Shown in pieces: positions 1-64,000 of a stretch of DNA of 64,000 nt. The notes beneath the pieces were generated by a model. That model saw nothing but the letters and a program-made list of their open reading frames with translations. It was not told where the DNA came from and did no database searches. Source of the DNA: Roseinatronobacter thiooxidans (GTDB lineage Bacteria > Pseudomonadota > Alphaproteobacteria > Rhodobacterales > Rhodobacteraceae); NCBI RefSeq assembly GCF_001870675.1, contig NZ_MEHT01000045.1, positions 186,001-250,000 of the forward strand, given 5' to 3'. The translations under genes were made by a program, and so were the position numbers. Each line of letters starts with the position of its first letter. Position 1 is the first letter of the stretch.

Positions 1-432
1 ACAGCCGATCTGCGCCTTGAGATGCAAAAGACGATGCAGGACGATGCTGCCGTCTTCCGCACCGACAAGACGCTGGCCGAGGGCTGCACCAAGATGAAGG
101 CCGTCGCGGCCAAAATGGCGGATGTGAAGGTCACGGACCGATCACTGATCTGGAACACCGACCTGATGGAAACTTTGGAGTTGGACAACCTGATGCCCTG
201 CGCGCTGACAACTGTGGTCAGTGCCGAGGCGCGCAAGGAAAGCCGCGGCGCGCATGCGCATGAGGATTACCCAGACCGCGACGACACCAACTGGCGCAAG
301 CACACGCTGGCTTGGGCTGATGGGGCCGATGTGCGGCTGGATTACCGCCCAGTTGTCACAACGCCCCTGACCGCCGAAGCCGATGGCGGGATCGACATGA
401 AGAAAATCGCACCAAAGGCGCGCGTCTATTGA
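1..432 (+). CDS. sdhA: Succinate dehydrogenase flavoprotein subunit, C-terminal part (cut by window start)
   Basis: The last 143 residues of SdhA, the FAD subunit of respiratory complex II, which oxidises succinate to fumarate at the inner membrane. The frame is open from base 1, so the N-terminal FAD domain lies outside the window. The visible part is the helical C-terminal domain, with the family signature SRGAHAHEDYPDRDD followed by NWRKHTLAW, as in the SdhA/FrdA C-terminal domain. The stop codon overlaps the ATG of the next gene by one base (TGATG), so the two are probably translationally coupled. The sdhB gene follows at 754, giving the order sdhA, small lipoprotein, sdhB. Confidence 0.95.
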   Translation, partial: TADLRLEMQKTMQDDAAVFRTDKTLAEGCTKMKAVAAKMADVKVTDRSLIWNTDLMETLELDNLMPCALTTVVSAEARKESRGAHAHEDYPDRDDTNWRKHTLAWADGADVRLDYRPVVTTPLTAEADGGIDMKKIAPKARVY

Positions 433-743
433 TGCGGGTTGCCGCCATCGGGGCGCTTCTGGCGCTGGCATCTTGCGCGGATGTGCAAGATGAACTGGCG
501 CGGGATGCGGCAAAGCGGACTGTCCGCCCCGCATTGGCGGAAAACTTTCCCGGCGTGCCGCTGGAACCTGCCAGCGATTGCGTCATCAATAATGCCAGCG
601 CAAACGAGTTGACGCGCCTTGCGCTGGCGGCGGGCCAACCCGCTGTCAGCCCCCAGACCAGCGCGCTGGTGGTCGAGATTGCCACGCGCCCCGAAACGAT
701 TAGATGTCTAGCCACAGACGGGCTTGCCCCGTTCCTGCTTTAA
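432..743 (+). CDS. Small putative lipoprotein between sdhA and sdhB
   Basis: A 103-residue protein beginning at the ATG that overlaps the sdhA stop by one base. The N-terminus is a short hydrophobic stretch ending in a lipobox, LALASC, so the mature protein is predicted to be a lipid-anchored periplasmic protein. The rest is alanine-rich with no domain I recognise; it carries two further cysteines (ASDC and IRCL), which could form a disulfide. The position inside the sdh operon suggests co-expression with complex II, but a role in its assembly is only inference. A TTG three bases upstream is also in frame. Confidence 0.7.
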
Positions 744-753
744 GGAGGCACTC

Positions 754-1533
754 ATGGTCCAACTGACCCTGCCCAAGAACAGCCAGATGCGCACAGGCAA
801 GACCTGGCCCAAGCCCGAAGGGGCCAAGAACCTGCGCAAGTTCCAGATTTACCGCTGGAACCCCGATGACGGGGAAAACCCGCGCGTTGACACATATTTC
901 GTCGATATGGACAGCTGCGGCCCCATGATTCTGGACGCGCTGATCAAGATCAAAAGCGAGATTGACCCGACGCTGACCTTCCGGCGGTCCTGCCGCGAGG
1001 GGATTTGCGGGTCTTGCGCCATGAATATCGATGGCGGCAACAAGCTTGCCTGTATCTTCGGCATGGACGAGGTGAAGGGCGACATTAAAATCTACCCCCT
1101 GCCCCATATGCCCGTGGTCAAGGATCTGGTGCCGGATCTGACGCATTTCTACGCGCAGCATGCCAGCATCAAGCCTTGGCTGGAAACCACCACGAACACG
1201 CCCGCAAAAGAATGGAAGCAGTCGATTGAAGACCGCGAAAAACTGGACGGGCTGTATGAATGCGTGATGTGCGCATGTTGTTCGACAAGCTGCCCCAGCT
1301 ATTGGTGGAATGGCGACCGCTACCTTGGGCCAGCCGCCCTGCTGCATGCCTATCGCTGGCTGATCGACTCGCGCGATGAAGCCACGGGCGAGCGGCTGGA
1401 TGATCTGCATGATCCGTTCAAGCTGTATCGTTGCCACACGATCATGAACTGCGCCAAGACCTGCCCCAAAGGGCTGAACCCGGCCAAGGCGATTTCGGAA
1501 ATCAAGAAAATGATGGTCGAGCGCGTGTTGTAA
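754..1533 (+). CDS. sdhB: Succinate dehydrogenase iron-sulfur subunit
   Basis: SdhB (259 residues) carries electrons from the FAD of SdhA to ubiquinone through three iron-sulfur clusters. All cluster ligands are visible: CREGICGSC plus a later Cys for [2Fe-2S], [12 protein letters not shown] for [4Fe-4S], and [17 protein letters not shown] completing the [3Fe-4S] and [4Fe-4S] sites. Length is normal for the family. The ATG at 754 is chosen because a strong AAGGAGG lies just upstream and the family begins with [10 protein letters not shown]; an in-frame upstream ATG at 724 would lie in the preceding gene. A terminator follows immediately. Confidence 0.98.
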
Positions 1534-1556
1534 ACGCATCGCCCCTGTACCCTGAA

Positions 1557-1594
1557 AAGCCGCGTCCTGCCTGTGAAGGGGACGCGGCTTTTTT
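1557..1594 (+). terminator. Rho-independent terminator of the sdh operon
   Basis: An 11-bp perfect stem, AAGCCGCGTCC pairing with GGACGCGGCTT, is followed by a run of T. It sits 24 bases after the sdhB stop, so it ends the sdh transcript. Confidence 0.9.
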
Positions 1595-1670
1595 CATCTC
1601 TCCCCGATCCTGACCCAAGCGCGACAAAACGACCGTAGAAAAATATGTATTTTCCGTGCATCCTTGGCGG

Positions 1671-2291
1671 ATGAATGAACGGCCAATAGATATTTACGCC
1701 CTGCGCATCCTGCTGGCCCTTGCCCTTGCAGGGCTTGGCATTGTGGGCATTGCCATGGCGCGAACCGACGCGCTGCCCAAGCCCTACCGCATCCCGCCCC
1801 CACCGCAATTCGAATTGTCGATCAGTGCTGATGGCCGCAGTTTCGAGTTTAGCGGCATGGTCGATTTTGGCCTGACTGCGGCGTTGCGCGCTCTGGTGGC
1901 CGCCCATCCGCAGATCAAGCGGATGGAATTGGACAGCGGCGGCGGCTATATCGCCGAGGCGCGTGGCGTGGTGACAGTGCTGCGCGCGCATGGGATTGCC
2001 ACCCATGTCGAGGGGCATTGCGCATCGGCCTGTGCGCTGATCTTTGCAGGCGGGGCCACGCGCACACTCTCGCCGCAAGGGCAGATCGGGTTGCACGGCT
2101 ATGCGCTGCGCCGCGAGCACCATTTCGGCATGATCGACCCAGAGGTTGAAATGCAGCGCGATCTGGCGATTTACCGCGCGCAATCTGTAGACGAACAGTT
2201 CGTCTTGCGGCTGGCCACGCTGCCGCAAATGCCCATGTGGTACCCCGACCATACAGAGCTGCGCGCGGCAGGATTGGTGACGAAACCTTGA
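1671..2291 (+). CDS. Membrane-anchored ClpP/crotonase-fold periplasmic protein (COG3904-like)
   Basis: A 206-residue protein with one N-terminal membrane segment (LALALAGLGIVGIAMA) and a periplasmic domain resembling the ClpP-like fold. The motif LDSGGGY followed by EGHCASACALIFAGG matches the small-residue and catalytic-Ser regions of that fold, and GQIGLHG gives a candidate His. I infer a serine-protease-like protein of COG3904 type; no substrate can be named. The start is either ATG 1671 or in-frame GTG 1656; ATG is preferred. It is preceded by the sdh terminator, so it is a separate transcription unit. Confidence 0.65.
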   Translation: MNERPIDIYALRILLALALAGLGIVGIAMARTDALPKPYRIPPPPQFELSISADGRSFEFSGMVDFGLTAALRALVAAHPQIKRMELDSGGGYIAEARGVVTVLRAHGIATHVEGHCASACALIFAGGATRTLSPQGQIGLHGYALRREHHFGMIDPEVEMQRDLAIYRAQSVDEQFVLRLATLPQMPMWYPDHTELRAAGLVTKP

Positions 2292-2322
2292 CCTTGCGCC
2301 CTTCAGCCCCCACAACAAGGGT

Positions 2323-2523
2323 ATGATCCTAGTTCTTGGCCTTCTTATCGTTTTCGCGCTGATCCTTGTCATGCAGCCGTGGAAGCGGCGCGACTGCCGC
2401 TGGCGGCAGGATGCACGCAAACTGGCTGACGGGCGCGTGCTGTTCACCTGCGCCGCCTGCGGCGCGGAAACCGCCCTGCCCAAAGGCCGTGCCCCCAGAC
2501 ATTGCCTTGCCGGAGAGACCTGA
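2323..2523 (+). CDS. Small membrane protein with a Cys-rich cytoplasmic tail
   Basis: A 66-residue protein: an N-terminal transmembrane helix (LVLGLLIVFALILVMQPW) followed by a short tail with CxxC (FTCAACGAET) and two outer cysteines (DCRW, RHCL), suggesting a small zinc-ribbon-like unit. I do not recognise the family. Its stop overlaps the next ATG by one base (TGATG), so it probably forms an operon with the downstream DUF1989 gene. Confidence 0.6.
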   Translation: MILVLGLLIVFALILVMQPWKRRDCRWRQDARKLADGRVLFTCAACGAETALPKGRAPRHCLAGET

Positions 2524-3371
2524 TGCCCAAGCCCCCCAAGGATGCCGAAGCCCGCCGCGCGATTGCGCCCGTGATCTGCTACCCCAACGAGGGCTTGCGC
2601 AGCCCGCCCATGGCGCAATACCGCGCCGCCCGCGAAGGCGCCACCGAGACAGGGCGCATCCTGATTGCGCCGCGCACGGCGCGCTGTTTCTATGTCACTG
2701 CGGGCAGCTTCTTTCGCATATCCTGCCCTGACGGGCCACAGGTGGGTGATCTGAACCTGTTTGAAGCCCGCAATCTGGACGAGCGGTTTTATTCCGGCAA
2801 AACCCGCGCCCTGCATGGCAGCCATATCCGCACCGGCGACAGGCTGTGGTCCTGCCTGCCCTATCTGCGCCCCATGGCCACCGTGATGGAAGACACGCTG
2901 GACTGGTACGGTGTCGATGAACATGGCGGCCGCGTGCATGATGTGATCGGCACGCGCTGCGACCCCTATACCCACCACCTGCTCAGCGGGCAGGATTACC
3001 ACCACACCTGCCATTCCAACCTGACCCGCGCCTTGGCTGACGAATTGCAAAAACCCCTGCACGAAGCCGAAGCGCTGGTGCATGATGTGCTCAATGTGTT
3101 CATGTGCACCGGCTTCACCCGCGACACGGGACAGTATTTCATGAAAGCCAGCCCCGCGCGCAAAGGCGACTATATCGAATTCTTCGCCGAGATTGACTTG
3201 CTGGGCGCCCTCTCTGCCTGTCCGGGGGGCGATTGCGGGGCGGAACATTCGTCGGATAGCGCGCAATGCCACCCGCTGGAAGTGACCATTCACGCCCCGC
3301 CCGCAGGGTCGCTTGACGGCTGGTACAGCCCGTCCAACAACCGCTATTCGCGCCGGCACGCGCATAACTGA
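2523..3371 (+). CDS. DUF1989 (urea carboxylase-associated family) protein
   Basis: A 282-residue protein of the DUF1989 family, often annotated as urea carboxylase-associated. Conserved features are GDLNLFEARNLDERFYSGKTR near residue 80 (shortened: GDLNLF, then DERFYSGKTR), RPMATVMEDT, and a His/Cys-rich stretch CDPYTHHLLSG plus HHTCHSN that probably binds a metal. No urea carboxylase genes are next to it, so the family name gives no direct role here; some family members act in carbon-nitrogen metabolism. The ATG at 2523 is chosen because it overlaps the preceding stop; the in-frame ATG at 2502 would lie inside the upstream gene. Confidence 0.8.
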   Translation: MPKPPKDAEARRAIAPVICYPNEGLRSPPMAQYRAAREGATETGRILIAPRTARCFYVTAGSFFRISCPDGPQVGDLNLFEARNLDERFYSGKTRALHGSHIRTGDRLWSCLPYLRPMATVMEDTLDWYGVDEHGGRVHDVIGTRCDPYTHHLLSGQDYHHTCHSNLTRALADELQKPLHEAEALVHDVLNVFMCTGFTRDTGQYFMKASPARKGDYIEFFAEIDLLGALSACPGGDCGAEHSSDSAQCHPLEVTIHAPPAGSLDGWYSPSNNRYSRRHAHN

Positions 3372-3425
3372 TCCGCGCGCGCATGGCATATTGACCAGCG
3401 CCATTTTCCACTACATACGAGCAGC

Positions 3426-5225
3426 ATGACAGAGCTCGCAAACATCCGCAATTTCTCGATCGTGGCGCATATCGACCACGGTAAATCCACCCTTGCTGAC
3501 CGGTTGATTCAGTCAACCGGCACGGTATCCGACCGCGACATGAAAGAGCAGATGCTCGACGCGATGGATATCGAGCGCGAGCGGGGAATCACCATCAAGG
3601 CCAATACCGTGCGCATCGATTATGTTGCCAATGACGGGCAGGCCTATGTGCTGAACCTGATCGACACGCCGGGCCATGTGGATTTCGCTTATGAAGTCTC
3701 GCGCTCCATGCGCGCGGTCGAAGGCTCGCTTCTGGTGGTGGACGCCTCTCAAGGGGTCGAGGCGCAGACCCTGGCCAATGTCTATACCGCGCTGGATGCC
3801 GATCACGAGATTGTGCCGGTCCTGAACAAGATCGACCTGCCAGCGGCTGAACCCGAACAGGTGCGCCAGCAGATCGAAGATGTGATCGGGTTGGATGCGT
3901 CGGAGGCGGTGATGATCTCGGCCAAATCCGGCCTTGGCATACCTGACGTGCTGGAAGCCATCGTCAAACGCCTGCCCCCCCCCAAGGGCGAACGCAACGC
4001 GCCGTTGAAAGCCATGCTGGTGGACAGTTGGTATGACGCCTATTTGGGCGTTGTCGTGCTGATCCGCGTCATGGACGGGGTGATCCGCAAGGGCGACAAC
4101 ATCAAGATGATGCAGACCGGCGCGAAATACGGCGTGGACAAGCTGTCGGTCCTGAAACCCGCAATGGTCGATGTGGCCGAATTGGGTCCGGGCGAGATCG
4201 GGGTCTTTACCGCCTCGATCAAGCAGGTGCGCGACACCAAAGTGGGCGATACGATCACGCATGAGAAAAAGGGCTGCGAAACAGCGCTGCCGGGGTTCAA
4301 ACCCTCGGTGCCTGTGGTGTTTTGCGGGCTGTTCCCTGTCGATTCCGCCGAATTCGAAGACCTGCGCAACGCCATTGAAAAACTGGCGCTGAATGACGCG
4401 TCTTTCAGCTATGAGATGGAAAGTTCTGCCGCGCTTGGCTTTGGCTTTCGCTGCGGCTTTCTGGGCCTGTTGCATCTGGAAGTCGTCCGCGACCGGCTGG
4501 AACGTGAATATGGCATCGACCTGATCACCACAGCCCCGTCGGTGGTCTATCACATCCATATGCGCAACGGCGAGGTGCAGGAATTGCACAACCCCGCCGA
4601 CCTGCCCGACCTGACCCATGTGGACCATGTGCAAGAGCCCCGCATCAAGGCCACGATTCTTGTGCCGGATGACTACCTGGGCGATGTGCTGAAACTGTGT
4701 CAGGACCGGCGCGGGATTCAGCAGGAACTGACCTATGCAGGCAGCCGCGCGATGGTCGTCTATGACCTGCCGCTGAACGAGGTGGTGTTCGATTTCTACG
4801 ACCGGCTGAAATCCATCACCAAGGGCTATGCGTCGTTTGATTATGAAATCACCGGCTACCGGCAGGATAATCTGGTCAAGATGCAGGTGCTTGTGAATGA
4901 TGAACCTGTGGACGCGCTGTCCATGATGGTCCACCGCGACCGCGCCGAAGGGCGGGGGCGCGCAATGTGTGAAAAACTCAAAGAGCTGATCCCGCGACAC
5001 ATGTTCAAAATCCCGATTCAGGCGGCCATCGGCGGCAAGGTCATCGCGCGCGAGACTTTGGCGGCTTTGCGCAAGGACGTGACAGCGAAATGCTATGGCG
5101 GCGACGTGACGCGGAAGAAGAAATTGCTGGAGAAGCAGAAGGCCGGTAAGAAGAAGATGCGCCAGTTCGGCAAGGTGGAGATTCCGCAGCAGGCGTTTAT
5201 TTCGGCGTTGAAGATGGACAATTGA
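3426..5225 (+). CDS. lepA: Elongation factor 4 (LepA), ribosome-associated GTPase
   Basis: LepA/EF4 (599 residues) is a translational GTPase that binds the ribosome and affects tRNA position and initiation complexes. The GTPase motifs are all present: AHIDHGKST (G1), DTPGHVDF (G3) and NKIDLP (G4), followed by the EF-G-like domains and the LepA-specific C-terminal domain ending [17 protein letters not shown]. Length is as expected. It begins with ATG at 3426 about 50 bases after the DUF1989 gene. Confidence 0.98.
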
Positions 5226-5242
5226 AATAAGGAAATAGGATA

Positions 5243-5437
5243 GTGCCCCCGGTTGTGCCCGAACGATCAAGTGTTTTTTCTACCTATGATGAAGATCGCA
5301 ATCGTGAAAAATTAGTAGACTTTTTGGTCAACGTTCAAGCCAAGACTTTCGATAAGGCAGCCAGCTACAATAATATAGTGGTTTCGTTAGGCTTCGCAGG
5401 TTTTTTTACGCTGTGGGCTTGGAGCCAACCCGTAATT
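5243..5437 (+). pseudogene. 5' fragment of an integral membrane protein gene split by the insertion sequence
   Basis: The first 65 codons of a small membrane protein, starting at GTG 5243 behind AGGA. It reads MPPVVPERSSVFSTYDEDRN and then a first hydrophobic segment (VVSLGFAGFFTLWAW). The open frame runs on into the insertion sequence and stops at 5578, but the sequence after about 5437 is IS. Joining codon 5435-5437 to 6808 keeps the frame and restores a product of about 176 residues. I do not recognise the family. The 3' half is clearly AT-rich compared with its neighbours, suggesting transfer. Confidence 0.7.
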
Positions 5438-5444
5438 GATGCGG

Positions 5445-5455
5445 TGGATGCCCCC
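5445..5455 (+). repeat. Left subterminal inverted repeat of the IS1111-type element
   Basis: TGGATGCCCCC, the exact reverse complement of 6796-6806. Confidence 0.8.
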
Positions 5456-5523
5456 TCCTCGAACGGCATCGCGATGTGCCATGGTGGTTTTACGATCGCC
5501 ACCAGAAGAGAAAGGGAGCACCC

Positions 5524-6549
5524 ATGGACGAAGATATCATCATTGGCGTTGATCTGGCAAAGAACGTTTTCCAACTGAACGGCGCACGCCGAGATGGGCA
5601 AGTTTTGTTTCGGAAGAAGCTGAGCCGACCACAATTTACCAAGTTTTGCGCTGAACATCCGCGCAGCCTTTTCGCCATGGAAGCCTGCGCGACAGCCCAT
5701 TATTGGGCACGCGAACTGATGTCGTTGGGCCATGAGGTGAGGCTCATTCCACCGATCTATGTGAAGCCATTCGTGAAGCGCCACAAGAATGATGCGGCAG
5801 ATGCGGAGGCCATCACCGAAGCTGCGCTACGACCCAACATGTCGTTTGTCGTGCCAAAATCCGCTGAAACCCAGGCCCTGACCATGATGATGCGCACTCG
5901 GGACCAGCTTTTGGAGCAACGCACCGCAACCGTGAACGCCTTGCGCGGCCATCTTGCTGAATTCGGGCTGATTGCCCCTGTTGGATTGAAAAATGTTGAT
6001 CGGCTCCGGGAGCTGGTCGATGACCATCCGGATCTTCCAGAATTGGTCGTAACGATGGCCAAGATGCATTTCAAACGCATAGATCATTTCTCGGAAGAAA
6101 TCGACACGCTCACCGGGCGGATCAAGAGCCATTGCGCCGACAGCCCAGAGGCACGGCGGCTGCAAACCATGCCTGGCATCGGCCCGATAGCGGCGATGGT
6201 GATTGAAGCCTTTGCGCCGGATATGAAGGCTTTTGAAAAAGGACGGGACTTTGCGGCCTGGCTTGGTCTGGTTCCCAAACAGCATTCAACGGGTGGCAAA
6301 ACCCGCCTCGGGCAAACCAGCAAAATGGGCCAAAAGGACATCCGCCGCGCGCTGATCATTGGAGCGATGAGCTGCATTGCTGCTGCCGCCCGACGCGGCA
6401 AACGCTGCCATCCCTGGCTGCAAGATAAGTTGGATCGCAAGCCAAAGATGGTGGCCGCTGTTGCACTCGCCAATCGAATGGCCCGCCAGATTTGGGCCAT
6501 GATCACCAAAGAACAGGGCTACCTGCCAAATCAGGAGGTGGCCGCATAA
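5524..6549 (+). CDS. IS110/IS1111-family transposase (DEDD plus serine recombinase)
   Basis: A 341-residue transposase. The N-terminal RuvC-like DEDD domain has Asp10 (IIGVDLAKN), Glu53 (AMEACATA), Asp90 and Asp93 (KNDAADAEAI). The C-terminal transposase_20 domain has a helix-hairpin-helix-like MPGIGPIAA (216-224) and FAAWLGLVPKQHSTGGKT with the conserved Ser255. Length is typical and all expected catalytic residues are present, so it looks intact. The ATG at 5524 follows a GGGAG ribosome site; an in-frame ATG at 5476 is rejected. IS110-family enzymes work with a structured RNA encoded in the element that specifies target and donor. Confidence 0.95.
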   Translation: MDEDIIIGVDLAKNVFQLNGARRDGQVLFRKKLSRPQFTKFCAEHPRSLFAMEACATAHYWARELMSLGHEVRLIPPIYVKPFVKRHKNDAADAEAITEAALRPNMSFVVPKSAETQALTMMMRTRDQLLEQRTATVNALRGHLAEFGLIAPVGLKNVDRLRELVDDHPDLPELVVTMAKMHFKRIDHFSEEIDTLTGRIKSHCADSPEARRLQTMPGIGPIAAMVIEAFAPDMKAFEKGRDFAAWLGLVPKQHSTGGKTRLGQTSKMGQKDIRRALIIGAMSCIAAAARRGKRCHPWLQDKLDRKPKMVAAVALANRMARQIWAMITKEQGYLPNQEVAA

Positions 6550-6795
6550 GCTTCTGCCCCGCTTGCATTAAGTGGGCAGATGGCAAGGAATGCTCTGAAG
6601 TGATGGACGTCGATTGAACAGATCCTGATTGGAAAGCCAGATAGGGGTAGGGCGCCTACAGCCCGCGGAATCGAATTGGACCCGATCAGCGAACTGACCA
6701 TCATGGCCCGCGGCGTGTCAAAAGCCGCAACCCGAGGCCGAATACACGACCGCAATCAATCGCCGGAATTCAGATCAGAAAATCCTTGCAAAACC
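6550..6795 (+). ncRNA. Probable bridge RNA / seekRNA region of the IS1111-type element
   Basis: This 246-base non-coding right end is where IS1111-group elements encode the guide RNA that pairs with target and element ends. Seen here: a perfect hairpin GTAGG-GCG-CCTAC at 6647-6659, and two CCGCGG blocks (near 6663-6668 and 6708-6713) that can pair to close an internal loop of about 40 bases, as in a guide loop. RNA boundaries and guide bases cannot be fixed by eye. The assignment follows from the family; the structure is inference. Confidence 0.5.
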
Positions 6796-6806
6796 GGGGG
6801 CATCCA
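6796..6806 (+). repeat. Right subterminal inverted repeat of the IS1111-type element
   Basis: GGGGGCATCCA, the exact reverse complement of 5445-5455. Confidence 0.8.
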
Positions 6807-6807
6807 T

Positions 6808-7143
6808 ACACACCCCTGGGACTCTTCGCTTTTAGCCTTTATTCTCGGGTTTTCGTTATTTTTGTTTGTATTTTGGAACATCATTACAACTTTTTTATTT
6901 TCAAGACATAATATTAAGATGGCTAAAGCTCTTTCGCAGAATACCGATGCTCACTCTATGATAAGGGATGCCCAAGCAGTCGAAAGAGATTTTCAAAGAT
7001 GGTCTCTAAAATACTACGCATCATGGTATATTGTTTTTTTACTTTCTGCTATTTCTGGATTTATTTCTGGTCTGATTCTCTTATTTCTACTAGGTATGAA
7101 CATTATTTATGAAAGTTTTTCACTTCATTCTGTTATTTTTTAA
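6808..7143 (+). pseudogene. 3' fragment of the membrane protein gene split by the insertion sequence
   Basis: The remaining 111 codons of the interrupted gene. It encodes two strongly hydrophobic segments, LLAFILGFSLFLFVFWNIIT and, after a charged loop with KALSQNTDAHSMIRDAQAVE, YIVFLLSAISGFISGLILLF, ending SFSLHSVIF and a TAA stop. With the 5' fragment the full protein would have three or more membrane spans. The base composition is markedly AT-rich, unlike the core genes around it. No function is recognised. The gene is presumed inactive because its 5' part is 1.37 kb away. Confidence 0.65.
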
Positions 7144-7212
7144 TAATACGGTTTCTGACCTGCATAGTTTCCGCACGTGACAAAAAGTTCAAAGTGTAAT
7201 ATTCGATGTTCT

Positions 7213-7455
7213 ATGCCTACCACTTTTCGCCATGACGGTTTCCGGTTCTTCTTCTACTCGAACGAGGGCAACCCGCGCGAACCCGTCCATGTCCACGTCA
7301 TGAAAGACGGATGCGAGGCAAAATTCTGGCTCGATCCGGTCGCACTCGACAGAAATCACGGCTTCGACGCCAAAACCTTGCGTCAAATCGGAAGAGTGAT
7401 ACACTTCAACCAATCACGCATCGTAAAGGCATGGCATGACCATTTCAGCGCATAA
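7213..7455 (+). CDS. DUF4160 family protein
   Basis: An 80-residue protein of the DUF4160 family, recognised by FRFFFYSNEGNPREPVHVHV (start MPTTFRHDGF) and the C-terminal half IGRVIHFNQSRIVKAWHDHF. These small proteins are usually encoded directly before a DUF2442 protein, as here, with a 20-bp overlap. The pair is often listed as a candidate toxin-antitoxin module, but the activity is not established. Start ATG 7213 is chosen by homology; no strong ribosome site is visible. It lies in the accessory island beside the insertion sequence. Confidence 0.8.
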   Translation: MPTTFRHDGFRFFFYSNEGNPREPVHVHVMKDGCEAKFWLDPVALDRNHGFDAKTLRQIGRVIHFNQSRIVKAWHDHFSA

Positions 7456-7669
7456 AGTCAGTTTCGACGACGCGACGCTCTGGCTCACCCTCTCGGATGG
7501 CCGAATCCTTGGCGTGCCGCTTGTGTGGTTCCCCCGCCTGCTGAACGCGACGGATGCGCAGCGCGCGGCAGTTGAGATCACACCCTTTGGCCTGCATTGG
7601 GCAGAACTGGATGAAGATATTTCGATCCCGGCCCTGCTGGAAGGCAAACGCGCCACGCACGCTGCCTGA
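7436..7669 (+). CDS. DUF2442 family protein
   Basis: A 77-residue protein of the DUF2442 family. Diagnostic features are LWLTLSDGRILGVPLVWFPR and the C-terminal GLHWAELDEDISIPALLEG. It overlaps the DUF4160 gene by 20 bases, so both are translated from one transcript. DUF2442 is treated by some as the antitoxin-like partner of DUF4160; no DNA-binding motif is obvious, so this is inference. Confidence 0.85.
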   Translation: MTISAHKVSFDDATLWLTLSDGRILGVPLVWFPRLLNATDAQRAAVEITPFGLHWAELDEDISIPALLEGKRATHAA

Positions 7670-7690
7670 GCGGCCCTCGCAGCAAAACCA

Positions 7691-7857
7691 AGCCGCGCAG
7701 CGTCGGGCCGTGGTGCGGCGATCCTCGTGCAAAGCTACAGCGCTTTATGCCTGCCACATCCTCGTAAGGCCTAAGCTGCGCGCAATGGCCAGCCAAATCG
7801 CCGTGCCGCGGGACGGCCCGGCGATGCGCGGCGGGCTGACGCCCTTGACTCCGCGCA
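7691..7857 (+). repeat. Dispersed 170-bp repeat with imperfect inverted ends, copy 1
   Basis: This non-coding segment recurs at 49671-49838 in the same orientation. The left end AGCCGCGCAGCGTCGGGCCG runs into TGGTGCGGCGAT, identical in both copies; the right end has ATCGCCGTGCCG followed by ACGGCCCGGCGATGCGCGGC. Left and right ends are imperfect inverted repeats of about 30 bases, so the whole can fold into a long hairpin. The middle (about 75 bases) is less conserved. No protein is encoded. It may be a small non-autonomous element or a structured RNA. From its end to the tRNA at 7932 I see nothing else. Confidence 0.8.
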
Positions 7858-7931
7858 GGCAATTATCAGGCGAACATGATGCGCTGACAACATGTCAACA
7901 CATCCCCACCACTCTGAAATATAAAGGAAAG

Positions 7932-8015
7932 TGGTGGGCGACCCTGGAATCGAACCAGGCGTGGGTCTCCCCGGCGGAGTTACAGTCCGCTGCCGCACCT
8001 TGCAGCCCGTCGCCC
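7932..8015 (-). tRNA. tRNA-Tyr (anticodon GTA)
   Basis: An 84-nt class II tRNA with CCA encoded at the 3' end (TGG at 7932-7934 on the plus strand). The acceptor stem pairs GGGCGAC with GTCGCCC. The anticodon arm is GCGGA-CTGTAAC-TCCGC, giving anticodon GTA, and there is a long variable arm as in bacterial tRNA-Tyr. From its 5' end to 8194 nothing is recognised. Confidence 0.95.
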
Positions 8016-8194
8016 TAGATAGCGCCCAATTACCGAAGGCACAGGCAGGCGTCAAGGGCACAAAAGCCCCCCTGCCCCAACTTCTTGCGCGCGCCATTTC
8101 ACCCTTGCGCCCAAGCCCCCCACTGCGCATGCTTGGCCCCTGCCCTGTGCCTGTGCATCAGCGGCTTACCCGAGATGATGGAAGCGATAGTGAG

Positions 8195-8983
8195 ATGAAA
8201 AAACCCGATTGGGTGATCGACAAGGAACGCGCCAAACGTGCCAGCTCTGCGGCCACGCTGTGGCTGTTTGGCCTGCATGCGGTGGAAGACGCGCTGAAAA
8301 ACCCCGCCCGCCACAAGCTGCGCCTGATCCTGACGCGCAATGCGGCGGATAAGCTGGCGGAAGCGGTGGCGGCCTCTGGCATGGAGGCGGAAATCAGCGA
8401 TCCGCGCAAATTCGCAGCCCCCCTTGATGCGCAGGCGGTGCATCAGGGCGCGGCATTGGAAGTGCGCGCGCTGGATTGGGGCGATACGCGCAGCGTCTGT
8501 GCCCCGACCGGCGCGCGCGGGCTGGTGGTGATGCTGGACCGTGTCAGCGACCCGCATAATGTGGGCGCGGTCCTGCGATCTGCCGAAGTGTTCGGCGCGC
8601 AGGCCGTCATCGCCACCCAACGCCATGCCGCGCCTGAAACCGGCGCGCTGGCCAAAACCGCCAGCGGCGCGCTGGAGCGTCAGCCCTATTTGCGCGTGCG
8701 CAATCTGGCCGAGGAGATGGAGGTGCTGAAATCGCTGGGCTATGTGATTCTGGGCCTCGATGGCACGGGAGAGGTGACGCTGGCTGATGGTTTGGCGCAA
8801 TTCCCCCCCGGCCCGATTGCGATTGTGCTGGGCGCCGAGGGGCCGGGCCTGCGCGACAAGACCCGCGACACCTGTGATCTGATCGTGCGGATTCCGGCAG
8901 TGGGGGATTTCGGCTCGCTCAATGTGTCGAACGCCGCCGCAGTGGGGCTGTATGCCGCGCGCATGGCGCAGGGTGCGGGCTAG
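8195..8983 (+). CDS. rlmB: 23S rRNA (guanosine-2'-O)-methyltransferase, TrmH/RlmB type
   Basis: A 262-residue SPOUT methyltransferase that 2'-O-methylates a guanosine in 23S rRNA using S-adenosylmethionine. The N-terminal substrate-binding domain (LWLFGLHAVEDALKNPARHK) is followed by the knotted SPOUT domain with motif 1 DPHNVGAVLRSAEVFGA, motif 2 IAIVLGAEGPGLR and motif 3 IPAVGDFGSLNVSNAAAVGL. ATG 8195 is chosen because the frame upstream runs through the tRNA-Tyr gene. Exact target G2251 is assumed from the family; other TrmH-type targets are possible. Confidence 0.9.
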   Translation: MKKPDWVIDKERAKRASSAATLWLFGLHAVEDALKNPARHKLRLILTRNAADKLAEAVAASGMEAEISDPRKFAAPLDAQAVHQGAALEVRALDWGDTRSVCAPTGARGLVVMLDRVSDPHNVGAVLRSAEVFGAQAVIATQRHAAPETGALAKTASGALERQPYLRVRNLAEEMEVLKSLGYVILGLDGTGEVTLADGLAQFPPGPIAIVLGAEGPGLRDKTRDTCDLIVRIPAVGDFGSLNVSNAAAVGLYAARMAQGAG

Positions 8984-8987
8984 CGCC

Positions 8988-9974
8988 ATGCCTGCAAGCC
9001 AGATCACCGCCTTCGGGCACAGTGCGGGGCAGCAGGTGCAGCGCATCGCGCTGCGCTCTGACACGCTGGAAGTGGGGGTTCTGACCTTGGGCGCTATACT
9101 GCACAGCGTCCATCTGGCGGGGCTGCGCCACTCGGTCGTGGTGGGCTTTGACAGTGCCGAGGCGTATCGGGGCGAGAATATCTATTGCGGTGCCGTTGTC
9201 GGCCCTGTCGCAGGGCGGTTGCAGGGGGCCGAGGCGATGATCGGCGACCAGCTTTGGCGGTTTGTGCCCAATGATGGGCGGCAGCTGTTGCATAGCGGGG
9301 ATACGGGCCTGCATCAGCGGCTGTGGCAGATCACAGAGTTGGGCGCGGATCATGTGACACTGGCGCTGGATCTGGCGCATTGCGAGGGGGGCTTTCCGGG
9401 CAATCGCCGGGTTGAGGCGCGCTACCGCGTGACAGGCCGGACCCTTGCGCTGGATCTTGTGACCCGTACCGACCGCCCCACCCTTGCCAATCTTGCCCCC
9501 CACGCGTTCTGGAACCTTGGCGGGCGAGCCAGCCTGCAAGGCCACAGGCTGCGCGTGGCTGCTGATCATGTGCTGCCTGTGGGTCCAGAGCTATACCCGA
9601 TTGCCGACCCCGAACCCGTGGCGGGGCATCTGGATTTACGGCAGGGCCAGTGGCTTGGCCATGCCCCCAGTTATGACCAGTGTTTCTGCCTGTCGCAAAC
9701 GCGCCAGCCAATGCGCCCTGTCGCATGGCTGGACCTGCCTGATCTGCCGGACGCGCCCCGCATGGAGATGTCCACAACCGAGCCGGGCTTGCAGATCTAT
9801 GATGGCGGGCGCGACCAGACGCGGCCCTTTTTTGGTGTGGCGCTGGAAAGTCAGGGCTGGCCGGATGCGCCGAACCACCCCGATTACCCATCAATCCTGT
9901 TGCGACCAGAGGATGGCGCCTTGGTCCAGAGCACAAGATGGGCGCTGCATGCTGCGCCTGATGGGAGGGTATGA
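8988..9974 (+). CDS. galM: Aldose 1-epimerase (galactose mutarotase)
   Basis: A 328-residue GalM-family protein that interconverts alpha and beta anomers of hexoses in the cytoplasm. Recognisable features are GAILHSVHLAG, NGRQLLHSGDTGLHQRLW-type substrate region, LAPHAFWNLGG with the catalytic His, and the C-terminal LLRPEDGALVQSTRWAL. The ATG at 8988 lies four bases after the rlmB stop, so the two are likely co-transcribed; the next gene overlaps its stop by four bases (ATGA). Confidence 0.88.
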   Translation: MPASQITAFGHSAGQQVQRIALRSDTLEVGVLTLGAILHSVHLAGLRHSVVVGFDSAEAYRGENIYCGAVVGPVAGRLQGAEAMIGDQLWRFVPNDGRQLLHSGDTGLHQRLWQITELGADHVTLALDLAHCEGGFPGNRRVEARYRVTGRTLALDLVTRTDRPTLANLAPHAFWNLGGRASLQGHRLRVAADHVLPVGPELYPIADPEPVAGHLDLRQGQWLGHAPSYDQCFCLSQTRQPMRPVAWLDLPDLPDAPRMEMSTTEPGLQIYDGGRDQTRPFFGVALESQGWPDAPNHPDYPSILLRPEDGALVQSTRWALHAAPDGRV

Positions 9975-10552
9975 GAATGCGCGCAATACTGAGTGTCCTG
10001 ATGCTGGCCGCGCTGTCTGGCTGTGCCTCGCTCTCGCGCGACGACTGTCTGCAGGGGGACTGGGCCAGCATAGGCGAGCGTGACGGCACAGAAGGCCGCG
10101 CGATGGAGGCGCAGTTTGCCCGCCATGTCACTGCCTGCGCCAAGGTCGAGATCACACCAGAGCGCGGCACATGGGAACAGGGCTATGCGCGCGGGCTGGC
10201 CACCTATTGCACGCCTCAGACCGGCCTGCGCGAAGGCGAGGCAGGCCGCCCCTATCGTGATGTTTGCCCGGCCGCAACCGAAGCGCGGTTCCTGCAAGGC
10301 TATGATCTTGGCCAAAGCGCGCACCGCCAGCGCGCCCGCATCGCAGAGATCGGGCGCGAGATTTCGCAGTTGCAAAGCCGCAATACCGCGCTGTCGGGTG
10401 CGCCACAATCTGACGCCGAAGCCCTTGCCGCACAGCGCGCATGGCATGCCGCGCAAAGCGAAATCATGTTGCTGCGGCTGGAGCAAAGCTTGGCCCGCGC
10501 GCAGCTTTTGCGGATCGAGCGCGAGATTCGCGCCTTCAGGGCAGCGCTATAA
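9971..10552 (+). CDS. DUF2799-type lipoprotein
   Basis: A 193-residue putative lipoprotein. The signal MRAILSVLMLAALSGC ends in a lipobox LSGC. The body has repeated GxxDGxxG-type motifs seen in DUF2799 proteins: GDWASIGERDGTEGR, GTWEQGYARGLATYC and FLQGYDLGQS, followed by a coiled-coil-like tail (IAEIGREISQLQSRNTAL). The function of the family is unknown. It overlaps galM by four bases and its 3' end overlaps the convergent purN gene by 17 bases. ATG 9977 is an alternative start. Confidence 0.7.
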   Translation: MRMRAILSVLMLAALSGCASLSRDDCLQGDWASIGERDGTEGRAMEAQFARHVTACAKVEITPERGTWEQGYARGLATYCTPQTGLREGEAGRPYRDVCPAATEARFLQGYDLGQSAHRQRARIAEIGREISQLQSRNTALSGAPQSDAEALAAQRAWHAAQSEIMLLRLEQSLARAQLLRIEREIRAFRAAL

Positions 10553-11129
10553 ACCCACGCGCGCCCTCCGCCACCCTGCGCAAGACAAGCGGGTAAAGCT
10601 GGTGTTCCAGTGGCAAGATGCGCGCGGCCAAGGCATCCGGCGTGTCGTCTGCCAGAATCGGCACGCGCGCCTGCCCCAGAATTGGACCGTCATCCAAGGC
10701 GGCGGTCACTTCATGGACAGTGCAACCTGCCTCACGATCCCCTGCCTCGATCGCGCGGGCATGTGTGTTCAGCCCTTTGTATTTTGGCAAAAGTGACGGG
10801 TGGATATTCAGCATACGCCCCTCGAACCGGCGCACGAAATCCGCCGTCAGCACCCGCATGAACCCGGCAAGCGCCACGAAATCGGGCTGCGCGGCCTCCA
10901 GCGGTTTCAGAAGTTCCGCCTCGAAGGCGGCGCGGTCCCCTTTGAACGGGCGATGATCCACCACAGCCGTCGGAATACCCATGGCCTGCGCCTTGGCCAG
11001 CCCGCCCGCTTGCGGGTCGTTCGACAGCACAAGACACACCCGCGCGGGATGATCGCCCTGCATGGACTGCGCCAGCGCCACCATATTCGACCCCGACCCT
11101 GAAATCAGGATCGCGACGCGCTTGCTCAT
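10536..11129 (-). CDS. purN: Phosphoribosylglycinamide formyltransferase
   Basis: PurN (197 residues) transfers the formyl group of 10-formyltetrahydrofolate to GAR in purine synthesis. The N-terminal [15 protein letters not shown] binds the phosphate, and catalytic Asn, His and Asp are visible in [19 protein letters not shown] and [16 protein letters not shown]. Its ATG overlaps the purM stop by four bases (ATGA), so purM-purN form one operon, as in many proteobacteria. Confidence 0.97.
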
Positions 11130-12172
11130 GCCAAAGCGCCCGAATAGCGGATGCCTGTGCCTTCGCTGACAATGCCCAGCCGGTGAACCCGCTCGCCCGC
11201 CTGCGCCAGCAGATCGGCCAGCGCATCGGCGCGGGCCGCGTCCACCACCAGCACCATGCCAATGCCTGCGTTAAAGGTTTTCAGCAATTCGGCCTGCTCC
11301 AGCCCGCCCTCGGCGGCCAGCCAGCCGAACACGGGCGGTAGGGGCCATGATGTCAGGTCAATCTCTGCGCCCAATCCTTCGGGCAGCACGCGCGGCAGGT
11401 TTTCGGTCAGCCCGCCGCCGGTGATATGGGCCAGCGCATGCACGCCGCCCGCACGCACCGCCGCAAGCGCGGGTTTGACATACAGGTGCGTTGGGGCCAG
11501 CAGCGCGGCACCAAGGCTTGCCTCCGCAAAAGGCGCGGGCGATTCCCAACTCAGCCCCGCGCGCTCGACCACTTTGCGCACAAGGCTGTAGCCGTTTGAA
11601 TGCACCCCGTCAGAGGCCAGCCCAAGCACCACATCGCCCGCCCCAACACCTGCTGGCAGGTCTGTGCCCCGCTCCATCGCGCCCACAGCAAAACCCGCAA
11701 GGTCGAAATCCTTGGCATCATACATGCCCGGCATTTCGGCGGTTTCGCCCCCGATCAGGGCACAGCCTGACAGGCGGCACCCTTCGGCAATGCCATTTAT
11801 GATGCGCGTAGCAGCCCCCACATCCAGCTTGCCTGTCGCAAAATAGTCAAGGAAAAACAATGGTTCTGCGCCCTGACAAACCAGATCATTGACGCACATC
11901 GCCACCAGATCGATCCCGATTGTGTCAAGCGTGCCTGTGTCAATGGCGATGCGCAGCTTCGTGCCCACCCCGTCTGTCGCGGCAACAAGGATCGGGTCAT
12001 GATAGCCCGCGCCTTTCAGGTCAAACAGCGCACCAAAGCCGCCCAGACCGGCCATCACACCCGGCCGCGCTGTCGCCTTGGCGGCAGGTTTGATCGCATC
12101 CACCAGCGCGTTGCCCGCGTCGATATCGACCCCGGCCTGCGCATAACTCAACCCGTTTTTGCCCTCTTGCAT
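11126..12172 (-). CDS. purM: Phosphoribosylformylglycinamidine cyclo-ligase (AIR synthetase)
   Basis: PurM (348 residues) closes the imidazole ring in purine synthesis using ATP. Signatures are [70 protein letters not shown] and [14 protein letters not shown] choose ATG 12172 because it gives the usual family length and start ([14 protein letters not shown]); an upstream in-frame start at 12301 would add 43 unsupported residues and approach the tRNA. Confidence 0.96.
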
Positions 12173-12309
12173 GATCGCAGCCCCTTGCAGCATATGCCAT
12201 TTGCCCTGCGCGATAGCCGATTGCACCGTCAGGGGCAACCATACCCATGCCATAGCAGCCAAACTGCCCGCTTGACCCTGTCTTGCAATTCGCTTAGCCA
12301 ACCCTCGCC

Positions 12310-12386
12310 GGGCCTGTAGCTCAATTGGTTAGAGCAGAGCGCTCATAACGCTTTGGTTGGGGGTTCGAGTCCCTCCGGGCCTACCA
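12310..12386 (+). tRNA. tRNA with CAT anticodon, probably tRNA-Ile2 (lysidine-modified)
   Basis: A 77-nt tRNA with CCA encoded at 12384-12386. The D arm is GCTC...GAGC, the anticodon arm GAGCG-CTCATAA-CGCTT with CAT, and the T arm has GGTTCGAGTCC. The CGCTTTGG region resembles bacterial tRNA-Ile2, in which the wobble C is changed to lysidine by TilS so that it reads AUA, more than elongator tRNA-Met. The choice between them is by resemblance only. Confidence 0.9.
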
Positions 12387-12642
12387 CTCTCCGGCGACAC
12401 AAGGCGCATTTCGCACCTGCCTGCCTTGCAATCCTCCCATTCGCAGGACAAAATTCCGCGATCCGCCCAACAAAGCAGCGTTTGCCTTGTTTTGCAGGTT
12501 GGCTGCAATTCTTGACTTGACCTGCTTTGAGGAATCGGGACACATCTTTTGTTGTGTCTAGCGCAATATCGTAGCTGACCAGCCATTCCCGGGAAAATCC
12601 GGGGCAGACCGCCGCCAAGGCGGCGACAACAGAGAGGTTAAA

Positions 12643-13662
12643 ATGAAAAAAACCGTATTCGTCGGCGCGCTCACAGCCGCGACGTTTGGCGCAGGATTTG
12701 CGCATGCACAAACAACCTTGGAAACGATTCTGGATCGTGGCGAGTTGATCTGCGGATCAAACACGGGTCAGGCAGGCTTTGGCGCGCCGGATGCAAACGG
12801 TGTATGGCAGGGCTTTGACGTTGGCTTTTGCCGCGCATTGGGCGCAGCTGTGCTGAACGATCCCAATGCCGTGACCTTCGTACCCCTGACCAGCCAGACC
12901 CGCTTTTCTGCGCTGGCCTCTGGCGAAGTTGACGTGCTTGCACGCAACACGACATGGACATTCGTGCGCGATGTTGACCTGAACCTGACTTTCGTTGGCA
13001 CCAACTACTATGACGGTCAGGGCTTCATGGTTACCCGCGATCTGGGTGTCAGCTCGGCGCTGGAACTGGATGGCGCGACAGTCTGCATCGAAACCGGCAC
13101 AACAACCGAGTTGAACCTTGCAGATTACTTCCGTGTCAACAACATGAGCTACGAGCCTGTGCCTGTCGATACCGCAGCCGAAGCACAGCAGCAGTATCTG
13201 GCCGGTGCCTGTGACGTCTACACCACGGACGTTTCGGCGCTCGCTTCCAGCCGTGCGGCTTTCGCTTCGCCCGATGCACATGCCATCCTGCCCGAAGTCA
13301 TCTCGAAAGAGCCTCTTGGCCCTGTCGTGCGTCATGGCGACGACCAGTGGGGGGACATCGTCCAGTGGACACTGTTCGCGCTTATCGCGGCAGAAGAACT
13401 GGGTGTGACATCCGCCAATCTTGAAGAGTTGAAAGCGGGCAGCAACAACCCCGAAATCAACCGTCTGCTGGGTGTTGAAGGCGGCTTTGGCGAAATGCTG
13501 GGGCTGGACAATGAATGGGCTGCCCGCGCCATCGCGGCTGTCGGCAATTATGGCGAATTGTTCGCCAGCACCATTGGTGACCAGACCCCGATCGGCCTTG
13601 CCCGTGGTCTGAACGCACAATGGACACAGGGTGGTCTGCTCTACGCGCCCCCCTTCCGTTAA
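12643..13662 (+). CDS. aapJ: General L-amino acid ABC transporter, periplasmic binding protein
   Basis: AapJ/BztA (339 residues) binds amino acids in the periplasm for the aapJQMP transporter. A Sec signal peptide (MKKTVFVGALTAATFGAGFAHA) is followed by a type II binding fold: TTLETILDRGELICGSNTG, FDVGFCRALGAAVL, SGEVDVLARNTTWT and GVEGGFGEMLGLDNEWA. GAGAGG lies upstream of the ATG, just after a GCCGCC-AA-GGCGGC hairpin at 12611-12624. A perfect TTGCAG-N5-CTGCAA palindrome at 12492-12508 may be an operator. The transporter family takes up glutamate, glutamine, aspartate and asparagine in Rhodobacter. Confidence 0.95.
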   Translation: MKKTVFVGALTAATFGAGFAHAQTTLETILDRGELICGSNTGQAGFGAPDANGVWQGFDVGFCRALGAAVLNDPNAVTFVPLTSQTRFSALASGEVDVLARNTTWTFVRDVDLNLTFVGTNYYDGQGFMVTRDLGVSSALELDGATVCIETGTTTELNLADYFRVNNMSYEPVPVDTAAEAQQQYLAGACDVYTTDVSALASSRAAFASPDAHAILPEVISKEPLGPVVRHGDDQWGDIVQWTLFALIAAEELGVTSANLEELKAGSNNPEINRLLGVEGGFGEMLGLDNEWAARAIAAVGNYGELFASTIGDQTPIGLARGLNAQWTQGGLLYAPPFR

Positions 13663-13671
13663 TCTGATACT

Positions 13672-13701
13672 GCGCGCCCCCCTTCGCGGGGGTGCGCTTT
13701 T
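13672..13701 (+). terminator. Stem-loop between aapJ and aapQ
   Basis: GCGCGCCCCC pairs with GGGGGTGCGC around a short CTTCGC loop and is followed by TTTT. Such a hairpin after the binding-protein gene usually gives partial termination and protects the upstream mRNA, so AapJ is made in excess over the membrane components. Confidence 0.8.
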
Positions 13702-13763
13702 CCAACGTCAAGTTGAAGCAACTGCATCTGGCACGGCCCGCGTGCTGATGAGTGGGGTCTTTC

Positions 13764-15035
13764 ATGTCAAGCACAACTGATCCGCGCATGGCGGAAACGG
13801 CGCCGAAAAAGCGTGCCTTTCACCCAAGCATGTTGCTGTATGACCAGCGCTATCGCTCGATCACGATCCAGATTTTCGCCCTGTTCCTGCTGATGCTGGG
13901 CGCGGCTTGGCTGATTGATAATGTCATCAACAATTTGCGCCTGTTGGGCCGAAGCTTCAGCTTCAACTTTCTATGGCAATCGGCGGGCTATGACATCAAC
14001 CAGCGCCCGATTGAATATAACAGCCAGATGACGCATGGCCGCGCGGCGCTTGTGGGCTTTTTGAACACCATCATTCTGGCCATCATGGGCTGTGCGCTGG
14101 CGACTGTTCTGGGCGTGTTGGCGGGTGTGCTGCGCCTGTCGAAAAACTGGATCGTATCGCGCCTTGTCACGGTCTATGTCGAGATTTTTCGCAATATCCC
14201 CACGCTGATCTGGATTCTGATTTTTGGCGCGGTCATGGCTGAAAGCATGCCTGCCCCATCCGCCTTTCGCGGCGATGACCCGTCGGCAAGTATGATTTTT
14301 GACGCCATCGCCATTACCAATCGGGGCGTCTATGTCCCGGCCATCCTGTTCACCACGGAACTGGGCGTTTTGCCCCTTGGCCCGATTTCGCCCTCTCTGA
14401 ACTGGGTGCTGATCCTTGCGGTTCTGGTGGCAGGTGTGTTTGCCAATAAATACATCATCGCCCATGCCACACGGGTGCAGAATGCAACTGGCCTGCGCCC
14501 CAAGACTTGGTGGAAATCGCTGCTGGTGCTGTTCGGGCCGGTGGTCGTGATCTTCCTCGCACTGGGTGCGCATCTGGAATACCCTGAATTGCGCGGCTTC
14601 AACTTTGCAGGTGGCACACATTTGCGCAATTCGCTGCTGGCAATGTGGCTGGGGCTTGGCATCTATACAGGGGCCTTCATCGCCGAGATCGTGCGCGGTG
14701 GCATTCTGGCGATTTCCAAAGGCCAGACCGAAGCTGCCTTTGCCCTTGGCCTGCAACCCGGCAAGACCATGCGTCTGGTCATTCTGCCGCAAGCGCTGCG
14801 GGTCATCATTCCGCCGCTGATCTCGCAATATCTGAACCTGACCAAGAATACGTCACTGGGGCTGGCTGTGGGCTATATGGACCTGCGCTCGACCCTTGGG
14901 GGCATCACCATCAACCAGACGGGCCGAGAGTTGGAGGGGATGTTGTTGCTGATGGCGGTCTATCTGGCCATCAGCCTAACCATCTCGGGGCTGATGAATG
15001 TCTATAACGCCCGCGTCAAGCTGAAGGAGCGATAA
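13764..15035 (+). CDS. aapQ: General L-amino acid ABC transporter, permease
   Basis: AapQ/BztB (423 residues), one of two inner-membrane permeases. It has an N-terminal membrane span (IFALFLLMLGAAWLID), a large insertion between the first spans typical of the Aap/Bzt type, and the C-terminal BPD_transp_1 segment with the ABC-contact EAA loop (EAAFALGLQPGKTMRLVILPQAL). ATG 13764 is used (MSSTTDPRMAE); an in-frame GTG at 13752 is possible. The stop is one base before the aapM start. Confidence 0.95.
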   Translation: MSSTTDPRMAETAPKKRAFHPSMLLYDQRYRSITIQIFALFLLMLGAAWLIDNVINNLRLLGRSFSFNFLWQSAGYDINQRPIEYNSQMTHGRAALVGFLNTIILAIMGCALATVLGVLAGVLRLSKNWIVSRLVTVYVEIFRNIPTLIWILIFGAVMAESMPAPSAFRGDDPSASMIFDAIAITNRGVYVPAILFTTELGVLPLGPISPSLNWVLILAVLVAGVFANKYIIAHATRVQNATGLRPKTWWKSLLVLFGPVVVIFLALGAHLEYPELRGFNFAGGTHLRNSLLAMWLGLGIYTGAFIAEIVRGGILAISKGQTEAAFALGLQPGKTMRLVILPQALRVIIPPLISQYLNLTKNTSLGLAVGYMDLRSTLGGITINQTGRELEGMLLLMAVYLAISLTISGLMNVYNARVKLKER

Positions 15036-15036
15036 G

Positions 15037-16335
15037 ATGAGCGACACCCACGCCCAGACTGTCGCCTATGTGCGCAATGAAATGCTGGCCCCGTCCGACC
15101 CGCCTTTGCGCGAAGCGGGGGCCGTGAAATGGCTGCGCGAGAACCTGTTTTCAGGCGCGCTGAACACCATCCTGACGCTCGCCTCTTTGCTGGTGATCTG
15201 GTATGCGCTGGCTGCAATCGGGCCATGGCTGCTGAACTCGGTCTGGAGCGCAGGTTCACTGGCTGAATGCCGCGCGATACTGGATGGCACCAGCGGGGCC
15301 TGCTTCTCGGTGATCACGGATCGTTGGCACCAGTTGCTGTTCGGCTTCTACCCGCCACAGCATTACTGGCGGCCGGTTCTGGCACTGGCGCTGCTATTTG
15401 CGGCGCTTGCCCCTGTGCTGTTCCCCGCCCTGCCCCGCAAGCTGATGATCTTCACCGCAGTTTACCCCTTTATCGGCTATCATCTGCTTTGGGGCGGTTC
15501 GGTCTGGTTTCCTGTCTCGGTGGCTTTGGGCTTTGTGGCGGGGTATCTGGCCTATGTTCTTCTTGCCCGTGTCAGCACACTGATTGCGGTTTTCGGGGCC
15601 ATCCTTGCGCCAGTGTTCTGGTGGGCCTTCGCCGCAGGGGCCTTTGACCAGACGATGAGTTCCATTTTACCGCTGGGGCTGGAATTTGTCCGGTCTGACA
15701 GGTTCGGGGGGTTCCTGATCTCGCTGATCATCGGCATCTCGGGCATCTCGTTGTCGCTGCCCATTGGCATTTTGCTGGCGCTGGGGCGGCAGTCGGATAT
15801 GGTGTTCCTGAAATCGGTCTGTGTTGTGGTGATCGAGTTTATTCGCGGCGTGCCGCTGATCACCCTGTTGTTCACTGCGTCGCTGTTGCTGAACTACTTT
15901 CTGCCGCCCGGCACCACGTTCGACCTGATCTTGCGCGTGATCATCATGGTGACGCTATTTGCCTCGGCCTATATGGCCGAAGTTATCCGGGGCGGGTTGG
16001 CAGCCCTGCCCAAGGGCCAGTATGAAGCCGCAGATGCGCTGGGGCTGAACTACTGGAAGGCACAACGCCTGATCATCATGCCGCAGGCGTTGAAAATCTC
16101 GATCCCCGGTATTGTGAACACCTTTATCGGGCTGTTCAAGGACACCACGCTGGTGGTCTTTATCGGCCTGCTGGACCCGATCGGCCTGTCCAACGCCATC
16201 CGCGCCGATACCAACTGGAATGGCATCTATTGGGAGCTGTTCATCTTCATCGCCGCGCTGTTTTTCATCTTCTGTTTCGGCATGTCGCGCTACTCCATGT
16301 ATCTGGAGCGCAGGCTGAAAACCGACCATAAGTAA
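15037..16335 (+). CDS. aapM: General L-amino acid ABC transporter, permease
   Basis: AapM/BztC (432 residues), the partner permease of AapQ. It shows many hydrophobic segments and the EAA loop [23 protein letters not shown] in the C-terminal transport domain, then [17 protein letters not shown], which is typical of polar amino-acid permeases. It begins immediately after aapQ with GGAG upstream and is followed 10 bases later by the ATPase gene. Confidence 0.95.
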
Positions 16336-16345
16336 GGATAATGTC

Positions 16346-17149
16346 ATGACCGAAATACAGCTTGATCCCGGCATCGACCGCAAGATTGACACCAGCGCCA
16401 TGAAAGTGACGGACGAGGTCGCCATTCAGATCACCGGCATGAATAAATGGTACGGCTCTTTCCATGTGCTGCGCGACATCAACATGACCGTCAATCGCGG
16501 CGAACGGATCGTTATCTGTGGCCCATCCGGTTCGGGAAAATCCACGCTGATCCGCTGCATCAACCGGCTGGAAGAACATCAGGCGGGGCAGATCATCGTC
16601 GATGGCACCGAATTGTCGGGCGATCTGAAGAATATCGACAAGGTGCGCTCGGAAGTGGGAATGGTGTTTCAGCATTTCAACCTGTTCCCGCATCTGACCA
16701 TTCTGGAAAACTGCACCCTTGCGCCGATCTGGGTGCGCAAAGTGCCCAAGCGCGAAGCCGAAGAAACGGCGATGCATTTTCTGGAAAAGGTCAAAATCCC
16801 CGAGCAGGCCAATAAATTCCCCGGCCAACTTTCTGGCGGGCAACAGCAGCGCGTGGCCATCGCGCGCTCGCTGTGCATGAAGCCGCGCATCATGCTGTTT
16901 GACGAGCCGACCTCGGCGCTTGACCCAGAGATGATCAAGGAGGTGCTGGACACCATGATCGCGCTGGCCGAAGAAGGCATGACCATGCTGTGCGTGACCC
17001 ATGAGATGGGCTTTGCGCAGGCGGTGGCGAACCGCGTGATCTTTATGGATCAGGGCCAGATCGTTGAACAGAACGAGCCGCGCGAATTCTTCAACAACCC
17101 GCAATCGGACCGCACCAAACTGTTCCTAAGCCAGATTCTGGGGCATTGA
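16346..17149 (+). CDS. aapP: General L-amino acid ABC transporter, ATP-binding protein
   Basis: AapP/BztD (267 residues), the cytoplasmic ATPase that powers AapQM. Walker A is GPSGSGKST, the Q loop lies in [13 protein letters not shown], the signature is LSGGQQQR, Walker B is [13 protein letters not shown] and the switch His is in CVTHEMGFA. It ends the aapJQMP operon; hairpins between 17150 and 17200 (for example GTGGGC-tatgc-GCCCAC) probably separate it from the convergent sdhE. Confidence 0.97.
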
Positions 17150-17186
17150 TTGCGGGCTGTTAGTCCGCAGCATCCAACAGGGTGGG

Positions 17187-17453
17187 CTATGCGCCCACCC
17201 CGCTTGCGCGGGCAATCTGGCCAATCAGCGGCATAAGACGGGCTGGCCTGTCCTGCGCGCCGGTCACCCAGAGATATAAATCCTGATCATTCTCATCCAG
17301 CAGCCGCTCATACGCGTCCAGCTCATCAGCGCTAAGCTGGGACAGCTGCGTATCGGAATAGGGGCCAAGGATAAGGTCCATTTCCTTCATGCCGCGCCGC
17401 CAAGACCGCATGCGCAGCTTTTTCAGACGCGCCTCTGCCGGGGTGATGTCCAT
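17187..17453 (-). CDS. sdhE: FAD assembly factor SdhE (succinate dehydrogenase flavinylation)
   Basis: An 88-residue SdhE/Sdh5-family protein that promotes covalent attachment of FAD to SdhA. The diagnostic RGMKEMDLILG (residues about 20-30) and the later LDENDQDLYLWVTG are present. It is not next to the sdh operon (sdhA ends at 432) but shares a transcript with the XRE regulator, whose stop is two bases upstream. Confidence 0.95.
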   Translation of the reverse strand: MDITPAEARLKKLRMRSWRRGMKEMDLILGPYSDTQLSQLSADELDAYERLLDENDQDLYLWVTGAQDRPARLMPLIGQIARASGVGA

Positions 17454-17455
17454 GT

Positions 17456-19168
<1,713 letters not shown>

Positions 19169-19173
19169 AAAGG

Positions 19174-19210
19174 GCGGGGGGCGCTGCCCCCCGCACCCCC
19201 CGGAGTATTT
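19174..19210 (+). terminator. GC-rich hairpin plus CCCCCCGGAGTATTT motif after aspB
   Basis: GCGGGGGGC-GCT-GCCCCCCGC, a 9-bp perfect stem with a 3-base loop, is followed by ACCCCCCGGAGTATTT. This combination is common after genes in Rhodobacteraceae and probably works as a terminator for the convergent aspB and mraY genes; there is no long T run. Confidence 0.6.
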
Positions 19211-19228
19211 AGAGCAAGAAAATGAAGA

Positions 19229-20314
19229 TCAGCGGATTTTCAGGGTCGCCAGACCAATAAGCGCCAGAACGAGTGCGATGATCCAGAAGCGGATCACGAT
19301 CTGAGGTTCTGCCCAGCCCTTTTTCTCGAAATGATGGTGAATGGGCGCCATCAGGAAGACGCGCTTGCCCGTGCGTTTGAAATACAGCACCTGAATGATG
19401 ACCGAGAGCGTCTCGACCACGAAGATGCCGCCGACAATGCCCAAAACGATTTCGTGTTTGATGACAACGGCCATAGCCCCGAGTGCGCCCCCCAGCGCCA
19501 ACGAGCCTGTATCGCCCATGAACACAGCCGCAGGCGGCGCGTTATACCACAAAAAGCCCAAGCCCCCGCCGCAGAGTGCTGCCACGAAAATCAGCAATTC
19601 GCCTGCGCCGGGCACATAATGCACATCCAGATATGAGGTGAAATCGACCCGCCCGACAGCATAGGCGATGATCCCCAGCGTGCTGGCCGCGATCATCACC
19701 GGCATGATGGCAAGCCCGTCCAGACCATCGGTCAGGTTCACAGCATTGGCCGCGCCCAGAATGACGAAAGCGGCAAGAGGGACAAAGAACCAGCCCAGAT
19801 TGAACAACACTTCCTTGAAAACCGGAACCGCAAGCTGGCCTTTCAGATCTGTCGGGTGCAGATACATGGCCGCAACCGCGGCTGCAATGCCGATGATCGC
19901 CCCCATCAGCAGTCTGACCCTTGCGGGCACCCCTTTGACATTGCCTTTCGAGACTTTGGCCAGATCATCGGCAAAGCCGATCAGGCCAAACCCCACTGTG
20001 ACCAGAAGCACGATCCAGACATAGCCATTGTCCAGCCGTGCCCAAAGCAATGTTGACAAGGTCAGCGCCGAGAGGATCAACAAGCCCCCCATGGTGGGCG
20101 TGCCTGTCTTGGTCAGAAGATGGCTTTCAGGGCCATCCTCGCGGATCGGTTGCCCGTTGCTTTGACGGCGGCGGAGCATGTTGATCAGGGGCTTGCCGAA
20201 GATGAAACCGAACACCAAAGCCGTCAGAAAGGCCGCACCTGCCCGAAAGGTGATATAGCGAAACAGGTTGAAGCCAGAGACAGTATCGGTGAACTCGGTT
20301 AACCAGAAAAACAT
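19229..20314 (-). CDS. mraY: Phospho-N-acetylmuramoyl-pentapeptide-transferase
   Basis: MraY (361 residues) moves phospho-MurNAc-pentapeptide onto undecaprenyl phosphate, forming lipid I at the inner membrane. It has about ten membrane segments and the catalytic motifs [20 protein letters not shown] and [15 protein letters not shown], plus [10 protein letters not shown]. It is the last gene of the mraZ cluster here; murD and ftsW do not follow, since aspB lies beyond. Confidence 0.98.
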
Positions 20315-20317
20315 ACG

Positions 20318-21748
20318 TTAAATTCCTTTTGCATTACGCATCGTCACGTCAAGATTGCGCAGACTGTCCACAACCCGCGACACGAAGCTGGATTTGGACC
20401 CTTTGACCAGAACAATATCTCCGGGCGCGACCAGCAGATGCGCAACGCGCGCCAGCTCATCCGCCTTGGCGACAAGACGGCCCTGTTTGTGCGGTGGCAG
20501 ACAGGCATGCAGGGCCGCCATGCGCGGCCCCACGCAATGGACCAGATCGACTTGCGCCATGGCAGGCAGGCTGGCGATGGCTTCGTGCAGCGCGGTTTCC
20601 TGCGGCCCCAGTTCCAGCATATCGCCCAGAATCGCAACCCTGCGGCCCGCGCGGCCCGATTGCGCCGCCGCCGGCGTCAGGGCTGCCAGCATATCCAGTG
20701 CTGCCGCGACCGAGGCAGGATTGGCGTTGAACGCGTCATCGATCAGGGTGAACTGCATCTCTTCGACAGCATCGAGCATGACCGTTTCGCGCAGCCCGCG
20801 CCCCGCAGGCGGCTGCCAGCGCCCCAGCGCCAGTGCCGCGCGCGCCAGATCCAACCCCAGCGCCTGCGCCACGGCCAGACAGCCCAGCGCGTTCATGCCA
20901 AAATGTGCGCCTGCATTGCTCAGCCGCACGGCCAGACGCTCTCGCCCGATTTGCGCGCGCAGCACAAGCGCGGTTTCGGTCTGGGTCATATCGTGCAACC
21001 GCACCAGTTCTGCCCCCGCCCCGAACGCCAGTTGATGCGCGCCTGCCCTTTCGGCTGCAGCGGCAAGGATGGGGCTAGTTGGCAGATCACAGGGATAGAT
21101 GGCATAACCCTCGGGCAGCAGCCCGTCGAATATGCTGGCCTTCTCTTGGGCGATCCCGTCTATCCCGTCAAAGGCTTCCAGATGGGCGGCAGCGATGGTG
21201 GTGATCATGGCGATATGCGGGCGCGCCAGACGGGCCAGCGGTTCAATCTCTCCGGGGTGGTTCATGCCAATCTCGATGACGGCGAAATCGGCATCAGGGT
21301 CCAGCCGCGCAAGCGTGATCGGCACGCCCCAATGGTTGTTGAAACTCGCCTCGGCGGCATGGGTCTGGCCGATATCCGACAGCATGTCGCGCAGCATTTC
21401 CTTGGTCGAGGTCTTGCCCGCAGAGCCAGTGACCGCAATGACGCGCGCTTTCGCCCGCGCGCGCCCCGCCGCGCCCAAGGCTGTCAGCGCGGCCATCACA
21501 TCGGGCACGATCAACAGCGGGGCATCGGCGCGGACATCTGCAGGCCGATGGGTGACCAAAGCCGCCGCCGCCCCTTTTTCAAAGGCCTGTGCAACAAAGT
21601 CATGGCCATCGCGCGCCGCACTAAGCGCGATGAACAGATCGCCCGGTTGCAGGCTGCGGGTGTCGATGGAAATACCACTGGCCTGCCAGTCGCCTGTGGT
21701 CTGGCCGCCGGTTGCGGCGGCGGCGTCTTGCGCGCTCCATAAACTCAT
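20318..21748 (-). CDS. murF: UDP-N-acetylmuramoyl-tripeptide--D-alanyl-D-alanine ligase
   Basis: MurF (476 residues) adds D-Ala-D-Ala to the UDP-MurNAc tripeptide in the cytoplasm. The three Mur-ligase domains are visible: N-terminal GISIDTRSLQPGDLFIALS, the ATP-binding P-loop VTGSAGKTSTKEML with SFNNHWGVP, and the C-terminal ILGDMLELG. It overlaps murE by four bases (ATGA) and sits three bases before mraY. Confidence 0.97.
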   Translation of the reverse strand: MSLWSAQDAAAATGGQTTGDWQASGISIDTRSLQPGDLFIALSAARDGHDFVAQAFEKGAAAALVTHRPADVRADAPLLIVPDVMAALTALGAAGRARAKARVIAVTGSAGKTSTKEMLRDMLSDIGQTHAAEASFNNHWGVPITLARLDPDADFAVIEIGMNHPGEIEPLARLARPHIAMITTIAAAHLEAFDGIDGIAQEKASIFDGLLPEGYAIYPCDLPTSPILAAAAERAGAHQLAFGAGAELVRLHDMTQTETALVLRAQIGRERLAVRLSNAGAHFGMNALGCLAVAQALGLDLARAALALGRWQPPAGRGLRETVMLDAVEEMQFTLIDDAFNANPASVAAALDMLAALTPAAAQSGRAGRRVAILGDMLELGPQETALHEAIASLPAMAQVDLVHCVGPRMAALHACLPPHKQGRLVAKADELARVAHLLVAPGDIVLVKGSKSSFVSRVVDSLRNLDVTMRNAKGI

Positions 21749-23229
21749 GCGCGGGCCTCCAATGCAGCGATTGCGACCGAGGCCTGTTCAACATCATCGA
21801 ACGGATAGACCGTGTTGCCGACAATCTGGCCGGTTTCATGGCCCTTGCCTGCGATCAGCAGCGCATCGCCCGGTCCCAGCGCATCGACCGCGCGCAAGAT
21901 CGCCTCGGCCCTGTCGCCCACCTCATTGGCCTCGGGGCAGGCCAGCAGGATTTCATTGCGGATAACGGCCGCATCTTCCGAGCGGGGGTTGTCATCGGTC
22001 ACATAGACCACATCCGCATTGTCGGCAGCCGCCTTGCCCATCAGCGGGCGCTTGGTGCGGTCGCGGTCGCCGCCCGCACCAAACACCACCACAAGCCGCC
22101 CCATCACATGCGGGCGCAAGGCTTGCAGCGCCACCTGCAATGCGGCGGGGGTATGGGCGTAATCGACAAAAACCGGCGCGCCATTGGTGCGGGTGCCCGC
22201 AAGCTGCATGCGCCCGCGCACGCCTTCAAGCCGCGACAGACGCATGGCGACCTCGCGCATCTCGGCCCCGCAGGCCAGCGCCAAACCAACTGCGGCCAGC
22301 ACATTTTCGGCCTGAAACCCGCCGATCAGCGGCAAATGTTCCTGATACACGCGCCCGTCATAGGAAAAGCGCAAGATCTGGCCCGCCACATCGAAGCGTT
22401 GGCCCAGAATGCGGATATCGGCGTCTTCATGGTGGCCGATGGTCAAGGTGCCCTGCCCGCGCGCCTCGGCGATGGACAGAAATTCCGCCCCGTGCGGCCC
22501 ATCCATATTGATCACCGCGACCCCGTCATCGGGCAGCACGCGGTCGAATAACTGGGCTTTCGCCGCCAGATAGGCTGCCATGCTGGCGTGGTAATCCAGA
22601 TGATCCTGCGTCAGGTTGGTGAAAGCGGCGGCACGCAGGCGCACGCCATCCAGCCGGCGCTGGTCCAACCCGTGCGAGGATGCTTCCATCGCGGCATGGG
22701 TCACGCCCGCCCGCGCCATTTCGGCCAACAGGCGGTGCAGGGTGATCGGGTCTGGGGTGGTATGGGCCAAGGGCGCGGAAAACGCCCCCTCGATGCCGGT
22801 TGTGCCGATATTCGCCGCCTCATGGCCCAGATGCGCCCAAATCTGTCGGGTAAAGCTGGCAACGGATGTTTTTCCGTTGGTGCCGGTCACTGCGACCATT
22901 GTTTCAGGCTGCGCGCCAAACCAAAGCGCGGCGGCAGCGGCAAGGGCGGCGCGGGGGTCTTCGGTCAGCACCAGCGCGACATTTGAACCTGCCAGCACGT
23001 CGCTTGCGATCTCTGCCCCCTCGCGGTCGGTCAGAATGGCAGCCGCCCCCATGCGCAAGGCATAGGTGATAAATTCGGCCCCATGCACGCGGCTGCCGGG
23101 AAGCGCTGCGAATAGCGCGCCCTCGCGGATCTGGCGGCTGTCGATGGCCAGACCTGTGACAATGGCATTGCCGCCACGGCTGGGGCTAAGGCCCAGTGCG
23201 GAGAGCGGACGGGGGGGAAGATCAGTCAC
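21745..23229 (-). CDS. murE: UDP-N-acetylmuramoyl-L-alanyl-D-glutamate--2,6-diaminopimelate ligase
   Basis: MurE (494 residues) adds meso-diaminopimelate to UDP-MurNAc-dipeptide. The P-loop is VTGTNGKTSVASF, the carbamylated-lysine region follows MEASSHGLDQRR, and the DDNPRSED motif marks specificity for diaminopimelate rather than lysine. The C-terminal LIAGKGHETGQIV is complete. A 78-base gap separates it from ftsI. Confidence 0.97.
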   Translation of the reverse strand: MTDLPPRPLSALGLSPSRGGNAIVTGLAIDSRQIREGALFAALPGSRVHGAEFITYALRMGAAAILTDREGAEIASDVLAGSNVALVLTEDPRAALAAAAALWFGAQPETMVAVTGTNGKTSVASFTRQIWAHLGHEAANIGTTGIEGAFSAPLAHTTPDPITLHRLLAEMARAGVTHAAMEASSHGLDQRRLDGVRLRAAAFTNLTQDHLDYHASMAAYLAAKAQLFDRVLPDDGVAVINMDGPHGAEFLSIAEARGQGTLTIGHHEDADIRILGQRFDVAGQILRFSYDGRVYQEHLPLIGGFQAENVLAAVGLALACGAEMREVAMRLSRLEGVRGRMQLAGTRTNGAPVFVDYAHTPAALQVALQALRPHVMGRLVVVFGAGGDRDRTKRPLMGKAAADNADVVYVTDDNPRSEDAAVIRNEILLACPEANEVGDRAEAILRAVDALGPGDALLIAGKGHETGQIVGNTVYPFDDVEQASVAIAALEARA

Positions 23230-23307
23230 GCGCTGGCTCTCCTTGCCAATGACACCGGAATGGCGCCTGTTACCCCAGTTTGGACACCGTGTTCAATGGC
23301 CCTGTGG

Positions 23308-25089
23308 TCACTGACCCATCGCAAAGGTGGCATTGGCGGCATCCAGCGATACAGGGCGCAGACCCAGCAGCGGGGCCACACGGCGCGTAATCTCTGCCGA
23401 GACGGGCACTGCCGTCCACCCCGCTGTGCGGCGCGGCTCTGGCCCTGTGGTGTCGACAGGTTCATCCAGCGTCACAACCAGCACATAGCGCGGCTCATGC
23501 GCGGGGAAGACACTGGCAAAGGTCGCCAACACCGCATCCTTTTTATATCCGCCCCCACGCGGGTTGGGTTTGTCGGCAGAGCCGGTCTTGCCGCCCACCG
23601 GATAGCCCGCGATGCGCGCGAAAGATGCGGTGCCTTCCTGCACAACCTGATGCAACATCAGCTTTTTTTGCTGCGAGGTACGTTCCGAGATGATCTGTGG
23701 CCCTGCCTGCACGCGGTCTTGCCGCACCAATGTTGGCGTGACCTTGCGCCCGCCATTGACAAGCGCCGCATAGCCCGCAGCCAGTGCCAGCGGGCTGGTG
23801 GACATGCCATGCCCGTAAGAAATTGTCATCACCGACAGGTCCGACCAGCGGTCGGGCAAAAGCGGGCGGGCGCGGGCGGCTTCGGCCAGTTCCAGCGGCA
23901 TTGTGTCCAGAAACCCGAATTTGCGCAAAAACTCCTGCTGCCGTTCGGCCCCGATGGGCTGCATGATCCGCGCGGTCCCGATATTGGAGGATTTGACCAT
24001 CACATCCTTGACCGACATCTCTGGCCCGTAATTACGGAAATCGCGGATGCGAAAGCGCCCCCATGTCAGCGGCCCGCGCGTGTCAATGATCGAGTCGGGC
24101 GTGACGGTCCCCTCGTCCAGCCCCTGCGCAACGGCGAAGGCTTTCATGACCGAGCCAAGCTCGTAATAGCCCTGCACCGCGCGGTTGAACAGCGGGCTGT
24201 CCGCCGGTTCCCCTTCAGTCGGGGGGGCGGGGCGGTTATTGGGGTCGAAATCGGGCAGAGAGACGAGGCTGATCACCTCGCCGGTATACACATCCATCAG
24301 CACTGCCGTGGCACCAAGTGCATTCAGCATCTGCTTGCCGCCTTCCAGCACTTCGGTGACGGTCGCCTGCACTGTCAGGTCAAGCGACAAGTGCAAGGGC
24401 TTGTGCACCTGGTCAGGGTCGCGCAGGCGCGCATCAAAAAACAATTCCGTGCCGGCCACGCCAATCACTTCGGCGGCACGCACCCCTTGTTGCCCAAAGC
24501 TTGCCCCCCCCAGAACATGCGCCGCCATGCGCCCGTTGGGGTAAAGCCGCATCTCGCGCGGGGCGAATAACAGGCCCGGCTCGCCGATATCATGCACCGC
24601 CTGCATCTGTTCGGGCGACAATTGGGTTCTGATCCAAGTAAACCGCCGGTTCGGGTCGGTGAAACGGGCAGCCATGCGCTGCGCATCCATTTCGGGGAAA
24701 ATACGCGCCAATTCGCGCGCGGCACCTTCGGGGTCTACCATGCGGTGGGTTTCAGCATATAGCGCATGCGTGCTGAGATTGGTCGCCAGCACGCGGCCTT
24801 CGCGGTCCAGAATATCGGCGCGCGCGCTGGAAATATCTTCAGGCAGGCCGCGCGCCAGTTCCAGTGGCTCTGTCGCGGCCAGCAGGCCCATGCGCGCACC
24901 CAGCACGACAAAAGCACAGATGAACAGCAACGCCACCGCAAGAAGGCGCGTCTCGGCGCGGCTTCGCGCCTGATCGCGCGCAGCTTCCTGCCGCAGCCTG
25001 CGGTTCTCGCGCTCTATCAGGTCCGGGTTTTCGCCGGTTTCGCGGGCACGCAGAACACGGGCAAGCGGGCGCAAAGGGGTGCGGATCAT
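23308..25089 (-). CDS. ftsI: Division-specific penicillin-binding protein (FtsI/PBP3)
   Basis: FtsI (593 residues) is the septal peptidoglycan transpeptidase. A single membrane anchor (LLAVALLFICAFVVLGARMG, residues about 48-67) precedes the dimerisation domain and the penicillin-binding domain with SxxK in GSVMKAFAVAQG, SxN in KSSNIGTARI and KTG in GGKTGSADKPNP. It overlaps ftsL by four bases, which implies coupled translation. Confidence 0.97.
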   Translation of the reverse strand: MIRTPLRPLARVLRARETGENPDLIERENRRLRQEAARDQARSRAETRLLAVALLFICAFVVLGARMGLLAATEPLELARGLPEDISSARADILDREGRVLATNLSTHALYAETHRMVDPEGAARELARIFPEMDAQRMAARFTDPNRRFTWIRTQLSPEQMQAVHDIGEPGLLFAPREMRLYPNGRMAAHVLGGASFGQQGVRAAEVIGVAGTELFFDARLRDPDQVHKPLHLSLDLTVQATVTEVLEGGKQMLNALGATAVLMDVYTGEVISLVSLPDFDPNNRPAPPTEGEPADSPLFNRAVQGYYELGSVMKAFAVAQGLDEGTVTPDSIIDTRGPLTWGRFRIRDFRNYGPEMSVKDVMVKSSNIGTARIMQPIGAERQQEFLRKFGFLDTMPLELAEAARARPLLPDRWSDLSVMTISYGHGMSTSPLALAAGYAALVNGGRKVTPTLVRQDRVQAGPQIISERTSQQKKLMLHQVVQEGTASFARIAGYPVGGKTGSADKPNPRGGGYKKDAVLATFASVFPAHEPRYVLVVTLDEPVDTTGPEPRRTAGWTAVPVSAEITRRVAPLLGLRPVSLDAANATFAMGQ

Positions 25090-25460
25090 GGCAGCGACTC
25101 TTCGAGGGTGGCGGAAAGCTGTTCGATCTCGCCAGACAGCTCGATCGTGTCAAAAACTTCGGAACGGGCTTCGGGCATCGGATAGGCAACCTGACCGATT
25201 TCGCCGAAATGGGCCGCGGTGATGGGCACCAGTTTCAGCCGCTCGAAATTCAGATCGACCAGTTCGCGCAGGCGGTCGGGGCGGTTCAGATAGGCCCATT
25301 CGGCGCGCTGGATGCTGAACGCCTCGCTTAATGCCGCAATCTCGCGTTCCAAAGCGCGCTGCTGGTTCATGGCTTGCTGGGTCAGGTGGTTTTCACGATA
25401 CGCCCATGCCGCCAGAGCAATCACACCCAGCGCTGTGCACAGATACAGCAGACTTCGCAT
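25086..25460 (-). CDS. ftsL: Cell division protein FtsL
   Basis: A 124-residue bitopic membrane protein: membrane span LLYLCTALGVIALAAWAY near the N-terminus, then a coiled coil (QQAMNQQRALEREIAALSEA) and a short periplasmic tail with LNRPDRLRELVDLNFERLKL, characteristic of FtsL. It forms the FtsQLB complex that activates FtsWI. I use the ATG at 25460 with GGTGAGG just upstream; GTG at 25466 is an alternative. Confidence 0.9.
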   Translation of the reverse strand: MRSLLYLCTALGVIALAAWAYRENHLTQQAMNQQRALEREIAALSEAFSIQRAEWAYLNRPDRLRELVDLNFERLKLVPITAAHFGEIGQVAYPMPEARSEVFDTIELSGEIEQLSATLEESLP

Positions 25461-25467
25461 CCTCACC

Positions 25468-26460
25468 TCACCTTGGTTTATTCAGTATCAATCGGGGCAG
25501 CCCCAAGATCTGGTGATCCACGGGTTCCGCCGGCCCATCCAGCCGTTCCGCCATGCGCAGGCGCGCCGAACGCGCGCGCGGGTTCTGCGCCAGTTCTTCG
25601 TCATCGGCACTGACGCCGCGCTTCTCGATCAGGCGAAAGCGCGGCACTTCGGCGGGTGCTTCGGGCGCATAGCGGTTGGCACGCCCGCCCTGCCCTGCGC
25701 GCGCGGTCAAAAACCGTTTCACAACCCGGTCTTCCATTGAATGAAAACTGACCACAGCCAGCTTGCCGCCCGGCTTCAAGGCACGCTCGGCCGCTTCCAG
25801 CCCTGCCACCAGCGCATCGAATTCGGCATTTACCGCAATGCGCAACGCCTGAAAACTGCGCGTGGCAGGATGGCTCTGGCCCGGTTTGGGGCGGGGCAGG
25901 CACCCGCTGACGATCGAGGACAACCGCAGCGTTGTTTCAATCGGCGCATCTTGGCGTTCGCGCACAATCGCGCGTGCAATCCGGCGCGAGGCGCGTTCTT
26001 CGCCAAAATGATACAGAATATCGGCCAGCGTTTCTTCTTCCGCATCATTGACCAGATCGCGTGCGGACAGGCCGCTTTGCGACATGCGCATGTCCAGCGG
26101 GCCATCCTTGGCAAAGGAAAAGCCGCGTTCCGCCTGATCCAGCTGCATAGAGGAGACGCCCAGATCCAGCACAACCCCATCGACCAGACCACCTGCATGC
26201 GCGTCCAGCTGCGCAAAATTGCCTGCAACCAGCCGCAGCCTGTCGCCATAAGGCGCGGCCCAGCTTTCGGCCATTTGCAGCGCCAGCGGGTCACGGTCCA
26301 GCCCGATCACCTGATCCGCGCCTGCATCAAGCAGGGCGCGCGCATAGCCGCCAGCGCCCAGCGTGCCATCCAGCCAGACGCCTGTTATGGGGGCCAGATG
26401 CGCAAGAATGGGGCGCAACAAAACGGGAATATGCGGGCTGTCAGACGTGGTGTTTGTCAT
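25468..26460 (-). CDS. rsmH: 16S rRNA (cytosine1402-N4)-methyltransferase RsmH
   Basis: RsmH/MraW (330 residues) N4-methylates C1402 of 16S rRNA with S-adenosylmethionine. Features are [15 protein letters not shown], the cofactor loop [35 protein letters not shown], and [15 protein letters not shown] then [13 protein letters not shown]. Its start overlaps the mraZ stop by four bases. Confidence 0.97.
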
Positions 26461-26981
26461 GGATCAAGACGCGCCGCGCGCGACGGGTTGGGCAGCAGGA
26501 TGCGCGGGTCGTAATCCGGCCCCTTACCCATCATGAGAGAGTCGGTCTGGCTGCTATAGGTCGCTTCAAATGTCGCTTCCTTCCAGATCTGGAAATGGTC
26601 GTTGCGCCCCATGAAACGGGCCTTCTCATCTGCATCCAGTTCCAGCTTTTCGCGCAGGTAGTTGGGCAGGATGATACGGCCATCCTCATCGATCTGCGCC
26701 TCGATGGAATTGGCATGATAGGTCAGTTCCATCAAGCTGCGCTCGGACGAGCCGGGCTGCATCATGTCGATGCGGTCCTCGATCTCTTCCATGGCGGTGA
26801 TGGTAAAGCAATCCAGACGCTTTTGGTAATCCAGCCCCGCCACGATAATGAAATTCGGGCGCAGACCTTCTTTCCAATCGGGGTCGCCCTGTTCAATCAC
26901 ACGCCTGAAAGAGGCTGGAACGGACACGCGGCCCTTTCCATCCACCTTCTGGTGAAACGTGCTTCTGAACCTGCGTGCCAC
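26457..26981 (-). CDS. mraZ: Transcriptional regulator MraZ
   Basis: MraZ (174 residues) is the AbrB-like regulator at the head of the division and cell-wall cluster; it binds repeated boxes in its own promoter. Two repeats are visible: [20 protein letters not shown] and [20 protein letters not shown], plus the typical [12 protein letters not shown] choose GTG 26981 because orthologues begin with (M/V)ARRFR and AAGGA lies upstream; an in-frame start at 27032 would extend the protein beyond the family and into the leader terminator region. Confidence 0.93.
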
Positions 26982-27035
26982 TGCCCGGCGGTCCTTTTTT
27001 GTCAATGCCAGCCCGGAATTGGGCCTGCGCAAATG

Positions 27036-27074
27036 AAAACGGCGGATCGAGCTGCTGCCACTGCTCGATCCGCC
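27036..27074 (-). terminator. Strong terminator hairpin in the mraZ leader
   Basis: On the minus strand GGCGGATCGAGC pairs perfectly with GCTCGATCCGCC around a 10-base loop and runs into TTTT. It lies about 55 bases before the mraZ start, so full termination would silence the cluster; partial termination is expected, as described for the UpsM RNA of Rhodobacter sphaeroides. Confidence 0.88.
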
Positions 27075-27440
27075 GACTGTCCCATCTCTGGGTGCCCGGT
27101 TGGCGCTCGCTCCTTGGGGGGAAGGAGGGGGATGCTGCTCGCGAGCGCGCCGGATCTGTTTTCTTCCTTGATAAAGCGGGTGCCTGTATGAATTGTCTGC
27201 CTCGGTGGGGTCTTGGTGCCCCGTGCTGCCCGTTTATCTTGCTAACTGGAATGCCATGGAACTTCATGGTCATCAAGGAAAAAGATGTGTGGGATTCTTT
27301 GGAACAAACCGGAGTTTTTGCAAACCAACGGGCATATCCAGCATGAAACGGGGAAATTCCCCTAAATCTGGTAAGAACAATTTCAGAACGCAACCAGATA
27401 GGCACAAAGCAATTCCCATGCGCAATCTTGCTATTTTGGA
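27036..27440 (-). ncRNA. Probable UpsM-type sRNA from the mraZ 5' leader
   Basis: In Rhodobacter sphaeroides the abundant sRNA UpsM comes from the mraZ 5' UTR by termination at a hairpin before the gene. Here the same arrangement is seen: MraZ-type boxes at 27449-27473, no coding frame of substance on the minus strand, and a strong terminator at 27036-27074. The 3' end is well placed; the 5' end is a guess that puts it just after the boxes, and the true RNA may be shorter. No base-level homology could be tested. Confidence 0.5.
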
Positions 27441-27448
27441 CCATAAAA

Positions 27449-27473
27449 TTCCAGACCACCCCCAATCGCCCAC
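27449..27473 (-). promoter_or_regulatory. Three MraZ-type boxes with 10-bp spacing
   Basis: On the minus strand the sequence reads GTGGG-CGATT-GGGGG-TGGTC-TGGAA. MraZ binds TGGGN/GTGGG boxes separated by five bases, so these three G-rich pentamers on one helical face fit the operator of the cluster promoter. The third box is degenerate. Confidence 0.6.
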
Positions 27474-27547
27474 ATGCTGTTGCCGAAAAGCAACGATTTC
27501 GCAGTGGGATTGGGTGGCAAATCTCTGAAAAAGGGCTGTTGCGCGCG

Positions 27548-27596
27548 GAATCACGACGAATCACAGCGCAGTGATTCGCCTGCGACTGCGCTGTGA
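27548..27596 (-). promoter_or_regulatory. GANTC cluster with an 11-bp inverted repeat upstream of mraZ
   Basis: Three GANTC sites lie within 30 bases (27548, 27558, 27573). TCACAGCGCAG at 27561-27571 is the perfect reverse complement of CTGCGCTGTGA at 27586-27596. GANTC is the CcrM methylation site in alphaproteobacteria, and GcrA acts at methylated promoters of division genes. No T run, so not a terminator. The rest of 26982-27723 holds four copies of a CCATAA-type motif (see findings) and nothing else. Confidence 0.45.
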
Positions 27597-27723
27597 TCGT
27601 CAATTCAACCGGAAACCCGCCAGTTTCGGCACTGCTTGATGTCCAGTGCCATAAGATTCCATGCCCTCAAGCGCACCCTGCCCCATAAAGTTCCATGGCG
27701 CAGGATGGGTCCATCGCCGGTTG

Positions 27724-28794
27724 TTACAAAACCTCGATCAACCGCGCCGCCATGCGCTCATAGGCTTTGGCAACGGGGCTGTCTGTGGCGGCGACAGGGA
27801 CACCGCCATCTCCGGCCAGTCGCACCTCAACGCTCAATGGCAATTCGCCCAAAAACGGCAGTCCCTGCTTTGCGGCTTCGGTGCGCACCCCGCCTTCGCC
27901 GAAGATATGTTCTTCATGGCCGCATTTCGGGCAGATGAAAGTCGACATATTCTCGATCAGCCCCAAAACCGGGGTCTTGAGCGTCTGGAACGCCCGCAAC
28001 GCCTTGCGCGCATCCAGCAAGGCCACATCCTGCGGCGTGGATACGATGATCGCGCCGCGCACATCGAACTTTGAACACAGTGTTAACTGTATGTCCCCTG
28101 TACCGGGCGGCATATCGACAATCAGAATATCCAGCGCGCCCCATTCGACCTGTGTCAAAAGCTGCTGCAACGCCCCCATCAGCATGGGCCCACGCCAGAT
28201 GACCGCGTCATCTTCCTTCAACATAAGCCCGATCGAGATCATGGTGACACCATGCGCTTTTAGCGGGATGATGGTTTTGCCATCTGGCGATGCGGGCCTG
28301 CGGTCTACCCCCATCATACGCGGCTGGCTGGGGCCATAGATATCGGCATCCAGCAGCCCGACGCGCTGCCCGTGCCGCGCCAAGGCAACCGCAAGATTGG
28401 ACGCCACAGTGGATTTGCCCACCCCCCCCTTGCCAGAGCCGACGGCGATAATGTGTTTCACCCCCGGCACAGCCTGCTTGCCCGGCTGGTCTGTCGGGTG
28501 GCGGCCCAGCTTCAACGACGGCGCATCGCCCTTGGGTTTGGCCGCAGGGCCATGTGCTGTCAGCGCCACAGATACCCGCGTCACCCCCTCCAGCGCGGTG
28601 ATCGCGGCTTCGGCGGCTTGGCGCACAGGCGCAAGCGTCTTGGCAGCCTCGGGGCTGTCGGCCTCGATCACAAAGCGCACGGCTCCATCCTCGATCACCA
28701 GCGCGCGCACCAGATCCCGAGAGGCCAATGTCCCGCCATCTGGCAAACCGACTGCCGCCAAGGCCGCCATAACCCGCTCGCGCGTGAGTGTCAT
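27724..28794 (-). CDS. mrp: Mrp/ApbC-family iron-sulfur carrier ATPase
   Basis: A 356-residue Mrp/NBP35-type P-loop ATPase thought to deliver iron-sulfur clusters in the cytoplasm. An N-terminal MIP18-like (DUF59) region is followed by the deviant Walker [21 protein letters not shown], a Walker B region [17 protein letters not shown] and the cluster-binding CxxC in [14 protein letters not shown]. Length is usual. It is a single gene on the minus strand, divergent from the HIT gene. Confidence 0.93.
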
Positions 28795-28928
28795 CTTATG
28801 CTCCCTTTTCTGCTTTCGGGGGGAACATGGCTATTTTTACCGCTACGGCAAGGCCATAAGACCATGTGCCGCGCGATTGCGCAGACCCGCAGCCTGTGCA
28901 AATCTGGCCCAAAGTTTCGGAGGGTGCC

Positions 28929-29354
28929 TTGGAAGATTGTCTTTTCTGCAAGATCGCCTCAGGCGACATACCAGCCCACAAGATATACGAAAATGCGCAG
29001 ATTCTGGCCTTTCTGGACCTGCACCCGATTCGCGAAGGCCACGCCTTGGTGATTCCGAAAGACCATCATATCTGGTTCGAAGACCTGCCGCAGGACCTTG
29101 CCACGCAAATTACCACCTGCGCCCAGCATATCGCCCGCGCAATGAAGCAGATTTACCGCGTAGAGCGCGTGGCCCTGTTCTACACCGGCATTCATGTCCC
29201 CCATGCGCATGCCCATGTGGTGCCGATGCACCATGTGCATGATGTCACCTCGGCCGCATATTTGCGCGACGGGGCAGACAGTTTCAGCGCACCCCCCCAA
29301 ATGCCCCCTGAAAAAATGGCCGAAGTCGCAGCGACATTGCGCAAAAGCCTTTGA
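28929..29354 (+). CDS. HIT-family nucleotide-binding hydrolase
   Basis: A 141-residue histidine-triad protein that hydrolyses nucleoside phosphoramidates or related dinucleotides. CLFCKIASGDIPAHKIYEN at the N-terminus and the triad HVPHAHAHVVPM near residue 95 are diagnostic. A TTG at 28929 with GGAGG six bases upstream fits the family start (LEDCLFCKI); an in-frame ATG at 28866 would add 21 residues not expected in the family. Confidence 0.88.
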   Translation: MEDCLFCKIASGDIPAHKIYENAQILAFLDLHPIREGHALVIPKDHHIWFEDLPQDLATQITTCAQHIARAMKQIYRVERVALFYTGIHVPHAHAHVVPMHHVHDVTSAAYLRDGADSFSAPPQMPPEKMAEVAATLRKSL

Positions 29355-29496
29355 GAACGCGCTGGCACAGCAAAACAGTTCACGTTCCGCAACCGCTTTG
29401 AGCGGCGACCCGACAGTTTGACCATTTGGTAAGCAATTTACAAATTACCTAGGGTAAACATGCGGTCAGCGCATAGCTGCATTGCAGCAATTTGCA

Positions 29497-29524
29497 TTGT
29501 GCAGATGCAGCGAAGTGTTATCTT
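29497..29524 (+). promoter_or_regulatory. Candidate promoter of the DUF1127-CcsR unit
   Basis: TTGTGC and TATCTT with a 16-base spacer lie about 50 bases before the gene start. In Rhodobacter the equivalent unit is driven by RpoHI/RpoHII; this element is only compatible with that and is not proven. Apart from this, 29355-29573 shows nothing. Confidence 0.25.
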
Positions 29525-29573
29525 CATCTCAGAAGCGGAAACATGACCGCGAAAGTGTAAAGGTAGCGTAACG

Positions 29574-29786
29574 ATGGCGCATATTGCTGAAAATCTAAGC
29601 GGTTCTATCGGAAATAACACGATCGGAACTCTTTTGGCGCGCTTGTCAAAGCGCTTTGGGCAACGCCGTGTGTATAATAAAACTCACGCAGAGCTAAGCC
29701 AGCTCAGCACGCGGGAACTGGATGATCTGGGTATCTCGCGGTCAATGATTTCGCGCCTCGCTTATGAGGCAGCATACGGGAAATAA
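29574..29786 (+). CDS. ccaF1: DUF1127 small Arg-rich protein, CcaF1-like
   Basis: A 70-residue protein with the C-terminal DUF1127 motif: ELSQLSTRELDDLGISRSMI, SRLAYEAAYGK, preceded by a basic stretch ARLSKRFGQRRVYNK. In Rhodobacter sphaeroides the DUF1127 protein CcaF1 is an RNA-binding protein co-transcribed with the CcsR sRNAs and involved in their maturation. The hairpin array starting 12 bases after this stop codon makes the same role very likely here. No clear Shine-Dalgarno is seen apart from AAAGGTAG. Confidence 0.85.
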   Translation: MAHIAENLSGSIGNNTIGTLLARLSKRFGQRRVYNKTHAELSQLSTRELDDLGISRSMISRLAYEAAYGK

Positions 29787-29797
29787 AGAGTTTCAGG

Positions 29798-30096
29798 CCC
29801 TTCCTCCTCCTCCCTGAAGGGTTTGATTATGACAGCGGCCCCTCCTCCTCCCTTGAGGTCGCTGTCACTAATTCCGGCAAGGGCTGCATAGCCCGGCACC
29901 GGAGACGACACGTCGCCCCTCTCCTCCTCCCTAGGGGTGCACGTTGGAACGATCTGGCCCTCCTCCTCCCTGGCCATATCGTTCCGAGAATACCCGGTCT
30001 TCGGACCGATCAAATTGCTTTGGCCCTCTCCTCCTCCCTAGGGCCTTGCAAAATTGGCGGCAGTCCCCTCCTCCTCCCTGGGACTGCCGCCTTTTT
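29798..30096 (+). ncRNA. ccsR: Array of six CcsR-like hairpins with CUCCUCC loops, ending in a terminator
   Basis: Six stem-loops each present CTCCTCC in the loop: 29798-29821, 29831-29866, 29910-29944, 29946-29985, 30015-30051 and 30056-30091. Stems differ in sequence (CCCTTC/GAAGGG; GACAGCG/CGCTGTC; CCCCT/AGGGG; GGAACGAT/ATCGTTCC; GGCCCT/AGGGCC; GGCGGCAGTCCC/GGGACTGCCGCC) yet loops are the same, so selection is on the loop. The last stem is followed by TTTTT and ends the unit. In R. sphaeroides four CcsR sRNAs, stress-induced and with anti-Shine-Dalgarno-like loops, are processed from the mRNA of the DUF1127 gene. Confidence 0.88.
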
Positions 30097-30122
30097 CATT
30101 TTTACATGCAGATTTTAGAGTG

Positions 30123-32504
30123 TCAGAACGGCACGTCATCGGCCTGTTCTGCGGGCACGATGAATTTCGCCACAATATGGCGCGGGCCTGATTTCTCGAA
30201 ATCGATGAACAGCTTGTCACCTTCTACCAAAGTGACGCGGCCATAGCCGAATTTCTGGTGAAAAACCCGTGCGCCCACCTCGAACGCTGGGGCAGATGTG
30301 CCGTCAATTACCATATTGCGCGCCTCGCGCGGCTGGCTAACGGGCCGCTCTGTCGCGGTTTGCAGCCGCCGCCAGCCGGGCGAATTATAGACATCAGCCC
30401 GCTGGGCGCGGTCTTCGATCGTGCTGGCGACATTTGGCATGCCGCCGCCATACAGGCCCGGTGGGGTCAGAATCTCGACATGCTCGCCCGGCAATTCATC
30501 GACAAAGCGCGAAGGCATTTGCGACTGCCACTGCCCGTAAACCCGCCTGTTGGCAGCGAAACTTATGGTGCACAGCTGCTCGGCGCGGGTGATGCCCACA
30601 TAGGCCAGTCGCCGCTCTTCCTCCAAGCCCTTAAGGCCCGATTCGTCCATTGACCGCTGCGAAGGGAACAGCCCGTCTTCCCAGCCCGGCAAAAACACCA
30701 CCGGAAATTCCAGCCCTTTGGCCCCGTGCAAGGTCATGATGCTGACCTTGGCTTCACTATCATCGCTGTCATTTTCCATAATCAACGAGATATGTTCCAA
30801 GAACCCTTGCAGGTTCTCAAAGGATTCCAGCGCCTTGATCAGTTCTTTCAGGTTCTCCAACCGCCCCGGTGCCTCTGGGGTTTTGTCGTTCAACCACATC
30901 TCGGTATAGCCCGAGTCTTCCAAAATCTGCTCGGCCAGTTCGATATGGTTTTGTGCACCCCCTTCGGGGCGGACAATCTCGATCAGGTCATCTTCCGCCT
31001 CGGCAAAGCCGGTTGTGCCAACGGCCCTGTGCCAGCGCGCGATATTCTCGACCAGTGCGCGCAATTGCGCCCCGCCCCTGCCCTTGATCTCGCCTGCTTC
31101 AACGGCCAGCGCGGCACCTTGAACCAGCGACACACCATTGGCGCGCGCAATGCGCTGGATGGTCTGTTGCGCCTTGTCGCCAAGCCCGCGTTTGGGGGTG
31201 TTGACGATGCGTTCAAAAGCCAGATCGTCGCCGGGGCTGACAGCCAAACGGAAATAGGCCATCGCATCGCGTATTTCCATGCGTTCATAGAAACGCGGCC
31301 CACCGATAACGCGGTAGGGCATGCCGATGGTCAGAAAGCGATCCTCGAACGCGCGCATCTGGTGGCTTGCGCGCACCAGAATTGCCATCTGGTTCAGGCT
31401 GAACGGGTTTAACCCCCGCGTGCCCCTGTTCAGGTCTTCAATCTGCTCGCCAATCCAGCGCGCTTCCTCCTCGCCATCCCAATGGCCGATCAGGCGCACC
31501 TTCTCGCCCGCGCGCGCCTCGGTCCAGAGTGTTTTGCCAAGGCGGTCTTCATTGCCTGCAATCACCTGCGACGCCGCCGCCAGAATATGCGGGGTAGAGC
31601 GGTAATTCTGTTCCAGCCGCACCACCACGGCACCCGGAAAATCGCGTTCAAACCGCAGGATATTGCCCACTTCGGCCCCGCGCCAGCCATAGATCGACTG
31701 GTCATCATCCCCTACACAACAGACATTCTTATGCCCTTCGGCCAGCAGGCGCAGCCACAGATATTGCGCCACATTGGTGTCCTGATACTCGTCCACCAGA
31801 ATATAGCGAAAGCGGTTCTGATAGCTTTGCAGCACATCGGGATGCGCCTGAAAGATGGTGACGCAATGCAGCAGCAAATCGCCAAAATCGCAGGCATTCA
31901 GGGTTTTCAGCCGCTCTTGATAGGCGGCATAAAACTCTGTCCCGCGGTTGTTAAAGGCGCTGGCCTCGGCGCTTGGCACCTGATCGGGCCGCCATGCGCG
32001 GTTCTTCCATTGGTCGATGATGCTTGCCAGCAGCCGCGCGGGCCAGCGCTTGTCGTCAATATTGGCGGCAACCAGCAATTGTTTAAGCAGGCGAAGCTGA
32101 TCATCTGTATCCAGAATGGTGAAATTCGACTTCAGGCCCACCAGTTCTGCATGGCGGCGCAAAAGTTTTGCGCTGATCGAATGGAAGGTGCCCAGCCAGC
32201 CCATCCCCTCAACCGCGTCGCCAAGATAGCCGCCCACGCGCAGTTTCATCTCGCGCGCGGCCTTGTTGGTGAAAGTCACCGCCAATATGCCCGAGGGGTG
32301 CGCCCGCCCGCTGTTCAGCAAATGCGCAATACGTGCTGTCAGCGCCTTGGTTTTGCCGGTGCCTGCGCCTGCAAGCATCAGTACCGGGCCATCCAGCGTT
32401 TCGACAGCTTGGTGCTGCGCAGGGTTCAGCCCGTCCAGATAGGGCGCGGGCCGCGCGGCCATCGCGCGGGCAGAGAGGGGAAGATCGGAATTGAAATCTG
32501 ACAT
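30123..32504 (-). CDS. uvrD: ATP-dependent DNA helicase UvrD/PcrA
   Basis: A 793-residue superfamily 1A helicase used in excision and mismatch repair. Motifs in order: AGAGTGKTKALTARI (Walker A, about residues 45-60), LVDEYQDTN (Walker B), GDDDQSIYGWRGAE, LEQNYRS, TLHGAKGLEFPVVFLPG, and AYVGITRA. The C-terminal region ends with a KxFGxGxV-type segment (FHQKFGYGRVTLVEG), typical of UvrD/PcrA. ATG 32504 (MSDFNSDLPLSARAM) is preferred; an open extension to 32921 would run antisense over the next gene. Confidence 0.96.
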   Translation of the reverse strand: MSDFNSDLPLSARAMAARPAPYLDGLNPAQHQAVETLDGPVLMLAGAGTGKTKALTARIAHLLNSGRAHPSGILAVTFTNKAAREMKLRVGGYLGDAVEGMGWLGTFHSISAKLLRRHAELVGLKSNFTILDTDDQLRLLKQLLVAANIDDKRWPARLLASIIDQWKNRAWRPDQVPSAEASAFNNRGTEFYAAYQERLKTLNACDFGDLLLHCVTIFQAHPDVLQSYQNRFRYILVDEYQDTNVAQYLWLRLLAEGHKNVCCVGDDDQSIYGWRGAEVGNILRFERDFPGAVVVRLEQNYRSTPHILAAASQVIAGNEDRLGKTLWTEARAGEKVRLIGHWDGEEEARWIGEQIEDLNRGTRGLNPFSLNQMAILVRASHQMRAFEDRFLTIGMPYRVIGGPRFYERMEIRDAMAYFRLAVSPGDDLAFERIVNTPKRGLGDKAQQTIQRIARANGVSLVQGAALAVEAGEIKGRGGAQLRALVENIARWHRAVGTTGFAEAEDDLIEIVRPEGGAQNHIELAEQILEDSGYTEMWLNDKTPEAPGRLENLKELIKALESFENLQGFLEHISLIMENDSDDSEAKVSIMTLHGAKGLEFPVVFLPGWEDGLFPSQRSMDESGLKGLEEERRLAYVGITRAEQLCTISFAANRRVYGQWQSQMPSRFVDELPGEHVEILTPPGLYGGGMPNVASTIEDRAQRADVYNSPGWRRLQTATERPVSQPREARNMVIDGTSAPAFEVGARVFHQKFGYGRVTLVEGDKLFIDFEKSGPRHIVAKFIVPAEQADDVPF

Positions 32505-32618
32505 GCGCTCGACTCTAGCGCGGGCAGCGGCGCAGGGGAAGCGGTGTTCTGCAAGTGTTCCACAAGAATTTGCGTGCAGCCATTGGCAAGCGCGCCGCGC
32601 CCGATATAGTCGCCCCTT

Positions 32619-33779
32619 ATGACACCTGACCTGCGCTACCCCGCCCTGTCTGACCTGAAAGCCGCCTGCAAAGGGCGGGTGCCGTGGTTTGTCTGGGAAT
32701 ATCTGGACAGCGCCACCGGCACGGAATCGGTGAAGCCGCGCAACCGTGCTGCGCTGGAACAGGTGCTGTTTCGCCCAGCCGTCTTGCGTGGCCCCATTGT
32801 GCCGCAGTTGGGCACGCGGTTTCTGGGGCAGGATTACGCCATGCCGGTTGGGGTTGCCCCTGTTGGCATGTCCGGCCTGATCTGGCCAGGGGCCGAAGCG
32901 GCACTGGCCCGAATGGCGCAAACCACCCGCCTGCCCTATTGCCTAAGCACAGTGGCCACCCGCCTGCCCGAAGAGATTGGGCCGATTGCAGGCGATATGG
33001 GCTGGTTCCAACTTTACCCGCCCAAAGACCCCTCGATTCGCGCCGATATTCTGGCCCGCGCACGCAAGGCGGGGTTTCGGGTGCTGGTGCTGACAGTCGA
33101 TCTGCCTGGCCCCTCGCGGCGCGAACGGCAGTTGCGCGCGCAGCTTGCCATTCCGCCAAAGCTGACGCCATCAATGTTGTGGCAAATCGCGCAGCGCCCT
33201 GCATGGGCGTTAGGTACATTGCGCCACGGCCAGCCGCGCTTGCGCCTGATGGAAGATTACCTGAAGCTTGACGGCAACGCCCCTTCAACTGCGCATCCCG
33301 GTTATCTGCTGCGCGCCGCCCCTGACTGGGACTATCTGCATGCTGTGCGCAAACTCTGGGATGGGCCGCTGGTGATAAAGGGCGTGATGGACGCGCAAGA
33401 TGCCCCCCGCCTGCGCGATGCGGGGGCAGATGCGATCTGGGTGTCCAACCATGGCGGGCGGCAATTCGATGGCGCGCCCGCCGCGCTGCATGCCCTGCGC
33501 GAGATGCGCGCGATTCTGGGCGCGGATATGCCGCTGATCTATGATGGCGGCATTGAATCGGGGCTGGATGTGCTGCGCGCGCTTGCCTTTGGGGCGGATT
33601 TCACCATGCTGGGCCGTGGCTGGCATTACGCGCTTGGGGCTTTGGGGGCGCAAGGGGCAGACCATCTGGCACAAATTTTGCGCGACGACCTTGCCAGCAA
33701 CATGATGCAGATGGGCCTCACACACGCGAAAGACGCATATTCGCAGCTTTGGACACACGGCCCCGCACCTGAATCCTAA
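32619..33779 (+). CDS. lldD: FMN-dependent alpha-hydroxy-acid dehydrogenase (L-lactate dehydrogenase type)
   Basis: A 386-residue TIM-barrel flavoprotein of the lactate/glycolate oxidase family. Conserved features are FVWEYLDSATGTE, MPVGVAPVGMSGLIWPGAE, FQLYPPKD, LTVDLPGPSRRERQ, the catalytic His in WVSNHGGRQFDGAPA and the FMN phosphate site DGGIESGLDVLRALAFGAD. Substrate could be lactate or another 2-hydroxy acid; the symbol is the family name. It stands alone between uvrD (divergent) and pyc. Confidence 0.88.
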   Translation: MTPDLRYPALSDLKAACKGRVPWFVWEYLDSATGTESVKPRNRAALEQVLFRPAVLRGPIVPQLGTRFLGQDYAMPVGVAPVGMSGLIWPGAEAALARMAQTTRLPYCLSTVATRLPEEIGPIAGDMGWFQLYPPKDPSIRADILARARKAGFRVLVLTVDLPGPSRRERQLRAQLAIPPKLTPSMLWQIAQRPAWALGTLRHGQPRLRLMEDYLKLDGNAPSTAHPGYLLRAAPDWDYLHAVRKLWDGPLVIKGVMDAQDAPRLRDAGADAIWVSNHGGRQFDGAPAALHALREMRAILGADMPLIYDGGIESGLDVLRALAFGADFTMLGRGWHYALGALGAQGADHLAQILRDDLASNMMQMGLTHAKDAYSQLWTHGPAPES

Positions 33780-33866
33780 CGAATTCTTGCAAATGCTTTA
33801 CGATTGCACAGAAATCGGTCTAAAAACCTTACCAATACCAGCGCTTTTTTTGTCAAAGGGACACAT

Positions 33867-36800
33867 ATGGCCGCGTTCAAGAAAATTCTCATCGCAAACC
33901 GGGGTGAAATCGCCATCCGCATCATGCGGGCCGCCAATGAATTGGGCAAGCGCACTGTCGCTGTCTATGCCGAAGAGGATAAACTTGGACTGCATCGTTT
34001 CAAAGCAGACGAAGCCTACCGCATTGGCGAGGGGCTGGGGCCTGTTGCCGCCTATCTGTCGATTGACGAAATCATCCGTGTGGCCAAAAGTTCGGGCGCA
34101 GATGCAATCCATCCGGGTTATGGCCTGCTGTCGGAAAACCCCGATCTGGTTGAAGCCTGTGTCGCCAATGGCATCACCTTTATCGGGCCAAAGGCTGAAA
34201 CGATGCGCGCGCTTGGCGACAAGGCCAGCGCGCGGCGCGTTGCGATCGAAGCGGGTGTGCCGGTTATTCCCGCAACCGATTTGCTGGGCGAGGATATGGA
34301 TGAAGTCCGCGCGATGGCCGAAAAGGTCGGCTATCCGCTGATGCTGAAAGCCAGCCATGGCGGTGGCGGGCGCGGGATGCGCGCAATCCTCAACCCAGAG
34401 GAACTGGAAGCCAAAGTCCGCGAAGGCCGGCGCGAGGCCGAGGCCGCCTTTGGCAATGGCGAAGGATATCTGGAAAAGATGATCCAGCGCGCGCGCCATG
34501 TCGAGGTGCAGTTGCTGGGCGATGCGCATGGCAACCTGTACCACCTGTATGAACGCGATTGCACTGTGCAGCGCCGCAACCAGAAAGTGGTTGAACGCGC
34601 GCCAGCGCCATACCTGAGCGACGACCAGCGCGCCGAAATCTGCGAATTGGGCCTGAAGATTGGCCGCGCGGTGGGCTATCAGAACGCAGGCACAGTCGAA
34701 TTTCTGATGGATATGGACGAGCAGAAATTCTACTTCATCGAAGTGAACCCGCGTGTGCAGGTTGAACATACCGTGACTGAAGAAGTCACCGGCATTGACA
34801 TCGTCAAGGCACAGATCCGCATTGCCGAAGGGGCCACCCTGTCCGAGGCGACAGGCACGCCAAGTCAGGGCGATGTGACCCTTTCAGGCCATGCGCTGCA
34901 ATGCCGTGTGACGACCGAAGACCCGCTGAACAATTTTATTCCAGATTATGGCCGCCTGACCGCCTATCGCAGCGCAACCGGCATGGGCATTCGTCTGGAT
35001 GGCGGCACTGCCTATGCGGGTGGCGTGATCACGCGCTATTACGATTCGCTTCTGGTCAAGGTCACGGCATGGGCCCCCACCCCGACCGAAGCGATTGCCC
35101 GCATGGACCGCGCCTTGCGCGAATTCCGTATTCGCGGCGTCAGTACCAATATCGCCTTTGTCGAGAACCTGCTCAAGCATCCGACATTCGTGGATATGAG
35201 CTATACAACCAAATTCATCGATACGACCGAGGATTTGTTCCATTTCCGCAAACGCCGCGACAGGGCGACGAAAATCCTCAATTATATCGCCGATATAACA
35301 GTGAACGGCCACCCCGAGACTGCGGGCCGCGCCCTTCCCCCTGCTGGCATCAAGACACCCGTGGCACCTGTTGTCACCGGCACCCCCCCGCGCGGGGCCA
35401 AGCAGATTCTGGACGAACAAGGCCCCCAGGCCGTGGCCGACTGGATGGCGGCGCAAAAACAGCTTTTGCTGACCGACACCACCATGCGCGATGCGCACCA
35501 GTCACTGCTGGCCACGCGCATGCGCTCGATCGATATGATCCGCGTGGCGCCCGCCTATGCGCATATGCTGCCGCAACTGTTCTCGGTAGAATGCTGGGGT
35601 GGGGCCACCTTTGATGTGGCCTATCGCTTCTTGCAGGAATGCCCGTGGCAACGCCTGCGCGATCTGCGCGAACGCATGCCCAACCTGATGACGCAAATGC
35701 TGCTGCGCGCCTCGAACGGGGTGGGCTATACCAATTACCCCGACAATGTGGTGCAGTTTTTCGTGAAACAGGCCGCCGAAACCGGCGTCGATGTGTTTCG
35801 CGTCTTCGACAGCCTGAACTGGGTTGAAAACATGCGCGTCGCCATGGATGCGGTGCTTGACGCGAACAAGGTCTGCGAAGGCACAATCTGCTACACCGGC
35901 GATATTCTGAACCCCGACCGCGCGAAATATGACCTGAAATATTATGTCGCCATGGGCAAGGATTTGCGCGATGCGGGTGCGCATGTGCTGGGGCTGAAAG
36001 ATATGGCAGGCCTGTTGAAGCCTGCCTCTGCCAGCATTCTGGTCAGGGCACTGAAAGAAGAAGTGGGCCTGCCCATCCATTTCCACACCCATGACACAGG
36101 CGGCATTGCAGGGGCCACCATTCTGGCCGCAGCCGAGGCCGGCGTGGACGCCGCCGATGCCGCGATGGATGCGCTATCCGGCAACACTTCGCAGCCCACA
36201 TTGGGCTCTATCGTCGAGGCGCTGCGCTATACGGAACGCGACACTGGCCTGGATATGGCCGCGATCCGCAAGATTTCGGACTATTGGGAAGATGTGCGCA
36301 CGCATTACGCGGCTTTTGAATCCGCGCAACAGGCCCCCTCATCCGAAGTGTATCTGCATGAAATGCCGGGCGGGCAGTTTACCAACCTCAAGGCGCAGGC
36401 CCGCTCGATGGGGTTGGAAGACCGCTGGCCCGAGATTGCACGCACCTATGCCGATGTGAACATGATGTTTGGCGATATCGTCAAGGTCACGCCCTCCTCC
36501 AAAGTGGTGGGCGACATGGCGCTGATGATGGTCAGCCAAGGGCTGACGCGCGCAGATGTTGAAAACCCCGACAAAGATGTCAGCTTCCCCGATTCCGTGA
36601 TCGACATGCTGCGCGGCAATCTGGGCCAACCCCCGGGCGGATGGCCCGCAGCGATCCAGCACAAGGTGTTGAAGGATGAACACCCCCAGACCGACCGGCC
36701 GGGCAAACACCTGCCCCCTGTCGATCTGGAAGCCGTGCGCGCCAAGCTGATCGAGGAATTGGAAGGGCTGAAAATTGATGACGAGGATCTGAACGGATAT

Positions 36801-37310
36801 CTGATGTATCCCAAAGTGTTCCTCGATTATATGGGGCGGCACCGCGTCTATGGGCCAGTGCGCACGCTGCCCACGCGCACATTCTTCTACGGGATGGAAC
36901 CGGGGGAAGAGATTTCAGCCGAGATTGACCCCGGCAAGACGCTTGAAATCCGCCTGATCACTTTGGGCGAGACAACAGATGATGGCGACGCCAAGGTGTT
37001 TTTTGAACTGAACGGCCAGCCGCGCACCATTCGCGTGCCCAACCGCGAGGTTAAGGCAAAGACCGCCCAGCGCATGAAGGCCGACGCGGCCAATGCCAAC
37101 CATATCGGCGCGCCCATGCCGGGGTCTGTGGCCTCGGTTGCGGTCAGTGTTGGCACCAAAGTAAAGCCGGGCGATCTGTTGCTGACGATCGAGGCCATGA
37201 AAATGGAAACCGGCCTGCATGCCGACCGCGATGCAACGGTCAAAGCCGTGCATGTGCAGCCCGGCGCGCAGATCGAAGCGAAGGATCTGCTGATCGAGCT
37301 GGAGGAGTGA
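33867..37310 (+). CDS. pyc: Pyruvate carboxylase
   Basis: A 1147-residue single-chain pyruvate carboxylase, which makes oxaloacetate from pyruvate with bicarbonate and ATP. Domain order: biotin carboxylase (KILIANRGEIAIRIMRAANE, ATP-grasp KASHGGGGRGMR, FIEVNPRVQVEHTVTE), carboxyltransferase from about residue 530 (LTDTTMRDAHQSLLATRMRS, GLKDMAGLLKPASA), and biotin carboxyl carrier at the end with the biotinyl lysine in IEAMKMETG. Length is normal. ATG 33867 (MAAFKKILIANRGE) is used rather than the upstream ATG at 33804. Confidence 0.98.
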   Translation: MAAFKKILIANRGEIAIRIMRAANELGKRTVAVYAEEDKLGLHRFKADEAYRIGEGLGPVAAYLSIDEIIRVAKSSGADAIHPGYGLLSENPDLVEACVANGITFIGPKAETMRALGDKASARRVAIEAGVPVIPATDLLGEDMDEVRAMAEKVGYPLMLKASHGGGGRGMRAILNPEELEAKVREGRREAEAAFGNGEGYLEKMIQRARHVEVQLLGDAHGNLYHLYERDCTVQRRNQKVVERAPAPYLSDDQRAEICELGLKIGRAVGYQNAGTVEFLMDMDEQKFYFIEVNPRVQVEHTVTEEVTGIDIVKAQIRIAEGATLSEATGTPSQGDVTLSGHALQCRVTTEDPLNNFIPDYGRLTAYRSATGMGIRLDGGTAYAGGVITRYYDSLLVKVTAWAPTPTEAIARMDRALREFRIRGVSTNIAFVENLLKHPTFVDMSYTTKFIDTTEDLFHFRKRRDRATKILNYIADITVNGHPETAGRALPPAGIKTPVAPVVTGTPPRGAKQILDEQGPQAVADWMAAQKQLLLTDTTMRDAHQSLLATRMRSIDMIRVAPAYAHMLPQLFSVECWGGATFDVAYRFLQECPWQRLRDLRERMPNLMTQMLLRASNGVGYTNYPDNVVQFFVKQAAETGVDVFRVFDSLNWVENMRVAMDAVLDANKVCEGTICYTGDILNPDRAKYDLKYYVAMGKDLRDAGAHVLGLKDMAGLLKPASASILVRALKEEVGLPIHFHTHDTGGIAGATILAAAEAGVDAADAAMDALSGNTSQPTLGSIVEALRYTERDTGLDMAAIRKISDYWEDVRTHYAAFESAQQAPSSEVYLHEMPGGQFTNLKAQARSMGLEDRWPEIARTYADVNMMFGDIVKVTPSSKVVGDMALMMVSQGLTRADVENPDKDVSFPDSVIDMLRGNLGQPPGGWPAAIQHKVLKDEHPQTDRPGKHLPPVDLEAVRAKLIEELEGLKIDDEDLNGYLMYPKVFLDYMGRHRVYGPVRTLPTRTFFYGMEPGEEISAEIDPGKTLEIRLITLGETTDDGDAKVFFELNGQPRTIRVPNREVKAKTAQRMKADAANANHIGAPMPGSVASVAVSVGTKVKPGDLLLTIEAMKMETGLHADRDATVKAVHVQPGAQIEAKDLLIELEE

Positions 37311-37332
37311 CCCAGATGCGTGCGCAGGGGGA

Positions 37333-37436
37333 ATCTACAGCGCTTTGGGTTTTTCCTTGAAACGCCGAAGCGCTTTAGATCCTTGTTTTGGCGCAATTTC
37401 GAACCGAAAAAGTCTATCAACTTTTTCTGAAATTGC
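37333..37436. repeat. Alphaproteobacterial REP-like palindromic sequence between pyc and fliP
   Basis: The 171-base convergent gap holds CAGCGCTTTGGGTTTTTCC, then AGCGCTTTAGATCCTTGTTT, a wording found scattered in many alphaproteobacterial genomes. The 3' part is an inverted repeat: GCAATTTC and GAAAAAGT pair with ACTTTTTCTGAAATTGC (37393-37436). It may end both converging transcripts. Origin as a dispersed repeat is from memory of similar sequences, not searched. Confidence 0.5.
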
Positions 37437-37481
37437 TTTGGCCCCCTGCACCCGCGCTGCCGCCAGATATCTGACAAAGGG

Positions 37482-38210
37482 TCAAAAATAGCTGCGCACC
37501 AGCGCTTCGGATACCAGCCGCCAGCCATCGGCGATGACAAAAAACGACAGTTTGAACGGCAAGGATACGATGGCGGGCGGCACCATCATCATACCCATGG
37601 ACATCAGCACTGCCGCCACCACCAGATCGATAATCAGAAACGGCAGGAATATCAGAAACCCGATCTGAAATGCCCGCGCCACCTCGCTGAGCATGAAGGA
37701 CGGAACCAGCACCGACAACGGCGCATCGGGTGAAAGTGCAGGGTCAACACCGGGGCGCAAACTAGCAAGGCTTTCGAACGTGGCCGCATCGGCGCGCGCC
37801 AGCATGAACAGGCGAAACGGCTCCATCACCTGAACAAATGCGTCTTCCGGTCCGATCACCCCCTCATTCAGCGGGATAATCCCGCCCTGCCATGCCGCGA
37901 TAAACACTGGCTCCATCACAAAATAGGTCAGGAACAGCGCCAGCGAGACAATCAGCATATTGGGCGGCGATTGCATCAGCCCCAAAGCCTGACGCAGAAT
38001 AGCCAGCACTGTGACAATGAACGGAAAACATGTCACCATCACCAGAATTCCCGGCGCAAGGCTCAGAAGTGTCAGCACAACAAGCAGTTGCACCGCACGC
38101 ACGCTCAGCGCGCCCTCATCGCCGAAATTCACGCTGATATCTTGTGCATGCGCCGCAGCACTGCCAATCAGCAGCGCCAAAACCGCAAAGACAAGCGCGC
38201 GCGGCATCAT
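37482..38210 (-). CDS. fliP: Flagellar type III export gate protein FliP
   Basis: FliP (242 residues) is a core component of the flagellar export gate in the inner membrane. It starts with a signal sequence (ALVFAVLALLIGSAAAHAQ), then the conserved SLAPGILVMVTCFPFIVTVL, LRQALGLMQSPPNMLIVSLA, LVPSFMLSEVARAFQIGFLI and the C-terminal SMGMMMVPPAIVSLPFKLSF. It begins one base after the fliN stop; the open frame from 38237 begins with TTG inside fliN and is not used. Confidence 0.96.
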   Translation of the reverse strand: MMPRALVFAVLALLIGSAAAHAQDISVNFGDEGALSVRAVQLLVVLTLLSLAPGILVMVTCFPFIVTVLAILRQALGLMQSPPNMLIVSLALFLTYFVMEPVFIAAWQGGIIPLNEGVIGPEDAFVQVMEPFRLFMLARADAATFESLASLRPGVDPALSPDAPLSVLVPSFMLSEVARAFQIGFLIFLPFLIIDLVVAAVLMSMGMMMVPPAIVSLPFKLSFFVIADGWRLVSEALVRSYF

Positions 38211-38211
38211 G

Positions 38212-38484
38212 CTATAGCGCCTCGCGCAGATCGACAATCTCGGTCAGGCGCACCCCCAGATAGCCTGCCTGCTCTCCCTCCATCTCTTGCAGCATCCCGC
38301 GCGCAACCAGCTTGTCGCCAATATATAACTCCACCGGGTCATCGACCCTGCGATCCAGCACCAGCACAGAATCGCGGCGCAGTTTCATCAGGTCGCGCAC
38401 AATGGGGCGCGCACGCCCCACTGAAATCGCAATTTCGATGGGAACCTGATTAAGAATGCCGCTGGTCAGATCACGCTCTTCCAT
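38212..38484 (-). CDS. fliN: Flagellar motor switch protein FliN
   Basis: FliN (90 residues) is part of the C-ring that switches rotor direction and helps export. The SpoA domain is complete: PIEIAISVGRARPIVRDLMK, LRRDSVLVLDRRVDDPVELY, IGDKLVARGMLQEMEG. Start ATG 38484 (MEERDLTSGIL) overlaps the fliH 3' end by 14 bases; the upstream open frame is not needed. Confidence 0.93.
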   Translation of the reverse strand: MEERDLTSGILNQVPIEIAISVGRARPIVRDLMKLRRDSVLVLDRRVDDPVELYIGDKLVARGMLQEMEGEQAGYLGVRLTEIVDLREAL

Positions 38485-39079
38485 GTGCTGCCTCCTGTTC
38501 TGTGTGCCAAGTTTGGGTTTGTGCGAAGACCTCGCGCATGCGGGCCAGCAAGGCATCAAGGTCGATCACCCGCTCTTGCGTGCCCAGCCGCAGGGCAAGC
38601 TGCGCCTCTGTGAAGCTGGGTTCTGCGACCAGTTCGATCCGTGTCTGTGTGCAGGATGAAACGACAGCCCCAAGCGACTGGCGCACGGAAGGCGCGCACA
38701 GGATCTGGATATCGGGGTGCGTATGCTGGGCAATCAGCGCCTCCAGCTCTGCTGCAAGAAAGGCCGGCAGGGCAACGCGTGCCGCTTCCGGCAGGACGCG
38801 GTCCAGCATCGCCTGCGTCAATGCCAGAAAAGAACCGGCAAGGGCCTGATGCGCCTCATTATAACTGAAACCAATGGCTTGCAGCGCTTCCTGCGCTGCG
38901 ATCTGGCGCAACTCATCCTCGTTGCGCATATGCTCCAACGCGTCTTGCCACCCTGCCCCATAGCCTTGTTCATAGGCGGATTCGCGCATTTTTTCCGCTT
39001 GAAACGCGTCAAGGACGGGCGACTGGTCATCCACCTGGCCAAGCTCGAACACTTCAAGGTTCAACAAGGCCGGTCTCAT
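38471..39079 (-). CDS. fliH: FliH-like flagellar assembly protein
   Basis: A 202-residue protein in the FliH position between fliF and fliN. It has an Ala- and Glu-rich helical N-terminal part with EKMRESAYEQGYGAGWQDAL (the EQGYxxG repeat type seen in FliH/YscL) and a C-terminal domain with IQILCAPSVRQSL and LRLGTQERVIDLDALLARM. FliH regulates the FliI export ATPase. The assignment rests on context and the N-terminal pattern, since FliH proteins diverge fast. Confidence 0.75.
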   Translation of the reverse strand: MRPALLNLEVFELGQVDDQSPVLDAFQAEKMRESAYEQGYGAGWQDALEHMRNEDELRQIAAQEALQAIGFSYNEAHQALAGSFLALTQAMLDRVLPEAARVALPAFLAAELEALIAQHTHPDIQILCAPSVRQSLGAVVSSCTQTRIELVAEPSFTEAQLALRLGTQERVIDLDALLARMREVFAQTQTWHTEQEAAHGRA

Positions 39080-40626
39080 GTCGGCTCCTTGCGCTCGTCC
39101 ATCCAGTGCCGCAACACCTGAACCGAGTCGTCGCCGCGCATCTCGATCAACCGGCGCATCCGTTCCACCGGATCATCCTCCACCGCGTCATATGCGCGGG
39201 GTTGCCCCATCCCCTCTTCCAGATTTGCCGCATCCAGCAGGGCTGGTGAAAAATCGTCTAACTGGCCTTCGCGCGGCCCCTCAGAGGCTGAGAGGGCACG
39301 CAAGACCGGCCGAAGCATGAACAGCGCGATCACCAGCAAGGCTGCCAAGAGAAACGCCCATTTTATCAGGGACATAAGGTCAAGATTTGTGACCGAGAAG
39401 AGGCCAGAACCCGCTTCGCTGCCAATGGCCGTCACCGGCTCGAACGGGAGCGAGCGCAAGGTGATCACATCGCCCCGCCCCTCATCCAGCCCGACCGCCG
39501 ATGCCACCAGTTCGCGCAGCGCCTCCAACTCCTCTGGCGGGCGCGGTGCCCAGACCAGTGCCCCGTCATCGCCCGGGGTGCGCACCCCGTCGATCAGCAC
39601 CGCAACCGTCATGCGCCGTATCGCGCCGGGCTGACGCTCGATCTCGCGGCGGGTCTCGGACACTTCAAAATTTGTCCTTTGGCGCGACTGGGTTTCCCGC
39701 GCCTCGGCGCTGCCATCAGTGGCGGCCGCGTCCCCATCAGGCAGATTGCTGGCCACTGTGACACCTTGCTGGCGCGTATCGGTGCTGGTGGTGGTGTTTT
39801 CCTCAACCTCGCTGCTGATCGCAACGCGGGTGTCAGGGTCCAACAGCCGCTCATGGATCACTTCCCGGTCCGTCAATGTCTCGATACTCAGTTCCACAAC
39901 CGCGCGGCCATGCCCCACATGGGCTTCCAACAACCGCTCTACACTGCGGCGCAGGTCTTGGGTTCGGTCTTTGGCTGGTCCGGCCTCGCTCTCGGGGCCG
40001 TAGACAAGCCCCCCCGCACCGTCGATCACAGACACATCTTCCGGTGTCATACCTGCAACTGCAGAGGCCACAAGAAACCGGATCGCGCGGGCCTGCGCCG
40101 CGCTGAGCACCGCAGCAGAGGTGGTTACCGTCACAGACGCCGTTGGCGCAATCTCGCGCCGGAACCCTGTGGAAGCGGCCTGCGCAATATGCACGCGTGC
40201 AGTGCGGATATAGGGGCTGGCAACAATGGTGCGGGCCAGCTCCCCCTCCTTTGCCCGCCAATAGGCCGCATCGAACATCTGCGAGGTTGTGCCAAAACCT
40301 GTCAGCGATTCGAGCAATTCATAGCCGGAATGCGAATTGGCGGGCAGTCCGTTCGCAGCCAGCATCAGGCGTGTCTCATCGCGCAGGCCGGAGGGCAGAA
40401 AAATCGCATCCCCGCGCACCTCATAGGCAATGCCGCGCCCCTCCAGCGTCTGAATAACCTCTCCCGCCGCTGCATCTTCCAGCCCTGCATATAACAAGGA
40501 CATGCCCGGTGCGGTGGCCAGTTTTGTCAACATCACAAGCGTTGCGACCATCGCCATGCTGGCCCCGATAGCCAATATGCGACGCCGTCCATCCAACGCG
40601 TTCCATACAGACTGAAGTTGCTGCAC
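39076..40626 (-). CDS. fliF: Flagellar M-ring protein FliF
   Basis: FliF (516 residues) forms the MS ring in the inner membrane. Two membrane spans flank a large periplasmic domain: ILAIGASMAMVATLVMLTKL near the N-terminus and LIKWAFLLAALLVIALFMLR near residue 440. Family motifs include LLYAGLEDAAAGEVIQTLEG, FGTTSQMFDAAYWRAKEGEL, ARVHIAQAASTGFRREIAPT, and the C-terminal FliG-binding tail VQVLRHWMDE. It heads the fliF-fliH-fliN-fliP operon. Confidence 0.96.
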   Translation of the reverse strand: MQQLQSVWNALDGRRRILAIGASMAMVATLVMLTKLATAPGMSLLYAGLEDAAAGEVIQTLEGRGIAYEVRGDAIFLPSGLRDETRLMLAANGLPANSHSGYELLESLTGFGTTSQMFDAAYWRAKEGELARTIVASPYIRTARVHIAQAASTGFRREIAPTASVTVTTSAAVLSAAQARAIRFLVASAVAGMTPEDVSVIDGAGGLVYGPESEAGPAKDRTQDLRRSVERLLEAHVGHGRAVVELSIETLTDREVIHERLLDPDTRVAISSEVEENTTTSTDTRQQGVTVASNLPDGDAAATDGSAEARETQSRQRTNFEVSETRREIERQPGAIRRMTVAVLIDGVRTPGDDGALVWAPRPPEELEALRELVASAVGLDEGRGDVITLRSLPFEPVTAIGSEAGSGLFSVTNLDLMSLIKWAFLLAALLVIALFMLRPVLRALSASEGPREGQLDDFSPALLDAANLEEGMGQPRAYDAVEDDPVERMRRLIEMRGDDSVQVLRHWMDERKEPT

Positions 40627-40681
40627 TGCGAATCTCCTTCAAAACGGCTTCTGCCTTGAAGTCGGTTTTCGCAGCCATCGC

Positions 40682-40696
40682 TTAACATTCGGTTAG
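40682..40696. promoter_or_regulatory. CtrA-like site between fliF and fliL
   Basis: TTAA-CATTCGG-TTAG lies midway in the 117-base divergent gap. It differs by one base from the CtrA consensus TTAA-N7-TTAA, and begins TTAAC. CtrA controls flagellar genes in Rhodobacteraceae. Confidence 0.45.
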
Positions 40697-40743
40697 TTCC
40701 CTCATGTTAAAGCAGACCTGTCCGAAGTTTGTTGGAATGTGCC

Positions 40744-41226
40744 ATGTCCGATCTTGCCGATACACCCGAAGCTGCTGCGCCCGCTGCGACCGGCGGCAAA
40801 AAACTACCCCTGCTGCTGGGGCTTGTCGGGGCTGCAGCGCTAGGTGGCGGCATGTTTTATGCTGTCTATACAGGGCTGCTCCTGCCCCCCTCGCAAAAAC
40901 CACCAGCCGCGCCGCGCGCTGCAAGCGATTTCAGCTTTGTCCCGATAGAAGTTATCACCATCTCGTTGCCGCCCCAAAGCGGGGCCAGATTTTTGCGATT
41001 CGCCGGACAGATCGAGGTTGCAGAGACCTCTTTTCAAGACATGCTGCGCATGAAGCCCCGGTTCATCGACCTGATAAATACCTATCTTCATGCGGTCGAT
41101 ATCGAAGACCTGCGCCAACCCGCAGCACTGATCCGGCTTCGCGCGCAAGTGCTTCGCCGCCTGCAAATGATAGCGGGCGAGGGGCATATCAGAGATTTCC
41201 TTATAACTGAATTCATCCTTGATTAG
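40744..41226 (+). CDS. fliL: Flagellar basal body-associated protein FliL
   Basis: FliL (160 residues) is a single-pass inner-membrane protein beside the stator. It has a cytoplasmic N-terminus, a membrane helix (LPLLLGLVGAAALGGGMFYA) and a periplasmic domain with FVPIEVITISLPP, LRFAGQIEVAE and IRLRAQVLRRLQMIAGEGHI then RDFLITEFILD, a typical C-terminus. ATG 40744 is used (MSDLADTPEAA). It is divergent from fliF. Confidence 0.9.
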   Translation: MSDLADTPEAAAPAATGGKKLPLLLGLVGAAALGGGMFYAVYTGLLLPPSQKPPAAPRAASDFSFVPIEVITISLPPQSGARFLRFAGQIEVAETSFQDMLRMKPRFIDLINTYLHAVDIEDLRQPAALIRLRAQVLRRLQMIAGEGHIRDFLITEFILD

Positions 41227-41234
41227 GGGGTAAT

Positions 41235-41675
41235 ATGGATATTGTGATCGATCTGGCGATTGCGCTGGGCGCAATCATTGCTGCTGCATATTGCCTGCTT
41301 CTGTCGCGCAGGCTGCGCGCCTTGACCCGCCTTGATGGCGATGTCGGCCGCGCGATTGCCGTTTTGTCGAAACAGGTGGATGACCTGACCACAGCGCTTC
41401 GCGCCGCCGAACAGCAAAACAGCGCGGCCGGAACAGCGCTTGGCCAGCAAATCACGCAGGCCGAAGCCGCTGCCCGACGGCTGGAGTTGCTGATGGCTGC
41501 AGCACAGACAAGCCGGCAGAACGCGCCCTCGCACCTTGAGGGTGCGCAAGATATTCCCGCGTATGGAACTGACCACGCGGCTTTCGCGCCCATGCGCCCT
41601 GCTGCGCCACGATCACAAGACGATCTGCGCAGGCGCGTGATCCGTCAACGCGACCACGCGGGGGCATCCCGATGA
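41235..41675 (+). CDS. DUF6468 protein of the flagellar operon
   Basis: A 146-residue protein found next to fliL in alphaproteobacteria (DUF6468). It has one N-terminal membrane helix (IDLAIALGAIIAAAYCLLLS), then a coiled coil (LSKQVDDLTTALRAAEQQNS) and a polar tail. Role unknown; the conserved place among fliL, MotE-like and motA suggests a part in motor assembly. It overlaps the next gene by four bases. Confidence 0.75.
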   Translation: MDIVIDLAIALGAIIAAAYCLLLSRRLRALTRLDGDVGRAIAVLSKQVDDLTTALRAAEQQNSAAGTALGQQITQAEAAARRLELLMAAAQTSRQNAPSHLEGAQDIPAYGTDHAAFAPMRPAAPRSQDDLRRRVIRQRDHAGASR

Positions 41676-42244
41676 AAAAGCCAGCGCGCGCGCGGCGCTC
41701 ATATCTTCTGATACTCTTGGCGGCAGTGTTTTGCACTGCGGGCCTGTCGCGGCTGGGGCTGGGGGTGGCCACAGTATTTGCCGCCGATTCCTATCCGGCA
41801 CTCGCCCCCGACACCCTGCCCCCAGCGACAGAGCATATCGACCCAAACGACATCTATGCAGCCCTGCAAATGCGCAAGGTGCAGCTTGATGAACAAGAAA
41901 GCACTTTGCAGGAACATGCGCATGCCCTGCGCGCGGCAGAAGCCGAATTGCAGCATAAACTTGACCAGCTTCTTGCCGCAGAAGCACAGCTTGCAGCCAC
42001 ATTGCGCCTCACCGAATCCGCAGCCGAGAATGACCTGAAGCACCTGACCACTGTTTTTGAAAGCATGAAACCCGCACAAACGGCAGAGTTGTTCTCGCAG
42101 ATGGATACAGAATTCGCGGCAGGTTTTGTCTCGCGCCTGCGCCCCGATTTCGCAGGAGAGGTGATGTCTGCGCTTGACCCGCTGATTGCCTATGCGATCA
42201 GTGCCGTGCTTGCAGGGCGCCATGCCAGAACACCGCGCGAGTAG
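41672..42244 (+). CDS. MotE-like flagellar chaperone protein
   Basis: A 190-residue exported protein. A membrane or signal segment (YLLILLAAVFCTAGLSRLGL) is followed by a coiled coil (QLDEQESTLQEHAHALRAAE region) and a C-terminal MgtE-N-like helical domain, LKHLTTVFESMKPAQTAELF then DTEFAAGFVSRLRPDFAGEV. This matches MotE-type proteins, periplasmic chaperones of the MotC stator component. No motC gene is in the window. Confidence 0.7.
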   Translation: MKKPARARRSYLLILLAAVFCTAGLSRLGLGVATVFAADSYPALAPDTLPPATEHIDPNDIYAALQMRKVQLDEQESTLQEHAHALRAAEAELQHKLDQLLAAEAQLAATLRLTESAAENDLKHLTTVFESMKPAQTAELFSQMDTEFAAGFVSRLRPDFAGEVMSALDPLIAYAISAVLAGRHARTPRE

Positions 42245-42259
42245 AACAGACACGGTCGC

Positions 42260-42274
42260 GTAAGCTCATCTTAA
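42260..42274 (-). promoter_or_regulatory. CtrA-like site upstream of motA
   Basis: On the minus strand TTAA-GATGAGC-TTAC, one base from the CtrA consensus TTAA-N7-TTAA, about 75 bases before the motA start. It would make motA-downstream gene a separate CtrA target. Confidence 0.4.
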
Positions 42275-42348
42275 CAAACTCATGCGACACTGTTGCATAT
42301 GACGGGCCGTTTCAGCCCCCCCCCTGCGTCCAGTTTGATAGGTTCACA

Positions 42349-43218
42349 GTGTTTGCTTTAATTGGAATAATCGTTGTCCTTGTCATGGTTTTCGGCGGCT
42401 ACCTTGGGTCTGGTGGCACAATGGGAATTATTCTGAAAGCTTTGCCCTTCGAAATGGTCATGATCGGGGGTGCGGCCATCGGGGGGTTCATTCTTGGCAA
42501 TGACATCAGCACGGTCAAAGCCTCTGGCCGCGATATGGCGCGCATTTTCAAAGGGGTAAAATGGGCCCCGAATGATTACCGCGATCTGCTCTGCCTGATG
42601 TTTGAACTGATCTCGCTGGCACGGCAAAACCCTGTTGCCGTCGAAGAACATATCGAGGGCCCGAAAGATTCGCCGATTTTCTCTCGCTACCCAAAAATAC
42701 AGGCCGATGCCGAAGCGCTGGAATTGATCTGCGACACCATGCGCGCCGCATCCATGAATTATGACGACCCCCATCAGGTGGAAGAGGTGCTTGAAAAACG
42801 GCTGGAGGCGCGCAGGCACCATGCCTTGCATAGCAGCCACGCAGTCCAGATCGTTGCCGACGCATTGCCTGCCTTGGGTATTGTCGCGGCTGTTCTTGGT
42901 ATTATCAAGACGATGGGCGCGATCGACGAACCCCCCGCAATTCTTGGCGCAATGATCGGCGGCGCATTGACCGGCACCTTTCTGGGCGTGTTTCTCGCCT
43001 ATGGTTTCGTCGGCCCTATCGCTGGGCGCATGCGCATGATCATGGAAGAAGATGATCATTTCTATCAATTGATCCGAGAGGTTATGGTCGCAAACCTGCA
43101 TGCGCATCCTGCAAATATCTGCATCGAAGTCGGGCGGCAGAATACGCCCCATCACCACCGCCCCGAATTCAACGATCTGGAAGCGGCGATGCGTGACCTG
43201 AAAAAGAATATGGCCTGA
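42349..43218 (+). CDS. motA: Flagellar stator protein MotA
   Basis: MotA (289 residues), the proton-channel stator subunit that turns the rotor. Four membrane spans are visible (MFALIGIIVVLVMVFGGYLG and further; IVAAVLGIIKTMGAI and GALTGTFLGVFLAYGFVGPI) with the cytoplasmic loop containing ARQNPVAVEEHIEGP. It starts at GTG 42349, with weak ribosome binding. MotB is not adjacent: the next gene does not encode a MotB-like OmpA domain. Confidence 0.95.
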   Translation: MFALIGIIVVLVMVFGGYLGSGGTMGIILKALPFEMVMIGGAAIGGFILGNDISTVKASGRDMARIFKGVKWAPNDYRDLLCLMFELISLARQNPVAVEEHIEGPKDSPIFSRYPKIQADAEALELICDTMRAASMNYDDPHQVEEVLEKRLEARRHHALHSSHAVQIVADALPALGIVAAVLGIIKTMGAIDEPPAILGAMIGGALTGTFLGVFLAYGFVGPIAGRMRMIMEEDDHFYQLIREVMVANLHAHPANICIEVGRQNTPHHHRPEFNDLEAAMRDLKKNMA

Positions 43219-43221
43219 CCC

Positions 43222-45345
43222 ATGCGCCATGTCATACGAACTCTTTTTACCTGTTTGCTGGTCTGTTACGCGGCCACAGGGATTGCGCAGGTCCCCCCCG
43301 TCCATGTGCGCGCCGGAGAGCATAGCGATTACACGCGGCTAATCCTTCAACTCCCCGAGGAAAACCAATGGCAGTTCACACATAACACGGGCGCGGCGCG
43401 GCTGGAAATCTCTGGCCCGCCGGTGGAATTCGATCTGACACAAACCTTTTCGCGCATCCCGCGCACACGCTTGCGCGATATTCGCATGTCACGGGGCGGG
43501 CTTGATCTCACCATCATTTGTGACTGCGACATCCGCGTTCAGCAAGATATTCCTCCCTTCCTGATCATAGACATCGTGGGTGCGCCCTCCCATATCGTTT
43601 ATGCGCCGCAGCGCAGCATTCGGCCGCCCCCCCGCCCTGCCGTCCCAGCGCCCACGGCCACCCCCGACCCGCGCCGCGCGGGCGTTGAACTGGCACAGGT
43701 GCTGCGCGGGAAAACCCCCGCACAGACCACGCCGCAGCCGTTGGCGCTGAATGTTCCCTCGGGCATGCCCGCGCATCCTGCCCCTGCGCAACAAGACAGC
43801 GCGCCCCCCGCGCAGATGGCACAGGCACTTGGGCAGGTGCTTGCCAGATCAGTGTCGACAGGCATTTTGCAACCAGATGCGAATGCGCCCCCCCCTTTGC
43901 AGACGCAGGGTGTTCACACGCCCGATGCGCCCGATCTCACCGCGCATCTTGCTGTGCCCACGCCGCGCCAAACCGGATCGGCACCGCGCGCATCGCATTG
44001 CGCGGGGGATGCCATGTTTGACCTCCCCAATTGGGACGTTCCCGCCACCCTTGCTGAAATACCAAACCGCCTCAATGGTATTTTCAACGATTTGGACCAG
44101 ATAAATGATGGTGAAATTCTAAATATTGCACGGTCTTTCCTGTATTTTGGTCTGGGGGCAGAGGCGCGTCTGGCGCTTTCGCTGCGCGAAATCCAAGATG
44201 CGGCGACTGAGCTGCTCGAAGGGATCAGCTATATCGTGGACGCAGAGAAAGCGCCGTCACCAGACCTGCTGGTCGCGCTGCGCGACTGCGGCCCGATGGG
44301 CAGCCTTTGGGCATTTCTGGCGCAGCCCCAATCCGCAGCAAAACCGAATTTTCCAACCGATTCACTGGTTCAGGCGGTCCAATCCCTGCCACAAAATTTG
44401 CGCCTGCATCTTGGCCCCCAAGTGGTCCAATATCTGGTCAGCTTGGGGCTGTCAGAACAGGCCCGCGTGATCCGCGATGCGTTGGAGCGGGTGGTGCAGG
44501 TGGACACACCTCAACTAAACCTTGCACGCGCCACGCTGGACCTGCCAGACGCCCCCCCGGACGAGGCGCGCGCCTTGGAGACAGCCCTATCGCCAGAAAG
44601 GTCGGATGATGACCTGCTGTTTTTGCTGGCGCATCGCATTGCCGGGGCCGAGCATGTGGAACCCCGCTTGCTGGACGCCGCGCGCACGCGCATCTTCGCG
44701 TTGCGCGGGACACAAACAGGGCGCGAGATGGCGCGCCTTGTGGTCCAAGCGATGGTGCGCGCGGGCGATTTCGGGCAGGCTTTTGAACTTCTGGACGGGC
44801 GTGATGCTGGCTTTGATCCGGCTGAAGCCTCGGTTTTGCGGTGGGATGCCTTGAGCATGCTGGCCCAGACCGCCCCGGATACCGAATTCGTGATCCGGGT
44901 CTTTGACCAGCGCCCTTGGGACAACGCCAACCTGCCCGCACCGCTTGCCCAAAAGCTTGCCGCGCGGCTGCGCCCTCTCGGTTTCGATCTGCAAGCCGAC
45001 TTGCTGGCACACCACGCAACAGCGCGCACCGCTTCTGGCACACCCCAGGATGACAGGGATCTTCAGCGCGCGCGCATCGCCCAAGCCAACCGCACCATGC
45101 CGGACGATCGCACACGCCCCCCCCGCGCAGAGCGCGATGCCCGGCCAATGCAGGCTGACCGCATGAACCCAAACGAGATGCCGGACAATACGAGAGATGA
45201 CGCCCCCCTTGCACCGCAGGAGGATGCCGAGACCCAAGACAGGCGCGAGGCAAGCTTGCTGGCCCAAAGCCGCGACGCGCTTGCGCAAAGCGCAGCGCTA
45301 CGCACGCGCCTTTTGTCCCTGCTGGCAGAGGGTGCCGCACGATGA
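43222..45345 (+). CDS. Large secreted protein of the flagellar locus with an AMIN-like N-terminal domain
   Basis: A 707-residue protein with a signal peptide (VIRTLFTCLLVCYAATGIAQ). Residues about 25-125 are beta-rich and resemble an AMIN domain (VRAGEHSDYTRLILQLPEEN, then FLIIDIVGAPS), which binds cell-wall material. A long Pro/Ala-rich linker follows (about 130-260), then a helical repeat-like region of about 330 residues (DLPDAPPDEARALETAL and similar). It starts three bases after motA and is probably co-transcribed. I do not recognise a named family; it may link the stator to the envelope. Confidence 0.75.
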   Translation: MRHVIRTLFTCLLVCYAATGIAQVPPVHVRAGEHSDYTRLILQLPEENQWQFTHNTGAARLEISGPPVEFDLTQTFSRIPRTRLRDIRMSRGGLDLTIICDCDIRVQQDIPPFLIIDIVGAPSHIVYAPQRSIRPPPRPAVPAPTATPDPRRAGVELAQVLRGKTPAQTTPQPLALNVPSGMPAHPAPAQQDSAPPAQMAQALGQVLARSVSTGILQPDANAPPPLQTQGVHTPDAPDLTAHLAVPTPRQTGSAPRASHCAGDAMFDLPNWDVPATLAEIPNRLNGIFNDLDQINDGEILNIARSFLYFGLGAEARLALSLREIQDAATELLEGISYIVDAEKAPSPDLLVALRDCGPMGSLWAFLAQPQSAAKPNFPTDSLVQAVQSLPQNLRLHLGPQVVQYLVSLGLSEQARVIRDALERVVQVDTPQLNLARATLDLPDAPPDEARALETALSPERSDDDLLFLLAHRIAGAEHVEPRLLDAARTRIFALRGTQTGREMARLVVQAMVRAGDFGQAFELLDGRDAGFDPAEASVLRWDALSMLAQTAPDTEFVIRVFDQRPWDNANLPAPLAQKLAARLRPLGFDLQADLLAHHATARTASGTPQDDRDLQRARIAQANRTMPDDRTRPPRAERDARPMQADRMNPNEMPDNTRDDAPLAPQEDAETQDRREASLLAQSRDALAQSAALRTRLLSLLAEGAAR

Positions 45346-45553
45346 ACACAACGCAGACCAGCCCCGCCAAAGCCCTGTTGCACCGCGCGCGGCGGGTTTT
45401 CCCAGCAAACGGCACGGCAACAGGATGAAACACAGACCCCGACATATATGGTCATACACCTTGGCCATACCCGCGCCCGGACCGCCGGCCCCGCACGCGG
45501 GGCGCTGCGCGCAAACTCTTGTGACGCACATCGCCATTGCCTATGCTGCACGC

Positions 45554-46894
45554 ATGTCGCGCCGATACTTTCATCGCCTGTTTCCCGCCAGTTTTTACGG
45601 GCGCGCGATTCTTATTCTGATCATCCCCATCATCGTGATTCAGATTGTACTGTCGGTCGTATTTATCCAGCGGCATTATGAACGGGTGACTGCGCAAATG
45701 ACCACCAACATTTTGCGCGACATCAGTTTTCTGACACATCGGATAGACACAAGCCCTGCCCCCGAAACCGCAATAGACGCGCTGTCGGATTTTCTGACCA
45801 TCCTGCAAATCGAAGTGCGCCTGCCGCCTCAAGCGGCCCCCATGCCAGAGCGTGACCAGATTTCGCGCCTCGATCTGGCGGGGCAGGAAATTGTGCGCGT
45901 GCTGGGTGCAGACCTGCCCTCGTATCGGAGGGCCGATCTGGTGCAGGCCCGTGGGACAGTGCAGCTATGGGTTGAAAGCCGCCATGGCATATTGGAAATC
46001 CATCTGCCGCGCGGGTTGGTGACAACCTCGAATCCGCATCAATTGCTTGTCATCGTCTTTCTGGCATCTGGGGTGATGACCTTGATTGCGTTTCAGTTTC
46101 TCAGGCTGCAAATTCGCCCCATCCGCAGGTTGGGCGCGGCGGCCGAAGCCTATGGGCGGGGGGAACGTGTGGCGGTGCACCCTTCTGGCGCACGCGAAAT
46201 CAGAGTGGCGGCGCATGCCTTCATTGACATGCGCAACCGGATTGAACGCCAGCGCGCGCAACAAAAGATCATGCTGTCAGGGGTCAGTCACGACATGCGC
46301 ACACCGCTGACGCGGATGCGCCTGATCCTGTCGATGATGCCTGATGGCGAAGATCGCGCAGCGCTTGAAACCGAAATCGCAGATCTGGAAAAACGGCTGG
46401 ACGGCTTTCTGGATTACACACGCGGGCAAGTGCTGGAAGACCTGAGATTGACAGAGCCATGCGCGCTGCTCTCGGATCTGGCAGAGCGCTATCGCGCTGC
46501 GGGTCACCAGATCACTTTGCGGCCCTGCCCTGTGGCCCCCCGGCCGGTCTTCATGCATCCTGGCAGCCTTGCGCGGGCGCTGGACAATCTTATCAGCAAC
46601 GCGCTGCGGCATGCAGATAAAGTCGCGCTGGGCATGTCCTTGCAGCAAGGCTGGCTGGAATACCATGTCGAGGATAACGGGCCAGGGATCGCGCCAGATG
46701 ACCGCGCGCGCGCCTGCGAGCCATTTGTGCGGCTGGACGAGGCGCGCAATTCCGACACGGGTGGCATGGGCCTTGGGCTGGCCATTGCCGCAGAGGCCGC
46801 ACGCGCCCATGGCGGCACATTGGAGTTGAGCGAAAGCCCCGAGCTGGGCGGGTTGCGCGCCGCTCTGCGAGTGCCTGCGCGCTACAGCCTGTAA
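45554..46894 (+). CDS. EnvZ-like sensor histidine kinase
   Basis: A 446-residue two-component sensor kinase. An N-terminal span (GRAILILIIPIIVIQIVLSV) and a second one (LLVIVFLASGVMTLIAFQFL, about residues 160-180) flank a periplasmic domain. HAMP follows (LRLQIRPIRRLGAAAEAYGR), then the H box MLSGVSHDMRTPLTRMRL, N box LARALDNLISNALRHAD, G1 VEDNGPGI and G2 GGMGLGLAI. The start at ATG 45554 has no clear ribosome site, and no response regulator is adjacent. The 208-base gap before it holds only a 28-codon frame overlapping the previous stop. Confidence 0.85.
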   Translation: MSRRYFHRLFPASFYGRAILILIIPIIVIQIVLSVVFIQRHYERVTAQMTTNILRDISFLTHRIDTSPAPETAIDALSDFLTILQIEVRLPPQAAPMPERDQISRLDLAGQEIVRVLGADLPSYRRADLVQARGTVQLWVESRHGILEIHLPRGLVTTSNPHQLLVIVFLASGVMTLIAFQFLRLQIRPIRRLGAAAEAYGRGERVAVHPSGAREIRVAAHAFIDMRNRIERQRAQQKIMLSGVSHDMRTPLTRMRLILSMMPDGEDRAALETEIADLEKRLDGFLDYTRGQVLEDLRLTEPCALLSDLAERYRAAGHQITLRPCPVAPRPVFMHPGSLARALDNLISNALRHADKVALGMSLQQGWLEYHVEDNGPGIAPDDRARACEPFVRLDEARNSDTGGMGLGLAIAAEAARAHGGTLELSESPELGGLRAALRVPARYSL

Positions 46895-48351
46895 AGCTCG
46901 GTGAATTTGGCTTCCAGATAAGCCATGAATGGCTGTTCATCGGGGGTAAAGCCGCAGGCATGGGAAATGGTCTGGGTTGGCCCCCGCAATGCCCCGAATT
47001 GTTGCAAGCGGCTGTTCAGCCAGTTGGTTGCCGCAGTTGTGTCGCCCAGCGCAAGCTGCGCATCCAGATCAGGCAGATCGGCGCGCAGGGTTTTGTGCAA
47101 GCACCCCGCATAGATATTGCCCAAGGCATAGGTCGGGAAATAGCCAAACAGCCCCACCGACCAATGCACATCCTGCAACACCCCGTTGGCGGGTTTATCG
47201 ACCTTGTAGCCGAAATCGGCCTCAAAGCGTGTATTCCAAGCCGCTTCCAGATCCTCCGCGTCCAGCGTGCCCCGGATCAGCGCGCGTTCCAGATCGAAAC
47301 GCAGCATGATATGCAGGTTATATTGCACCTCATCCGCCTCGGTGCGGATATAGCCTGTGTTCACACGGTTGACGGCGGCATAAAACGCATCTGCATCGGC
47401 CACGCTGAGGGGGCCGAATTCCTGCTGCATCGCGCCATGCAACCAGCCGCAAAACGCGCGTGACCGGCCCAACTGGTTCTCGTAAATCCGGCTTTGGCTT
47501 TCGTGCACCCCCATCGACACACCACGCCCGATCGGTGTCAGCGCATGGGCGGGGTCCACCCCCTGTTCATAGGCGGCATGGCCCACCTCGTGGATGGTGG
47601 AGTAAAAGCAGTTGAAAGGGTCTTCCATGGCCACGCGGGTGGTGATGCGCACATCATCGCCAGAGCCGGAAGAGAACGGATGCACCGCCAGATCAATGCG
47701 CCCGCGTGCAAAGTCATAGCCGAAATGCTCGGCCAGCCTGCGAGAGATGCGCATCTGCCCGTCTTGCGCGAAATGTCCGGTCAGGGCGGGGGGGGTGTCG
47801 GCGCCCAAAATCGCCTCTCGCAGGGCCACCAATCTGGGGCGCATGCGGGCGAATGTGGCCGCAACTGCGTCGGAACTGGTTTCCGGCTCGTAATCTTCCA
47901 TCAGCGCATCATACGGGTCGCCGCCGCCTGCAATGGCCTGCCCTTCTTCGCGCCGCAATGCGATCATCTGCTTCAGCCATGGCAGAAAGGCCGCCACATC
48001 ACCTGCAAGCCGCGCGTCTTCCCATGCGGTTTGGGCCAGTGGGGTTATGCGCGCCAGTTCCGAGGCCAGCCGCGCAGGCACTTTGGTGTGGCGCGCATAA
48101 TCGCGGCGCAATTCGCGCAGATTGGCCGCGCCCACCTCATCCGGCGCTTCGGCCTGTTCCAGCCATGCCCCAAGCCGGGGGTCGGTGCGGCGGGCATGCA
48201 GGACATCTTCCAAAGCGGCCATTTCTTCGGACCGTTGCGCGTTTGCCCCGCGCGGCATCATGGTTTGCTGGTCCCATCCCAGCCGCCCCGCGATTTGCGC
48301 AAGGGCTTCGGTCTGGCGCGCATGGGCCATAAGGTTTTCATATGCACTCAT
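46882..48351 (-). CDS. M32-family carboxypeptidase
   Basis: A 489-residue metallocarboxypeptidase of family M32 (Taq type), cytoplasmic, removing C-terminal residues with broad specificity. The zinc motif HEVGHAAYEQGVDP (HExxH), then GRGVSMGVHESQSRIYENQL, and the N-terminal LGWDQQTMMPRGA are diagnostic. It ends 13 bases inside the convergent kinase gene and overlaps ctaA by four bases (ATGA). Confidence 0.93.
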   Translation of the reverse strand: MSAYENLMAHARQTEALAQIAGRLGWDQQTMMPRGANAQRSEEMAALEDVLHARRTDPRLGAWLEQAEAPDEVGAANLRELRRDYARHTKVPARLASELARITPLAQTAWEDARLAGDVAAFLPWLKQMIALRREEGQAIAGGGDPYDALMEDYEPETSSDAVAATFARMRPRLVALREAILGADTPPALTGHFAQDGQMRISRRLAEHFGYDFARGRIDLAVHPFSSGSGDDVRITTRVAMEDPFNCFYSTIHEVGHAAYEQGVDPAHALTPIGRGVSMGVHESQSRIYENQLGRSRAFCGWLHGAMQQEFGPLSVADADAFYAAVNRVNTGYIRTEADEVQYNLHIMLRFDLERALIRGTLDAEDLEAAWNTRFEADFGYKVDKPANGVLQDVHWSVGLFGYFPTYALGNIYAGCLHKTLRADLPDLDAQLALGDTTAATNWLNSRLQQFGALRGPTQTISHACGFTPDEQPFMAYLEAKFTELYRL

Positions 48352-49502
48352 GCCTTACCCCCCTGCCCGCGCAGGCTGTCAAAGCGCGGGAATTGTGCCA
48401 GATGGCGCGCGCGGATGATCACCACCCACAGCAGCACTGCGGTCGCCTGATGCGCAATGCCCAATTGCCACGGCGCGCCATACAGAACCGTCACAATGCC
48501 CAAAGCGATCTGCGCACCCATCACCACGATCATGGCATGGAAGGCTGCGCGCGTGGCGGCATGGGTGGATTTGCGCCCGCGCAGCCAGACGACCAGCGCG
48601 AAGATGGCCAGCAGATAGCCCGCCTTGCGGTGGATGAATTGCGTGGTTGCAGGGTTTTCAAAGAAATTCACCCATAGTGGCTGCATCGCCAGCAGTTCCG
48701 GCGGCAGGAACACCCCGTTCATCAGCGGCCAATCGGTATAGCCGCGCCCTGCGTCAATCCCTGCCACCAGCGCGCCCAGAATGATTTGCAGAAATGCGAA
48801 ATGCATGAGGCCCGTGGACATGGAATACAGCTTGCCCTCTCGCGCGCGGCGCGCGGCGATCAGTTCTGCCTCGGGGCGGTTCAGCAAGAACGTATACCAC
48901 GCGATCATTCCCAGAATGACAAAGGCCAGCCCCAGATGCGTTGCCAGCCGGTAAGAGGCGACAGCGATCATCCCTTCATTCAGGCCAGAGGCCACCATCC
49001 ACCAGCCAATCGCCCCCTGCACCCCGCCCAGCGCCCCAAGGGCCAGCAAGCGCGGCGTCCAGCCTGTGGGAATACGCTTGGTCAGCCAGAAGAACAAAAA
49101 GCCCACGCCCCAGACCAGCCCGATCACGCGGCCCAACTGGCGGTGGCCCCATTCCCACCAATAGATGATCTTGAATTCATCCATCGTCATGCCGCGATTA
49201 AGCAGCTGATACTGGTCAATCTGGCGGTATTTGTCGAATTCTTCCTGCCACATCTCGGCATTCAGGGGCGGAATGGCGCCAGTCACAGGCCGCCATTCGG
49301 TAATCGACAACCCGCTATCGGTCAGCCGCGTCATACCGCCCACCACGATCATCAGGCAGACCAGCGCAAACAGCGCCATCAGCCATATCCGGATGGCCCC
49401 GCGCGCGCCTTTCGGGTGGCGGTCGATCACACCCGTTTGGGGGGCTGTGCGGGGGGTCGATGTCGCGCTGACATCTTCAAAAATTGCGCGTTTGCGGGCC
49501 AT
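48348..49502 (-). CDS. ctaA: Heme A synthase (COX15/CtaA)
   Basis: CtaA (384 residues) oxidises heme O to heme A for aa3-type cytochrome oxidase. Eight membrane segments are visible with conserved His in WWEWGHRQLGRVIGLVWG, and the C-terminal HRKAGYLLAIFALVVW and GIAHQATAVLLWVVII. The N-terminal VCLMIVVGGMTRLTDSGLSI is typical of the alphaproteobacterial type, and TEWRPVTGAIPPL follows it. It is upstream of the M32 gene in a shared transcript. Confidence 0.96.
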   Translation of the reverse strand: MARKRAIFEDVSATSTPRTAPQTGVIDRHPKGARGAIRIWLMALFALVCLMIVVGGMTRLTDSGLSITEWRPVTGAIPPLNAEMWQEEFDKYRQIDQYQLLNRGMTMDEFKIIYWWEWGHRQLGRVIGLVWGVGFLFFWLTKRIPTGWTPRLLALGALGGVQGAIGWWMVASGLNEGMIAVASYRLATHLGLAFVILGMIAWYTFLLNRPEAELIAARRAREGKLYSMSTGLMHFAFLQIILGALVAGIDAGRGYTDWPLMNGVFLPPELLAMQPLWVNFFENPATTQFIHRKAGYLLAIFALVVWLRGRKSTHAATRAAFHAMIVVMGAQIALGIVTVLYGAPWQLGIAHQATAVLLWVVIIRARHLAQFPRFDSLRGQGGKA

Positions 49503-49670
49503 CTGGCGCTCCTGTCTCAGTCTCGCGGAAGCTAGTGTGTGCGCGCCATGGGTTCAAGCCAAGAACCGCGTTCTGCGACAGGCTGCACCATTCGGTTCGT
49601 GCGCGCCGCCTGACGAAAGATACGCGATGACCGCTTTGAGGGCTTTAGAGGACATTGGGAAGGTAACCCA

Positions 49671-49838
49671 AGCCGCGCAGCGTCGGGCCGTGGTGCGGCG
49701 ATCCTTGCGCCCTTGCTACAGCACTTTATGCTGGCAAAATCCGCGTAAGATCAAGGCTTCGCGCATAGCCAAGCCAAATCGCCGTGCCGGGGTACGGCCC
49801 GGCGATGCGCGGCGGCGCTACGCGCCTTGATTCCGCGC
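49671..49838 (+). repeat. Dispersed 170-bp repeat with imperfect inverted ends, copy 2
   Basis: Same element as at 7691-7857, same orientation, in the 405-base gap between ctaA (divergent) and the TrmJ-type gene. AGCCGCGCAGCGTCGGGCCG and the following TGGTGCGGCGATCC are identical; the middle differs by small changes and a few inserted bases; CAAATCGCCGTGCCG and CGGCCCGGCGATGCGCGGCG are shared at the right end. No coding sequence; the rest of 49503-49907 shows nothing else. Confidence 0.8.
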
Positions 49839-49907
49839 GAACAGCTGAAGTCCCGCCACAACAGCCCTGTGCCACGCATGGCGGCATCTTGTGTCAGCTT
49901 CGGAACC

Positions 49908-50669
49908 CTAGCGTTGCCCCTGCCCACCCACAAGTTTGCGCAGCATCCCATGCAGGCTTTGCACATCCGCGCGCGTCAGGGCAAGGCGTGCCCACATGTT
50001 GCGCAGATTCAGTTTCATCGTCTCGGCCTTGCCTTCGGGAAAGAAGAAACCGGCATCCTCCAGCCGTTGTTCGAAATGGTCGCCCAGCTTCTCGCGCTCG
50101 ATCGAGGTGGCGAATTCCGTGCCAGCCATCGCCATCACCTCGGGCGGGGTTTCTGCACCAAGACGGGCATATTCATAGGCCACCAGCAACACGCATTGCG
50201 CCAGATTAAGCGAATAGAACGCAGGGTTCACCGGCACTGTGATAATGGCATTGGCGCGCGCCACATCGTCATTTTCCAGCCCCGCGCGTTCGGGGCCAAA
50301 CAGCACCGCCACACGCTTGCCCTGCGCCGACATGGCGCGCGCCTGGATCATGGCGTGTTCAGGCGTCAATACAGGTTTGGTCAGCCCGCGCCCGCGCGCT
50401 GTGGTGGCAAAGACATAATCGCAATCGCCAATCGCGGCAGGCAGATCGTCGAACACGCCCGCACGGTCCAGCACCTTATACGCCCCCGAAGCCATGGCCG
50501 AGGCTTTGGGGTTCGGCCAGCCATCGCGCGGCGCGACCAACCGCATGCGCGCGCAGCCGAAATTCAGCATCGCGCGCGCCGCCGCACCAATATTTTCGCC
50601 CATCTGGGGGCGCACCAGCACCATGAACGGCGTGGGTGCATCGAAGAGCTGGTCATCAAGTGGGGTCAT
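49908..50669 (-). CDS. trmJ: TrmJ-family tRNA/rRNA 2'-O-methyltransferase
   Basis: A 253-residue SPOUT methyltransferase, most like TrmJ (tRNA Cm32/Um32). Motif 1 is RPQMGENIGAAARAMLNFG, motif 2 VAVLFGPERAGLENDDVARA and motif 3 NPAFYSLNLAQCVLLVAYEY. The C-terminal part (REKLGDHFEQRLEDAGFFFP) matches the family tail. It stands alone. Target nucleotide is inferred from the family. Confidence 0.9.
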   Translation of the reverse strand: MTPLDDQLFDAPTPFMVLVRPQMGENIGAAARAMLNFGCARMRLVAPRDGWPNPKASAMASGAYKVLDRAGVFDDLPAAIGDCDYVFATTARGRGLTKPVLTPEHAMIQARAMSAQGKRVAVLFGPERAGLENDDVARANAIITVPVNPAFYSLNLAQCVLLVAYEYARLGAETPPEVMAMAGTEFATSIEREKLGDHFEQRLEDAGFFFPEGKAETMKLNLRNMWARLALTRADVQSLHGMLRKLVGGQGQR

Positions 50670-50798
50670 GGGGCCTCTGGGTGCGGGGGGGGCTAGGCCC
50701 TGCCCTTAGCGCCCTTGCGCCGCTGCTTCAAGCAGGCGTGCTTGTTTCCGCCCCCCGCGCGGGCTATGAGGGCGCAAGTTTTGCACAAGAGGCCCGCC

Positions 50799-51416
50799 AT
50801 GAGCGATGACAAACCACAGCTATATCTGATCACCCCGCCCGTGATCGATCTGGACCTATTCCCCACCACGCTTGCGCGGGTGCTGGAGGCGCATGATGTG
50901 GCCTGCCTGCGCCTGTCACTGGCCACCCGCGACGAGGATGTAATCCTGCGCACCGGCGATGCACTGCGCGATATTGCGCATGCGCATGATGTGGCGATGG
51001 TGATTTCCGACCATGTGCTGATGGTTGAACGGCTGGGGCTGGATGGCGTGCACCTGAGCGATGCCAATGCCCGCATCCGCAAATTGCGCGACGAATTGGG
51101 CGCGGATACGATTATCGGCGCATTTTGCGGCACCTCGCGCCATGACGGGATGAGCGCGGGCGAAGCGGGCGCGGATTATGTCAGCTTTGGCCCTGTCGGG
51201 CAGACAGCACTGGGCGATGGGCAACTGGTCGAATGGGACGTGTTCGAGTGGTGGTCCGAAGTGATCGAATTGCCCGTTGTCGCAGAAGGCGCGCTGAGTG
51301 TGGAACTTGTCGAAGCCTTTGCACCGATTACGGATTTCTTTGCCTTTGGCGAAGAAATCTGGGGCGCTGAAGACCCGGTCGCAGCGCTTGCCAAACTGAC
51401 AGCCCCCCTGCGCTAG
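50799..51416 (+). CDS. ThiE-like thiamine phosphate synthase family protein (divergent)
   Basis: A 205-residue TIM-barrel protein of the ThiE/TenI family. Family features are QLYLITPP, the central ISDHVLMVERLGLDGVHLSD and DYVSFGPVGQTALGDG. Several motifs are altered from classical ThiE: SDH replaces the usual NDR, and the pyrophosphate-binding region is changed. It may make thiamine phosphate or be a regulatory relative. No other thi gene is nearby. ATG 50799 is used; the upstream frame to 50715 is not needed. Confidence 0.7.
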   Translation: MSDDKPQLYLITPPVIDLDLFPTTLARVLEAHDVACLRLSLATRDEDVILRTGDALRDIAHAHDVAMVISDHVLMVERLGLDGVHLSDANARIRKLRDELGADTIIGAFCGTSRHDGMSAGEAGADYVSFGPVGQTALGDGQLVEWDVFEWWSEVIELPVVAEGALSVELVEAFAPITDFFAFGEEIWGAEDPVAALAKLTAPLR

Positions 51417-51539
51417 GGGCGCGCCACCGGCCCTTGTGCATGTGTGATGCGGGGGTATTTGGGGCGAAGGCGCGGGCAAAAGAGACGGCCAGATTTTTAA
51501 GTGCGAAGCCGCTCAAGCTAGATCGCCCTAAAACCGCCA

Positions 51540-52376
51540 TCACCTTTCTTCTTGCCAGCAGGGCTGCGCGGCAAAGCCCGCGCGCACCGCGCCTTCGGCA
51601 GCCAGTGTCAGGGCCTTGCGGTCTGGCATATCGGCCACGGCGATGGGCGGGTGAAACACCAGATCGACGCGCCCTTGCCTGCGGCTTGCAAGGATGCACA
51701 GCAAATGGCCCGCAAACTCCATATCGCCCCACCATCCATAAAACCGCGGATCGGCCCCTTGGGGGGCATGATAAGTCACGCTGACCGGCTGGATATGCAG
51801 GCTATCGCGCAACTGCGGCACGAAGAACGCCGCAAAAAGCGTTGATTTGAAGGGTAAAACGCGCTGCGTGTCAGAGCTTGTCCCCTCGGGAAAAAACAAC
51901 AGCCTGTGGCCCGCAGCCAATCGCGCCTCGAATAACAGTTTTTGCCGGGTCGCCTCGCGGCGGTCGCGGCGGATGAAAACTGTCCCAGTCGCGCGCGCCA
52001 GCCAGCCGATACCCGGCCAATCCGCCACTTCGGCCTTGGACACGAAAAACACCCGATCCGCAGCATTGAGCACAAAAATATCCAGCCAAGAGGCGTGATT
52101 GGCCACAATCGCGCCGCGCTGGCGCATAGGCTGGCCCTGCACATGCACCGGCAGGCCCATGATTTTCAGCGCCAGACGGCACACCGCTTGCGTGATTATC
52201 GGCGTTATGGGGCGGCGCAGCCCGAAAACCGGACGCTCGACCATGCGAAGGACCAGCTTGAACGACAGCCCGAAAACCATCAGCCCCCCAAGCGCCCCCA
52301 AACGCAACAGCACGCGCGGCCACGCGCGCGCGTCAAACGCCTGTTCTGGCGGCGGAACTTCGGATGTCCATGTCAT
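51540..52376 (-). CDS. olsA: Lyso-ornithine lipid O-acyltransferase (PlsC family)
   Basis: A 278-residue acyltransferase with HX4D in VANHASWLDIFVLNAAD and FPEGTSSDTQRVLPFKS, the two PlsC motifs, after an N-terminal membrane helix (LLRLGALGGLMVFGLSFKLV). It overlaps the upstream olsB gene by four bases. OlsB makes N-acyl-ornithine and OlsA adds the second acyl chain, giving ornithine lipid, a phosphorus-free membrane lipid common in Rhodobacteraceae. Alone it could be read as PlsC; the pair supports OlsA. Confidence 0.88.
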   Translation of the reverse strand: MTWTSEVPPPEQAFDARAWPRVLLRLGALGGLMVFGLSFKLVLRMVERPVFGLRRPITPIITQAVCRLALKIMGLPVHVQGQPMRQRGAIVANHASWLDIFVLNAADRVFFVSKAEVADWPGIGWLARATGTVFIRRDRREATRQKLLFEARLAAGHRLLFFPEGTSSDTQRVLPFKSTLFAAFFVPQLRDSLHIQPVSVTYHAPQGADPRFYGWWGDMEFAGHLLCILASRRQGRVDLVFHPPIAVADMPDRKALTLAAEGAVRAGFAAQPCWQEER

Positions 52377-53203
52377 TCGGGCGGCCCTTCGGCACTGACG
52401 CGTGTTGCAAAGGCACGCGCTTGCGCAGACATGACAGCGGTGTCCAGAATGATGCAGACATCGGTTGTGCGAAATGCGGGGTCCACAAAAACCCCCTCGC
52501 CCACAACCCCGCCCAAGCGCAGATACGCGCGGATCAACGAGGGCATCTGCGACAGTGCCACCCGCCGGTCCAGCAATTCGGGCGCGATTGGCACAAAACC
52601 GTTTTTCTGACGCGCGCAGGCCCGCAGCCCATTTGGCGCAAGGTGGTGATGGTGCAGCCAGCCAAGCGATTGCGCCCAGTGCTGCGGGTCCGTGCCATGA
52701 AAACTGGCCGCGCCGAACAGAATTTCGATGTCATGCGCGATCACATATTGCGCCAGCCCCTGCCACAATTGCAACATCCCAGTCCCGCCCCGATAGGCAG
52801 GGTCCATGCAAGAGCGGCCCAGTTCCAGCAAACGCCTGCCAGAGCGGCGCAAAGGTGTCAGGTCGAATTCATCATCGCAATAAAACCGGCCTGCTTGCGC
52901 AAGCCGTGTGTCGGGCAACAGCCGGTATGCGCCCACAACATGGTCAAGTTCTGCCGGGTCGCGGGCCGCGTCTATCAGCAAAAGATGGTCAAAAACTGCA
53001 TCAAACCTGTCGCGTTCCAGCCGTGCGGCGTGATCGACCAGTTCCCCGCTGCCGCCCATCTCCTCGATAAAAACACGGTAGCGCAACCTTTGCGCGGCAC
53101 GCAAGTCTGCCTCGGTGGTGGCAAGACGCACTGTCAGCCGGTGGGAAGGGTGCGTCATGCCCGCTGCTGCCATGCTCATTGTGGTTGCTGCTCCTGCTGT
53201 CAT
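52373..53203 (-). CDS. olsB: L-ornithine N(alpha)-acyltransferase
   Basis: A 276-residue GNAT-type acyltransferase that transfers a 3-hydroxyacyl chain from ACP to ornithine, first step of ornithine lipid synthesis. Motifs: RLRYRVFIEEMGGSGE, GAYRLLPDTRLAQAGRFYCD, ELGRSCMDPAYRGGTGMLQL and LFGAASFHGTDPQHW. It is followed by olsA with a four-base overlap. The start is uncertain: ATG at 53203, 53179 or 53158 (MTHPSHRLTVRL) are all in frame without a clear ribosome site. Confidence 0.9.
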   Translation of the reverse strand: MTAGAATTMSMAAAGMTHPSHRLTVRLATTEADLRAAQRLRYRVFIEEMGGSGELVDHAARLERDRFDAVFDHLLLIDAARDPAELDHVVGAYRLLPDTRLAQAGRFYCDDEFDLTPLRRSGRRLLELGRSCMDPAYRGGTGMLQLWQGLAQYVIAHDIEILFGAASFHGTDPQHWAQSLGWLHHHHLAPNGLRACARQKNGFVPIAPELLDRRVALSQMPSLIRAYLRLGGVVGEGVFVDPAFRTTDVCIILDTAVMSAQARAFATRVSAEGPPE

Positions 53204-53291
53204 CTCAGTGCGTCCCCGGTTTGCGCAGCGCTTATCTATATCCAGACATATGTCATCAAACGGCTTGCCTACACGTCAAGGTTGTGCCACG

Positions 53292-53474
53292 CTAAAGCTC
53301 TGCGTCCGAGACGAGTATAAGAGCTATTTTTGATCCATTAATTACCTGTTTACCCGCTTCAACGAAACTGACTGTTACCATTTCGCCAATACGAGATTGA
53401 ACCTGCCCGACCCCCCATTCCGGGTGCTGGGGGTGACGAACGAACATTCCGGGGGAAAGAATAAGATGGCTCAT
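53292..53474 (-). CDS. DUF3553 small protein
   Basis: A 60-residue DUF3553 protein with a CarD/Tudor-like small beta fold: MSHLILSPGMFVRHPQHPEW, GVGQVQSRIG, and VTVSFVEAGKQVINGSKIAL. Members may bind nucleic acid or RNA polymerase; function is not known. The ATG at 53474 overlaps the ATG of chpT on the other strand, so the two starts share nine bases; an alternative ATG upstream at 53486 would lengthen the overlap. Confidence 0.75.
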   Translation of the reverse strand: MSHLILSPGMFVRHPQHPEWGVGQVQSRIGEMVTVSFVEAGKQVINGSKIALILVSDAEL

Positions 53475-54146
53475 GACGCCACTCATAGCGCTGCGCGCCG
53501 CACAGGGCAAACCGGAAACACCGATCAAGACCTGAGTGCCATGGTCGCCTCGCGCATTTGTCATGATCTGGTCAGCCCGCTGGGCGCAATTGGCAACGGG
53601 CTGGAATTGATGCAGCTTGCCTCGTCCACACTTGGGCCGGAACTGTCGCTGGTGGCACAAAGCACCGACAGCGCGAATGCGCGCCTGCGCTTTTACCGGA
53701 TCGCCTTTGGCATCGTATCGGCCAGCCAGTCGATTTCGCGCGCCGAAATCCTGTCTATTCTGGATGCGTTGCAACCCCACCAGAAACACAAAGTCAGCTG
53801 GACATGCGGCACAGAGCTGACGCGCCAGCAGGTCAAGCTGATGTTTCTGTTGCTGATGTGTCTGGAAACCACAGTGCCATGGGGCGGCGAAATCGTGTTG
53901 CGCTCTGCCCCCTGCGGGGTGGAACTGGTCGCAAATGCGCACCGTCTGCGGATCGAGGACAGCTTGTGGACCGCGCTATGCGACGCAGGCAGGATCGAGG
54001 ATTTGACCTCGGCCAAGATACATTTCGCCTTGGCGGGGGCAGAAATTGCGGCGCAGGGCTACGCTGTGTCGGTCACTGCGCAAGAGTCGTCATTTGCAAT
54101 ACGCGTCGCACTGGAATGTGGGGATGGCAGAAACTGCGGAACCTGA
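53466..54146 (+). CDS. chpT: Histidine phosphotransferase ChpT
   Basis: ChpT (226 residues) relays phosphate from the kinase CckA to the response regulator CtrA (and CpdR) in alphaproteobacteria. The phospho-accepting His lies in MVASRICHDLVSPLGAIGNG, followed by LELMQLAS, as in a DHp domain; the C-terminal half (LCDAGRIEDLTSAKIHFALA) is a degenerate ATPase-like fold that does not bind ATP. Start ATG 53466 is supported by the family length. CtrA-like sites in front of the flagellar operons fit its presence. Confidence 0.92.
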   Translation: MAHDATHSAARRTGQTGNTDQDLSAMVASRICHDLVSPLGAIGNGLELMQLASSTLGPELSLVAQSTDSANARLRFYRIAFGIVSASQSISRAEILSILDALQPHQKHKVSWTCGTELTRQQVKLMFLLLMCLETTVPWGGEIVLRSAPCGVELVANAHRLRIEDSLWTALCDAGRIEDLTSAKIHFALAGAEIAAQGYAVSVTAQESSFAIRVALECGDGRNCGT

Positions 54147-54346
54147 CACCCTGCGCGCGCGTTATACCTGATACGCAGCGACCGGACCAAGACGGGGAAG
54201 ACCATGCGTTTGTGGCGATTTTCCGCCAGCGCCACATGCTGGCATGATTGACCTTCTGCCAAATGTCCCGACAAGATGTGACAGCGTCTGAGAATATGTT
54301 AGACTGCGTGTATATTAAGACAGGGTAATCCCCGGAAGGAGAAATC

Positions 54347-54619
54347 ATGAAGAAACTGTTTCCAGTCACCATCCTCGCTGCCACGCTGGCTTTGGCAGGG
54401 TGCCAGATGACCCAGACCGAACGCAGCGTCGTCGGCGGTGTTGCCGGTGCGGCAGGCGGTCTGGCCGTTGGCAACCTGCTTGGGGCCAATACCAACTGGA
54501 CAATCCTGACAACTGTTGCCGGTGCCGCAGCAGGTACGTTGCTGGCACAAAATGCCCGCACAGGCACATGCGCCTATGCGCGTGGGGACGGCACCTATTA
54601 CGAAGCACCCTGCCCCTGA
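54347..54619 (+). CDS. Small glycine-zipper lipoprotein
   Basis: A 90-residue lipoprotein: signal MKKLFPVTILAATLALAGC with lipobox LAGC, then a glycine-zipper region VVGGVAGAAGGLAVGNLLGA and TTVAGAAAGTLLAQN, and a C-terminal pair of cysteines (GTCAYARGDGTYYEAPCP). It resembles small outer-membrane entericidin/YMGG-like proteins; function unknown. GGAAGGAGA upstream is a strong ribosome site. A terminator follows. Confidence 0.8.
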   Translation: MKKLFPVTILAATLALAGCQMTQTERSVVGGVAGAAGGLAVGNLLGANTNWTILTTVAGAAAGTLLAQNARTGTCAYARGDGTYYEAPCP

Positions 54620-54640
54620 TCGCAGCGCAACACATCAAAA

Positions 54641-54667
54641 AGCCCCGGGTTTTCCCGGGGCTTTTTT
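54641..54667 (+). terminator. Rho-independent terminator after the glycine-zipper lipoprotein gene
   Basis: AGCCCCGGG and CCCGGGGCT form a perfect 9-bp stem with TTTT loop, followed by TTTTT. It also faces the convergent M20 gene. Confidence 0.92.
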
Positions 54668-54682
54668 CTGGCCTATCTGCGC

Positions 54683-55846
54683 TCAGGCCGCAGGCATGCG
54701 CTGCTCGGCCAGTTCCACCCAGTAACTACAGCCGGCAGGAATGATCGTGTCATTGAAATTATAGGCCGGGTTATGGACATCGGCAGTGTCGCCATTGCCG
54801 ACCAGAATATACGCGCCGGGGCGTTCTTGCAGCATGTAGGCGAAATCCTCGCCCCCCATGACAAGCGGCGCATCTGCGCATTGGCCTGAAACAGCGCGCG
54901 CCGCAGCAACAGCATGGTCTGTCTCGGTCGCGGAATTGACCATCACGGGGTAGCCACGCCGGTAATCGACATGCGCCTGCGCGCCAAAGGCAGCGGCGGT
55001 ATGTTCGGCCAAAGCCTTGATGCGCATCTCTGCCAGATCGCGCATGTCTTGGCTAAGCGTGCGCACTGTCCCGCGCAGCGTCACATGCTGGGGAATCACG
55101 TTGAACGCCTGCGAATCAGTCACGAAAGAGGTGACAGAGACAACCATCTCCAGTGTCGGGTCTGCGTTGCGGCTGACAATACTTTGCATGGCAACCACAA
55201 GCTGCGCGGCGACAACCGTTGTATCGACGCAGTAATGCGGCTTGGCCGCATGCCCCCCGCGCCCCTCGACCCCGATTTCAAACTGGTCTGTGGCTGCGAA
55301 AAACGGGCCGGGACGGATGGCAAATTCACCCGCCGGATTGCCCGGCCAGTTGTGCATTCCATAGACTTCCTGAATGCCGAACCGCGCCATCAAACCCTCG
55401 CGGCACATCTCGTCACCGCCGCCGCCGCCTTCTTCGGCGGGCTGGAAGATAACGACAACCGTGCCGTCAAAATTGCGCGTCTCGGCCAGATATTTCGCGG
55501 CCCCCAGCAGCATGGCGGTATGCCCGTCATGGCCGCAGGCATGCATCTTGCCCGCCTCTTTCGAGGCATAGTCCACGCCTGTCGCCTCATGGATGGGCAG
55601 CGCATCCATATCGGCGCGCAACCCCACGACACGGCCGGATTGCGTGCTTTTGCCACGGATCACACCCACAACCCCTGTGCGCCCGATCCCTTCAACCACC
55701 TCATCGCAGCCGAACTGCCGCAGCTTTTCCGCCACGATACCCGCAGTGCGGTGGCAGTCGAACAGGATTTCGGGATGGGCATGGAAATCGTGCCGCCATG
55801 CCATGATTTCAGGCAGCATTTCTGCAAAACGGTTCTTGATTGGCAT
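54683..55846 (-). CDS. M20-family amidohydrolase (hippurate hydrolase type)
   Basis: A 387-residue metal-dependent amidohydrolase of family M20D, which cleaves N-acyl amino acids or similar amides. Metal and catalytic motifs: RHDFHAHPEILFDCHRTA, GLRADMDALPIHEATG, KMHACGHDGHTAMLLGAAKY, FQPAEEGGGGGDEMCREG and PLVMGGEDFAYMLQERPGAY. Substrate is not fixed by sequence; hippurate hydrolase is the usual label. Single gene, convergent to the lipoprotein. Confidence 0.9.
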   Translation of the reverse strand: MPIKNRFAEMLPEIMAWRHDFHAHPEILFDCHRTAGIVAEKLRQFGCDEVVEGIGRTGVVGVIRGKSTQSGRVVGLRADMDALPIHEATGVDYASKEAGKMHACGHDGHTAMLLGAAKYLAETRNFDGTVVVIFQPAEEGGGGGDEMCREGLMARFGIQEVYGMHNWPGNPAGEFAIRPGPFFAATDQFEIGVEGRGGHAAKPHYCVDTTVVAAQLVVAMQSIVSRNADPTLEMVVSVTSFVTDSQAFNVIPQHVTLRGTVRTLSQDMRDLAEMRIKALAEHTAAAFGAQAHVDYRRGYPVMVNSATETDHAVAAARAVSGQCADAPLVMGGEDFAYMLQERPGAYILVGNGDTADVHNPAYNFNDTIIPAGCSYWVELAEQRMPAA

Positions 55847-55961
55847 GGCTTTTCTCCTGTTGCGTCTTCATCGGGCTGGCGGCTTTTATGCCCTGCGCCG
55901 AACATGCCACAGCCCCGACGCCATCACCAGCAGCGCCGCGAAAAAAACCTGGGCGCGCCGT

Positions 55962-56843
55962 TTAGGCGGGTTGTGCAAACTCGTCGCAGCTATATCCTTG
56001 CAGATATAACAGCGCCGTCAGATCGCCATGATTGATGCGCAAATCGCATTCTGCGGCCACAGCGGGTTTTGCATGCAGGGCAACGCCTGCGCCCGCGCGC
56101 CCCAGCATGCCCAGATCATTGGCCCCGTCGCCCACGGCCATCACATCTGCAGGCGACAGGCCCAGCCGCGCGCTGATCTCGTCCAGCGCGGCCACCTTCG
56201 CTTCGCGGCCCAGAATCGGGTCCGCGACAGTGCCTGCCAGTTTTCCACCGTCAATATGCAGCGTATTGGCGCGATGCTCGTCAAAGGCCAAAGCCTGCGC
56301 CACATGCGCGGTAAAGGCCGTGAACCCGCCCGAGACCAAGGCAGCATAGCCGCCATTGGCCTTCATCGTGGCAATCAATTCGCGCCCGCCGGGGGTAAAG
56401 GTGATGCGCGCGGCCAGAACCTTGGCGATGACGCTTGCATCCAGCCCTTTCAATAGCGCCACGCGTTCGCGCAGCGCCTGTTCAAATTCCAGCTCGCCAT
56501 TCATCGCGCGCGCGGTAATGCCTGCGACATATTCCCCCACGCCCGCCTCATCTGCCAGCTCGTCAATGCATTCCTGCCCGATCATGGTGCTGTCCATATC
56601 GGCCAGCAACATCTGCTTGCGCCGCCCTTCTTGGCGCTGCACCGCCAGATCAATGCCCAATGGCTGCAAATCAGCCCAGACCTGCCACAGGTTTTCAGGC
56701 ATCACATCCAGCGAGAACTCAGCCGCCACGCCCGGGTTCAGCCACAGCGCCGCGCCCCCGCCCCATGCGTTGCGCAACGCCTCGACCGTGGTGGCGTCCA
56801 GCTTGGGGGTGGCGGGGTTGGTCAGCAATGTGGCGACATACAT
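55962..56843 (-). CDS. serB: Phosphoserine phosphatase
   Basis: SerB (293 residues) hydrolyses phosphoserine to serine, the last step of serine synthesis. HAD motifs: LLADMDSTMIGQECIDELAD (DxDST), VSGGFTAFTAHVAQ and GDGANDLGMLGRAGAGVAL. The N-terminal 90 residues resemble an ACT-like regulatory part. ATG 56843 (MYVATLLTNPATPK) is used; an open extension to 57011 would run through the serC leader. It is divergent from serC-serA with a 166-base gap, so the whole pathway is together. Confidence 0.95.
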   Translation of the reverse strand: MYVATLLTNPATPKLDATTVEALRNAWGGGAALWLNPGVAAEFSLDVMPENLWQVWADLQPLGIDLAVQRQEGRRKQMLLADMDSTMIGQECIDELADEAGVGEYVAGITARAMNGELEFEQALRERVALLKGLDASVIAKVLAARITFTPGGRELIATMKANGGYAALVSGGFTAFTAHVAQALAFDEHRANTLHIDGGKLAGTVADPILGREAKVAALDEISARLGLSPADVMAVGDGANDLGMLGRAGAGVALHAKPAVAAECDLRINHGDLTALLYLQGYSCDEFAQPA

Positions 56844-56929
56844 GGGGCTAATCCGGGGCAAGTTTCCGATGGTGAACAGGCTGCGTCGTTTTTGCGCGCT
56901 CAAGCGGCGCTCTAGTGCAATTTTCCATC

Positions 56930-57009
56930 TTGTGCCAGCACCGATTGCGCCGTAGACGCTGCCTTGGGACACCCTTCCCCAACGAAGGGCAAATATCTGG
57001 AAGGATACC
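56930..57009 (+). ncRNA. serC-type leader RNA (alphaproteobacterial serC motif)
   Basis: Alphaproteobacterial serC genes often carry a conserved 5' RNA (Rfam serC motif). Here a hairpin CCCTT-CCCCAACG-AAGGG (56972-56989) lies just before the Shine-Dalgarno GGAAGG (56999-57004). The CCTTCC at 56973-56978 is exactly complementary to GGAAGG, so the hairpin and a ribosome-site-blocking pairing are mutually exclusive. The mechanism is inference; the RNA family is recalled, not searched. Confidence 0.5.
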
Positions 57010-58164
57010 ATGTCGATACCCGCTCAACCGGCCAAGCGCCCGGCAAATCCGCGCTTTTCTTCTGGCCCCTGTGCCAAAATCCCCACATTTGAATTGGCAA
57101 AACTGGCTGATGCGCCCTTGGGCCGCTCGCACCGTGCCGCTGTGGGCAAAGCCAAGCTGAAAGCCGCGATTGACGGTACGCGCGACATCCTTGGCGTGCC
57201 TGCCGATCATCATATCGGCATCGTTCCCGCCTCTGACACTGGCGCAGTTGAAATGGCGATGTGGTCACTCTTGGGTGCGCGCAAGACCACGATGGTTGCA
57301 TGGGAAAGCTTTGGCGCAGGCTGGGTGACAGATGCGGTCAAGCAACTGAAACTGGATGCCGAGGTCAAGACCGCCGATTACGGCCAGATCGTCGATATGG
57401 CCAGCATCGATTATGACACAGATGTTGTGTTCACATGGAACGGCACCACCTCTGGCGTGCGCATGCCGCATGGGGACATGATCCCCGCCAACCGCGCAGG
57501 GCTGACCATTTGTGACGCCACATCGGCGGCCTTTGCGATGGACCTGCCTTGGGACAAGCTGGATGTCGTGACCTTCTCGTGGCAGAAAGTCATGGGCGGC
57601 GAGGCGGCGCATGGCATGCTGATCCTGTCCCCCCGCGCGGTCGAACGGCTGGAAAGCTACACGCCGCCATGGCCCATGCCCAAGATTTTCCGCATGACCA
57701 AGGGCGGCAAGCTGATTGACGGCATATTCAAGGGCGAGACGATCAACACCCCTTCCATGCTGGCGGTCGAAGATTACCTGCTGGCGCTGGATTGGGCGCG
57801 CGAGATTGGCGGCCTGCCTGCCCTGATCGCGCGGTGCGACGCCAATGCAGACGTCATCGCGCAGTTTTGCGCCGCGAATGACTGGATCGCCAATCTGGCC
57901 GAAGATCCTGCAACAGCCTCGACCACCAGTGTGTGCCTGAAATTCACCGATGCCAGCATTACCGATGGTGCGGCTTTCGCCAAAGCGGTTGCAAAGCGGC
58001 TGGAGAAAGAGGGCGTGGCGCTGGATATCGGGGCGTATCGTGACGCGCCTGCGGGCTTGCGCATCTGGTGTGGCGCGACGGTCCAGACCTCGGATATCGA
58101 GGCGCTAATGCCATGGCTGGACTGGGCCTATCATACAGAACGCGCGGCACTGGCCACCGGCTGA
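57010..58164 (+). CDS. serC: Phosphoserine aminotransferase
   Basis: SerC (384 residues) makes phosphoserine from phosphohydroxypyruvate with glutamate and PLP. It is the class V type found in alphaproteobacteria: [40 protein letters not shown] with the PLP lysine, and [20 protein letters not shown], ending with a RIWCGATV segment. It is preceded by the leader and GGAAGG, and serA follows 66 bases later. Confidence 0.95.
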
Positions 58165-58230
58165 GTGCAGCATTGTGGCGGGCTTGACCCGCCACCTCTT
58201 CCCCCATTTTTCATGCAAGGAGCCACGATC

Positions 58231-59826
58231 ATGGCACCCAAAGTTCTCGTATCCGACAAACTGTCTGAAACTGCCGTCCAGATTTTCCGCGATCGCGGGG
58301 TCGAGGTGGATTACCTGCCCAATCTGGGCAAGGACAAAGAAAAACTGCTCGAAGTCATTGGCCAGTATGACGGGCTTGCCATCCGCTCGGCCACCAAGGT
58401 GACGGAAAAGATTCTCGAAGCGGCCACCAATCTGAAAGTCGTGGGCCGCGCGGGTATTGGCGTGGACAATGTCGATATTCCTGCCGCCTCTAAAAAAGGG
58501 GTGATCGTGATGAACACGCCTTTCGGCAACTCGGTCACCACTGCCGAACACGCCATCTCGCTGATGATGGCCGTTGCGCGCCAGATCCCAGAGGCCAATG
58601 CCTCGACCCATGCAGGAAAATGGGAAAAGTCGCGTTTCATGGGGGTGGAGCTGACCGCCAAAACGCTGGGTGTCATCGGGGCTGGCAATATTGGCGGCAT
58701 CGTGTGCGACCGCGCGCTGGGGCTGAAGATGAAGGTTGTCGCCTATGATCCGTTCCTGAGCGAGGAGCGCGCGACGAAACTGGGCGTCACCAAAGTGGAT
58801 CTGGACACGCTGCTTGCGCGGGCGGATTTCATCACCCTGCATGTGCCGCTGACCGACAAGACCCGCAATATTCTGTCGGCACAAAACCTTGCCAAAACGA
58901 AAAAAGGCGTGCGGATCATCAACTGTGCGCGCGGCGGGCTGATTGACGAGGACGCTTTGGCCGAGGCGCTGAAATCCGGCCATGTCGCGGGGGCCGCACT
59001 CGATGTGTTCGCCGTTGAGCCTGCCACCGAAAGCCCGCTCTTCGGCATGCCGAATGTGGTTGTCACCCCGCATCTGGGCGCCTCTACCACCGAGGCGCAG
59101 GAAAACGTGGCCCTGCAAGTGGCTGAACAGATGTCGGATTACCTGTTGTCAGGTGCGGTGCAAAACGCGCTCAACATGCCATCGGTCACCGCCGAGGAAG
59201 CGCGGATCATGGGGCCGTGGCTGAAACTGGCCGCACATCTGGGTGCCTTTGCAGGCCAGATGACAGACGAGCCGATCAAGGCCATCAACATCCTTTATGA
59301 TGGCAAGGTCGCGGATATGAACCTTGACGCGCTGGGGTGCGGCGTGATTGCAGGCATCATGAAAGCCACCAACCCCGATGTGAACATGGTGTCCGCGCCT
59401 GTGGTCGCCAAAGAACGCGGTGTGCAGATTTCGACCACCACACAGGCGAAATCGGGCGTGTTCGATGCCTATATCAAGCTGACAGTCGTGACCGACACGC
59501 GCGAGCGGTCCATTGCGGGCACGGTCTTTTCAGATGGCAAGCCGCGCTTCATCCAGATCAAGGGCATCACCCTTGACGCGGAAGTGGGCAATCACATGCT
59601 CTACACCACCAACGAAGACATGCCCGGCATTATCGGCACCTTGGGCCAGACCATGGGCGAGAATGGCGTGAATATCGCCAACTTCACCTTGGGCCGGTCC
59701 GAGGCGGGCAAGGATGCGATTGCCCTGCTGTATCTTGACGCCCCCGCCCCCGAGAGCGTGTTGGACAAGCTGCGCGCGACAGGCTTGTTCAAACAAGTGC
59801 GCCCGCTTGCCTTTGACGTAGCCTGA
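58231..59826 (+). CDS. serA: D-3-phosphoglycerate dehydrogenase
   Basis: SerA (531 residues) starts serine synthesis by oxidising 3-phosphoglycerate with NAD. It is the long form: substrate domain (KVLVSDKLSETAVQIFRDRG), Rossmann motif TLGVIGAGNIGGIVCDRALG, catalytic NCARGGLIDEDALAEAL and GASTTEAQENVALQVAEQM, an intermediate regulatory domain, and a C-terminal ACT domain (MPGIIGTLGQTMGENGVNIA). ATG 58231 (MAPKVLVSDK) has GGAG upstream. Serine feedback through the ACT domain is likely from the family. Confidence 0.97.
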   Translation: MAPKVLVSDKLSETAVQIFRDRGVEVDYLPNLGKDKEKLLEVIGQYDGLAIRSATKVTEKILEAATNLKVVGRAGIGVDNVDIPAASKKGVIVMNTPFGNSVTTAEHAISLMMAVARQIPEANASTHAGKWEKSRFMGVELTAKTLGVIGAGNIGGIVCDRALGLKMKVVAYDPFLSEERATKLGVTKVDLDTLLARADFITLHVPLTDKTRNILSAQNLAKTKKGVRIINCARGGLIDEDALAEALKSGHVAGAALDVFAVEPATESPLFGMPNVVVTPHLGASTTEAQENVALQVAEQMSDYLLSGAVQNALNMPSVTAEEARIMGPWLKLAAHLGAFAGQMTDEPIKAINILYDGKVADMNLDALGCGVIAGIMKATNPDVNMVSAPVVAKERGVQISTTTQAKSGVFDAYIKLTVVTDTRERSIAGTVFSDGKPRFIQIKGITLDAEVGNHMLYTTNEDMPGIIGTLGQTMGENGVNIANFTLGRSEAGKDAIALLYLDAPAPESVLDKLRATGLFKQVRPLAFDVA

Positions 59827-59835
59827 AGACTTGGC

Positions 59836-59866
59836 GTGACGCCTTGGACTTGACCCAAGGCGTCAC
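59836..59866 (+). repeat. Perfect 12-bp inverted repeat after serA
   Basis: GTGACGCCTTGG pairs with CCAAGGCGTCAC around a 7-base loop. No T run follows, so it is an mRNA-protecting or Rho-linked hairpin rather than a classical terminator. Confidence 0.7.
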
Positions 59867-59907
59867 GGCTGGTTGTGTCCGCCTGCACGCAGTTGAAAAG
59901 GACGGTC

Positions 59908-60645
59908 ATGCGCAGCTATGCCATAGGCGACATTCACGGGCAGCTTGCCCTGTTGCACCAAGCCCATCGCTGGATCGAGGCCGACCGCAAGCGTTGCGGC
60001 GACCCGGATGCGCCCATCGTGCATCTGGGCGATCTGGTGGACAGGGGACCGGATAGCGCAGGCGTTGTCCGGTATCTGCGCGCGGGCCTGCAAGGTGGGG
60101 CGCCTTGGGTGGTGCTGAAAGGCAACCACGACCGCCTGTTCGAGAAATTCCTGACCGATCCTAACTGGCACGACCCGAATTTGCGCGCGGAGGTTACTTA
60201 CCTGCACCCTGCGATTGGCGGGGCAGAAACGCTGATGTCTTACGGGCTGTTCCGGCCCACCTCGTTCCATATCAAGCGCGCGCGGGCACAGGTTCTGGAT
60301 GCCATCGCACCCGAAGACATTGCCTTTCTGCGCGACCTGCCGCTGCATTACGCTTATGCCGGTGTGCTGCATGTCCATGCAGGCATTCGCCCCGGTGTAC
60401 CGCTATCGCAGCAGGCCGAACAGGATCTGGTCTGGATCCGCGACCCGTTCCTGATGGACACGCGCGATCACGGGCCACTTATCGTTCACGGGCACACAGC
60501 GTTGCATGCCCCCAAGCACTACCGCAACCGCGTGAATATCGACAGCCGCGCCGGATATGGCGGCCCCCTGACCGCGATTGTCATTGAAAACCGGCAGGTA
60601 TCCGTGCTGACCGAGTCAGGACGCCTGCCATTGACCCCGCATTAA
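59908..60645 (+). CDS. Metallophosphoesterase (PP1-like serine/threonine phosphatase / ApaH-like)
   Basis: A 245-residue calcineurin-type phosphoesterase. Metal motifs in order: [44 protein letters not shown] and [10 protein letters not shown]. This matches bacterial PrpA/ApaH-type proteins that dephosphorylate proteins or hydrolyse dinucleoside polyphosphates; which is not clear. ATG 59908 ([12 protein letters not shown]) is preferred over the upstream in-frame start at 59875. It overlaps the convergent htpX by four bases. Confidence 0.88.
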
Positions 60646-61529
60646 CCCCAAGGGTTCTGGGCACGGGCTGGCATGGCAGGGCGAATGCCGTTTTCCTGTG
60701 CCAGCCGCGTCAAGGCCGCGATGCGGTTTTCGGTGTTCGGGTGGGTTGAAAACAGCTTGTCGCGCTTATGGACATGCAGCGGGTTGATGATGAACATATG
60801 CGCGGTCTGCGGGTTCTCTTCAGCCTTGTCATAATCGATGCGCGAGGCAAACCCCTGTATCTTTTCCAGCGCAGAGGCCAGCCAGAGCGGGTTGCCGCAA
60901 ATCTCGGCGCCCACGCGGTCTGCCTCATACTCGCGCGAGCGTGAAATGGCCATCTGCACCACCGCCGCCGCCAAGGGCGCAAGGATCATCACAGCAATGG
61001 CCGCAATAGCGCCCCCTGCCCCCTGATTACGCCCGCCGCGAAAGAACATCGCAAAATTTGCCAGCATCGAGATGGCACCCGCGAAAGTGGCCGTCACTGT
61101 CATGATCAGCGTGTCATAATTGCGGATATGCGCCAGTTCATGCGCCATCACCGCCGCCACCTCTTCGCGCGACATGCGCCGCAACAGGCCGGTTGTGGCA
61201 GCGACCGCCGCATTTTCAGGGTTTCGTCCTGTGGCAAAGGCATTGGGCTGGTCTTGGTCTATGACATAGACACGCGGATGCGGCATGCCTGCATCATCGG
61301 CCAACTGATGCACCATGCGCTGCAAATCGGGGTGGACCTGACTGTTGCATTCCTGCGCATTATGCATGCGCAACACAGCCTTGTCGGAATTCCAATAGGC
61401 ATAGGCATTCATGCCCGCCGCCACGGCAAAGGCAAGCAGCAGGCCCGCACCGCCCCCCAAAAGATAGCCAACCCCCATGAACAAGGCGGTCATTGCGGCC
61501 ATCAACATGGCTGTCTTGGTATACCCCAT
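60642..61529 (-). CDS. htpX: Membrane metalloprotease HtpX (M48)
   Basis: HtpX (295 residues) is an inner-membrane zinc protease of envelope stress response that works with FtsH on misfolded membrane proteins. Two N-terminal membrane segments ([20 protein letters not shown]), the zinc motif [14 protein letters not shown] (HExxH), the second pair of spans, and the third ligand in [13 protein letters not shown] are visible. ATG 61529 (MGYTKTAML) is used; a TTG just upstream is also in frame. Confidence 0.96.
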
Positions 61530-61645
61530 CAAGGCTCTCCCTCAGGTCATAAGCACTGTATCCGGTGCAGATATGGGCGGCAGGCCCTGGCTTTGCAAGC
61601 ATTTCAAACCGCACTTGCCCTTGCTCGTGCCGTCTGTATGGCGCG

Positions 61646-62203
61646 TTAGAAATTCTCCATCGCGCGGAAATCAATCTGTTCCAGAAGCGGGATCATCACA
61701 TCTGCATCCGCCCCTTCGGCCTGCACCAGAATGCGGTTGGCGACAATGGCTTTCAGGCTTTGGTCTTCGCGCAAGAACCGCACGCGGCCAATGCGTTCAA
61801 CCTGCCCGCCCATCTGGGCGATCATGGTTGAATTGCCCAGCATCATCCCAAGCTGTGCAACCATCGGGTTGTCGGCCATCAGCGTCAACTCGAACCTTCC
61901 CGCATCGCCCGAATAGACAGCCTTGGCCATTGTGCCCCCGCCCATGAAGCCCATCATCTGGCTGCCCTCGGTGTCCAGCGCGCGCGTCCAGCCATCGGGG
62001 GCGGGGGGCAGGAAATTTGCAAGCCCTTGGGCCTTTATCGCGCCCAACAGGCGTTGCGCCTGCGCCAGTTCATCCTCGGCATATTGGTAATCGCCGTCCT
62101 GATACGCCTCGATCGCGGTTTCCAGCGCCTCGACGAACGGGTCGGCATGGGCGGGCAAAGTGGTCAGGCAGGCGATGGTCGCAGCATAAATTGCGTGTTT
62201 CAT
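61646..62203 (-). CDS. Secreted protein of unknown function
   Basis: A 185-residue protein with a signal peptide (MKHAIYAATIACLTTLPAHA) and no lipobox. The mature part begins DPFVEALETAIEAYQDGDYQ with a TPR-like helix, then MMGFMGGGTMAKAVYSGDAG and a C-terminal VMIPLLEQIDFRAMENF. Residues are Met-rich. No known family is recognised. It lies downstream of the PfkB kinase gene on the same strand, 61 bases apart, and may be co-transcribed with it. Confidence 0.7.
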   Translation of the reverse strand: MKHAIYAATIACLTTLPAHADPFVEALETAIEAYQDGDYQYAEDELAQAQRLLGAIKAQGLANFLPPAPDGWTRALDTEGSQMMGFMGGGTMAKAVYSGDAGRFELTLMADNPMVAQLGMMLGNSTMIAQMGGQVERIGRVRFLREDQSLKAIVANRILVQAEGADADVMIPLLEQIDFRAMENF

Positions 62204-62264
62204 AGCTATCCCTCTGGCAAATATGGTGCCAGCCTGCCGCAGAGCCTGCATTCGCACAAGGAAT

Positions 62265-63260
62265 TTATGCGCCAATCAACCCTGCCCGCCGAAAGGCCGC
62301 GCGCAAATCGGTTTTGGGGCGCGCACCGATATGGCTGATGACTTCTGACGCGGCAATCACGCCCATGCGCCCTGCCGTTTCCAGATCGCGCCCTGTGGCC
62401 AGCCCATACAGGAACCCAGCGGCGAACTGGTCGCCCGCCCCTGTTGCATCGACCGGCACTGCGCGCGTGACGGGGATTTCCAGCTTGCGCCCTTGCGCGC
62501 ATATCCACACCGGATCGCCCGAGCGGGTACAAACCACAAGCGGGCAATCCTGCACCGCTTGGGCCAGCGCATCATCCAGATCATTCGCCTGATACAGCGA
62601 CACCCATTCCTGTTCATTCCCGATCACATAATCCATGTGATTGGCCACCAGATCGCGGAAATCGGCGCGGTGACGGTCCACACAGAACGGGTCAGACAGC
62701 GCAATCCCCGCCTTGCCCCCTGCCCCGCGACAGGCGCGCGCGGCCTTCAGGAAGGCGTCCTTTCCCTTGTCCTTGTCGAACAGATAGCCTTCCAGAAAGA
62801 CAATCTCGCTATCGGCCATCACGGATTCGTCCACATCCTCGGGGCCAAGTTCGGCAGAGATGCCAAGATAGGTGTTCATCGAGCGCTCGCCATCAGGCGT
62901 GACGAAAATCATGCTGCGCGAACTGGGCAATTCGCCCCCCGCAACGGGTGCATTGACAAAGCGCGTGCCCGCCGCCTCGGTGTCTTGGGCATAGAACCGC
63001 CCAAGATCGTCGTCATTCACACGCCCGACAAAGGCCGCTTTCAGCCCCAGCTTGCCCGCCCCCGCCAAAGTATTGGCAACCGACCCACCAGAGGCCTGCG
63101 CGCGGTCCGTCATGGCGTCATACAGCGTTTCGGCGCGCGCGCGCTCGATCAGTTGCATGATCCCTTTGTGAATGTCCATGCGGTCCAGAAACCTGTCATC
63201 CACAGTGGTGATGACATCGACAACCGCATTGCCGATTCCAGCGATATTATAAGTTTTCAT
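62265..63260 (-). CDS. PfkB-family sugar/nucleoside kinase (adenosine kinase type)
   Basis: A 331-residue ribokinase-fold kinase. The N-terminal YNIAGIGNAVVDVITTVDDR, then DRAQASGGSVANTLAGAGKL, MNTYLGISAELGPEDVDESV and the catalytic DATGAGDQFAAGFLYGLATG are diagnostic of PfkB proteins. In alphaproteobacteria this subgroup is annotated adenosine kinase, phosphorylating adenosine with ATP; sequence alone does not exclude another sugar. It overlaps nth by four bases. Confidence 0.88.
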   Translation of the reverse strand: MKTYNIAGIGNAVVDVITTVDDRFLDRMDIHKGIMQLIERARAETLYDAMTDRAQASGGSVANTLAGAGKLGLKAAFVGRVNDDDLGRFYAQDTEAAGTRFVNAPVAGGELPSSRSMIFVTPDGERSMNTYLGISAELGPEDVDESVMADSEIVFLEGYLFDKDKGKDAFLKAARACRGAGGKAGIALSDPFCVDRHRADFRDLVANHMDYVIGNEQEWVSLYQANDLDDALAQAVQDCPLVVCTRSGDPVWICAQGRKLEIPVTRAVPVDATGAGDQFAAGFLYGLATGRDLETAGRMGVIAASEVISHIGARPKTDLRAAFRRAGLIGA

Positions 63261-63901
63261 AGGGTTTTATCCTCGTATTGGCATAAATCGCGGATCAGGC
63301 AGGCGCCACAGGCGGGCTTGCGCGCCTTGCAGACATAGCGCCCATGCAAGATCAGCCAGTGATGGGCATGAAGCTGGTATTCGGCGGGAATGTGGTCTTC
63401 AATCGCGCGTTCAACCGCTGTGACATCGCGCCCGGGGCAGATGCCGGTGCGGTTGCCGATGCGGAAAATATGGGTGTCCACGGCCTGCGCGGGCATGCCC
63501 CACCACATGTTCAGCACGACATTCGCAGTCTTGCGCCCCACACCGGGCAGTGATTGCAGCGCCGCGCGGCTGGACGGCACCTCGCCGCCATATTGATCTA
63601 CCAGAATTTGGCTGAGTTTGATGACATTCTTGGCCTTGTTGCGAAACAGGCCGATGGTCTTGATATGCGCGATCAGCCCTTCTTCGCCCAAATCCAGCAT
63701 TTTTTGGGGCGTGTCGGCAATCTGGAACAGCGCGCGGGTGGCCTTGTTCACGCCCACATCGGTGGCCTGTGCCGACAATGCGACCGCTACGACCAGCGTA
63801 TAGACATTGACATGCTCCAGCTCGCCCTTCGGCTCTGGGTCGGCCGCGTGAAAGCGGCGAAATATCTCTCGGATTGTGGAATAATCGAGTTGCTGGGCCA
63901 T
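63257..63901 (-). CDS. nth: Endonuclease III (DNA glycosylase/AP lyase)
   Basis: Nth (214 residues) removes oxidised pyrimidines from DNA and cuts the abasic site. The helix-hairpin-helix SLPGVGRKTANVVLNMWWG contains the catalytic Lys, with the Asp in VDTHIFRIGNRTG; the [4Fe-4S] ligands are visible as C-x6-C-x2-C-x5-C in CKARKPACGACLIRDLC. ATG 63901 (MAQQLDYSTI) is used; an upstream in-frame ATG at 63916 is less likely. Confidence 0.96.
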   Translation of the reverse strand: MAQQLDYSTIREIFRRFHAADPEPKGELEHVNVYTLVVAVALSAQATDVGVNKATRALFQIADTPQKMLDLGEEGLIAHIKTIGLFRNKAKNVIKLSQILVDQYGGEVPSSRAALQSLPGVGRKTANVVLNMWWGMPAQAVDTHIFRIGNRTGICPGRDVTAVERAIEDHIPAEYQLHAHHWLILHGRYVCKARKPACGACLIRDLCQYEDKTL

Positions 63902-63940
63902 GCGCTTCCTATGCAATGCAGATCGGTCAGGGGCAAGAGC

Positions 63941-64000
63941 CTATGCCTGCGCCATTTCGCCCAAGCCCAGCGCGGCGCAATCGCGCAGCAGGGCGCGCGC
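63941..64000 (-). CDS. 3' end of an unidentified gene (cut by window end)
   Basis: On the minus strand the frame from 64000 reads ARALLRDCAALGLGEMAQA and a TAG stop at 63941, with the codon use of the surrounding genes. Only 19 residues are visible, so no family can be named. It would lie 39 bases upstream of nth and may share a transcript. Confidence 0.4.
   Translation of the reverse strand, partial: ARALLRDCAALGLGEMAQA

Follow-up and report, generated by a model that had tools for sequence, protein, structure and literature searches.

The first CcsR RNA, RS0680a, was described as two stem-loops carrying an anti-Shine-Dalgarno motif (PMC3927594). In Rhodobacter sphaeroides, four RNAs of this type, CcsR1 to CcsR4, are reported to derive from the 3' UTR of ccaF1, with both RNase E and CcaF1 taking part in their maturation (PMC8625941, PMC10253847), and to be transcribed together with ccaF1, with RNase E as the processing enzyme (PMC10253847, PMC8625941, PMC7866481). 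For DUF1127 proteins, a protein-binding role that competes with the RNA role has been described (PMC12501420). The same motif lies in three loops of the small RNA NfeR1, which according to PMC10746234 silences ntrB at the start of translation, an effect that a mutant of all three motifs does not have.

A locus of this kind lies in the window, the whole 64-kb stretch of DNA that was analysed. Its hairpin array is real, well conserved and of an already described kind. From 5' to 3' the locus consists of a conserved upstream block, a putative promoter, a DUF1127 gene and six motif hairpins arranged as three pairs, at 29793-29867, 29910-29986 and 30015-30091 (Table 1). The DUF1127 protein is 47% identical to the protein of locus L063.

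Table 1. Features of the DUF1127 gene and its hairpin array, in positions of the window
Feature	Position	Strand	Basis
Conserved block, 5' of the putative promoter	29440..29496	+	Alignment of 31 upstream regions of the genus
Putative promoter: TTG (29497-29499), 18 nt, TTATCTT (29518-29524)	29497..29524	+	Alignment of 31 upstream regions
DUF1127 gene, ccaF1-like, 70 aa	29574..29786	+	ORF; PF06568, 43.2 bits (cut-off 23.3)
Hairpin H1, unit 1, loop 29804-29814	29793..29826	+	Fold; helix 1 covaries
Hairpin H2, unit 1, loop 29842-29852	29830..29867	+	Fold; helix 2 covaries
Spacer hairpin S1, without CUCCUCC motif	29873..29903	+	Fold; helix 3 of the genus alignment
Hairpin H3, unit 2, loop 29921-29931	29910..29944	+	Fold; helix 4 covaries, 86.9% of cells paired
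Hairpin H4, unit 2, loop 29960-29970	29945..29986	+	Fold; helices 5 and 6 covary
Spacer hairpin S2, UUCG tetraloop, without motif	29995..30008	+	Fold; helix 7
Hairpin H5, unit 3, loop 30028-30038	30015..30051	+	Fold; helix 8
Hairpin H6, unit 3, loop 30068-30078, plus U run	30056..30096	+	Fold; helix 9, 100% paired

A preliminary description had proposed a DUF1127 gene followed by six CcsR-like hairpins that join different stems to one CTCCTCC(C) loop complementary to GGAGG, the last hairpin doubling as terminator. The gene is confirmed by its PF06568 match, and all six hairpins are present in 29793-30091. The motif is identical in all six, but the actual loop is longer, the same 11-nt sequence CTCCTCCTCCC (RNA CUCCUCCUCCC) each time, and the stems all differ. 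Complementarity of the loop to GGAGG holds as well. TTTTT directly follows the last hairpin (30056-30091), an arrangement that is terminator-like by eye, and H6 with its U run is likely the terminator. The pairing of the hairpins and the motif-less spacer hairpins had been missed.

CTCCTCC occurs 14 times in the window against 5.57 expected, a number reached in 0 of 100 shuffles, and 12 of the 14 fall in the six loops as two overlapping matches per loop. As a paired motif, CCTCCTCCCN{20,50}CCTCCTCCC has three matches in the 3.5-Mb genome, all in the array, and none for the reversed control; in congeners the reversed control has zero to two matches, since the motif reads almost alike in both directions. 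For 29780-30100 the folding energy is -139.3 kcal/mol (z -7.45), a value that none of 100 shuffles reaches, and when left arms were set against right arms in a 6 x 6 table, the cognate pair was strongest in every row and column. The calculated mean probability of being unpaired is 0.90-1.00 per loop, against 0.44 for the whole stretch, the lowest single base (0.27) lying in H2. The starts of successive hairpins are 38, 79, 39, 68 and 40 nt apart, which makes three pairs, with one motif-less hairpin in either gap between them. Open reading frames cross the array on both strands; a coding reading of these was set aside, and the covariation of nine helices was taken as the better account. A long reading frame on the opposite strand (30123-32921), UvrD/PcrA helicase-like by eye, runs towards the array. 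Elsewhere in the window, a serC leader (RF00517) was found at 56962-57013 (66.7 bits, cut-off 35). The second DUF1127 gene of the genome lies outside the window (G000:C45:293794-293904), and no CCTCCTCC loops were found in its 3-kb locus (L204).

Selection on the structure was assessed in an alignment of 31 arrays of the genus. The RNAalifold consensus recovers the six motif hairpins as well as S1 and S2; four outer pairs (21-24 with 365-368) were removed before counting. Changes on both sides of a pair occur in 38 of 60 pairs, compared with 23.0 (sd 2.2) in shuffles that ignore descent, none of the 500 having as many, and compensated pairs fall to 7-13 when the partner is slid by one to three columns. 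In the alignment 96.0% of cells are paired, a figure favoured by taking the structure from the same alignment. The spacer helices are less compensated than the motif stems: in S1, one of four pairs has changed on both sides, in 6 of 31 rows, and in S2, two of five pairs. Where the stems change, the loop is nearly invariant, in agreement with the earlier view that it is conserved over the stems. Nearly all loop differences between species amount to entire CUC triplets (CCTCCTCCC, or 3 or 6 nt more), with single exceptions in L019 and L156. Of the 92 units in 24 strictly paired arrays (window included; 81 arrays examined), 87 have their more stable hairpin in second place, a bias to which the last hairpin of the array, often a terminator, contributes.

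As one CcsR has two loops, the six loops of the window make three units. In a lenient search with the CcsR1 model (RF02791) there were three matches, one per hairpin pair and all below the cut-off of 65.3 bits: 29790-29870 (unit 1; 32.3 bits, E 8.2e-6), 29907-29987 (unit 2; a weak 21.2 bits, E 0.015 for 1 kb) and 30014-30095 (unit 3; 46.7 bits, E 4.5e-10). Rfam at gathering score gave no match at the array, and a whole-genome CcsR1 search gave two matches at E <= 1, with unit 2 absent and 8 of 14 control genomes also matched. Cereibacter johrii (L075) and C. azotoformans (L076), presumably close kin of R. sphaeroides, came from the scan for DUF1127 relatives and served as the positive control. 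Each has eight hairpins in four pairs. Unit 1 scores 106.2 in both and passes the cut-off; the others score 46.6, 43.6 and 39.4 in C. johrii and 54.1, 52.6 and 51.6 in C. azotoformans. One window unit is within the range of these sub-cut-off units (39.4-54.1 bits) and two are below it. The preliminary description had named, as evidence that would count against it, a covariance search that assigns these hairpins to something other than the CcsR family. All three matches do fall short of the cut-off, but at each Cereibacter locus three of the four units fall short as well, and therefore a low CcsR1 score does not by itself exclude CcsR. The array repeats units of two motif hairpins, as CcsR RNAs do; its loops combine a constant CCUCCUCCC motif, contained in 6 of 6, with divergent stems; and a short DUF1127 gene stands directly upstream. 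Since the strict cut-off was applied and not reached, we file the array as of the broad CcsR/cuckoo type, outside strict RF02791.

At least one motif pair was found in 35 of 37 genomes of the genus, own included, and 31 of the 37 have exactly six loops in three pairs of similar spacing (35 loci analysed). Among the rest, G007 and G017 have no match, G010 has four loops, G030 and G031 have two loops each at contig ends, and in G020 the fetched locus is a solo unit, the three array pairs being split over two contigs. Solo CcsR-like pairs elsewhere in the genome occur in 4 of 37 congeners (L159, L160, L161, L020). The 3-4 kb fetched at these loci contain no DUF1127 match. Three of the four fold into two hairpins; the exception, for the stretch that was folded, is L161. 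A motif pair is present in 86 of 120 family genomes (one per genus, own included), with a maximum of 15 pattern matches per genome, and CcsR1 matches at E <= 0.001 in 101 of the 120, 6 of them over the cut-off, as well as in 1 of 14 control genomes.

The preliminary description had also suggested a lineage-specific expansion, comparing six loops with four RNAs, and had called for hairpins to be counted across genomes. Four CcsRs carry eight loops; loops are not RNAs, and the copy-number argument is corrected accordingly. Hairpins were counted within 1500 nt, with gaps of at most 200 nt, at the 75 named DUF1127 loci that have 1000 nt or more of downstream sequence. The named loci, the best 80 among 536 relatives found with a Cereibacter-type query, are an uneven sample that does not include R. 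sphaeroides. The number ranges from 0 to 16 (median 8), with more than six hairpins at 55 loci, six at 6 and fewer at 14. Six hairpins are therefore no expansion, and the suggestion is further contradicted by the same six loops in most genomes of the genus. The nearest named locus by DNA, from the Roseinatronobacter MAG L153 (80% over 2.6 kb), has six loops too. Several named loci of Cypionkella, Pseudorhodobacter and Paracoccus (L094, L096, L100, L140-L142) carry 10-14 hairpins with a period of about 40 nt and no clear pairs, and may be differently processed. An array in a further genome (G082:C4:691717-692438) has seven motif pairs, five with identical matched sequence, as if the unit had recently been duplicated in tandem. 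What the analysis adds to the corrected copy number is a model for the whole genus that is backed by covariation and includes the conserved spacer hairpins, and the spread of hairpin counts over named loci.

The account that we regard as highly probable is that three sRNAs are cut from a ccaF1-CcsR operon and block ribosome-binding sites of the GGAGG type with their loops. One promoter, probably stress-responsive, would give a transcript encoding the small DUF1127 RNA-binding protein, followed by a 3' UTR with three two-hairpin CcsR-type sRNAs, and RNase E, probably aided by the DUF1127 protein, would cleave in the spacers between units. Each CUCCUCCUCCC loop would act as a copy of the anti-Shine-Dalgarno of 16S rRNA, but a longer one, and for that reason would pair more strongly than the ribosome: the predicted duplex of the loop with GGGAGGAGG reaches -18.2 kcal/mol, compared with -14.1 for the 16S tail. 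At ribosome-binding sites of the GGAGGAG type the loop would thus outbind the ribosome and translation of such mRNAs would be blocked, by extension from the silencing at translation start described for NfeR1. Anatomy, pairing, covariation and conservation of the array are read directly from the window and its relatives, and loop accessibility and duplex strength are calculated; co-transcription, cutting by RNase E, stress control and translational silencing would follow the pattern of the relatives.

The putative promoter is consistent with more than one form of control. TTG is found by eye in 31 of 31 upstream regions (window included) and TATCTT in most, the TTATCTT of the window reading CTATCTT in most congeners. 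In R. sphaeroides, promoters of RpoHI and RpoHII are described as having TTG as their conserved -35 element (PMC3441632), and from its sequence TTG-N18-TTATCTT could equally possibly be an RpoH or a sigma-70 promoter. The rpoH model TIGR02392 matched four genes, one of them over the cut-off, the others possibly being other sigma factors. The upstream block, strongly conserved in 31 congeners and containing GCATTGCAGCA-like repeats, points to a putative site of another regulator.

Other fates of the transcript can be envisaged. The six hairpins might stay joined or be released singly, with the spacer hairpins forming part of the products. S1 and S2 are conserved with some covariation and so seem selected, and the long runs of about 40-nt period without clear pairs would suit such processing, but the spacing in pairs that 31 of 37 genomes show and the weak/strong order inside pairs both match the product of two hairpins described in R. 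sphaeroides, and we consider this alternative improbable. A little less probable again is that the whole array serves as a sponge for DUF1127 or another RNA-binding protein, the loops binding the protein and the dose being set by how many hairpins there are, for which CsrB/RsmZ-type decoys are the comparison. A nearly invariant loop on changing stems, hairpin numbers ranging from 0 to 16 and the adjoining DUF1127 gene all fit a sponge, but the solo two-hairpin units of four congeners have no DUF1127 match nearby, conserved paired spacing and spacer hairpins fit cutting into units, and the same loop in NfeR1 is described as acting by mRNA pairing (PMC10746234). Finally, it is very improbable that the locus is an ar14/NfeR1-type sRNA, with three same-loop hairpins per RNA, instead of CcsR: RF02344 matches with raw scores above those of CcsR1 (52.6 and 46.8 bits) and a better E-value for unit 1 (3e-7 against 8.2e-6), but both matches are below the cut-off of 58.8, unit 3 favours CcsR1 (4.5e-10 against 1.6e-8), one match (29939-30095) bridges a spacer, both Cereibacter CcsR loci also give ar14 matches (34.1-46.0 bits), and the window has pairs, no triplets, with a DUF1127 gene in front.

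For the favoured account, blocking of ribosome-binding sites by three processed sRNAs, two leads bear on how a generic anti-Shine-Dalgarno-loop sRNA gains specificity and would make that question testable with reporters. The first is the spelling of the Shine-Dalgarno sequence. In the own genome there were 54 matches to GGAGGAGN{3,12}ATG, some of which overlap, and 10 to its reversal; for the control AAGGAGAN{3,12}ATG (AAGGAGA) the numbers were 65 and 8. Periplasmic solute-binding proteins made up 11 of 24 scanned ORFs of the GGAGGAG set (distinct ORFs of at least 60 aa from the first 30 listed, Pfam E 1e-3), all 11 also passing E 1e-6, and 0 of 26 of the control (first 30 listed, Pfam E 1e-5), which included 8 ribosomal proteins and 2 transporter membrane subunits (solute-binding, Fisher p 6.7e-5). 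In each of three other genomes 10 ORFs, picked by eye as likely genes, were scanned. The congener G005 gave 65 matches against 10 reversed and 22 ORFs, 3 of the 10 scanned being solute-binding; C. johrii gave 229 against 37 and 21 ORFs, with 2 of 10; and G128, in which neither the motif pattern nor the CcsR1 model found an array, gave 182 against 29 and 20 ORFs, with 2 of 10. The locus GC is 0.70 in C. johrii and 0.66 in G128, compared with 0.59 in the own genome, and more of the GGAGGAG matches there may therefore be due to chance. Rule-of-thumb signal-peptide calls were 14 of 25 in the own genome, 3 of 26 in its control, 3 of 21 in C. johrii, 2 of 20 in G128 and 7 of 22 in G005. GGAGGAG sites were also seen at a dehydrogenase E1 gene in G005 (L309) and at acetyl-CoA synthetase genes in G005 (L297) and C. 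johrii (L239). Most target candidates of NfeR1 are reported to encode ABC transport systems (PMC10746234). Because the other three genomes, among them G128 with no array detected, show the bias weakly, it is a lead and not a result; it may reflect chance, expression class or composition.

The second lead is self-sparing of ccaF1. GGAG occurs in 0 of 65 ccaF1 ribosome-binding sites (L075-L139) and GAGG in 49 of 65; L140-L154 are omitted from this count, as several matches there start inside the gene. Among background ORFs of the same loci, GGAG precedes the first ATG in 41 of 270 and any candidate ATG in 51 of 270; the 50-kb plasmid stretch L169 was left out as poor background. The difference between 0 of 65 and 41 of 270 has a Fisher p of 9.8e-5, for rows that are not independent by descent. 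Random 20-mers contain GGAG in 27 of 1300 cases (about 2%), so ccaF1 is at the random level and not clearly below it. Pairing energies were mixed, with a median of -6.0 for ccaF1 and, for the background, -3.3 with the longest start and -7.1 with the best start. The value for the window ccaF1 is -2.9, and 35% of 51 ORFs (longest start) or 4% (best start) are as weak or weaker. Taken together, the leads allow a speculative picture, which we think rather unlikely as a whole: the array would be a dose-tuned rival of the ribosomal anti-Shine-Dalgarno, its longer loops silencing GGAGGAG mRNAs rich in ABC/TRAP/TTT solute-binding proteins, with housekeeping mRNAs using AAGGAGA and ccaF1 having lost GGAG so that its protein escapes its own sRNAs. 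If this were true, the spelling of the Shine-Dalgarno sequence would be a regulatory code and the number of units across Rhodobacteraceae its dose.

Among known systems, the actinobacterial 6C RNA (RF01066) has two hairpins with C-rich loops, like the units of the window, where its two matches score 29.4 and 25.9 bits, below its cut-off of 47. ar14/NfeR1 (SmelA075, RF02344) has the same anti-Shine-Dalgarno loop motif and the same presumed target contact; it differs in having three hairpins per RNA and, as described in PMC10746234, its own promoter, and the array is below the RF02344 cut-off. Closer are CcsR1-4 and ccaF1 (RSP_6037) of R. sphaeroides (RF02791), where a DUF1127 gene is likewise followed by two-hairpin CCUCCUCCC-loop units with a terminator at the end and similar unit spacing, as judged on C. 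johrii and C. azotoformans. The window differs from these in having three units instead of four, scores of 21-47 bits and, in all six hairpins, a loop longer than the 9-nt motif. We know of no essential difference between the array and the loci of the cuckoo RNA family and CIN1. As described by Reinkensmeier and Giegerich (2015; via PMC10253847, PMC10746234), those loci share with the window a constant loop on changing stems, a varying number of hairpins and short DUF1127 proteins.
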